A stretch of DNA of 40,372 nt, taken from the NCBI GenBank assembly GCA_025054575.1, contig JANWZN010000010.1, positions 1 through 40,372 of the forward strand, in the 5' to 3' direction. This DNA comes from Geminicoccaceae bacterium (lineage in GTDB: Bacteria > Pseudomonadota > Alphaproteobacteria > Geminicoccales > Geminicoccaceae). This document shows, in pieces, positions 1 through 40,372 of the stretch (position 1 is its first letter; every line of letters begins with the position of its first letter). Below the pieces are notes generated by a model. That model saw only the letters and a program-made list of their open reading frames with translations, was not told the origin of the DNA and did not search any database. The translations under genes and the position numbers were made by a program.

Positions 1-1
1 T

Positions 2-1540
2 GGCGAGGCGGTCGACTTCGTCCGGGTCGCCCAGCGGCGCGGCTTCCGAACACCAGTCGTCTTGGTCAGCGACGATCTCGACGCGCTCGATCCGGCGGCC
101 GCGATCGAGCTCGGCATCGGTGACCTGCTGGAGAGGGAGGAGCTCGACATCGGTCGGCTGATCCGCTCTCTCCGCTTCGCCATCGCGCGCAAGGCGCGCA
201 TCGATCGGCTCGACCATCTCGCGCAGTACGACGACCTGACCGGCCTCGCGAACCGTTCCTTGCTGCGCGATCGGCTCGAGCGAGCGCTTGCGGCAGCTCG
301 GCGCCATCGCACCCACGTCGCGGTGATGGTGCTCGATCTCGACCGGTTCAAAGCGGTCAACGACAGCTTCGGTCATGCGGCCGGCGATCGCGTGTTGTGC
401 GTGGTCGCCGAGCGGTTGCGCGGCCGGGTTCGCGAGACGGATACGGTGGCCCGCCTGGGAGGCGACGAATTCACCCTCGTCGTCGAGAACCTGGCTCGGC
501 CGGAGCACGCGACGCTGGTAGCGCGCAAGCTGCTCGACGCGCTGGAGCCGCCGATCCGCATCGAGACCGGCGACGACGTCCGGATCGGGGCCAGCCTCGG
601 GGTCGCCCTCTATCCCCGTGACGGTGCGGATCCGGGGACCCTCGTGCGGCTGGCCGATGCCGCCATGTACGCCGTCAAGGCCCAGGGCGGCCACGGGTGC
701 CGGTTCCACGATCCGAGCCTGGATCAACGGATGCGGCGCGGCTCGATCCTCGAGCGCGACCTCCGGCGTGCGCTGGAGGGCGAGGAGTTCGTGCTGCACT
801 TCCAGCCGCAGGTCACCCTTTGCGGCGAAGAGATCGGCCTGGCCGCGATCCTGCGCTGGCAGCATCCGGAGCTCGGACTGATCGAGGCCGAGCGCTTCCG
901 GGCGGTGGCCGAGGAGAGTGGGCTGATCGATCCCCTCACCGACTGGATCGTCCGCGGCGCGGTCGAGCGGCTGCGGGAGTGGCGCGATGCCGGCCTCGGC
1001 GAGCTTCACGTCAGCGTGCCCGTGCTGTCTCGACGCCAGCTTCTCTGGAGCGACCTCGGTGCGCGGCTGGCGGCCTGTCTCGACGGGGCGGGACTGCCCC
1101 GCTTCGTGCTCGAACTCGAGCTCGAGGAGCGGCTCGTGCTCGAGGAGATCGAGGCGGGCGGCGAGGGCCTGCGCGCGCTCGTCGATCTCGGCATGCGGCT
1201 CGCCCTCGACCGCTTCGGGGCCGGCGTCGCCTCGCTTCGGCTGCTGCGCGATGCTCCCTTGCGCACCTTGAAGATCGCCCGCGAGATCATCCGCGGGGTT
1301 CCGCACGATGCAGGGCGGACCGTGTTCGCGCGCGCCCTCGTCGGTCTCGCCAAGGAGCTCGGGCTGCGGGTGGTGGTCGACGGCATCGACAGCCGGGCCC
1401 AGCTCAAGTTCCTCAAATCTGTGGGCTGCGACGCGGTGCAAGCGGTCATCAGTTGTCCGCCGCTGCCGCCCGATGCTTGCGCCGGCTGGCTGCGCGAGGC
1501 GGCGACGCGCGACGGGGCCGGCACGAGACGAGACCACGGC

Positions 1541-1561
<21 letters not shown>
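2..1561 (+). CDS. Receiver-GGDEF-EAL c-di-GMP protein, 5' truncated by window
   Basis: The reading frame is open from base 2, so the true start lies upstream; the TTG at 62 is unlikely to be real. The first ~55 residues look like the end of a response-regulator receiver domain. A GGDEF domain follows with an intact GGDEF active site at codons 153-157 and an RETD inhibitory I-site (RxxD) at codons 144-147, so diguanylate cyclase activity with product inhibition is plausible. The C-terminal half is EAL-like in length and order but has lost key positions: the EAL triad reads AAI, the Asn of the NLS motif is gone, the metal-binding DDFG reads DRFG, and KID reads KIA. Phosphodiesterase activity is therefore doubtful; the domain may only bind c-di-GMP or GTP. 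It converges on the next diguanylate cyclase gene with a 21-base tail overlap. Confidence 0.9.
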
Positions 1562-2593
<1,032 letters not shown>

Positions 2594-2611
2594 CGTCCTA
2601 CACCGTATCGA

Positions 2612-2629
2612 TTAACGAACCGTTGACGA
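2612..2629. promoter_or_regulatory. CtrA-like site (TTAA-N7-TTGA)
   Basis: TTAACGAACCGTTGACGA matches the alphaproteobacterial CtrA consensus TTAA-N7-TTAA with one mismatch. It lies between the divergent starts of the diguanylate cyclase (2593) and the hydrolase (2717). The TTGACG inside it (2623-2628) could also act as a -35 box for the hydrolase, with TCTGCT at 2646-2651 as a weak -10. It matches 15 of 18 positions with the motif upstream of fliX at 4126. Confidence 0.4.
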
Positions 2630-2716
2630 CGACCATCCGATCTTCTCTGCTTTGGCCGGATGCATCTGTGCATCGCGGGACAGCGCCGAACCCGGAGCTT
2701 CCTCGGAGGGGTCGCC

Positions 2717-3577
2717 ATGATCCATCTTCTGCTCGGCGGTGTCGTCGCCTACGGCGTCGCCGTCACCGGAATGTACCTCTTGCAAGACACGCTGCTGTTC
2801 CCCCGGGCAGCGGTACGCTTCCCGGCTTCGGCGCTGCCCCCGCGGGCCGAGCGGGTGGTCCTCCAGTCGGTCGACGGCGATCCCTTGGTCGGCACCTTGC
2901 TGCCCGCCCTCGGCACCAGCCGCGGGCTGCTCGTCGGTTTCGGCGGTAACGCTTGGAACGCCGACGATCTCGCCCTCTTCCTCGGGGAGCGGGCACCGGA
3001 CTTCGACCTCGTCGTGTTCCATTATCGCGGCTACCAGCCGAGCGGCGGTCGACCGAGCGAGCATGCGCTCTACGCCGATGCCGTGACCGTCCACGACTGG
3101 GCGGTCGGGCGGCTGGCGCCGCCGCGGGTCTATGCGGTGGGCTTCAGCCTCGGCTCGGCGGTCGCCGCCTACCTGGCTTCGCAACGCCAGCTCGACGGCC
3201 TCGTCCTCGTCACACCGTTCGACTCGATCGAGGCGATCGCCCTCGAGCGCTACCCGTGGGTTCCGGTACGGGCGCTGCTGCGACACCCCTTCCGGGCCGA
3301 CGCTCACCTGCGCGGCCGCGATCTGCCGGTAGCGGTCATCGCCGCGAGCGAGGATCGCATCGTGCCCAAGGAGCGGACCGAGGCCTTGGCCGCGATGCTG
3401 GCGCGTCCCGTTCTCGTGGCGAGCGTGCCCGACGCCACCCACAACGGCATTTACGATCACGAGCTGTTCGATCGCCTCTTCCGGCAGGCGTTCGCTCGTT
3501 TGGACGATGCCGACCGCGCCGCTCGCGAGCGCGGCGAACCCTCGCGCACCAGGGCCGCGGAGGCGGTGGGCGGCTGA
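2717..3577 (+). CDS. Membrane-anchored alpha/beta hydrolase (BEM46/ABHD13-like)
   Basis: A 286-residue serine hydrolase. The start is the ATG at 2717 because a strong GGAGGGG ribosome-binding site lies at 2704-2710; the longer frame upstream lacks one. Residues 3-22 form one hydrophobic segment, which should anchor the protein in the inner membrane. The nucleophile elbow is GFSLGS with Ser144; Asp213 (in SEDRIV) and His242 (in DATHNGIYD) complete the expected triad. The layout matches the BEM46/YfhR/ABHD13 group, whose substrates are mostly unknown. It stands alone, divergent from the diguanylate cyclase and convergent with fliX. Confidence 0.85.
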   Translation: MIHLLLGGVVAYGVAVTGMYLLQDTLLFPRAAVRFPASALPPRAERVVLQSVDGDPLVGTLLPALGTSRGLLVGFGGNAWNADDLALFLGERAPDFDLVVFHYRGYQPSGGRPSEHALYADAVTVHDWAVGRLAPPRVYAVGFSLGSAVAAYLASQRQLDGLVLVTPFDSIEAIALERYPWVPVRALLRHPFRADAHLRGRDLPVAVIAASEDRIVPKERTEALAAMLARPVLVASVPDATHNGIYDHELFDRLFRQAFARLDDADRAARERGEPSRTRAAEAVGG

Positions 3578-3594
3578 CCGATCGCCGTCTCGCT

Positions 3595-3619
3595 GGCGGC
3601 TCGGGGAAACGAGGCCGCC
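3595..3619. terminator. Hairpin between convergent hydrolase and fliX
   Basis: GGCGGC-TCG pairs with CGAGGCCGCC across a short GGGAAA loop, with one bulged base. It fills most of the 44-base gap between two convergent stop codons and could terminate both transcripts. There is no run of T, so it may work only as a barrier or with Rho. Confidence 0.35.
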
Positions 3620-3621
3620 CT

Positions 3622-4080
3622 TCATCGACCGCCGCCGGCGCTCGCCGCCGCAGCGGCCGTCGCGACCTCGAGCTTCGCCAGCTCGACCTCGACGCGCGTC
3701 GCGAGCTCGGCGAGGACACGGGCGAGCGCCGGCTCGCAGCTCGCTCGGTCCATTTCGCCGAGGCCGCGCGCCAGCGCTCGCACGGTGCCCGGCTGCACCG
3801 CGCCCGCGAGAAGCCCCAGCTGGAGCTCCTCCAAAAGGTCGAGCAAGGTCGTCGCGTGCCGGATCGTTCGGCGCCGTCGATCGCTCGCCTCGTCCACCTG
3901 CTGCAAGGCGATCAAGGCGTCGATCCCGGCCAAGGGGCCGACCGGGGCCGCCCCGCCGGCGCGGGGCCCGGTAACAGGACCACTCGTGCCGAGGTCGGCG
4001 AGGGGCCAGGAGCCGTCCTGCCGGCCCGTGCGCCGTATCCGACCTCCGGCACCGGTTGCGACCGTCCACTCCACGCGCAT
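3622..4080 (-). CDS. fliX: Flagellar assembly trans-activator FliX
   Basis: A 152-residue protein. The start is the ATG at 4080, with a GGAGG ribosome-binding site at 4089-4093; the longer open frame upstream is non-coding leader. The N-terminal ~60 residues are low-complexity. The C-terminal ~90 residues have the FliX pattern: a GIDALIALQ motif, an acidic-Arg stretch (DEASDRRRR), a LLDLLEELQLGLL helix and a terminal VELAKLEV. In Caulobacter FliX works with the sigma-54 activator FlbD, coupling early basal-body assembly to late flagellar gene expression. The gene is divergent from flgI, whose promoter here is sigma-54 type, which fits that role. No flbD lies in the window. A CtrA-like motif lies 46 bases upstream. 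Confidence 0.85.
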   Translation of the reverse strand: MRVEWTVATGAGGRIRRTGRQDGSWPLADLGTSGPVTGPRAGGAAPVGPLAGIDALIALQQVDEASDRRRRTIRHATTLLDLLEELQLGLLAGAVQPGTVRALARGLGEMDRASCEPALARVLAELATRVEVELAKLEVATAAAAASAGGGR

Positions 4081-4125
4081 GGGCTGATCCTCCGCACCCT
4101 GCGCCGAAAGTCTGACCGAAATTGG

Positions 4126-4143
4126 TTTAAGAACGGTTGACGA
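4126..4143. promoter_or_regulatory. CtrA-like motif upstream of fliX
   Basis: TTTAAGAACGGTTGACGA shares 15 of 18 positions with the motif at 2612-2629. As a CtrA box it reads TTTA-N7-TTGA, two mismatches from consensus. A GAATC (GANTC, the CcrM methylation target) follows at 4144-4148. In Caulobacter fliX is a CtrA-dependent class II gene, which makes a site here plausible. Confidence 0.35.
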
Positions 4144-4248
4144 GAATCGAGGGCTACCCGGCAGTTCGTGCCGGGGAGGGCAAGAATTTCCGGCCGAAGG
4201 TTGCAGAGCCCCAGACGGATCGCCCGGGGGGAGCGGATTCGGCGGCTC

Positions 4249-4263
4249 TGGCACGATGATGGC
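4249..4263 (+). promoter_or_regulatory. Sigma-54 promoter of the flgI operon
   Basis: CTGGCACGATGATGGCT (4248-4264) matches the sigma-54 consensus TGGCACG-N4-TTGC. The -24 GG is at 4250-4251 and the -12 GC at 4262-4263, with exactly 10 bases between them. The only departure in the core is TGGC for TTGC. Predicted transcription starts about 4275, giving a leader of about 45 bases before the GTG of flgI. Confidence 0.75.
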
Positions 4264-4319
4264 TAACGCTCGAGCGCGGTCGGTGCGCAGCGGCGCATCG
4301 GAGCGGACGGGAGCGGATC

Positions 4320-5480
4320 GTGCGGTTGGCCATCGACGCGAGGGTGCCAAGGAGAGCGAGCGGAGCGACGCGCGTGCGGGTGCGCGCGCTGCTGCTCCTT
4401 CTGACGCTGCTCGGCGCGTTGCCGGTTGCCGCGCGGGCCACCTCGCGGATCAAGGACGTCGCCGATTTCGAGGGTGTGCGGGAGAACGTGCTGATCGGCT
4501 ACGGTCTCGTCGTCGGGCTCAACGGTAGCGGCGACTCCCTGCGCAACTCGGTGTTCACGCAGGAAAGTCTGGTCGCGATGCTCGAGCGGCTCGGGGTCGG
4601 CACGCGCGGCGTGAACCTCAACACCCGCAACGTCGCGGCGGTCATGGTCACCGCGACCTTGCCGCCGTTCGCCCGCCAGGGAACGCGCATCGACGTCGCG
4701 GTCAACGCCATGGGCGACGCCAAATCGCTGCTCGGCGGCACTTTGCTCGCGACACCGCTCCTCGGCGCCGACGGCGAGGTGTATGCGGTGGCCCAGGGGG
4801 CGCTCGCCGTGGGCGGGTTCGAGGCCCGAGGTGCCGCCCAGTCGGTCACCCGGAACGTCCCGACCAGCGCCCGATTGCCCGCCGGGGCGATCGTCGAGCG
4901 CGAGGTACCCTTCGCCCTCGATTCGCTGCCGGAGATCCGACTCGCACTGCGCAATCCCGATTTCACGACGGCGCAGCGCATCGCCACGGTGATCAACAGC
5001 CGCATCCCGGGCGAGCCCGCGCGTGCCACCGACCCGGCCACCGTCCGGCTGCCGGTGCCGGCCGCCTGGCGCGGCCGCGTCGCCCAGCTCTTGAGCGAGA
5101 TCGAACAGCTGCCGGTACAGCCCGACAGCCCCGCGCGGATCGTCATCGACGAAGCCTCGGGCATCATCGTCATGGGCGACAAGGTGCGGATCAGCCGGGT
5201 CGCCGTCGCCCAGGGCAACCTCACCGTGCGCGTGACCGAGACTCCCCAGGTGAGCCAGCCCAATCCGCTGGCCAGCGGCGAGACGGTGGTCGTGCCCCGC
5301 ACCAACGTCGAGGTCGACGACCAGCGCGAGCGCCGCATGGTCGTCCTCGAGCCCGGCGCCACCCTCGACGCGCTCGTCGACGGTCTGAACGCGCTCGGCG
5401 TCGGGCCGCGCGACATGATCGCGATCATCCAGGCGATCAAGGCCGCCGGAGCGCTGCAGGCCGAGATCGAGGTGATGTGA
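4320..5480 (+). CDS. flgI: Flagellar P-ring protein FlgI
   Basis: A 386-residue periplasmic protein that forms the P ring around the flagellar rod. A basic N-terminus and a Leu-rich stretch (residues ~23-35) give a Sec signal peptide, probably cleaved after ARA near residue 40. The mature part opens with the family motif RIKDVADFEGVRENVLIGYGL, followed by the GLNGSGDSL segment, and ends in the conserved AGALQAEIEVM. The GTG at 4320 has GGGAG six bases upstream; a GTG nearer the Leu-rich stretch (~4377) would give a more normal signal peptide and is possible. It is the first gene of a five-gene operon behind a sigma-54 promoter. The chaperone flgA and L-ring flgH are not in the window. Confidence 0.95.
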   Translation: MRLAIDARVPRRASGATRVRVRALLLLLTLLGALPVAARATSRIKDVADFEGVRENVLIGYGLVVGLNGSGDSLRNSVFTQESLVAMLERLGVGTRGVNLNTRNVAAVMVTATLPPFARQGTRIDVAVNAMGDAKSLLGGTLLATPLLGADGEVYAVAQGALAVGGFEARGAAQSVTRNVPTSARLPAGAIVEREVPFALDSLPEIRLALRNPDFTTAQRIATVINSRIPGEPARATDPATVRLPVPAAWRGRVAQLLSEIEQLPVQPDSPARIVIDEASGIIVMGDKVRISRVAVAQGNLTVRVTETPQVSQPNPLASGETVVVPRTNVEVDDQRERRMVVLEPGATLDALVDGLNALGVGPRDMIAIIQAIKAAGALQAEIEVM

Positions 5481-5779
5481 TGGATACCCGTGCGCTGCCT
5501 CTTGCTTCCGCCGCTCCGTCCGCCTCGTCGCCCGCGCCGGCCGCGCCCGATCGCGCGGCGCGGATCGACGCCGTCGCCACGGAGTTCGAGGCCGTCTTCT
5601 TGTCCCAGATCGTCCGCGGGATGAGCACCGGTCTGGGCCCGGACGGCCTCTTCGGCAAAGAACCGTTCGGCAGCCTGCTGGCGGACGAATATGCGCGCTT
5701 GCTCGCGCGCGCGGGCGGCATCGGGATCGCCGATGCGACCCGGCGCGAGTTGCTGCGGCTGCAGGAGGCGGGGCGATGA
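5480..5779 (+). CDS. flgJ: Rod-binding protein (FlgJ N-terminal domain type, CheL)
   Basis: A 99-residue protein. The ATG at 5480 shares its A with the TGA of flgI (TGATG), so translation is coupled. After an Ala/Pro-rich ~25 residues comes the rod-binding domain: EFEAVFLSQIVRGM, a GLFGKEPFGSLLADEYARLLA segment, and a C-terminal helix. It corresponds only to the N-terminal half of enterobacterial FlgJ; the muramidase half is absent, as usual in alphaproteobacteria, where this short form is also called CheL. It should cap or scaffold rod assembly in the periplasm. No cell-wall hydrolase to partner it is encoded nearby. Confidence 0.88.
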   Translation: MDTRALPLASAAPSASSPAPAAPDRAARIDAVATEFEAVFLSQIVRGMSTGLGPDGLFGKEPFGSLLADEYARLLARAGGIGIADATRRELLRLQEAGR

Positions 5780-6195
5780 GCGGGCTCGAACGGGTGGTCG
5801 TGCTGCTCGCGCTGATCGAAAAGCTGTGCGAGGTCATGGCGCGGGAGAACGATTGCGTTCGCCGCTTCGCGCTCGATCCCTTGAGCGAGCTGCAGGCCGA
5901 GAAGAGAACGCTCGCGCAGGCCTACGAGAAGGAGCTGGACCGGCTCCGGCGGGAGCCCGAGCTGCTCGGAGCCCTGCCCCTCGAGCCTCGCCGCCAGCTC
6001 GAGGAGGCGATGCGCCGGATGCGGGCGGCGGCGCGGCGCAATGCCGAAGTCCTGAGCGCCGCCAAGACGGTGAGCGAACGGCTCTTGCGGCGATTGAGCG
6101 AGGCGCTGGCCGAAGAGCCGCGCCATGGCGCGCTCGCCTCGGGCGCTGCCCCGCGCGGTCGCGTCATCGCGATGAGCGTCGATCGTCAGGTCTGA
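5776..6195 (+). CDS. FlgN-like flagellar export chaperone
   Basis: A 139-residue, almost wholly helical and charged protein whose ATG overlaps the previous stop (ATGA). The N-terminus LERVVVLLALIEKLCEVMARENDCVRR and the Leu-heptad character resemble FlgN-type chaperones, which hold the hook-filament junction proteins FlgK and FlgL before secretion. Sequence similarity alone is weak; the main support is position, directly before flgK and flgL. The function is therefore an inference from family-like structure plus context. The last ~25 residues look disordered. Confidence 0.6.
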   Translation: MSGLERVVVLLALIEKLCEVMARENDCVRRFALDPLSELQAEKRTLAQAYEKELDRLRREPELLGALPLEPRRQLEEAMRRMRAAARRNAEVLSAAKTVSERLLRRLSEALAEEPRHGALASGAAPRGRVIAMSVDRQV

Positions 6196-6207
6196 GGAGA
6201 GCGCCCG

Positions 6208-8082
6208 ATGAGCCTCGGCAACACGCTCCGGATCGCCGTGAGCGGGCTCGCGACCGCGCAACGAGCTCTCGCGGTCACCGCCCAGAACGCCACCAACGCC
6301 ACCACCGAGGGCTATGTCCGCAAACGGCACGTCCAGGAGACCCTGGCGATCGACGGTCAAGGGCAGGGCGTGCGGCCGCTCGCGCCGCAGCGCGTGATCG
6401 ACGAGTTCCTCACCGCCGAACTCAGGGTCCAGACGGGGCGGCTCGCTCGCAGCGCGGCCATCGCCGAGCTGATGGGGCGGGCCGAGGCGGCCGTGTTCGG
6501 ATCGCCCGGTGAGACCGGCAACGGGATCCCGAACCGACTGGCGCGGCTTTCGAGCGCGGCCGAAAGCCTCGCCAACGATCCGAGCAAGATCCCGCTGCGC
6601 GCCGCGCTGGTCGGTGCCGCGCAGGATCTCGCCCGCGAGATCGCGCGCGCCGGCGAGCAGGTGCAGGCGCTGCGGCGCGATGCCGATCAGCGGATCGACC
6701 GCCTCGTCGATTCGATCAACGCCGACATCGCCGCCCTGCACGAGGTCAATCTCGAGGTCGGCCGCGGCAAGCCGAGCGCCGAGCTCGAGGACCGCCGCGA
6801 CCGGCTGCTCCAGGAGCTCGCACGCAAGCTCGACATCGCCACCTATCGGCTGGATGACGGCCGGACGGCCGTCTTCCTGCGCGGCGGTCAGCCACTCCTC
6901 GAGGGTGGGCCGCGGGTGCTCGTCTACACCCCGGCCCCGGTCGTCGACGCGACGACCCTGTTCGAGCCGATCACGATCTACAGCCGGAAAGATATCGACC
7001 CCGCCACCGGTGCGCCGCTGCCGGGGGCGATCGGCGCCACGCTCGTCACCGGCGGCCTGCGCGCCGCCCTGCCGCCCGAGCTCGAAACCGGGACGCCCGC
7101 CGACGAGGCGCTGATCGTCCGCTCGCCGCTCGCGAGCGGCGAGCTGCAGGGTCTGCTCGAGGTGCGCGATCGGCTCCTGCCCGAGCTCGCCGATCGGCTC
7201 GACGAGCTCGCGCGAATCACCCGCTTCGCCTTGAACGCGGCCCACAACGCCGCGGTCGCCTGGCCGCCGCCCGAGAGCCTGACCGCCACCCGGATCGAGG
7301 ACGGCACCTTCGACGCCTCGGCCCGCGCCGGCACGGCGTGGCTCGCCGTCGTCGACCGCGCGACCGGCACGACGCTGCAGACGATCGCGATCGATCTGAC
7401 GGCCGACTTCGCCACGCTCGTGGCCCAGCTCGACGCCGACCTCGCCGGTCACGGCGACGCCTCGGTGGACGCAGAGGGGCGGCTCGCGATCGCCTTGGAT
7501 CCGGGCAAGGGCATCGCCTTGGCCGACGGCGACGGGACCGTCACCGTCACCGACGCGCTCGGCCACAGCTGGGTTTACGGCTTCGCCCACTATTTCGGCC
7601 TCGACGACCTGCTCGTGGCCGAGCCGGACCGGCCGACCGCCTTGTCGGTGCGCGCCGATCTCGTGGCGCAGCCCGGCCGGCTCGCGACCGCCAAGCTCGA
7701 TGTCGACCTCGGGCCGCCGGCCGTGGCGAGGCTCGGCGGGGCCGGCGACAATCGCGGGATCCAAGCACTCGCCGCCGCCTTCGAGCGGCGCGTGCAGACC
7801 GTTGCGCGCGGGGCGCTCGACCCGGCCAGTGCCACGATGGGAAGCTATGCCGCCGATCTGCTCGGGCTCACCGCCGTCGAGGTCGCCCGCTCGAACGATG
7901 CGGCCGAGGCCGATCGCGCGATGGCCGAGGAGCTCGAAAGCCGATCGAGTGCGATCTCGGGGGTCAACATGGACGAGGAACTCGCTCGGCTCGTTCTCTA
8001 CCAGCAGAGCTACGGGGTCGCGGCCCGCCTCGTCCAGATCACCAACCGGATGTTCGACGAGCTCATGGAGCTCGCGCGCTGA
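6208..8082 (+). CDS. flgK: Flagellar hook-associated protein 1 FlgK
   Basis: A 624-residue hook-filament junction protein, exported by the flagellar type III system. The ATG has GAGGAGA at 6194-6200. The N-terminal D0 helix (LRIAVSGLATAQRALAVTAQNATNA) and the C-terminal D0 helix (SGVNMDEELARLVLYQQSYGVAARLVQITNRM) are the two signatures of FlgK. The middle ~400 residues are the variable D1-D3 domains and poorly conserved, as expected. It lies between the FlgN-like chaperone and flgL, 12 bases after the former, in the same operon. Confidence 0.94.
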   Translation: MSLGNTLRIAVSGLATAQRALAVTAQNATNATTEGYVRKRHVQETLAIDGQGQGVRPLAPQRVIDEFLTAELRVQTGRLARSAAIAELMGRAEAAVFGSPGETGNGIPNRLARLSSAAESLANDPSKIPLRAALVGAAQDLAREIARAGEQVQALRRDADQRIDRLVDSINADIAALHEVNLEVGRGKPSAELEDRRDRLLQELARKLDIATYRLDDGRTAVFLRGGQPLLEGGPRVLVYTPAPVVDATTLFEPITIYSRKDIDPATGAPLPGAIGATLVTGGLRAALPPELETGTPADEALIVRSPLASGELQGLLEVRDRLLPELADRLDELARITRFALNAAHNAAVAWPPPESLTATRIEDGTFDASARAGTAWLAVVDRATGTTLQTIAIDLTADFATLVAQLDADLAGHGDASVDAEGRLAIALDPGKGIALADGDGTVTVTDALGHSWVYGFAHYFGLDDLLVAEPDRPTALSVRADLVAQPGRLATAKLDVDLGPPAVARLGGAGDNRGIQALAAAFERRVQTVARGALDPASATMGSYAADLLGLTAVEVARSNDAAEADRAMAEELESRSSAISGVNMDEELARLVLYQQSYGVAARLVQITNRMFDELMELAR

Positions 8083-8091
8083 GGAACGCCC

Positions 8092-8991
8092 ATGACCACG
8101 CGGATCGGCGATCTCGTCCACAGCCATCGCCTGACCGGCAACATCCTGCAGATCCAGGCCCGCGTCCGCGATGCGCAGGCCGATATCGCGAGCGGCACGC
8201 GGGCCCAGCGCTGGTCCGAGCTCGCCGACCGGGCGGGCTTTCTCGCCGCGACCCGCCAGGAGCGGGCGCTGGTCGAGCGGCTCGCCGCCGAGAACGACAA
8301 GGTCCTGGGTCGCTTGAACACCATGGACGCCACCCTCGGCAGCCTCGGCGAGCTCGCCCAGCGCTTTCGCACCCTGCTCGTCGCCCGGCTCGGCGAGCCG
8401 GGACCGAGCACGCTGCCGCTCGACCAAGAGATCGAGCAAATGGCGAGCGAGCTCGCGGGCCTCCTCAATCGGCAGCTCGACGGACGCTACCTCTTCGCCG
8501 GCAGTCGGACCGACGCGCCACCGGTCGAGCTCCCCGAACCCTTGCCGACCGTGGCCGATCCCACGCTCTATTACAAGGGCGATGCGGTCGAGCTCGCTGT
8601 CCGTGCGGACGTCGGTGTCGAGATCGCTTATGGTGTGACCGCGGCGGCGGCCCCGTTCGCCCAGCTGATCGGCGCGCTGGGCCGCGCCCACGCCGCCCAT
8701 CTCGCCAACGATCGAGCCGGTCTCGAACAAGCGCTCGACGTCGCAGCCGCCAGCATCGAGGGCATCGCCGCCGAGCGGGCCCGGGTCGGTGTCACGGCGG
8801 CGCGCCTCGAGGGGATCCTCGAGGGACAACGCGGCGCCCTGGTCCGGCTCGACGAGCTGATCGCCGGGGTCGCCGAGACCGATCTCGCGGAAGCCACGAC
8901 CCGGCTCGCCCGGGATCAGGCGGCCCTCGAGGCGAGCTATCTCGTGACGGCGCGGCTCTATCAGACGAGCCTCGCCGAATATCTGCGCTGA
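8092..8991 (+). CDS. flgL: Flagellar hook-associated protein 3 FlgL
   Basis: A 299-residue flagellin-like junction protein, nine bases after flgK with a GAGGA ribosome-binding site. The N-terminal helix contains RVRDAQADIASGTRAQRWSEL; the middle has NRQLDGRYLFAGSRTD, the typical FlgL 'YLFaGs.t...P' element. The C-terminal helix (DLAEATTRLARDQAALEASYLVTARLYQ) matches the flagellin C-terminal D0 pattern. It is the last gene of the sigma-54 operon. The flagellin gene itself is not in this window. Confidence 0.93.
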   Translation: MTTRIGDLVHSHRLTGNILQIQARVRDAQADIASGTRAQRWSELADRAGFLAATRQERALVERLAAENDKVLGRLNTMDATLGSLGELAQRFRTLLVARLGEPGPSTLPLDQEIEQMASELAGLLNRQLDGRYLFAGSRTDAPPVELPEPLPTVADPTLYYKGDAVELAVRADVGVEIAYGVTAAAAPFAQLIGALGRAHAAHLANDRAGLEQALDVAAASIEGIAAERARVGVTAARLEGILEGQRGALVRLDELIAGVAETDLAEATTRLARDQAALEASYLVTARLYQTSLAEYLR

Positions 8992-9001
8992 AGAGCCAGC
9001 G

Positions 9002-9016
9002 TTAAGGCGGCGTCAA
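9002..9016. promoter_or_regulatory. CtrA-like site (TTAA-N7-TCAA) upstream of fliW
   Basis: TTAAGGCGGCGTCAA has the spacing of the CtrA box TTAA-N7-TTAA with one mismatch, and ends TCAAC like the TTAAC half-site. It lies 48 bases before the fliW ATG, in the 72-base gap after flgL. A GCTAGG at 9025-9030 could be a -10 element. Confidence 0.35.
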
Positions 9017-9063
9017 CCTACGGCTGCTAGGCTCGCACGCATCCCGCACGACGGAGACACCTC

Positions 9064-9552
9064 ATGGAACTCTCCTCTCCCTCGCCGGCCGGTCCCGCGC
9101 TCCCGCTGCCGGCCCTGCCGGAAACAGCGGCCGAAGCGGCCCGCTGCGCCCCGCTGCACGGGCCCCTCGGCTTTCCGGCCGGGCTTCCCGGTTTTTCCGA
9201 GTTCCGGTCCTTCCGGCTCGAGCCCTTGGGCCCCGCCGCTGGCGATTTCCTGCTGCTCGCTTGCGAGGAGGAGCAGGGCCCGCGCTTCATCGTGCTGCCC
9301 GTGCGCGAGCCGGCCGCTCTCTTCGGCGACGCGCTCGTCGCCGAAGCGGCCGCGCTCGCCGGGGTCGAGCCGGACGAGCTCTGCTTCTTGCTGCTCGTCA
9401 CGCTCGTGCCGGGCCCGGGCGACCGCGAGGCGTTCGTCAATCTGCGCGCCCCGCTCTTGGTCGATCTCCGCCACCGGCTCGCCCGCCAGCTCGTGCTGGC
9501 CGATGCGCGCCTGCCTTTGCGTCATCGCCTGGAGCGCCGTGCCGCGGCCTGA
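9064..9552 (+). CDS. fliW: Flagellar assembly factor FliW
   Basis: A 162-residue protein. FliW binds flagellin and, in Bacillus and Campylobacter, antagonises the translational repressor CsrA, so that flagellin synthesis tracks its export. The family pattern is clear: GLPGFSEFRSFRLEPLG near residue 40, a LLVTLVPGPG strand, VNLRAPLLVDLRHRLARQLVLAD and a terminal LRHRL. About 35 Ala/Pro-rich residues precede the domain, an extension beyond the usual ~130-150 residues. GGAGA at 9053-9057 is the ribosome-binding site. It is separated from flgL by 72 bases with its own possible promoter. No csrA is seen in the window. Confidence 0.85.
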   Translation: MELSSPSPAGPALPLPALPETAAEAARCAPLHGPLGFPAGLPGFSEFRSFRLEPLGPAAGDFLLLACEEEQGPRFIVLPVREPAALFGDALVAEAAALAGVEPDELCFLLLVTLVPGPGDREAFVNLRAPLLVDLRHRLARQLVLADARLPLRHRLERRAAA

Positions 9553-9687
9553 GCCGGCTCGCAGGCCGCGGCCCCGGCGCGGGGAAGGGCGGCGGCGGGT
9601 CCTCGCGCGCTGCGCGGGATCAGGGGTCTGGAGCGTCGATCGCGCGGCCCCTGCCGGAGCGCCGGCGGGGCTGCTAGGACGCGGGCG

Positions 9688-10839
9688 ATGCGCGTGCTCG
9701 CCCCCTCTCCGCCCGTTTGCGCCTCGCCGCCCCGGATCTGGCTCCTGCTCGGCGACAAGCCGGGCGACAACGCCCAGGTGCTGGAACTCGCCCGTGCGCT
9801 GGGCGAGCCTTTTCTGATCAAACGGCTGATTCCGCGGCCCGAGTGGGCGCTCGGCAAGCCGCGCTTCCGGCCGACCCTCGAGCATCTCGACCCGGCCCGC
9901 TCCGACCCCCTCGAGCCGCCCTGGCCGGAGCTCGTGCTGACCATCGGAAGGCGGCCCTCGATGGCCGCACTCTGGCTGCAGGAACAGAGCGCGGGGCGAA
10001 CCCGCCTCGCCATCGTCGGCCGGCCCAAGCGCTGGCCCGAGCGCTTCGCCCTGATCCTCGCCCCGGCGCAGTACGCGGTGCCCGAGGCGGCCAATGTGGT
10101 CCGCCTCGAGCTGCCGCTGTTGCGCCCCGATCCGGAGCGGCTCGAGGCCGCCGCGGCGCGCTGGCGCGAGCGTCTTTCGGCCCTGCCGCGGCCGCTCACC
10201 GCGGTGCTGATCGGCGGCGAGACCAAGCCCTACCGGCTCGATGTCGCCGTCGCCCGGCGCCTGGCGCGCGAGCTCGCGACGCTGCGGGCGCGCGAAGGCG
10301 GCACGCTCTGGGTCACGACGAGCCGGCGCACGGCCCCGGCGGTGGCCGACGCGCTCGAGGCAGCGCTCCCGCCCGGCACCCCCTTCTATCGCTGGCGCGC
10401 CGAGGATCCGCCCGAAGCCAACCCCTATCCCGGCCTCCTGGCGCTGGCCGATCGCTTCGTGGTGACCGGCGACAGCGTCTCGATGCTGGTCGAGGTGGCC
10501 CGCCTCGGCCGGCCGCTCGCGATCTTCCCCCTGCCGGTACGGACCGACCCGGCGACCAGCCTGCGCCGGGCGGTCGGGCGCGCGCTCGCGCCGGAGGGCC
10601 CGGCCGCCGCCCTGGGCGATCTCGGCCGCCGCCTCGGGCTTTTCGGCTTTCCTCGCGAGCTCGAGCGCATCCACCGGCTGCTGTTCGAAAGCGGCCGCGC
10701 CGTACGGCTGGGCGAGCCCTTTCCGCCGCCCGGCTCGCCGCCGCCGGACGAGCTCGACCGGGCGGTCGCCCGGCTGCGCGCCCTGCTCGACGGGTCCGGT
10801 CCGGCGGGGGAGGAGACCGCCGCGTCCGATGGCGGTTGA
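9688..10839 (+). CDS. DUF1022 / mitochondrial-fission ELM1-like protein
   Basis: A 383-residue protein of the ELM1/DUF1022 family, found in plants (a mitochondrial fission factor) and widely in alphaproteobacteria, where its role is unknown. Recognisable elements are LLLGDKPGDNAQVLELARALG near the N-terminus, PWPELVLTIGRRPS, a GGETKPYRLD strand-loop around residue 175, TTSRRTAP, and DRFVVTGDSVSMLVEVARLGRPLAIFPL. The last motif looks like the donor-binding half of a GT-B glycosyltransferase, so a sugar-nucleotide fold is plausible. No signal peptide or membrane segment. It ends 12 bases from the convergent Clp-fold protease gene. Confidence 0.85.
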   Translation: MRVLAPSPPVCASPPRIWLLLGDKPGDNAQVLELARALGEPFLIKRLIPRPEWALGKPRFRPTLEHLDPARSDPLEPPWPELVLTIGRRPSMAALWLQEQSAGRTRLAIVGRPKRWPERFALILAPAQYAVPEAANVVRLELPLLRPDPERLEAAAARWRERLSALPRPLTAVLIGGETKPYRLDVAVARRLARELATLRAREGGTLWVTTSRRTAPAVADALEAALPPGTPFYRWRAEDPPEANPYPGLLALADRFVVTGDSVSMLVEVARLGRPLAIFPLPVRTDPATSLRRAVGRALAPEGPAAALGDLGRRLGLFGFPRELERIHRLLFESGRAVRLGEPFPPPGSPPPDELDRAVARLRALLDGSGPAGEETAASDGG

Positions 10840-10851
10840 GGCCGGCCGGGC

Positions 10852-11673
10852 TCAAGCCGCACGACTGCCGCGCTGGCGCGGGACCGGCAGATATTCGACG
10901 CCGCCCCCCTGGCGGCGCACCGGCTGCGGATAGAGGGTCATGAGCTCGAGGATCTCGCTCGGCATGTCGGTCGAGACCGGGAGCCCGAGCGCCTTCGCCT
11001 CCTCGGCCGAGATCGGGTAATCGTGAGTCCAGGTGCCGGTCGCGAGCTTGGCCGCGATCTCGCGCGCGCGGGCCTCCTCCATGCGCCTGCGGAGGAGGGC
11101 GGTCGCCGCGGCCTCGACCTGGGCGATCGCCTTGCGGCCGACATCGGCGAGCAGGAGCGTCCGGTCGTCCACCTCGGCGATCGGCTTGCTCTCGACCACC
11201 TTGAGGATCGAGGCCGCGGGCATCCCGTCGAGCTGCGGGTCGATCGGTCCCAGCACCGAGTGCCGGCACATCACGATCTCGTCGGCCGCGAGCGCGATCA
11301 GCGTGCCGCCCGACATCGCCAGATGCGGCACGAACACCGTGACCTTGCCCTCGTGCGCCTCGATCGCCCGGGCGATCTGCAACGCGGCGAGCACGAGCCC
11401 GCCCGGCGTGTGCAGGACGATGTCGAGCGGCAGTTTCGGATCGGTGAGCTGGATGGCCCGCAGCACCTCTTCGGAATCGTTGACGTCGATGTAGCGGAGC
11501 AGCGGGAAGCCCAGGAGGCTCATGGTCTCCTGGCGATGGACGAGAAGGATCACCCGCGAGCCGCGCTGCTCTTCGATCTGGGCGATCTTGCGGGTGCGCA
11601 TCGCCTCGAGCCAGCGTCGCTGGAGGACCGGCTGCAGCGCCGAGACCATGAAGAAGAGCCAGAACAGGTCCAT
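10852..11673 (-). CDS. SDH-family Clp-fold serine protease (SppA/ClpP-like)
   Basis: A 273-residue protein of the serine dehydrogenase proteinase (SDH_sah) type. The ATG at 11673 overlaps the rhomboid stop by one base (TGATG); the longer open frame upstream is rhomboid antiframe. Residues 2-14 form a hydrophobic N-terminal segment that should anchor it in the membrane. The Clp/crotonase fold is seen in LPLDIVLHTPGGLVLAA and in LAMSGGTLIALAADEIVMC, where Ser121 is the predicted nucleophile, equivalent to the ASGG serine of SppA. HSVLGPIDPQ follows, as in the family. It probably degrades membrane-released peptides or a protein substrate; the substrate is unknown. Its coupling to a rhomboid protease suggests a joint proteolytic role. 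Confidence 0.85.
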   Translation of the reverse strand: MDLFWLFFMVSALQPVLQRRWLEAMRTRKIAQIEEQRGSRVILLVHRQETMSLLGFPLLRYIDVNDSEEVLRAIQLTDPKLPLDIVLHTPGGLVLAALQIARAIEAHEGKVTVFVPHLAMSGGTLIALAADEIVMCRHSVLGPIDPQLDGMPAASILKVVESKPIAEVDDRTLLLADVGRKAIAQVEAAATALLRRRMEEARAREIAAKLATGTWTHDYPISAEEAKALGLPVSTDMPSEILELMTLYPQPVRRQGGGVEYLPVPRQRGSRAA

Positions 11674-12434
11674 CAGTCCCACGGCCCGATCCCTCCGCGC
11701 CGCCCGCCGTCGGGCAGAAAGCCCCACACGCCCTCGTCGGCGTAGAACGGCCGATAGCGCCGGCGCGGCCGCCGCATCGCGGGGGCCAGGAGCCAGCCGG
11801 CCACGAACCCGCCGATGTGCGCCCACCAGGCGATCCCGCCCGTCCCGTCGCCCTCGCCGAGGGTCAACAGGCCCGGGACGATCTGGGTCAAAAACCAGAA
11901 GGCCGCGAACACGATCGCCCGCACTTCGACGAAGAAGGGCAGGAACAGGACCGGCACGACGAGGACGAGGCGGGCGCGCGGGAACAGCCGCGCATAGGCC
12001 CCGATCACCCCGGCGATCGCTCCCGAAGCACCGACCGCGGGCACGGTCGAGCCGGCATGGACGAGCGCGTGCGCGAAGCCGGCGGCCAGCCCGCAGGCGA
12101 GGTAGAAGGCGAGGTAGCGGCCGGCTCCGAGCCGGTCCTCGACTGCCGGGCCGAAGACCAGGAGCGTCCACATGTTGAACAACAGATGGAGAAACCCGCC
12201 GTGCAGCCACATATGGCCGAAGAACACCCGCCAATCCCACAAGCTCGGCGGATCGCGCAGGGCCTGGGGGCCGAAGAAGCGAGCCGGCACGAGCCCGTGC
12301 TCGTAGAGGAACCGCGCGAAGGCGCGCGGCGGCAGGCCCGCCTCGAAGAGGTAGACGAGCACGCACAGCCCGATCACCGTCCAGGTGACGAGCGGCGGAT
12401 AGCGGGTGGCCACACCGTCACGGACGGGAAGCAA
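11673..12434 (-). CDS. Rhomboid intramembrane serine protease
   Basis: A 253-residue polytopic membrane protein with six predicted segments. The catalytic dyad is Ser137 in GASGAI and His206 in the last helix (WWAHIGGFVAGW); the oxyanion-stabilising Asn87 lies in HLLFNMWTL. The long loop after the first helix and the WRVFFGHMWLHGGF segment are usual for bacterial rhomboids. It should cut transmembrane substrates within the inner membrane. The gene is first in a two-gene operon with the Clp-fold protease. Upstream (12435-12624) lies the divergent promoter region shared with the glycosyltransferase gene. Confidence 0.92.
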   Translation of the reverse strand: MLPVRDGVATRYPPLVTWTVIGLCVLVYLFEAGLPPRAFARFLYEHGLVPARFFGPQALRDPPSLWDWRVFFGHMWLHGGFLHLLFNMWTLLVFGPAVEDRLGAGRYLAFYLACGLAAGFAHALVHAGSTVPAVGASGAIAGVIGAYARLFPRARLVLVVPVLFLPFFVEVRAIVFAAFWFLTQIVPGLLTLGEGDGTGGIAWWAHIGGFVAGWLLAPAMRRPRRRYRPFYADEGVWGFLPDGGRRGGIGPWD

Positions 12435-12573
12435 GGCCGTCTCCCTGGCATGGTGCGCGCCCTCCTATCAGGGGGCCTGCGGGCGGTGAAGGCCGGTCGG
12501 CGGCCGCCTCGAGCGGAGCGGGGCGCGCGCATCGTCGCGCCCGGCGCGCCGTGGTTGAGCCGTGACGTCCGCT

Positions 12574-12589
12574 CGTGCTAGCGAGCACG
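12574..12589. repeat. Inverted repeat in promoter region of the glycosyltransferase gene
   Basis: CGTGCT-AGCG-AGCACG, six-base arms around a four-base centre, 36 bases before the ATG at 12625. A TTGAGC at 12555-12560 and GCTAGC at 12577-12582 (16-base spacer) could be the promoter, in which case the repeat overlies the -10 region and could be an operator. Confidence 0.3.
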
Positions 12590-12624
12590 CTCGGTCGAAG
12601 GCTAGAGGCCGGGGGACGCTTCCG

Positions 12625-13527
12625 ATGAAGCCCTGCGTGTTCGTCCACACCAACCACAAGCAGTATCTGGGCGCGCTCGTCTCCGCCTATTCCATGAAGC
12701 GGAACTCGCGCACGCCCGACGCCTTCGAGGTCCGGCTGATCGAGCACGAGAAATACAAAGCCTTCTTCGACCGCTACGAGGGCCGCGAGTACCGCCGCGA
12801 CGGCTCGACCCGGCGCTGGCTCAACGACGACCTGCAGTCCTTCACGCCGCTTCGCTTCACCCCGCCCGAGCTCATGGGTTACCAGGGCAAGGCGGTGGTG
12901 GTCGACCCGGACGTGTTCGCGGTCCAGGACGTGATGGAGCTCCTCTCCCGCGACACGCAGGGCAAGGCGATCTGGTGCCGGATGCGGGGCACCGGCCCGC
13001 TCGCGCACTTCGCCTCGAGCGTCATGCTGCTCGACTGCGCCAAGCTCACGCATTGGAAGCTAGAGGAGGACTTCGACAAGCTGTTCCGCATGGAGCGGGA
13101 CTACAAGGACTGGATGAACCTAGAATACGAGGACAAGTCGACGATCGGCCTCTTCGAGCCCGAGTGGAACGACTTCGACAAGCTGACGCCGAAGACCAAG
13201 ATGCTCCACAATACCCGGCGGATGACCCAGCCCTGGAAGACCGGGCTGCCGGTCGACTTCGTGCCGGCGGAGCGCTCGATCATCCCGGGTCTCGCCCTCC
13301 TCAAGCGGGCGCGCCGGCGGCTGTTCGGCGAGTACGCTTTCCTCGGCCATTACAAGAAGCACCCCGATTCGAACCAGGAGCGGTATTTCTTCCAGCTCCT
13401 GCGCGAGTGCCTCGAGCAGGGCATCGTCGACGAGGCGCTCCTGAAAGAGCACATGGCGAGGAACCACATCCGTCACGACGCGCTCGAGTTGGTCGAGCGC
13501 GTGCCGCCGCTGCCGAAGGCGGCGTGA
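12625..13527 (+). CDS. GT8-like glycosyltransferase, lineage-specific
   Basis: A 300-residue soluble protein; the ATG at 12625 is chosen because the family-like fold starts at once ([25 protein letters not shown]). The layout resembles GT8 retaining glycosyltransferases: an N-terminal nucleotide-sugar strand, a DPD metal-binding motif in [16 protein letters not shown] (about residues 92-107), a [13 protein letters not shown] acceptor strand, and [15 protein letters not shown], corresponding to the HxGxxKPW element with His as third metal ligand. Donor and acceptor are unknown. The stop overlaps the GTG of rph (GTGA), so the two are co-translated, which is odd because rph is an RNA-processing gene. 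It contains several CTA and other rare codons, hinting at weaker codon adaptation than its neighbours. Confidence 0.6.
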
Positions 13528-14255
13528 GCGGCTTCGCACGGCCCTCCGGGCGGCGACCGGACGAACTGCGGCCGGTCGCCCTCGAGCCCGGCTGGAGCCG
13601 GCACGCCGAGGGCTCCTGCCTGGTCCGCATGGGCCACACCGTGGTGTTGTGCACCGCCAGCGTCGAGGAACGGGTGCCGGCCTTCCTGCGCAACACCGGC
13701 AAGGGCTGGGTGACCGCCGAATACGGCATGCTGCCCCGGGCCACCACCACCCGCGGCGAGCGCGAGGCGGCGCGCGGCCGGCAGTCGGGCCGGACCCAGG
13801 AGATCCAGCGCCTGATCGGCCGCTCGCTGCGCGCCGTGACCGACCTCGAGCTTTTGGGCGAGCGGCAGATCGTGGTCGACTGCGACGTGCTGCAGGCCGA
13901 CGGCGGCACCCGCTGCGCCGCGATCACCGGCGGCTACGTCGCCCTCCACCAGGCCCTCGCGCGGCTCGTGCGGGCGGGCGAGCTGCCGCGGCTGCCGCTC
14001 CGCGAGCCCGTGGCCGCGGTCTCCTGCGGGGTGGTGGGCGGCACCGCCCTCCTCGATCTCGATTATGCCGAGGACAGCGTCGCCCAGGCCGACGGCAACT
14101 TCGTCCTCTCCGCCTCGGGCGGGGTGGTCGAGATCCAGCTCACCGCCGAAGACCTGCCGCTCGGCGACCACCACGTGGCCGCACTGCGGGCGCTGGCCGA
14201 GCGCGGCATCGCCGAGCTCGTCGCCCTGCAGCGCCAGGCGATCGCGACGGTCTGA
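13524..14255 (+). CDS. rph: Ribonuclease PH
   Basis: A 243-residue phosphorolytic 3'-5' exoribonuclease that trims tRNA 3' ends. The start is the GTG at 13524, which overlaps the previous stop by four bases; the N-terminus then reads [15 protein letters not shown], matching the family. Other signatures are [56 protein letters not shown]-like, [24 protein letters not shown] and the phosphate-site SxxSGG-type region. Length is normal (~238). It precedes rdgB by three bases; rph-rdgB is a common alphaproteobacterial pair, usually beside hrcA and hemW, both absent here. Confidence 0.96.
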
Positions 14256-14258
14256 ACG

Positions 14259-14888
14259 GTGCGAAAGCTGGCGGCCGGCGACCGCCTCATCGTCGCCACC
14301 CACAACCCGGGCAAGCTCGCCGAGTTCCGCGCCCTGCTCGCGCCGCGCGGGATCGAGGTGATCGGCGCCGGCGAGCTCGGGCTCGAAGCACCGGCCGAGA
14401 CCGGCACGAGTTTTTTGGAGAACGCCCGGCTCAAGGCGCTGGCCGCGGCGCGCGCGAGCGGGCTGCCGGCGCTCGCCGACGACAGCGGCCTCGAGGTCCG
14501 CGGCCTCGACGGCGCCCCGGGCCTCGCCACCGCCGATTGGGCCGGGCCCGAACGCGACTTCGCGCGCGCCATGCGGCGGGTGCGCGAGGAGCTCGTCGCC
14601 CGCTTCGGCTCGATCGACCGGGCCGATCGGCGCGCCGCCTTCGTGGCCGTCCTCTGCCTCGCCTGGCCGGACGGCCGGGTCGAATGCGCCGAAGGTCGGG
14701 TCGAGGGCGAGATCGCCCCCGAACCGCGCGGCACGGGCGGCTTCGGCTACGATCCGCTCTTCGTACCCGACGGCGAGAGCCGCACCTTCGGCGAGATGCT
14801 GGCGGCGGAGAAGGAAGCGCTCTCGCATCGCGCCAAGGCGATGGCGGCGCTGCTCGCGCGCTGCTTCGCCGAGCCCGACCACGGCTAG
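14259..14888 (+). CDS. rdgB: dITP/XTP pyrophosphatase (RdgB/HAM1)
   Basis: A 209-residue nucleotide house-cleaning enzyme that hydrolyses dITP, ITP and XTP to monophosphates. It starts with GTG three bases after the rph stop. The substrate-binding motif THNPGKLAEF (residues ~14-23), ETGTSFLENARLKA, the metal/catalytic DDSGLEV (~71-77), GYDPLF and the terminal SHRAKA motif are all present. The length is normal. It probably shares a transcript with the glycosyltransferase and rph. Confidence 0.96.
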   Translation: MRKLAAGDRLIVATHNPGKLAEFRALLAPRGIEVIGAGELGLEAPAETGTSFLENARLKALAAARASGLPALADDSGLEVRGLDGAPGLATADWAGPERDFARAMRRVREELVARFGSIDRADRRAAFVAVLCLAWPDGRVECAEGRVEGEIAPEPRGTGGFGYDPLFVPDGESRTFGEMLAAEKEALSHRAKAMAALLARCFAEPDHG

Positions 14889-14952
14889 CCGGTCGGCTCG
14901 GCCGACTAGGGGGCACGCCGACTTCGAGCGGCTCGCGACGGCCCGGGCGGGA

Positions 14953-14981
14953 TTGCGCGGACCGCGCGAAGCTGCCATCTC
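14953..14981 (+). promoter_or_regulatory. Possible sigma-70 promoter of tRNA-Ala
   Basis: TTGCGC at 14953-14958 and CATCTC at 14976-14981 are separated by 17 bases, and the tRNA begins 12 bases further on. The spacing fits a stable-RNA promoter, although the -10 box is weak. Confidence 0.35.
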
Positions 14982-14992
14982 TCCGGGCGCGT

Positions 14993-15068
14993 GGGGCCGT
15001 AGCTCAGCTGGGAGAGCACCTGCTTTGCAAGCAGGGGGTCGGCGGTTCGAGCCCGCTCGGCTCCACCA
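14993..15068 (+). tRNA. tRNA-Ala (anticodon UGC)
   Basis: A 76-base cloverleaf with encoded CCA (15066-15068). The acceptor GGGGCCG (14993-14999) pairs with CGGCTCC (15058-15064, one G-U). The D-arm reads GCTCAGCTGGGAGAGC. The anticodon stem CCTGC/GCAGG encloses TTTGCAA, giving UGC, and the T-arm contains GGTTCGAGCC. This isoacceptor is often found within rRNA operons but here stands alone between rdgB and the TRAP genes. Confidence 0.97.
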
Positions 15069-15087
15069 CGACTGCCCCAGCCAGGCC

Positions 15088-15117
15088 GATACGGCGTCGC
15101 CGCCTCCGCGGCGTATC
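15088..15117. terminator. Hairpin between tRNA-Ala and dctM
   Basis: GATACG (15088-15093) pairs with CGTATC (15112-15117), with an inner CCGC/GCGG stem. It lies between two convergent units, 20 bases after the tRNA, and could terminate both; only a weak T-rich tract (TCGTTCCCC) follows on the plus strand. Confidence 0.35.
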
Positions 15118-15185
15118 TCGTTCCCCTGTCGTCACCGCGTGTGGCCGACGAGCCCACACGAGCTCCGACCGCAGCTGCCGCCCGC

Positions 15186-16502
15186 TCAGCCCACCCGCGG
15201 GCCCATCAGGAGATCCGGCAGCCAGGTGGCGAGGCCCGGCACCAGGCAGAGGATCACGATCTCGAGCACCATCAAGAGCATGAAGGGCAAGGCGCCCTTG
15301 AGGATGGTGGGCAGCGGTACGTCGGGCGCGATCCCGTTGATCACGAACAGGTTGAGGCCCACCGGCGGGGTGATCAGCCCGAGCTCCATGTTGAGGGTCA
15401 AGATCACCCCGAACCAGACCGGGTCGAAGCCGGCATTGACCAGGATCGGCAGGATGATCGGGGTGGTCATGAGGATGATCGCCGCGGGCGGCAAGAAGCA
15501 GCCCGCAACCAACAGAAGAACGTTGATCCAGAACAAGAGAACCCAGCGGTTCACCTCGAGCGCCGCGATCCCTTGCGCGATCGACTGGGTGACGTAGAGG
15601 CTCGAGAGCATGTAGCCGAACAGGATCGAGGTCGCGATGATCATGAGGATCATCGTCGATTCGCGGATCGTCGCCTCGAAGATCGGCCACAGCTCGCGCG
15701 GCCGCCAGACCCGGTAGACGAGGACGACCAGCAAGAGACAGAGCACGGCACCGACGCCGGCCGCCTCCGACGGTGTCGCGATCCCGCCGTAGAGCGCCCA
15801 CACCACGCCCGCGATCACGACGAGGAAGGGTACGACCCGCGGCAGGATCGCCAGCCGCTCGGCGAGCGAGGGGCCGGGGCCGGCGGGCCGGTGCGCGCCG
15901 CGCCGCAGGCTCGCGATCACGGCCCAGAGCGCGAACAGGCCCGTGAGCAGCAGTCCCGGCACGATGCCAGCGAGGAACAGCCGGCCGATCGAGGTCTCGG
16001 ACGCGATCCCGTAGAGGATCATGGTGATCGAGGGCGGGATCAGGATGCCGAGCGTACCGCCGGCGGCGATCGCGCCCGTGGCGAGATCGGCCGGAAAGCC
16101 GCGCCGGCGCATCTCGGGGATGCCCATCTTGCCGATCGCCGCGCAGGTCGCGGGCGAGGAGCCGGTCAGCGCGGAAAAGAGCGCGCAGGCGCCGATGTTG
16201 GCGACGACGAGATTGCCCGGCACCCGCCACAGCCAGCGGGCGAGCGCCTCGTAGAGATCGGCACCGGCGCGCGAGGCGGCGACCGCCGCCCCCATCAAGA
16301 CGAACATCGGGATCGAGACGAGGGTGAAGTCGTTGAGCCCGGCAAAGAGCGTGTCGGCCAGGTTGGCGAGCGCGATCGGCCCGTCGACCGCGAGCAGGAA
16401 GCCCAGGGCCACGAGCCCGAGCGCGAAGGCCACGGGCGTCCCCGTCGCGAGGACGAGGACGGTGACGAGGCCGATGAGCGCACCCAGCGCCAGCGGGCTC
16501 AA
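15186..16502 (-). CDS. dctM: TRAP transporter large permease (DctM)
   Basis: A 438-residue polytopic membrane protein (about 12 segments) that carries substrate uptake driven by a sodium gradient. The start is a TTG at 16502, overlapping the dctQ stop by four bases (TTGA) and giving LSPLALGALIG; the longer open frame upstream is dctQ antiframe. The usual signatures are ALTGSSPATCAAIGKMGIPEM, GGTLGILIPPSITMILYG, GVGAVLCLLL, and ITPPVGLNLFVINGIA near the end. The protein is last in the operon dctP-dctQ-dctM. Its substrate cannot be read from the permease. Confidence 0.94.
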   Translation of the reverse strand: MSPLALGALIGLVTVLVLATGTPVAFALGLVALGFLLAVDGPIALANLADTLFAGLNDFTLVSIPMFVLMGAAVAASRAGADLYEALARWLWRVPGNLVVANIGACALFSALTGSSPATCAAIGKMGIPEMRRRGFPADLATGAIAAGGTLGILIPPSITMILYGIASETSIGRLFLAGIVPGLLLTGLFALWAVIASLRRGAHRPAGPGPSLAERLAILPRVVPFLVVIAGVVWALYGGIATPSEAAGVGAVLCLLLVVLVYRVWRPRELWPIFEATIRESTMILMIIATSILFGYMLSSLYVTQSIAQGIAALEVNRWVLLFWINVLLLVAGCFLPPAAIILMTTPIILPILVNAGFDPVWFGVILTLNMELGLITPPVGLNLFVINGIAPDVPLPTILKGALPFMLLMVLEIVILCLVPGLATWLPDLLMGPRVG

Positions 16503-17017
16503 ACCGCGACCTCGTGCGGCGTGCCGAAGGGCGGGCGACGGCCGGTCGCGATCTGCCAGATCTCGGCGACGTATTGCAAGGTCAACAGAAGCGATCCCAC
16601 GGGCAGCGCGAGATAGGGGATCCAGAGCCGTGCCCGCCACATCGAGCTGGTCTTGAGATCGAGGCTCCAGGCCTCCCACCACCATTCGAGCGAGGTTGCG
16701 AAGACCACGAGGCAGAAAACGAAACCGAGGGCGGCGGCGATCAGGCCCAGCGCCCGGCGCGCCCGCCCCTCGAGCCACAGCGGCAGAAGCTCGACCACGA
16801 CATGGCCGCGGACGAGGAGGACGTAGGGTGCGGCCAGGAAAGTCGAGGCGACCAGCGCGAAGGTCACGAACTCGTTCTGCCAGATGGCCGAGCGGCCGAG
16901 CCCGTGGCGGACCACCAGCATCTGACAGATCACCGCGATCGCGGCGACCAGGAGCCCGGCGGCCACGAACGCAGCCGCCCGCGAGAGCCCGCTCACGATC
17001 CGGGCGTAGGTCTCCAT
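16499..17017 (-). CDS. dctQ: TRAP transporter small permease (DctQ)
   Basis: A 172-residue protein with four predicted membrane segments, the small subunit that pairs with DctM. Typical features are the WQNEFVTFALVASTFLAAPYVLLVRGHVVVELL stretch, where the E and RGHV positions are family hallmarks, and LWIPYLALPVGSLLLTLQY in the last helix. It follows dctP by 43 bases and overlaps dctM. Confidence 0.92.
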   Translation of the reverse strand: METYARIVSGLSRAAAFVAAGLLVAAIAVICQMLVVRHGLGRSAIWQNEFVTFALVASTFLAAPYVLLVRGHVVVELLPLWLEGRARRALGLIAAALGFVFCLVVFATSLEWWWEAWSLDLKTSSMWRARLWIPYLALPVGSLLLTLQYVAEIWQIATGRRPPFGTPHEVAV

Positions 17018-17060
17018 CGCGTGCCTCGACGCGCGGTCGGAGGGACCGGTCGCCGCGCCC

Positions 17061-18047
17061 TCAAGGCACGGCGAGCGCCTTTTCGATCAGTGCCTTGCCG
17101 CCCGGCACCTGCTCGGCGAAGGTCTTGTAAGAGGTCTGCCAAGCGATCGCCTGCCACTTCTCGACCTGAGCGGGTGTCAGAGTCACGACCTTGCGGCCGG
17201 CCTTCTGGAAGGCTTCGACCATCTGTTCGTCGAGCTTCTTGCTTTCGGCGAAGAAGTAGTCCTCGCTCTTCTTGGCGGCGGCGAGCAGCACGTCTTTCTG
17301 CTTGGCGTCCAGCCGCTCGAAGCTGCGCTTGGCGATCAGCACCGGCTCGTACATGAACCACAGCGCCGTGTCGCCCGGCGCGGTGATGCAATCGAGCTGC
17401 TCGTAGAGCCGGAAGGAGACGAAGCTCGCGGTCGAGGTGTCGGTCGCGTCCGCCACCCCGGTTTGCAAGGCACTGTAGACCTCGTTCGACGGGATCTGGA
17501 CGATCGAGGCGCCGGCGCCGGCCCACATCTCGGCGAAGGTCGCCCCGGCCGAGCGGATTTTCAGGCCCTTGGCGTCCGAGGGCTCGAGGATGCAGCGGTT
17601 CTTGGCGCCGAAGGCGCCGGCGAGCCAGGCATCGGCCAGGACGAGGATGCCCGCGTCCTCGATGATCTTCTTGATCTCGGCCATGAACGGGGAACCGTTG
17701 AGCCGGCGGGCGCGCTCGTGGCTGAGCACGAGCCCGGGCATCAGCGTGGCGCCGAACTGCGGGTGGCGGCCCGAAGCATAGTCGAGCGGAAACGCCGAGA
17801 TGTCGATCTGGCCCTTCAGCATGGCGTTCCACTGCTCGGTCGCCTTGACGAGCGAAGCTCCGGGAAAGACCTTGATCGTGAGCCCGACATTGGCCTTTTC
17901 GACCTCGCGGGCGATGATCTGCACCATCTCGTCACGGACGTCACCCTTGCCACCCGGGAATTGGTGGCTCGCTTTGAGCTCGATCTGAGCCTGCGCCGCG
18001 CTCGTGAGCAACAGAAGCCCGAGCGCGATGGTCCAGGGTCCGCGCAT
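17061..18047 (-). CDS. dctP: TRAP transporter substrate-binding protein (DctP)
   Basis: A 328-residue periplasmic binding protein with a Sec signal peptide (WTIALGLLLLTSAAQAQ, cleaved about residue 20). The DctP fold is shown by LKASHQFPGGKGDVRDEM near the mature N-terminus, GLKIRSAG, whose Arg usually holds the substrate carboxylate, NEVYSALQTGVADATDTS and a helical C-terminus. The ligand is probably a carboxylate; the exact one is not predictable. It is first in the dctP-dctQ-dctM operon, with a GGGAGG ribosome-binding site just before the ATG. Confidence 0.93.
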   Translation of the reverse strand: MRGPWTIALGLLLLTSAAQAQIELKASHQFPGGKGDVRDEMVQIIAREVEKANVGLTIKVFPGASLVKATEQWNAMLKGQIDISAFPLDYASGRHPQFGATLMPGLVLSHERARRLNGSPFMAEIKKIIEDAGILVLADAWLAGAFGAKNRCILEPSDAKGLKIRSAGATFAEMWAGAGASIVQIPSNEVYSALQTGVADATDTSTASFVSFRLYEQLDCITAPGDTALWFMYEPVLIAKRSFERLDAKQKDVLLAAAKKSEDYFFAESKKLDEQMVEAFQKAGRKVVTLTPAQVEKWQAIAWQTSYKTFAEQVPGGKALIEKALAVP

Positions 18048-18100
18048 CTCGCCTCCCGTCCGCAGCGTCCCGTTCGCCTCGCTGCTTAGCCGCCCGGGGG

Positions 18101-18116
18101 CGGGCTTTCCAGCCCG
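18101..18116 (-). terminator. Small hairpin after the psiE-like gene
   Basis: On the minus strand CGGGCT-GGAA-AGCCCG forms a six-base stem with a GGAA loop, followed by a second GC-rich inverted repeat. It lies in the 91-base gap between the psiE-like stop and the dctP start, so it may end the upstream operon or sit in the dctP leader. No T-run follows. Confidence 0.3.
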
Positions 18117-18138
18117 TGGGCTCGGGCGGCCGCGGCCG

Positions 18139-18645
18139 TCAGCCGCGCTCGAAGCGGCGGTCCTGTTCGCGCAACGCCCAATAGACCGCCCCCAACGCCA
18201 AGAGCGTCGCGGCCAGGCCGATGATCTTCAAGGCCTCGGTCTCGGCGAGGTCCATGATGATGAGCTTGCGCAGGATCGCGAGCAGGGCGAGCAGCACGAC
18301 CGTGCGGGCCTGGACGATGCCCTCGCGTCGTTCGACCGCGACCAAAAGCGAGCGCTTGAACTCGAGCGCGATGATGACGGTGAAGACCATGCCGAACACC
18401 CGCTGGAACGCGGCGTGCTCGGTGACGTCGAGCTGGCCTTTGAGGACGAGGCTGATCGCGACCTCGAGCATGAGGTTCCAGATCGCGGCGACGACGATCA
18501 CGGCGATGGCACCGGTGAGCAGCAAGACGATCACCTGCTCGAACCGTTCGTAGAGGCCGAGCACCCGCCAGCGGCCGCGGGCGGCGTCGAGCTCGCGCCG
18601 CAGCAAGCCGGGATCGCGCTTCTGGGACGGGGACCCGATGCTCAT
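18139..18645 (-). CDS. PsiE-like inner-membrane protein
   Basis: A 168-residue protein with four predicted membrane helices, resembling the phosphate-starvation-inducible E family, whose function is unknown. The ATG at 18645 overlaps the opgG stop by four bases (ATGA), so translation is coupled. Visible features are a soluble N-terminus of ~35 residues, VIVLLLTGAIAVIVVAAIWNLML, a conserved-looking ALEFKRSLLVAVER loop, ILRKLIIMDLAE, and a last helix IIGLAATLLALGAVYWAL. Being last in a three-gene coupled operon with opgG, it may act in envelope or osmotic adaptation; that is inference. Confidence 0.75.
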   Translation of the reverse strand: MSIGSPSQKRDPGLLRRELDAARGRWRVLGLYERFEQVIVLLLTGAIAVIVVAAIWNLMLEVAISLVLKGQLDVTEHAAFQRVFGMVFTVIIALEFKRSLLVAVERREGIVQARTVVLLALLAILRKLIIMDLAETEALKIIGLAATLLALGAVYWALREQDRRFERG

Positions 18646-20204
18646 CCCGTCACCCCCGGTCGCAATTGCCAGAGCCAAGTCTCGGAGAGCGCGCGGTCGG
18701 CGAGGCGCAGCCAGGCGCGCAGCTCGACCGGCTCGCGCCCGGGTGCGTGCAGGTCGAAGAGGATGCGTAGCCGTCGCGTGCCGGGGACGGGCTCGGCCAG
18801 GACGGCCAAGAGCCTACCGCGGCTCGCGCTCACCACCGGCTCGGGCACGGTGCCCGCGGGCAGCGCGTCGAGGGCGCGGCCCTCGAACTCGACGACGATG
18901 CGGAAGATGTCGAGGGCTCTGGGCTTGCCGGGCTCGTGGCCGCGGCCGACCCGGGTCGCGGCGACGGTCGCGAGGCCGCGCGGTGCGTAGGGGTCCTCCG
19001 CCAGCCAGAACAGCCGATAGCGCCACCGGCCCTCGCCGCCCTCGCGCGGCGGGTCGCGCGGCACCCACATGGCGACGATGTTGTCGTGGATCTCGTGGTC
19101 GGTCGGGATCTCGACCAGCTGGACCGCACCCGCGCCCCAGCCATGCAACGGCTCGACCCAGGCCGAGGGGCGGCGCTCGAAGCGGACCCCGTCGAGATAG
19201 TGCTCGACCTCGCGGTCGCGCTGGAGGAGGCCGAAGCCGCGCGGGTCGCGATCGAGGAAGCTCGAGACGACGACGGTCTCCGGATTGTTCAACGGCCGCC
19301 AGATCCGCTCGCCCGCCCCGGTCCAGATCGCGAGCCCGTCCGAATCGTGCACCTCCGGTCGCCAGTCGAGCCAGCGGCTCTCGCCGTGCTCGCCGTACCA
19401 GAACATCGAGGTCAAGGGCGCGATCCCGAGCCGCGCCACCTGGCGGCGGAAGAAGAGAAGGGCGTCGACCTCCATCTCGACCCCCGCCCCGCGCCAGGCG
19501 AGGAACCGGAAGGCACCGGCGAGCGAGGGACCATCGAGCAGGGCCTCGATCACGACCGGCTCCTCCACGCCGATCGCCGGGTGGATCCAGAAGCTCGTGA
19601 AGCCCGGGAACTCCTCGCCCGAGGGCTCCGCCGTGTCGACCGCCACGCCGCGCGCGGAGAGCCCGTATTGCCCGAGCTCGCCGATCGCGCGGAAATAGGA
19701 GGCCCCGAGAAAGGCGAGCCAGTCCTGCCGCGGCCAATCGGCGCGCGAGCGCGGCTCGTGGATCCGCAGCCCGGCGTGCCCGCCGGCGGCGCCGATCCGT
19801 CGCCAGGGGCTGTCGGCCGGGCTGTCGTAATCCTCCGGATCGAAGAGCACGCGCCGAGCGCGCCCGCCCTCGACCAGATGGATCGTCACCGGGTGCGGGA
19901 AGAACCGGCCGAGCGGAAAGAAGGTCACGGGGTGCCGACCGGGTCCTTCCGCCCACACCGCCCGCTCCGGTCGATAGCGGATCTGCCCGTGGCGCTCGTA
20001 GTCGATCGCCTCGACGAGCTCGGCCGCGGGCCGCGGCGGCGGCAGGAACGGGGCGCGGGCGAGGGTGCGCGCGCGCTCGACCAGAAGCTCGAAGCTGTGG
20101 GCTTCGGGCTCCCCTAGCCGCGGCGCGGACGCAGCACCTCGCGGCACGGCCGCGAGCCCGGCGAACCCGGCTGCGAGCCGCAACAGCGCCCGACGGCGGT
20201 TCAC
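18642..20204 (-). CDS. opgG: Periplasmic glucan biosynthesis protein OpgG/MdoG-like
   Basis: A ~520-residue exported protein. The GTG at 20204 overlaps the preceding stop (GTGA) and lies four bases from GGAGG; the ATG one codon earlier (20207) is only one base from it, so GTG is preferred. The N-terminus NRRRALLRLAAGFAGLAAV is a twin-arginine-type signal. The mature protein has the OpgG pattern: FELLVERARTLA, the DYERHGQIRYRPERAVW block, YFPHP-like and GASYFRAIG segments, LTSMFWYGEHG, DGLAIWTGAGERIWRPLNNP and FLDRDPRGFGLLQRDR. OpgG proteins act on beta-1,2/1,6-glucan backbones in the periplasm. Unusually the synthase opgH is not adjacent; the partners here are DUF1028 and PsiE-like genes. Confidence 0.9.
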   Translation of the reverse strand: MNRRRALLRLAAGFAGLAAVPRGAASAPRLGEPEAHSFELLVERARTLARAPFLPPPRPAAELVEAIDYERHGQIRYRPERAVWAEGPGRHPVTFFPLGRFFPHPVTIHLVEGGRARRVLFDPEDYDSPADSPWRRIGAAGGHAGLRIHEPRSRADWPRQDWLAFLGASYFRAIGELGQYGLSARGVAVDTAEPSGEEFPGFTSFWIHPAIGVEEPVVIEALLDGPSLAGAFRFLAWRGAGVEMEVDALLFFRRQVARLGIAPLTSMFWYGEHGESRWLDWRPEVHDSDGLAIWTGAGERIWRPLNNPETVVVSSFLDRDPRGFGLLQRDREVEHYLDGVRFERRPSAWVEPLHGWGAGAVQLVEIPTDHEIHDNIVAMWVPRDPPREGGEGRWRYRLFWLAEDPYAPRGLATVAATRVGRGHEPGKPRALDIFRIVVEFEGRALDALPAGTVPEPVVSASRGRLLAVLAEPVPGTRRLRILFDLHAPGREPVELRAWLRLADRALSETWLWQLRPGVTG

Positions 20205-20917
20205 CATTCCTCCTCGAGGCGAAGCACGGCCTCGGCCGCCCTGCGGTCGATCTCGCCGCGCTCGACCACGCCGGCGTCGCGGGCGTTCTTCGGGAAGACG
20301 CCGAGGAACGGCACGAAGCTCCGCTTCGCCACCTCGTAAAGACGCTCGAGCTCGCCCAAGGGGTCGGGATGGTCGTCGGCGCGCAGCGAGAGCAGGGGCC
20401 AATCCGCCTCGCCCTGGACGAGAACAGAGGCCGACTGCTTGCCGCGCAGATCGCCGCCTCGCGCCTCGCCCGCGCGCATCGCCGCCAACAGCCGCGGGAC
20501 GAGCGGCAGCTCGGCCCGGGCGAGCCAGGTCTCGAGGGTGGCGTCGAGCACCGCCGGGCCGGCCAGCAGATTGCCCGCGACCGAAACGCCGGGGCCGGCG
20601 CGATGGCCGGCGAAGGGGAGGCAGGCGGTGCCGGTCCAGCGCGCCCCCCGCCCGTCGCGGTCGATCAGATGGATCTGACGGTGCTCGCGCCCGGCATCGA
20701 GCCCGACGAGCGTGGCGACCGCCATCTCGGCGGCCACGCCTTCGGCCAACAGGCGCAGACCACGCGGCCCATAGGTCGGGTTGACGAGCGCCTGGGTCGC
20801 CACGGCACCCGCCGGGCTCGCATGCGCAACGAGCGCGCCCACGGCGAAAAAGCGGCTCGCGACCGCGATCCCGAGCCGACCGGTCCGCTCGTCCTTGGCG
20901 AGGATCGACCAGGTCAT
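20201..20917 (-). CDS. DUF1028 Ntn-hydrolase-like protein
   Basis: A 238-residue protein of the DUF1028 family, whose fold is related to N-terminal-nucleophile hydrolases. The family block is at the start, MTWSILAKDERTGRLGIAVASRFFAVGALVAHA, followed by AVATQALVNPTYGPRGLRLLAEG and VSVAGNLLAGPAVLDA. No signal peptide. The function of the family is unknown; some members are linked to peptidoglycan or amino-acid-derivative hydrolysis by fold only. It is the first gene of a coupled operon with the opgG-like and psiE-like genes. Confidence 0.85.
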   Translation of the reverse strand: MTWSILAKDERTGRLGIAVASRFFAVGALVAHASPAGAVATQALVNPTYGPRGLRLLAEGVAAEMAVATLVGLDAGREHRQIHLIDRDGRGARWTGTACLPFAGHRAGPGVSVAGNLLAGPAVLDATLETWLARAELPLVPRLLAAMRAGEARGGDLRGKQSASVLVQGEADWPLLSLRADDHPDPLGELERLYEVAKRSFVPFLGVFPKNARDAGVVERGEIDRRAAEAVLRLEEEW

Positions 20918-20988
20918 CGGCGCCCGCCTCGTCTTTCTATCCGCTCAGCGCCCCGCGGCGCCGGCGGGCTCGCCCCTCGCCACGGCGC

Positions 20989-21582
20989 TCAGCCCCGCAG
21001 GCCCGCGAAGCGCGCCTCGACCGCATCGAGAAAGCGTCGCCGGCGCTCGGCGCTCACCGAGTCCATCCGGTGCAGCGCCATCCACAGCGTCCGACAGCGC
21101 GGATGGCAGATGACCCGCAACCCGGTCAGGAGCTGGCGGCGGCCGGGCTGACCCAGGAAGGTCCACCACCACCAGGGCGAGCCCAGGGTCGTGACCGCGG
21201 CCAACAAGCGGATATTGGTGAGCACGCGGCCGATCGGCTTGTTGCCCTCGGGCATGGCGAAGGTCGCGTGCGGGACCCAGACGCGATCGAGCCAGCCCTT
21301 GAGCATCGCCGGCTGGCCGTACCACCAGGTCGGGTAGACGAAGACCAGGAGCTCGCACCAGCGCAGATGCGCGAGCTGGTCGGCGACCGGCGCCTCGTTG
21401 ACGCCCGCGGTGTGGTAGGCGCGCCGCTCCGCGGCCCGCATCACCGGATCGAAGCCCTGGGCGTAGAGGTCGACCAGCCGGGCCTCGTGGCCGCCCCTGG
21501 CGAGGCCCGCCAAGACCCGATCCTTGACCGCGGCCACGAAGCTTTCGGGGCAGGGATGGCAATAGACGACGAGGGCGCGCAA
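20989..21582 (-). CDS. Flavodoxin-fold NAD(P)H oxidoreductase (NQO1/MdaB-like)
   Basis: A 197-residue flavoprotein. The start is a TTG at 21582, since the first beta strand RALVVYCHPCPESF begins immediately and the next ATG would remove the flavin-binding loop. The FMN/FAD phosphate loop is HPCPESFVAAVKDR; YPTWWYGQPAMLKGWLDRVW is the classic quinone-reductase motif that contacts the isoalloxazine ring. It probably carries out two-electron reduction of quinones or related electrophiles. It is monocistronic or loosely linked to the genes around it. Confidence 0.85.
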   Translation of the reverse strand: MRALVVYCHPCPESFVAAVKDRVLAGLARGGHEARLVDLYAQGFDPVMRAAERRAYHTAGVNEAPVADQLAHLRWCELLVFVYPTWWYGQPAMLKGWLDRVWVPHATFAMPEGNKPIGRVLTNIRLLAAVTTLGSPWWWWTFLGQPGRRQLLTGLRVICHPRCRTLWMALHRMDSVSAERRRRFLDAVEARFAGLRG

Positions 21583-21662
21583 CGGATCGGCCCACGGCTC
21601 GCGACACCGGGAGCATACCCGGCATGGCGAGCCTTAGCGGCTCGTGCGGCGCAGCGGAAGGT

Positions 21663-22601
21663 TCATCGCGCCGCGCGCGCCGGGACCTCGCCGCGCGCGG
21701 TGCCGAGTGTCACCGTTCCGCGACGCAGCCGCTCGCGCCAGAGGATGTAGAGCCCGCTCGCGACCACGAGCGCCATGCCGACGAACAGCATGGGCGTCGG
21801 CCGGTCGCCGAACACGAGCAGGCCGAAGACCACCGCCCAGAGCATCTGGCTGTACTGGAACGGTGCCACGACCGAAGCCGGTGCCTCGCGCGTGGAGAGC
21901 ACGAGGGCCGCCTGGCCGCTGCCCTGGAGAAGCCCGGCCAGCGCCACGGGCCAGAGCCCCTCGAGGTCGATCGGTCGCCATCCCAGCACGGCACCGGGTG
22001 CCGCGACCGCACCGATCGAGAGGAACAGGACGAGGAGGATCGCCGCACTGGTCTCGCTCTTGCCGATCCTCTTGAGCACCGTGATCGCCCCGCCGCCGAA
22101 GATCGCGGCGGCGAGCGCCAAGAGATGGCCCACACCGATCGTCGCGAAGTCCGGCCGGACCATCAGGATCACGCCCACAAAGCCCACGGCCGCGGCCGAC
22201 CAGCGCCGCCAGCCGACCTGCTCGCCGAGGAAGAGGGCGGAAAACGCGGTCACGAGGATCGGCGCCAGAAACAGCAGCGCATAGGCATCGGCCAGCGGCA
22301 GCAGCGCGAAGGCGTGCCAGGCGCACAAGGCACAGGCCGCGGTGAGAAGGCCGCGCGCCAGCACGAGCTTCGGGCTCTTGGGTCGCAGCGCCGCCCATCC
22401 GCCGGCGCCGCGCGCCAAGAGGATCACCGGCAGGAGCGCGAAACCGCTCAGCAGCAAGGCGATCTGCTCGATCGGATAGCGCGCGGCCGCGAGCTTGATG
22501 AGCGCGTCGCCGGTCGAGAAGCAGAGATAGGCCGTGAGCGCCATCGCGATCGCACGGCCGATCGCCGGCGGCGAGGCCGCGAGCGCAGGAGAGCTGGTCA
22601 T
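21663..22601 (-). CDS. EamA/DMT-family transporter
   Basis: A 312-residue protein with ten predicted membrane helices in two EamA repeats (about residues 15-150 and 160-295). Motifs such as LLPLADAYALLFLAPILVTAFSALFLGEQVGWRRW and APFQYSQMLWAVVFGLLVFGDRPTPMLFVGMALVVASGLYILWRER are typical of the RhaT/YdcZ/SAM-carrier-like DMT exporters. The substrate is unknown; members export amino acids, nucleosides or other metabolites. It lies 170 bases downstream of the Rrf2 gene on the same strand and has no strong ribosome-binding site at the ATG chosen. Confidence 0.88.
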   Translation of the reverse strand: MTSSPALAASPPAIGRAIAMALTAYLCFSTGDALIKLAAARYPIEQIALLLSGFALLPVILLARGAGGWAALRPKSPKLVLARGLLTAACALCAWHAFALLPLADAYALLFLAPILVTAFSALFLGEQVGWRRWSAAAVGFVGVILMVRPDFATIGVGHLLALAAAIFGGGAITVLKRIGKSETSAAILLVLFLSIGAVAAPGAVLGWRPIDLEGLWPVALAGLLQGSGQAALVLSTREAPASVVAPFQYSQMLWAVVFGLLVFGDRPTPMLFVGMALVVASGLYILWRERLRRGTVTLGTARGEVPARAAR

Positions 22602-22658
22602 CGGCGAACGTGCCCGCAGGTCGATCTCTCATCGCAGAAGATAAGGCAGCCGCGCTCC

Positions 22659-22674
22659 TTTCGCTTTTGCGAAA
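22659..22674. repeat. A/T-rich inverted repeat between rrf2 and the DMT gene
   Basis: TTTCGC-TTTT-GCGAAA, six-base perfect arms, in the 170-base gap after the Rrf2 gene. On the minus strand it is preceded, not followed, by a T-run, so it is not a classical terminator; an operator or leader hairpin of the DMT gene is possible. Confidence 0.35.
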
Positions 22675-22771
22675 AAGCCGGCGCTCCATGCCGCGGGCTC
22701 CACGCTCGCCCCTCGATCGCAGCGCGAGCGTGACCGTTCGGCCACGCACGGCCCGGCCAGCGTCCGTCGCC

Positions 22772-23227
22772 TCAGATCACGAAATCGACGTCCGGTGCGC
22801 GCGGCGCGCAGCCGGCCGCCGCCGCCCGGTCGCACAGGCTTTCGAGCGAGACCTGGGCCAGGCGCTCGACGAGGAGCGCCTCGAGCTCGGCCCACAACGG
22901 GCCCAGGACCTCGCGCGCCAGCGGCGAGGTCGAGCCGGTGCCGGACTCGGCCGCCGGGCTCTCGCGCAGCGCCAAGAGGATGTCGGCGGCGCTGATCCGC
23001 CGGCGCTCGCGCGCGAGCCGGTAGCCGCCGCGGGGACCGCGCACGCTCTTGAGCAGGCCTGCGCGGACGAGCTGCTGCATCAGCTGCTCGAGGTGCCGGC
23101 GCGGCAGGTCGAGGCGCGCGGCGGTGTCCTTGCTCTGGACCGGGCCGCTGCCACCGAAGAGCGCGATGTCGAGCATGACCTCGACCGCGAGCTGCAGCCG
23201 ACGGTCGGGTGCAGCCAGCCCGCGCAT
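22772..23227 (-). CDS. Rrf2-family transcriptional regulator
   Basis: A 151-residue winged-helix regulator. The ATG overlaps the dut stop by one base (TGATG). The Rrf2 block is clear: RLQLAVEVMLDIAL, LPRRHLEQLMQQLVRAGLLKSVRGPRGGYRLARERRRISAADILLALRE. The three clustered cysteines that hold an iron-sulfur cluster in IscR and NsrR are absent; only two cysteines occur, near the C-terminus, so it probably senses something else, as CymR-type members do. It is the last gene of ubiE-ubiB-coaBC-dut-rrf2. Confidence 0.9.
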   Translation of the reverse strand: MRGLAAPDRRLQLAVEVMLDIALFGGSGPVQSKDTAARLDLPRRHLEQLMQQLVRAGLLKSVRGPRGGYRLARERRRISAADILLALRESPAAESGTGSTSPLAREVLGPLWAELEALLVERLAQVSLESLCDRAAAAGCAPRAPDVDFVI

Positions 23228-23709
23228 CAGCCCTCGCTCTCCGCTACCGTCGTTCCGGTCGAGCCGAAGCCGTTCGTGCCCCGCGCGGTCTCTTCCGTGC
23301 CGACCGGCGCCTCGACCCAGAGCAGGCGGTCGACGCGTGCCAGCACGAGCTGGGCGATCCGCTCGCCGCGTCGGATGCGCACGGGCTCCCGGCCGAGGTT
23401 GATCAGGATCACGGCGATCTCGCCGCGATAATCGCTGTCGATCGTGCCGGGCGCGTTCAAGACCGTGATCCCGTGCCGCAGCGCCAGGCCCGAGCGCGGC
23501 CGGATCTGCGCCTCGAAGCCTTCGGGGAGCGCGATCCGCAGCCCGGTCGGGACGAGCGCCCTGGCACCGGGCTCGAGGACGAGCAGCGACGCCTCGGGAA
23601 GCGCTGCCACGAGATCGAGCCCGGCCGCCCCGGCGGTGGCATAGGCCGGCAGCGGCAGATCGCGCGCGTGCGCGAGGCGCTCGACCGCGACCCGGACCGG
23701 CGCGCTCAC
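23227..23709 (-). CDS. dut: dUTP diphosphatase
   Basis: A 160-residue trimeric dUTPase that makes dUMP and keeps uracil out of DNA. All five family motifs are present: AGAAGLDL (residues 26-33), RPRSGLA (70-76), [10 protein letters not shown] (88-97, with the catalytic Asp91), [10 protein letters not shown] and the glycine-rich [10 protein letters not shown] at 143-152. The GTG at 23709 overlaps the coaBC stop (GTGA), the usual alphaproteobacterial coaBC-dut arrangement. Confidence 0.97.
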
Positions 23710-24920
23710 GCCGACCCCCGCCCGAGGGCGGTCGCGATCGCGGCCACGAGCCGGCGCGCCACCTCCTCTTTCGGCAGATCCTCCCAGCGTCGGGCCGGCT
23801 CCTCGCCGGTGATCAGCAACACCGTGTTGCGGGCCCCGCCGAACACGCCCGTGCCCGGCGAGACGTCGTTGGCGAGGATCCAATCGCACCCCTTTTTCGC
23901 TCGCTTGGCGCGGGCCTTGGCCTCGAGCTCGCCGGTCTCGGCGGCGAAGCCCACGACGAGCCGCGGCCGCGCGCTCGGATGGCGCGCGAGCCTCGCCAGG
24001 ATGTCCGGGTTCTCGACCAGGCGCAGCACCGGTGGCGCGTGGCCTTCTTCCTTCTTGATCTTCTCGCTCGGGACGCGCTCGGGCCGCCAATCGGCCACCG
24101 CCGCGGCGCAGACCGCGACCTCGACCGGCAGCGCCGCCTCGCAGGCCGCGAGCATCTCGCTCGCGCTTTCGACCCGGACGATGCGCACCCCGGGCGGGTC
24201 GGGGATCGCCACGGGACCGCTCACCAGCACGACCTCCGCCCCGGCGCGGGCGAGGGCGGCGGCGATCGCGTGGCCCTGGCGGCCCGAGCTGCGGTTGGCG
24301 ATGTAGCGCACGGGGTCGATCGCTTCCCAGGTCGGGCCGCTCGTCACGAGCGCCCGGATCCCGGCGAGCGGTCGCGGACCCGGCTCGAGCCGGGCGAGAA
24401 TGGCCTCGAGCAGCGCCTCGGGCTCGACCAGCCGGCCGGGCCCGTGCTCGCCGCAGGCCATGTCGCCTTCGGCCGGGCCCAGGATCTCGACCCCGTCCTC
24501 GCGCAAGCGAGCGACGTTGCGCTGCGTCGCGGGATGCGCCCACATCACCGGGTTCATGGCCGGTGCCGCGAGCACGGGCTTGTCGGTCGCGAGCAGAAGT
24601 GTGGTGGCGAGGTCGTCGGCCAAGCCGTTGGCCATCTTGGCCAGGATGTCGGCGGTGGCGGGGGCGACGACGACGAGATCGGCCTCGCGCGCGAGCCGGA
24701 TGTGGCCCATCTCGGCCTCCTCGGTGAGCGAGAAGAGCGCGTCGTGCACCTTCTCGCCGGAGAGGGCCGCCAGGGCCAACGGGCTCACGAGCTCCTTGGC
24801 CGCCCGGGTCACCACGCAGCGGACGCGGACGTCCCGCTCGCGCAGGCGGCGGACCAGCTCGAGGCATTTGTAGGCGGCGATCCCGCCCGCCACGATCAAG
24901 AGCACCCGCTTGTCCGACAC
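23706..24920 (-). CDS. coaBC: Bifunctional phosphopantothenoylcysteine synthetase/decarboxylase
   Basis: A 404-residue bifunctional coenzyme A enzyme. The GTG at 24920 gives [26 protein letters not shown], the flavoprotein start of CoaC. The decarboxylase half (to ~190) shows [41 protein letters not shown] and the CGEHGPGRL substrate-recognition clamp with its Cys. The synthetase half follows: [33 protein letters not shown], the KIKKEEG segment, GFAAET and [20 protein letters not shown]. It turns 4'-phosphopantothenate and Cys into 4'-phosphopantetheine. A 43-base gap separates it from ubiB. Confidence 0.96.
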
Positions 24921-24963
24921 GGACCGCTCCCGCTCGCCTTCGGGCCGCGAATGTGGCGCCGGC

Positions 24964-26469
24964 TCAGGAGAGCGCAAGACCGAGCAGAACGCCCACCGCG
25001 AGCGCCAGGAGCCAGGCGAGCCGGTCCTCGGACCGGCCGCCGCTCGGCTCGCCGCGCGCGGCCGGCTGCTCGACCCGCCGCTCGAGCCGCCCGAGCGTGC
25101 CGGGCAAGCGGCGCAGGGCCTGCACACCTTCGACCACCGCGTCGCGGAGCTGGGCCTCGGGCCCGAGATTCTCGCGCATCCACTGCTCGACGAGCGGCCG
25201 CGCGAGCGTCCAGATGTTGACGCTGGGGTTGAGGGCGCGGCCGACGCCCTCGGCGACGACGATCGTCTTCTGCAAGAGCAGAAGCTGCGGCTGGGTCTCC
25301 ATCTCGAACTCCTCGGCGGTGGCCAGGAGCTGGCCCAAGAGCCGGCCGAAGGAGATCTCGTTCAAGGGGAGCCCCAGGATCGGTTCGCCCAGCGCTCGGC
25401 AGGCCTGGGTGAAGGCCGAGCGGTCCTGGTCGGGCGGCAGGAAGCCCGCGCGGAAGAAGACGTCGGCGACGCGGCCGTAATCGCGCTCGAGAAAGCCCAG
25501 GAGTATTTCGGCCAGGTTGCGGCGATCGGCGAGCTCGAGCCGGCCCATGATCCCGAAGTCGAGCGCGATGATGTCGCCCGTCTTGGCGTCGATGACCATG
25601 TTGCCGGGGTGCATGTCGGCGTGGAAGAAGCCGTCGCGAAAGACCTGGTTGAAGAAGACGACGGCCGCCCGCTCGAGGATCGCATCGGGATCGAGCCCGG
25701 CGGCGATCAGTTGCTCGCGATCGTCGGCACGCAGGCCCTCGACCCATTCGAAGGTCACCACCCGCCGGCCGGTCCGCCGCCAGTCGACCGCCGGCACCCG
25801 GAAGCCCTCGGCGTCCTTGTTGTTCTGGGCGAACTCGGCGGCGGCCGCGGCCTCGAGCCGCAGGTCCATCTCGCGTCGCGTGGAGCGGGAAAGAAAGCGC
25901 ACCGCCGCCACGGGCTTGTAGCGCCGCAAGGGCGGGTGCAGCCGCTCCGCCCACTCGGCGAGCCAGAGGAAGAAGTCGAGATCGCGGCCGATCGCCTCTT
26001 CGATCCCCGGCCGCAGGATCTTGACCGCGACGAGCGCCCCCTCGGTGGTCCGCGCCCGGTGCACCTGCGCGATCGAGGCCGCGGCCACGGGCTGCTCCTC
26101 GAACTCGCCGAAAAGGGCCGCCACCGGCTGCTCGAGCTCGCGCTCGATCGCCGCACGCGCCTCCGCGGCCGGGAAGGGCGGCAGACGGTCCTGCAACAGC
26201 GCCAGATCGCGGGCGATCGTCTCGCCCAAGAGATCGGCCCGGGTCGAGAGCGACTGGCCCAGCTTGATGAAGGCCGGGCCCATCTCCTGCAGCGCGCGGG
26301 CGAGGCGCTCGCCCGGGCGACCGGGTGCTTCGCGCCGCGCGAACCGCTGGGCGACCTCGACGAAGGGGGCCAGCTGGGGGACGAGCGCGAACGGGAAGAG
26401 CGCGTTGTGGCGCGCCAGCGAGCGCGCGCAAGCGAGCAGCCGCGCGAGGTTGCGCACGCCCCGGAGCAT
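24964..26469 (-). CDS. ubiB: Ubiquinone biosynthesis kinase-like protein UbiB
   Basis: A 501-residue UbiB/ADCK-family protein needed for ubiquinone synthesis. Signatures are the KxGQ motif (FIKLGQSLSTRADLL, about residues 65-80), the alanine-rich loop AAASIAQVHRA in place of a kinase P-loop, VAVKILRPGIE with the Lys, FFHADMHPGNM as catalytic loop and IALDFGIMGRL as the DFG equivalent. A single hydrophobic helix at the extreme C-terminus (LAWLLALAVGVLLGLAL) anchors it in the inner membrane. It lies six bases after ubiE, the standard pairing. Confidence 0.96.
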   Translation of the reverse strand: MLRGVRNLARLLACARSLARHNALFPFALVPQLAPFVEVAQRFARREAPGRPGERLARALQEMGPAFIKLGQSLSTRADLLGETIARDLALLQDRLPPFPAAEARAAIERELEQPVAALFGEFEEQPVAAASIAQVHRARTTEGALVAVKILRPGIEEAIGRDLDFFLWLAEWAERLHPPLRRYKPVAAVRFLSRSTRREMDLRLEAAAAAEFAQNNKDAEGFRVPAVDWRRTGRRVVTFEWVEGLRADDREQLIAAGLDPDAILERAAVVFFNQVFRDGFFHADMHPGNMVIDAKTGDIIALDFGIMGRLELADRRNLAEILLGFLERDYGRVADVFFRAGFLPPDQDRSAFTQACRALGEPILGLPLNEISFGRLLGQLLATAEEFEMETQPQLLLLQKTIVVAEGVGRALNPSVNIWTLARPLVEQWMRENLGPEAQLRDAVVEGVQALRRLPGTLGRLERRVEQPAARGEPSGGRSEDRLAWLLALAVGVLLGLALS

Positions 26470-26475
26470 CGCACC

Positions 26476-27249
26476 TCACAGCCGCCAGGCGGAGTGGATC
26501 GCGGCGATCCCACCGGAGAGGTTGCGCCAACGCACCCGCTCGAGGCCGGCCGCCTCGATCAGCGCGGCCAAGGTCGGCTGATCGGGAAAGCGCCGAATGC
26601 TCTCCGCGAGGTAGCGGTAGCTCGCGGCGTCGCCGGCCACGAGCCCGCCCAGCGTCGGCAGCACGGTGAACGAGTAGAGATCGTAGAGCGGCTCCAGGGC
26701 CGGCAGCGCGAGCCTCGAGAATTCGAGGCAGAGGAAGCGGCCGCCCGGCTTGAGGACGCGTCGCGCCTCGGCGAGCGCCCGGTCGATGTGGGTCACGTTG
26801 CGGATGCCGAAGGCGATCGTGTAGGCATCCACGCTGGCATCGGGCAGCGGCAGGCGTTGCGCGTCGCCGACCACCCAGTCGATCTCGGCAAGCCAGCCGG
26901 CGTCGAGGGCCTTGTCGCGGCCGACCTCGACCATGGCGTGGTTGTAGTCGACCACGGTGACCCGGGCGCGGCCGTCGAGGCGGGCCAGCAGGCGCATCGC
27001 CACGTCGCCCGTGCCGCCCGCGACATCGAGCAGATGGAGGCCCGGCCGCGGTGCCAGCCAGTCGAGCAACGCCTCCTTCCAGAGGCGGTGGATCCCGACG
27101 CTCATGAGATCGTTCATGAGGTCGTAGCGGGCGGCGACCCGCTCGAACACGCCCTTGACCAGGCCCGCCTTCTCCTCGGGCGCGACCTCGGCGAAGCCGA
27201 ACGAGGCCGCGAGCCGGGCGGCGGCGCTTGCGGGGTCCTGCTCGCTCAT
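26476..27249 (-). CDS. ubiE: Demethylmenaquinone/2-polyprenyl-benzoquinol methyltransferase UbiE
   Basis: A 257-residue SAM-dependent C-methyltransferase of ubiquinone (and menaquinone) synthesis. The ATG is at 27249; the longer open frame is mutM antiframe. Key elements are [24 protein letters not shown], the SAM motif [12 protein letters not shown] (residues 74-84), [40 protein letters not shown] and [13 protein letters not shown]. It is the first gene of the minus-strand operon and is divergent from mutM with a 78-base gap that must hold both promoters. Confidence 0.97.
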
Positions 27250-27327
27250 GCAGACAGCGACGGCTCCGTGACGACCGCCGTCCCATACGCGGCGGCCGGC
27301 GGGCGGGCAAGGCGCGGGGGTACGGTT

Positions 27328-28143
27328 TTGCCGGAGCTGCCGGAGGTCGAGACGATCACGCGCGGCCTGGCGGCGCGTCTTTCGGGGCGGCGGATCGTCG
27401 CGCTCGAGCAGCGGCGCCCGGATCTCCGCTTCCCGCTGCCCGAGCGGCTCGCCGCGCGCCTCGAGGGCCGCAGGGTCGAGGCGTTCGCGCGGCGGGGCAA
27501 GTTCATCCTCGCCACCCTCGACGACGGCTGGACCCTTCTCCTGCACCTCGGCATGTCGGGTCGGCTCGTGCTCGACGGGGCGCCGCGCGGACCGCACGAG
27601 CATCTGACCTTCCGCTTCGAGGACGGCAGCACCCTCCGCTTCGTCGACCCGCGACGGTTCGGCATGCTCGATCTCTGGCCGCACGAGCGGCTGGCCGAGC
27701 ATCCGCAGTTGCGGGCGTTGGGGGTCGAGCCCTTGGCGCCCGAGTTCGACGGGCCGCGGCTCGAGGGCCTGCTGCGCGGCCGCAGGACACCGCTCAAGAG
27801 CGCGCTCATGGACCAGCGCCTCCTGGTCGGCATCGGCAACATCTACGCCAACGAGGCGCTCTTTCGCGCGCGGCTCTCGCCGCGGCGGCTCGCCGGTTCG
27901 ATCGGCCCGACCCGTGCCGCGCGGCTTGTGCGCGCGATCCGCGAGACCCTCGAAGCGGCGATCGCCAAGGGCGGCACGAGCCTGCGCGATTACGTCCAGG
28001 CCAACGGCGAGCTCGGCAACTTCCAGAACGATTTCGCGGTCTACGAACGGGCGGGCGCACCGTGTCCGGCCTGCGGCCGGCCGATCCGCCGCATCGTCCA
28101 GGCCGGTCGGGCGACCTATTTCTGCCCGCGATGCCAACGCTGA
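27328..28143 (+). CDS. mutM: Formamidopyrimidine-DNA glycosylase (Fpg/MutM)
   Basis: A 271-residue base-excision repair glycosylase/AP lyase that removes 8-oxoguanine. The start must be the TTG at 27328 because the catalytic N-terminal Pro2-Glu3 follows at once ([13 protein letters not shown]). RRGKFIL (with the conserved Lys), [39 protein letters not shown] and a four-Cys zinc finger at the end (CPACGRP...YFCPRCQ) are all present. A run of G at 27316-27320 is the only ribosome-binding candidate. It is the first plus-strand gene of the block leading to dnaA. Confidence 0.97.
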
Positions 28144-28159
28144 GCCGGCTGCCGACGCC

Positions 28160-28199
28160 GAGCCCGCGCGCGGGGACCCTGGACGCGGCCCGCGGGCTC
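28160..28199. terminator. GC-rich inverted repeat after mutM
   Basis: GAGCCCGCG (28160-28168) and CGCGGGCTC (28191-28199) are perfect nine-base arms about 22 bases apart, starting 17 bases after the mutM stop. There is no T-run. It may end the mutM transcript or just protect its 3' end. Confidence 0.35.
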
Positions 28200-28249
28200 C
28201 GGCAAGAAGCCGCGGCCTCGCTGCACCACGGCATCGCCGGAGCGCAGGC

Positions 28250-28287
28250 CCGGACGGGCGCGGCCCCTTGCCCGCTCGGGCGTCCGG
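28250..28287 (+). promoter_or_regulatory. Inverted repeat in the enoyl-CoA hydratase leader
   Basis: CCGGACG (28250-28256) pairs with CGTCCGG (28281-28287), with further GC pairing inside. It ends three bases before the AGGAGAC ribosome-binding site of the hydratase, so a leader hairpin could affect translation. In DNA this GC-rich the chance of such a repeat is not small. Confidence 0.25.
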
Positions 28288-28303
28288 ACCAGGAGACGGA
28301 CCC

Positions 28304-29077
28304 ATGGCCTACGAGATGATCATCGTCGAGACGCGCGGGCCCGTGGGGCTCGTGACGATCAACCGACCGAAGCAGCTCAACGCCTTGAACAGCCAGGTGG
28401 TGGCCGAGATCGAGCACGCCCTCACGGGCTTCGATGCCGATCCCGCGATCGCGGCTATGGTCATCACCGGCAACGAGAAGGCGTTCGCCGCCGGCGCCGA
28501 CATCAAGGAGATGCTCGAGAAGGACTTCGCGAGCGCCTTCGAGAGCGACTTCGTGGGTGCTTGGAACCGGATCGCCCGGCACAAGAAGCCGATCATCGCT
28601 GCGGTCGCGGGCTATGCGCTCGGTGGTGGCTGCGAGCTCGCGATGATGTGCGACATCATCCTGGCCGCCGACAACGCCCGCTTCGGCCAGCCCGAGATCA
28701 ATCTCGGGACGATCCCGGGGGTGGGCGGCACCCAGCGCCTCACCCGTGCCATCGGCAAGTCCAAGGCCATGGAGATGATCTTGACCGGCCGGTTGATGAG
28801 CGCGGAGGACGCCGAGCGGGCCAACCTCGTCTCCCGCGTGGTGCCGCTCGGCAAATTGCTCGACGAGGCGATCGCGCTCGGCGAGGAGATCGCCAAGAAG
28901 TCGCAGCCGATCGTCCGACTGGCCAAGGAAGCGGTCAACGTCGCCTTCGAGACCACGCTGGCCGAGGGCATCCGCTTCGAGCAGCGGGTGTTCTACGCGA
29001 CCTTCGCGACGGAGGACAGGAAGGAGGGGATGGCGGCCTTCGCCGAGAAGCGGGCGCCCGCCTTCCGCAACCGCTGA
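28304..29077 (+). CDS. Enoyl-CoA hydratase (crotonase)
   Basis: A 257-residue crotonase that adds water to trans-2-enoyl-CoA in fatty-acid beta-oxidation. The ATG at 28304 follows AGGAGAC by six bases. The oxyanion-hole segments are [11 protein letters not shown] and [15 protein letters not shown]; the two catalytic glutamates lie in GGGCELAM and [24 protein letters not shown]. The C-terminal helix motif [18 protein letters not shown] is typical of short-chain hydratases. An enoyl-CoA hydratase between mutM and rpsT-dnaA is a recurrent alphaproteobacterial arrangement. Confidence 0.95.
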
Positions 29078-29116
29078 GCCGGCGAACCGAGCCGCGCGGC
29101 GAGGGCGCGGCCGCCG

Positions 29117-29144
29117 TTGACGGGCCGGGGCCGCGCGGCTATCT
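29117..29144 (+). promoter_or_regulatory. Sigma-70 promoter of rpsT
   Basis: TTGACG at 29117-29122 and CTATCT at 29139-29144 (16-base spacer) lie about 30 bases before the GTG of rpsT. This is one of the better -35/-10 pairs in the window and suits a ribosomal-protein gene. Confidence 0.5.
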
Positions 29145-29174
29145 GCACCAGCCCGAGAATCCGGAGAGACGATC

Positions 29175-29468
29175 GTGGCCAACACAGCCTCGGCGCGCAA
29201 ACGCGTGCGTCAAACGGCCAAGCGCACGCTTCGCAACAAGGCCCGCAAGAGCCGCATCAAGACCTTCATCCGCAAGGTCGAGGCGGCGCTCGGCGCCAAC
29301 GACCCGGTGGCCGCTCGCGCCGCCTTCGCCGCCGCCGAGCCGGAGATCCGGCGCGGGGTGAGCAAGGGCGTGCTGCATCTCAATACGGCCTCGCGCAAGA
29401 TCTCGCGGCTGGCGCAGCGGATCAAAGCGCTCGACCTCGCCGCCGCGGCGAAAGCGCCCGAGGCCTGA
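29175..29468 (+). CDS. rpsT: 30S ribosomal protein S20
   Basis: A 97-residue, very basic, helical protein that binds 16S rRNA during early 30S assembly. It starts with GTG at 29175 ([30 protein letters not shown]), with GGAGAG at 29163-29168 as ribosome-binding site. The [18 protein letters not shown]-terminal helix is typical. Length is slightly above the usual ~87 because of an Ala-rich tail. It stands between the hydratase gene and dnaA, as in most alphaproteobacteria. Confidence 0.97.
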
Positions 29469-29474
29469 GCGGCC

Positions 29475-29506
29475 GCGCCGCGCCCGCGCGTCCGACGCGG
29501 CGCTTT
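29475..29506 (+). terminator. rpsT terminator hairpin
   Basis: GCGCCGCG (29475-29482) and CGCGGCGC (29496-29503) are perfect eight-base arms with a 13-base loop, followed directly by TTT. It begins seven bases after the rpsT stop, so it is a good candidate for an intrinsic terminator despite the short T-tract. Confidence 0.6.
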
Positions 29507-29921
29507 CGGGTACCCGCACCTTCCAACCCCGAGTCGTAGATACGGTGCTGCGCTCTCCGCGCGGCGGCCGCTCGGTGTGCTGCCCGTCCCGCTCGGTCAG
29601 CACGTTGCCGGGCCGACACGGCCTCAACTTTTCAGTGAACTCGCACGTTCTCGTTTCGGTCGCCTTGCTCGCAGCCGGAACCATGATTAACCTCCACGGT
29701 CTCGTAAGAAGCCTGATCGTGGCGGAAGTTGACTTGCAAATATTTGACTTGCCGAAGACGACGCCAGCAATCGTGGGAAGTGCATCCTGATGCGCCGACC
29801 GCGAAGGCGCTCTACCATAGCTTGAGAGCTGGCGGGCGGGATCCCACGGGGCAGGGTCCCGCCGGGACGGTTCGGCCGGGCTCGGCCGAGCGAGGAGGTC
29901 GGGTGTCGGGAGGGGGCGAGG
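29507..29921. other. rpsT-dnaA intergenic region with A/T-rich core
   Basis: About 415 bases with no convincing gene. Bases ~29620-29760 are close to half A+T, unlike the rest of the window. They hold a TTAACC at 29689-29694 (a CtrA-type half-site), two direct copies of TTGACTTGC at 29729-29737 and 29744-29752, and a ten-base palindrome CAAATATTTG (29737-29746) lying across them. No match to the DnaA box TTATCCACA was found on either strand. The region most likely carries the dnaA promoter and its regulators. Good -35/-10 pairs could not be fixed with confidence. Confidence 0.5.
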
Positions 29922-31346
29922 ATGGCCTTGCGGTCCGGGCGATCATTGGCCTCTTCTGAGGCCGTGCGGGCTTCTGCCGAGGTCCGGATGGGTGCCGCGC
30001 CGAGCGAGGTCCAGCAGCAGTGGCAGCAGGTCCGAGCGCTGTTGCGCGCCGAGATCGGCGACACCGCCTTCGGTACCTGGCTCAAGCCTTTGGACCTGGT
30101 CGAGGTCGCCGGCGACCGCGCCGTGCTCGCCGTGCCGACCCAGTTCATGCGCGACTGGATCGTCGCCAACTACGCCGATCGGATCCGCATTCTCTGGACC
30201 CGGCTCAACCCGACCGTCCGCTCGATCACGCTCGTCGTCCGCCCGCCCGGTGCCGAGCCGGCACCGCCCGCGGCCCCGGCCGTCCGCGCCGCCGAGGCCG
30301 CGAGCGAGGCACCGGCGGACGAGCTCAGCGCCCGGCTCGACCCGCGCTTCACCTTCGAGACCTTCGTCGTCGGCAAGCCCAACGAGTTCGCGGTCGCCGC
30401 CGCCGAGAAGGTCGCCTGCTCGAGCAGCCCGCCCTTCAACCCGCTGTTCCTCTACGGCGGGGTCGGGCTCGGCAAGACCCATCTCATGCACGCGATCGCC
30501 TGGCGGATGCGGCAGCGCGAGCCCGGCCGGCGGGTCGTCTATCTGACCGCCGAGAAGTTCATGTACCAGTTCATCCTGGCGTTGCGCTCGAAGGACACGA
30601 TCCCGTTCAAGGAGCTGTTCCGCTCGGTCGACCTGTTGATGGTCGACGATCTGCAGTTCATCATCGGTAAAGATTCGACTCAAGAGGAGTTCTTCCACAC
30701 CTTCAACGCGCTCGTCGAGCGCGGCCGCCAGATCGTGATCAGCGCCGATCGCAGCCCCTCCGATCTCGACGGGCTCGAGGAGCGGATCCGCTCGCGCCTG
30801 TCCTGGGGCCTGGTCGCCGACATCCATCCCACGACCTACGAACTCCGCCTCGGCATCCTGCAGACCAAGGCCGAAGCGGCCGGTGTCGACGTGCCGCTGC
30901 GCGTGCTCGAGTTCCTCGCCAACCGGATCACGAGCAACGTCCGCGAGCTCGAGGGGGCGCTGAACCGGATCGTCCACCAGGCGAGCCTGACCAACCGGCC
31001 GGTCTCGATCGAGATGGCCCAGGAGATCCTCAAAGACGTGCTCCGCGCCAACGACCGGCGGGTCACGATCGAGGAGATCCAGAAGGCGGTGGTCGAGCAT
31101 TTCGGGCTGCGGCTCGCCGACATGACCTCCGCCCGCCGGCAGCGCTCGGTCGCCCGGCCGCGTCAGGTCGCGATGTACCTGGCCAAGCTCTTGACCCCGC
31201 GCTCGCTGCCGGAGATCGGCCGGCGCTTCGGCGGCCGCGACCACACCACCGTCATGCACGCTGTGCGCCAGATCGAGCGGCTGGTGGCCGAGGATCGCCA
31301 GCTCGCCGAGGACGTCGAGGCGCTGCGCCGCCGGCTGCAAGGCTGA
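29922..31346 (+). CDS. dnaA: Chromosomal replication initiator DnaA
   Basis: A 474-residue initiator ATPase that opens the origin. The ATG at 29922 has a strong GGGAGGGGG about five bases upstream; the ATG at 29988, giving MGAAPSEVQQQWQQV, would match the usual domain I start and is the main alternative. Domain I carries the WLKPLDLVEV region, then a short Ala/Pro linker (domain II). The AAA+ core has Walker A GGVGLGKTH near residue 180, Walker B LLMVDDLQF, and box VII/sensor segments. Domain IV ends with the DNA-binding signature GGRDHTTVMHAVRQIE. It is followed by dnaN after 135 bases. Confidence 0.97.
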   Translation: MALRSGRSLASSEAVRASAEVRMGAAPSEVQQQWQQVRALLRAEIGDTAFGTWLKPLDLVEVAGDRAVLAVPTQFMRDWIVANYADRIRILWTRLNPTVRSITLVVRPPGAEPAPPAAPAVRAAEAASEAPADELSARLDPRFTFETFVVGKPNEFAVAAAEKVACSSSPPFNPLFLYGGVGLGKTHLMHAIAWRMRQREPGRRVVYLTAEKFMYQFILALRSKDTIPFKELFRSVDLLMVDDLQFIIGKDSTQEEFFHTFNALVERGRQIVISADRSPSDLDGLEERIRSRLSWGLVADIHPTTYELRLGILQTKAEAAGVDVPLRVLEFLANRITSNVRELEGALNRIVHQASLTNRPVSIEMAQEILKDVLRANDRRVTIEEIQKAVVEHFGLRLADMTSARRQRSVARPRQVAMYLAKLLTPRSLPEIGRRFGGRDHTTVMHAVRQIERLVAEDRQLAEDVEALRRRLQG

Positions 31347-31481
31347 GCCGGCCGGCGGCGGGCGACCGACGGCGGGCGAAAAGGGTCAACCTTCCGCGAC
31401 TTTTCTGCTAGCCTTTCCTTCCCCGTACCGATCGGGGGCGGGTGCCGGCGCGGACCGGACCCGAGCCCGGGTGATGCCTCG

Positions 31482-32599
31482 ATGAAGCTCGCGATCGCGC
31501 GTTCCGCCCTGATCCGCTCGCTCGCCCACGTCCAGAACGTGGTCGAGCGCCGGACGACCATCCCGATCCTCGGCAACGTCAAGCTCGCAGCCGGCGACGG
31601 TGCCCTCGAGCTCACCGCCACCGACCTCGACCTCACGCTCCACGCCCGCGAAGAGGCGAGCGTCGAGCGGGCCGGTGCCACCACCGTCCCGGCCCACACG
31701 CTCTTCGACATCGTCCGCAAATTGCCCGAGGGCGAGGCCGTCCGGCTCGCCCAGAAGCCTTCCGGCAACGAGCTCGAGATCGAGGCGGGCCGCTCGCGCT
31801 TCGCGCTGCCGACGCTGCCGGTCGACGACTTCCCGGCGGCGGGCGGCGACGCGCTCGACGTGCGCTTCTCGATCGCGCCCGAGGAGCTCGCCAAGCTGAT
31901 CGCCAAGACCCGCTTCGCGATCTCGACCGAGGAGACCCGCTATTATCTGAACGGCGTCCACTTCCACACGGCCGGTGCGCTGGCCACGGCCATGCTCCGC
32001 GCCGTGGCGACCGACGGCCATCGGCTCGCCCGCATCGAGGTGGCGCTGCCCGAGGGGGCCGAGCGGATGCCGCCCGTGATCGTGCCGCGCAAGACCGTGG
32101 CCGAGCTCGCCAAGCTGCTCGAGGGGGCACGCGACCCGGTCGAGGTCGCGGTCTCGAGCGCGCGCATCCGCTTCGGCTGCGGCCCGACCGTGCTGATCTC
32201 GCGGCTGATCGACGGCAGCTTTCCCGAGTACGAGCGGGTCATCCCGCAGGGCAACGAGCGGATCGCGCTGCTCGCGACCCGCCCCTTCGCCGAGGCGGTC
32301 GATCGGGTCGCGACCATTTCGATCGAGAAGGCGCGGCCCGTGAAGTTCGCCTTCGAGGCCGGCAAGGTGACCGTCTCGGCCGTGAGCCCCGATTATGGTC
32401 GCGCGATCGAGGAGCTCGATGCCGACTATCGCGGCGAGCCGCTCGAGATCGGCTTCAACGCCCGCTACGTGCTCGACATCCTGGGCGAGATCGACGGGCC
32501 GGAGGTCCGGCTCGAGATGGCGAACGCCGCGGCCCCGACGCTGTTCCGCGATCCCGCCGACCCGGCGGTTCTGTTCGTGCTCATGCCCATGCGGGTCTG

Positions 32600-32600
<1 letters not shown>
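31482..32600 (+). CDS. dnaN: DNA polymerase III beta clamp
   Basis: A 372-residue sliding clamp that tethers polymerase III and other clamp-binding proteins. The N-terminus MKLAIARSALIRSLAHVQNVVERRTTIPILGNVKL, the repeated three-domain plan, EDFPAAGGD-like and TDGHRLAR segments, LIDGSFPEYERVIP and a C-terminus ending LMPMRV are diagnostic. The 135-base gap after dnaA contains a possible promoter (GTCAAC at 31385, GCTAGC at 31407). Its stop overlaps the recF ATG by one base. Confidence 0.97.
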
Positions 32601-36170
<3,570 letters not shown>

Positions 36171-36227
36171 GCTCGCCACCGCGCTGTCGCCCTTCCGCGA
36201 ACGGCCCGCCACGGCCTCGCGGCACGA

Positions 36228-36245
36228 TCGAACCGTCCGGTTCGA
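36228..36245. promoter_or_regulatory. Perfect palindrome directly before the phoD ribosome-binding site
   Basis: TCGAACCGTCCGGTTCGA, eight-base arms around a two-base centre, immediately followed by AGGAGGAGG (36246-36254) and the ATG at 36260. It could be a repressor operator in DNA or a seven-base-stem RNA hairpin that limits ribosome access. Confidence 0.45.
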
Positions 36246-36259
36246 AGGAGGAGGACGGC

Positions 36260-37861
36260 ATGCGGACGATCTGGAGACTGCGTACCGGGCGACGCGAGCT
36301 CTTGGGCCGCGCCGCGCTGGGCGGGATCGGGCTGGCCTTGGGCGGCACACCGGGCATCCTGCGCGCCCAGGCCCCGGCCGTGGTGGTGAGCGAGCGGATG
36401 CGCATCAAGGTGCCCTACGGAGTCCAGGTGGGCGATCTGTCGGGCGATCGCGCGATCCTCTGGGCCAAGGCCGATCGCGAGGCGCGGATGATCGTCGAGT
36501 GGGCGACAACCGAGAGCATGAAGGACGCGCGCACCGTGATCGGCCCTAACGTCGCCGAGGACACCGATTTCTGCGCCAAGCTCGACCTTTCGGGTCTGCC
36601 GGCCGGCCAGACGATCTTCTATCGCGTGAGCTTTCTCGACCTCTCCGATTACAAGACCAAGAGCGAGCCGGTCACGGGTCGCTTCCGCACCCCACCGGCC
36701 GGCCGTCGCGCCATCCGCTTCCTCTGGTCGGGCGACACCGCCGGTCAGGGCTACGGCATCAACCCCGAGTTCGGCGGGATGCGCATCTACGAGGCGATGC
36801 GCCGACTCGAGCCCGATTTCTTCATCCACTCGGGCGACACGGTCTATGTCGACAACCCGATCCCGGCCGAGCGCAAGCTGCCCGACGGCTCGATCTGGAA
36901 GAACGTGACGATCGAGGAGAAGCAGAAGGTCGCCGAGACTCTTCGCGAGTTCCGCATGAACTACGCCTACAACCTCATGGACGAGAACGTCCGGCGGTTC
37001 AACGCGGAAGTACCGATGCTCGCCCAGTGGGACGATCACGAGGTCACCAACAACTGGTACTGGGAGCAGCGGCTCGACAAGGACCAGCGCTACAAGGAGG
37101 GCTCGGTCGCGGTGCTGGCGGCTCGCGCGATGAAGGCGTTCCACGACTACATGCCGACCCGCCGCCACCCGCTCGAGCAGGATCGCATCTATGCCTCCTT
37201 CCGCTACGGCCCCGCGCTGGAGGTCTTCCGGATCGACATGCGCTCTTATCGCGGTGCTAATGGCGACGGCCTCGAGACCGTGCTCGCGCCGGAGAGCCGG
37301 ATCCTGGGCGAACGACAGGTCCGCTGGCTGAAGCAGGCGCTGCTGGCCTCGGATGCGACCTGGAAGGTGATCGCGTCCGACATGCCTCTGGGCCTGATCG
37401 TCTGGGACGACTGGCGCAACAAGCGCGGGGCCGAGGCGGTCGCTCAGGGTGACCACGGCGCGCCCAAGGGCCGCGAGCTCGAGATCGCCGAGCTCCTGCG
37501 CTTCATCCGCGACAACCGGATCAAGAACGTCGTCTGGCTCACCGCCGACGTGCACTATACCGCCGCCCATTATTACGATCCGAACAAGGCTGCCTTCCAG
37601 GACTTCGCGCCGTTCTGGGAGTTCGTCTCGGGGCCCTTGAACGCCGGCAGCTTCGGCCCCAACGAGCTCGACCGCACCTTCGGGCCCCAAGTGGTCTTCC
37701 AGAAAGCACCGCCCGAGGGCCAGTCGAACCTTCCGCCCTCGGCCGGGCTGCAGTTCTTCGGCCAGGTCGACATCGACGGCGCGAGCGAGGTCATGACGGT
37801 CCGGCTCAGGGATCTCGATGGCAACACGCTCTTCACCAAAGAACTCGTCGCCGAGACCTGA
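36260..37861 (+). CDS. phoD: PhoD-like alkaline phosphatase, Tat-exported
   Basis: A 533-residue metallophosphoesterase of the PhoD family. The N-terminus TGRRELLGRAALGGIGLALGG is a twin-arginine signal with RRELLG, so the enzyme is exported folded with its metals. An N-terminal beta domain (PYGVQVGDLSGDRAILWAKAD) precedes the catalytic domain. Metal-ligand motifs are FIHSGDTVYVDNP, QWDDHEVTNNW and LTADVHYTAAHYY. It should hydrolyse phosphate mono- or diesters in the periplasm, with calcium and iron in known relatives. A strong ribosome-binding site and a palindrome lie just upstream; a ten-base-stem hairpin lies just downstream, so it appears to be its own unit. Confidence 0.92.
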   Translation: MRTIWRLRTGRRELLGRAALGGIGLALGGTPGILRAQAPAVVVSERMRIKVPYGVQVGDLSGDRAILWAKADREARMIVEWATTESMKDARTVIGPNVAEDTDFCAKLDLSGLPAGQTIFYRVSFLDLSDYKTKSEPVTGRFRTPPAGRRAIRFLWSGDTAGQGYGINPEFGGMRIYEAMRRLEPDFFIHSGDTVYVDNPIPAERKLPDGSIWKNVTIEEKQKVAETLREFRMNYAYNLMDENVRRFNAEVPMLAQWDDHEVTNNWYWEQRLDKDQRYKEGSVAVLAARAMKAFHDYMPTRRHPLEQDRIYASFRYGPALEVFRIDMRSYRGANGDGLETVLAPESRILGERQVRWLKQALLASDATWKVIASDMPLGLIVWDDWRNKRGAEAVAQGDHGAPKGRELEIAELLRFIRDNRIKNVVWLTADVHYTAAHYYDPNKAAFQDFAPFWEFVSGPLNAGSFGPNELDRTFGPQVVFQKAPPEGQSNLPPSAGLQFFGQVDIDGASEVMTVRLRDLDGNTLFTKELVAET

Positions 37862-37876
37862 ACCAGGGTCGCCGGG

Positions 37877-37916
37877 GACGCGGCCGGCTGGGGCGCCGAA
37901 CCCCGTCGGCCGCGTC
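37877..37916 (+). terminator. Strong hairpin after phoD
   Basis: GACGCGGCCG (37877-37886) and CGGCCGCGTC (37907-37916) are perfect ten-base arms; inside, GGGG (37890-37893) pairs with CCCC (37901-37904). It starts 15 bases after the phoD stop. No T-run follows. Confidence 0.5.
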
Positions 37917-38061
37917 GTCGCGCGGTGCGGTCTCGAGGAAGCGCCGCCAGCGGTACCGCGTGCCGCGCGACGCTTCGGCGCTACGCTTGACGTGAGCTCT
38001 GCGCCGGTGCTACTCGCCCGCGGGTCGATTTCGCCGGGCCCGGCAGCCACGGAGCATCTGC

Positions 38062-39954
38062 ATGGTTGGTTCGAACGACGAGCGGGCGCTCGACGAGCGG
38101 GCGCTCGACGAGCGGCCCGAGACGAGCCTGCTCGTGGTGCTGACGCTCGCGGTGTTGACGTTTCTTTTTTATTTCACGTTTCGGCCCTACGAGTTCAGCG
38201 ACAACGGCATCCACTACCTCGAGTCGGCGCGCCGGTCGACCTTCGCCAATCCTGGTTTCTACCCGCCGCATCTGCTCCACCCGCCGATGATCGACATGGC
38301 GTGGAGCCTCTTCTCCTCCATCATCCCGGGCTGCGACCTCTTCTGCTCCGCCGCGCTCTACATCGGCTTGTGGGCGACGATCGGGATCGTCGCGACCTTC
38401 CTCGCGGCCCGCGCGCTGTTGGGCTCGCTTCCGGGGGCGCTCGCTACCGCCATCGGGCTCGGCGTCGCGCACGGCTACTGGGTCTATGCCGGCCAGCCCG
38501 AGGTCTACGTTCCGACCGTGGGTGCCATGACGAGCGCCCTCGCGCTCTTGCTCACGGCCGGTCCGGTGCTGGGAACCGGTCGGATCGTGCTCGCCGCGAT
38601 CTTCTGGGCGCTCGCCTGCTTCTTTCATCTGGCGAGCGTCGTGTTGTTCATTCCCTTCGGGATCTTGGTGCTGGGCCGCTACGGCTTCGGCGCCTGGCGG
38701 AAGCTGCTCCTGCTCTACGTCGTGGCCGGCGGCATCGTGCTCACCGGCTTCCTCGGCGCCTATGCGTGGGTCGGCGTTCGGCCGCTGTCGCCCGCGGGCT
38801 TCCTCGAGTGGGTGCTCGAGATCACCAACCGTCCGCTCACCGACTGGGGTACGACGGCCAACCTCGTGAGCGTCGGCGAGTTGGCGCGGGCGGCCTGGTC
38901 ACAGGTTCGAGCACTGGTCCTGCTCCCCGAGATGCTGACCCTGCCGCTGCCACCGCCGCTCGACCAGGCGCCGATCGCCGTGCTCGTGGGCAGCGCCATC
39001 GCGGCGACCCTGCTCTGGAACCTCGTCCAGCTCCTCCGCCGGGCCGACCTCGCGGTCCCACGGGCGACCCTGCTCGCCATGTTCGCCCTTCTCTTCGTCT
39101 TCTTCATCTGGTGGGATACGGGGGTCCACAAATTCTTCATTCCTTCTTCGGCACCGCTCGTTCTGTTGGCGGCGATCGCACTGCGCGACGTCGCGTCGCG
39201 CTTCACCGACATCGGCCGACGCCGGCTCGTCGGGATCGTCGCCACGGTGCTCGCGATCATGTTCCTGTTCAATGCCTCCTCGGTGTTGGAGCTGACCCGC
39301 TCGCGCGGGCCCGGGCACGCCGAGGCCGGGGTTCTCGCGCGCCTCGGCGGGGAGGAGTGCCGGCTCTGGGTGGACGGCACCCAGATGGGCCCCCTGATGC
39401 TCTATTACGACCGCCAAAACGTCGGCTTCTTCACCCTCCTTCCCCGCGACTTCTACCTTCGGGCCATCGGTGAGGCGCCCGCGAGCCCGCCGCCCTTCAC
39501 GGGCGAGCCTTGCGCCTTCGTGCCGATCGGCTGGCTGACGCGGGCGAATTTCGAGGATGTCGTGCGACCCTACCTGCCGGAGGGCCGATGGGAGGATTTC
39601 ATCGCCTACCTGCTCGATGCCCGCCCGACTGGCGACGGCAGCCGGATCACCCACCATCCGCTCGACATCGTCCGCGACGAGGCGCTGACCTACGCCCTGA
39701 TCGACCGCGGGGAGCGGGTCGAGTCGGAAGGGATCGAGGCGGTGACCGAGGCGATCGAACGGACCGCCCGGGCCGAGCTCGACGCCCATTGGCCGGCCAG
39801 CCTGCACGAGCGCTGGGGACCGACGCTACTCGCGGTGCCGCGCACCGATGTGCGCGTGGAGCGGGATCGCCGTCTGATCTTCGGCTACGGCTGGGGCGAC
39901 ATCGCGCGGCGGCCGGTCGAGCGCGCCGATCTGCGCTGGTTCGTCCAGCGCTGA
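38062..39954 (+). CDS. Polytopic GT-C-like membrane protein, function unknown
   Basis: A 630-residue protein with about ten to twelve hydrophobic helices in the first ~420 residues, then a soluble C-terminal domain of ~200. After the first helix comes FSDNGIHYLESARRSTFANPGFYPPHLLHPP, whose acidic residues and PH motif recall the first periplasmic loop of GT-C/PMT-type (DUF2723-like) lipid-linked glycosyltransferases; this is only a resemblance. The soluble part begins around EECRLWVDGTQMGPLMLYY. Near the N-terminus DERAL is repeated (38077-38115, a 15-base unit, 2.6 copies). It lies alone after phoD, 200 bases downstream. Confidence 0.65.
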   Translation: MVGSNDERALDERALDERPETSLLVVLTLAVLTFLFYFTFRPYEFSDNGIHYLESARRSTFANPGFYPPHLLHPPMIDMAWSLFSSIIPGCDLFCSAALYIGLWATIGIVATFLAARALLGSLPGALATAIGLGVAHGYWVYAGQPEVYVPTVGAMTSALALLLTAGPVLGTGRIVLAAIFWALACFFHLASVVLFIPFGILVLGRYGFGAWRKLLLLYVVAGGIVLTGFLGAYAWVGVRPLSPAGFLEWVLEITNRPLTDWGTTANLVSVGELARAAWSQVRALVLLPEMLTLPLPPPLDQAPIAVLVGSAIAATLLWNLVQLLRRADLAVPRATLLAMFALLFVFFIWWDTGVHKFFIPSSAPLVLLAAIALRDVASRFTDIGRRRLVGIVATVLAIMFLFNASSVLELTRSRGPGHAEAGVLARLGGEECRLWVDGTQMGPLMLYYDRQNVGFFTLLPRDFYLRAIGEAPASPPPFTGEPCAFVPIGWLTRANFEDVVRPYLPEGRWEDFIAYLLDARPTGDGSRITHHPLDIVRDEALTYALIDRGERVESEGIEAVTEAIERTARAELDAHWPASLHERWGPTLLAVPRTDVRVERDRRLIFGYGWGDIARRPVERADLRWFVQR

Positions 39955-40048
39955 GGTCGCGGGCGCCGCGGCCTCGGCTGGCTGGCGCGCTGCGGCTCGG
40001 GCGGGTCCGGCCGAAGCCGGGCGTCCCGGCGCCCGCACGGTCGCGACC
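39955..40048 (+). terminator. Large imperfect inverted repeat after the GT-C-like gene
   Basis: GGTCGCG (39955-39961) pairs with CGCGACC (40042-40048), and the adjoining GGCGCCG (39962-39968) with CGGCGCC (40027-40033), leaving an eight-base bulge. It begins at the base after the stop codon and could end the transcript. Confidence 0.4.
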
Positions 40049-40372
40049 CGCCCTTGCCGCGCCGGCGCATGATCCGGCCGTAAGCACCCCCAAGCCCCCA
40101 CAGACGCCGCCTCGCCTGCGCGGGTGCTGGTCTGGATATTGGTGGCGCGCGAAATAGTGGTCGACGCCGCCCGGCGTGCGCGGGTGCTGGCTCGGCGGGG
40201 CGCTGACGACGCGAGCAGCACCTGATGCCGCCTCGCGCGAACCGGTGCGGGGGTGCGGTGGTCGGTTTCGGCGCGATCCGGCTTCGCGCCGGCTGCGCGG
40301 CCGCCGTCAGGGGCGTCACGGGCCGCCGATCGGGGCCTGCGATCGATCGTAGGAATGGCCGATCCGGAGCCC
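40049..40372. other. Gene-poor right end of the window
   Basis: No credible coding sequence in the last ~320 bases: the open frames are short, Arg/Pro-rich and lack ribosome-binding sites. The notable content is a set of three diverged 28-base repeats (listed separately). No tRNA, DnaA box or promoter pair could be supported. A gene may begin beyond the edge. Confidence 0.5.
40103..40251. repeat. Three diverged 28-base direct repeats at 60-61-base spacing
   Basis: Copies lie at 40103-40130, 40163-40190 and 40224-40251. Copies 1 and 2 agree at 25 of 28 positions and share GACGCCGCC and TGCGCGGGTGCTGG; copy 3 agrees with copy 1 at 21 of 28. The intervals between them are 32 and 33 bases and are unrelated to each other; the first is clearly less GC-rich than its surroundings. 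The geometry is like a minimal CRISPR array, but the copies are too diverged to call it one, and no cas gene is present. Confidence 0.6.

Follow-up and report, generated by a model that had tools for sequence, protein, structure and literature searches.

The window is the whole stretch of DNA analyzed here, 40,372 nucleotides of a Geminicoccaceae contig. Pfam assigns to its genes a GGDEF-EAL protein (62-1558), a GGDEF diguanylate cyclase and FliX on the minus strand, an alpha/beta hydrolase, FlgI, a weakly matching rod-binding protein, FlgK, a flagellin-like FlgL and FliW, with one gene left without an assignment. Judged by FlgI (81%), the closest named relative is Geminicoccaceae bacterium KatS3mg117. 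Between the divergent genes for the cyclase and hydrolase, and again between fliX and flgI, lies an 18-base motif, TTAACGAACCGTTGACGA at 2612-2629 and TTTAAGAACGGTTGACGA at 4126-4143. The two copies are identical at 15 of 18 bases, as the initial annotation had stated. A search of the window with TTAACGAACCGTTGACGA allowing up to three mismatches returned positions 2612 and 4126 only, and none of 100 dinucleotide shuffles of the window gave a second copy (mean 0.00). Coordinates of the predicted boxes, promoter elements and genes are collected below.

Table 1. Predicted CtrA boxes, promoter elements and neighboring genes in the window.
Feature	Position	Strand	Remarks
CtrA box A (predicted)	2612..2626	-	TCAACGGTTCGTTAA, TCAA-N7-TTAA, 7/8 consensus positions; faces cyclase
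-11 A of cyclase promoter (predicted)	2599	-	13 bases past box A; transcription start ~2588
GGDEF diguanylate cyclase	1541..2557	-	Pfam GGDEF 1.9e-45; probable start GTG 2557
alpha/beta hydrolase	2660..3577	+	Pfam Abhydrolase_1 1.6e-12; divergent from cyclase; start 2660 or 2717
fliX, flagellar assembly regulator	3622..4080	-	Pfam FliX 2.2e-29; ATG 4080; leader ~22 nt
-11 A of fliX promoter (predicted)	4113	-	transcription start ~4102
CtrA box B (predicted)	4126..4140	-	TCAACCGTTCTTAAA, TCAA-N7-TAAA, 6/8 consensus positions; faces fliX
ftr-like palindrome	4159..4173		CGGCAGTTCGTGCCG; between box B and flgI
sigma-54-type -24/-12 element	4249..4263	+	TGGCACGATGATGGC; for flgI
flgI	4320..5480	+	Pfam FlgI 8.1e-141; divergent from fliX
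CtrA box W (predicted)	9002..9016	+	TTAAGGCGGCGTCAA, TTAA-N7-TCAA, 7/8 consensus positions; faces fliW
-11 A of fliW promoter (predicted)	9029	+	within GCTAGGCT; transcription start ~9040
fliW	9064..9552	+	Pfam FliW 3.3e-15; leader ~24 nt

The initial annotation had described TTAA as very rare in this DNA and confined to intergenic regions. The window holds four TTAA tetramers, at 2612, 4127, 9002 and 29687 (the last had been placed at 29689), and an ad hoc gene call puts all four outside genes. This is a small number in absolute terms but not relative to base composition, which predicts 5.76 (sd 2.27), and we therefore dropped rarity as evidence. In an 86,922-base sample of the same genome, 9 of 11 TTAA were scored as intergenic and two as coding; the latter two sit just upstream of ctrA, beneath what is probably a false antisense gene call. 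Because TTAA in general falls between genes, an intergenic position alone is weak evidence.

Of the two copies proposed to approximate TTAA-N7-TTAA, the one at 2612 is a true TTAA-N7-TTGA. The second has TTTA and TTGA as its in-register halves; comparison with relatives places the TTAA at 4127 one base out of register. Both boxes are read on the minus strand, so that the shared TTGACGA is the reverse of TCAA, the upstream half-site, together with its flanking CG. The pattern TCAA-N7-TTAA with one mismatch is not exceptional in the window (2 matches against 1.42 expected, with 38 of 100 shuffles reaching 2). The weight of the argument rests on genome-wide spacing, conservation and a fixed downstream A.

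Of the two further TTAA, the one at 9002 belongs to a third box, box W, which had gone unrecognized, and the one at 29687 was rejected as a CtrA box because it falls below 6/8 consensus positions. A model trained without the window sites gave boxes A, B and W, in that order, the top three ranks (scores 27.1, 22.1 and 18.9) among 80,676 window positions, although the rank of box A is partly circular because training sites were picked with a pattern taken from it. Next came A and W read in reverse (17.1 and 12.8), followed by a position scoring 8.6. Among 20 Markov copies of the window, the best chance score was 19.5, above that of box W in this one copy, and the next copy reached 15.0.

Box conservation and predicted promoter geometry

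Boxes with a model score of at least 8 were found upstream of 15 of 17 fliX loci in Geminicoccaceae (control 0.87%; 9 of 26 flgI loci were left out as having no FliX match), 13 of 24 fliW loci (control 0.32%) and 17 of 29 cyclase homologues (control 1.28%). For the cyclase set, each genome was represented by its best GGDEF match, which is not necessarily the orthologue. This family scoring set aside L212 and L233, which were too short, and L238, the second match in genome G008. Box A recurs as the same box, in the same orientation and place, at all three syntenic loci of the genus (TCAA-N7-TTAACC). Box B is itself weak, matching 6/8 consensus positions. Between fliX and flgI, a best box of at least 7/8 is present at 16 of 26 family loci (control windows 0.35%) and at 43 of the 78 named alphaproteobacterial loci that were scored (control 4.5%; 2 of 80 were dropped). 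The box beside fliX is degenerate in the congener G021 (L031).

When boxes in the upstream regions of the relatives' fliX, fliW and cyclase genes were picked by box score alone (best box at least 7/8 and unique per locus; 15 fliX, 10 fliW and 8 cyclase loci), all 33 had an A at +13 past the box. At other offsets from 3 to 25 on the same side, A occurred in at most 10 of the 33 loci; on the opposite side, the mirror position matched in 7. Being related by descent, these loci do not amount to 33 independent events, yet they involve different genes and a family of 16 genera. The A at +13 is present in all three window boxes, and 29 of 34 TCAA-N7-TTAA sites in the window's own genome (G000) and the congener G022 have it at +13 or +14. 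On the far side of these 34 sites a T stands at -13 in 15, as if some boxes also fired a promoter in the opposite direction.

The transcription starts mapped by 5'-RACE in Rhodobacter sphaeroides follow the CtrA box by 23-24 nt; the -11 A is invariant there, and leaders measure 12-33 nt (passages of PMC6180460). An A at +13 or +14 corresponds to the same geometry, and the leaders predicted for boxes A, B and W, of 31, 22 and 24 nt, fall within that range. This geometry also bears on the start of the cyclase, which is probably GTG 2557 rather than ATG 2593, since the ATG lies upstream of the predicted transcript. The GTG is preceded by GAAAGG, and the starts of relatives align there. The ad hoc gene caller gives no independent support for this start, as it was trained on window genes that included the cyclase from 2557.

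The initial annotation had placed the motif upstream of the cyclase/hydrolase pair; box direction and conservation favor the cyclase, and the hydrolase is not well supported as a target. CtrA control of the hydrolase through box A is possible, since its plus side has an A at +14, but of three syntenic congeners only L070 keeps such a base there, at 13 or 14. Toward flgI, box B has no A at +13 or +14, and flgI is apparently not driven by it.

The gene flgI has sigma-54- and ftr-like elements of its own. Going from fliX, the segment in relatives contains a TTAA-N7-TTAA-like box, CGGCA-N5-TGCCG palindromes, a TGGCACG-N4-TKGC element and then flgI. With up to one mismatch, 24 of the 26 relatives in the family have the ftr-like palindrome, whose consensus was drawn by eye from those sequences (control 8.7%), and 23 of 26 have the sigma-54-type element upstream of flgI (control 2.1%).

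Among other readings of the sites, the one that survives best, although we consider it unlikely, is that CtrA binds and mainly represses, or that a single box controls the genes on either side. In Caulobacter, half-sites over the -10 element can mediate repression by CtrA (PMC4287350, in part), one R. sphaeroides CtrA site can serve two divergent promoters (PMC6180460, in part), and the far-side T described above is what a reverse promoter would give. However, the box position, 23-24 nt from the start, fits activation, and the T excess is absent from the fliX, fliW and cyclase sets (7/33).

It is very improbable that TTGACGA is instead an ordinary plus-strand -35 element driving the hydrolase and flgI. 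TTGACG does resemble a sigma-70 -35 hexamer, each motif has a plus-strand gene of a divergent pair on one side, and box A read toward the hydrolase has its A at +14. We rejected this reading because the conserved A is on the other side, toward cyclase, fliX and fliW; the base on the hydrolase side is kept in only one of the three syntenic congeners (L070). Furthermore, a -35 element would leave the in-register TTAA half at a fixed N7 unexplained, and flgI has the sigma-54-like element that most relatives share.

CtrA and the genome-wide spacing of the motif

The genome encodes a CtrA orthologue, which scores 380.4 bits against the NCBIfam CtrA equivalog NF045991 (cut-off 350) and is 64% identical to the query over residues 1-226. 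It shares with Caulobacter CtrA, in what we take to be that protein's sequence, the stretch DEPELKIIDVFICKLRKK and aspartate 51. Upstream of ctrA lies CTAACGAAGTCTTAA, a CTAA-N7-TTAA box at 7/8 (L205 3573-3587) with an A at +14; the ctrA start, at 3643, is 55 bases on, and a second TTAA is found at L205 3599. This arrangement suggests that ctrA may be autoregulated. No match to the Pfam ChpT model, PF10090, was found in this genome, a result that both absence and divergence would fit; 9 of 31 family genomes have a match, 5 of them above the cut-off.

The CtrA query matched 15 proteins in the genome, receiver-only ones included, and several are further OmpR-like regulators, any of which might use the box in place of CtrA. 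We give this idea very little credence: identity drops to 34% at the second-best match, and CtrA is the regulator whose box, spacing and promoter position are seen here.

Across the 3.55-Mb draft genome, a search for TTAA-N7-TTRA gave 23 strand-hits at 20 places, compared with 8 strand-hits when the pattern was reversed. The pattern is found mainly between genes: 17 of the 20 places are outside predicted genes, one lies over a gene end (L008), one is inside a gene (L009) and one was reassigned (L004). The apparent inside-gene location of L004 was discarded because its 785-aa ORF is a false antisense call, and the whole contig places it between genes. The initial annotation had named two findings that would refute its proposal, a pattern no commoner upstream of genes than inside them and a genome lacking ctrA. 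Neither was observed, and the CtrA-type reading is supported.

Spacing was assessed with TTAA-N(0-24)-TTGAC in the window's own genome and three congeners (G021 and G023 were left out of this search). The gap is exactly 7 in 12 of 16 matches in the window's genome, 9 of 13 in G020, 10 of 19 in G022 and 8 of 14 in G024, a total of 39 of 62. With all gaps pooled there is no enrichment in these genomes, the reversed control being higher in the window's genome (21 vs 16), G022 (31 vs 19), G020 (31 vs 13) and G024 (28 vs 14; 90 vs 46 for these three congeners). It is therefore the spacing that is special and not the sum. TTAA-N7-TTGAC exceeds its reversed form by 12 to 2 in the window's genome, 9 to 1 in G020, 10 to 1 in G022 and 8 to 1 in G024. 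The excess is absent in two of five congeners (G021, 0 vs 2; G023, 4 vs 4) and in several other genera (for example G019, 17 vs 38, and G026, 7 vs 7). Given G021 and G023, the regulon or the half-site may have drifted within the genus. In G013, many of the 19 TTAA-N7-TTGAC matches share TTAACAG-N6-TTGAC, often exactly as TTAACAGCGTGTTGAC, suggesting a repeat family or a different motif.

The genes beside the boxes were identified from scans of 40 of the 60 predicted flanking proteins. Apart from those in the window, boxes in this genome adjoin fliL-fliM (with flgF divergent), a flhB-like/fliO/fliP cluster, tadE/tad genes, a PAS-GGDEF-EAL gene and a ParA-like gene, and one lies between HerA and a second PAS-GGDEF-EAL gene. 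Thus, both c-di-GMP and flagellar genes, the targets originally suggested, are among the neighbors; about half of the 20 places flank metabolic genes with no obvious link to CtrA, and some of the remaining neighbors are unassigned. Seven places are common to this genome and G022: those of the cyclase, fliX, flhB-like/fliOP, HerA/PAS-GGDEF-EAL, PAS-GGDEF-EAL, rhomboid/enoyl-CoA hydratase, and the AsmA side of a ribosomal-protein-L32-like gene. The pair L012/L180 was not counted as shared, its match spanning 31 residues only. An identical box, TCAACCGGATCTTAA, stands by the AsmA-like gene, near the L32-like gene, in both genomes (L208 2689-2703; L191).

The spacing also bears on whether an Fnr/Crp-type regulator binds these sites, as the arms TCAAC and GTTAA resemble the half-sites of the Fnr-type site of Dinoroseobacter, TTAAC-N4-GTCAA (PMC7232146, in part). 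We regard this as most improbable and rejected it on spacing, since Fnr arms are 4 apart and the arms here are 5 apart, as are those of CtrA in the same excerpts. TTAA-N6-TTGAC occurs once in the genome, as box B out of register, and the targets are flagellar, pilus and c-di-GMP genes. Finally, chance likeness in GC-rich intergenic DNA has a negligible probability: the loose TCAA-N7-TTAA is not rare in the window and TTAA generally lies between genes, but the shuffles, the N7 spacing, the conservation at three loci and the A in 33 of 33 boxes largely refute it.

A proposed CtrA regulon

We propose that both 18-base motifs are CtrA boxes within CtrA-activated, sigma-70-type promoters, with box A serving the cyclase and box B serving fliX, and that box W similarly serves fliW; we put the probability of this reading at about 0.86. 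In such a scheme, phosphorylated CtrA would bind the box, which lies about 24 to 38 bases ahead of the start, and recruit polymerase to a -10 element with its fixed A at -11. CtrA would thereby cause the c-di-GMP synthase, FliX and FliW to be made together, and flgI would follow later from its own sigma-54/ftr-type promoter by way of a FliX-FlbD step. Motif, spacing, orientation, conservation and the presence of CtrA are read directly from the sequence; CtrA binding, activation as opposed to repression, the FliX-FlbD-flgI step and any cell-cycle timing are what we infer.

FliW is an antagonist of CsrA and gates flagellin translation. A tentative and somewhat doubtful extension of our proposal is that CtrA in Geminicoccaceae acts as a single switch for the c-di-GMP synthase, other GGDEF/EAL proteins, FliX (the partner of FlbD) and FliW, using a rigid grammar of box, 12 or 13 bases and -11 A. 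A direct wire from CtrA to FliW would then join the transcriptional and translational flagellar checkpoints, possibly without a recognizable ChpT.

The open-licence literature, with subscription papers outside the scope of our search, contained no paper with both Geminicoccaceae and CtrA and none with CtrA, FliW and CsrA together. For a family in which CtrA has hardly been examined, the candidate sites offer a first outline of its regulon that can be put to the test; if our proposal is right, CtrA links c-di-GMP synthesis there to the flagellar checkpoints. With an A fixed 13 bases beyond the box, a loosely defined motif becomes a promoter rule that has a direction and by which gene starts can be corrected, as with the cyclase.

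Comparison with known CtrA systems

The window boxes share with the CtrA-activated promoters of Caulobacter crescentus, those of its class II flagellar genes, the motif (TTAA-N7-TTAA), its N7 and, as predicted, a position near -35, where full CtrA motifs are found (PMC4287350, in part). In that species too, the upstream half is commonly imperfect, as in CTAA-N7-TTAA at fliQ and AAAA-N7-TTAA at fliL (excerpts of PMC11264516). Several C. crescentus targets recur here as genes beside predicted boxes, including fliX, fliL-fliM, fliO-fliP and pilus genes. Unlike in Caulobacter, TCAA is the commonest upstream half in this Geminicoccaceae genus, fliW is a predicted target and ChpT was not detected. 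To our knowledge, Caulobacter has no fliW.

The fliX-flgI region resembles the late flagellar circuit of Caulobacter, in which CtrA activates early flagellar genes including those for FlbD and FliX, and FliX governs FlbD, the sigma-54 activator (PMC3930126, in part). Like the FlbD/ftr/sigma-54 late promoters, flgI has paired palindromes and a -24/-12 element, and it adjoins fliX with its predicted CtrA box. Across the genome to which the window belongs, the exact ftr-like pattern is not enriched (4 matches, with 13 for its reversed form).

The predicted geometry resembles that of the CtrA-controlled fla2 promoters of Rhodobacter (Cereibacter) sphaeroides, which have the same 23-24 nt from box to start, the -11 A, leaders of 12-33 nt and divergent flagellar promoters (passages of PMC6180460). 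Those starts were mapped by 5'-RACE and the boxes mutated, whereas the window promoters are known from sequence alone. Unlike in R. sphaeroides, each window box appears to serve one gene, as far as its bases tell. In Dinoroseobacter shibae and Rhodobacter capsulatus, the CtrA relay affects c-di-GMP signaling genes, as we propose here, the cyclases being likened by function only (PMC7232146, in part). A survey of other alphaproteobacteria with the Caulobacter CtrA matrix found cell motility and signal transduction enriched (excerpts of PMC2877005). What we describe would therefore be a known type of system; what appears to be new is the family, the dominance of the TCAA half, the inclusion of fliW among the targets and how constant the -11 A is.
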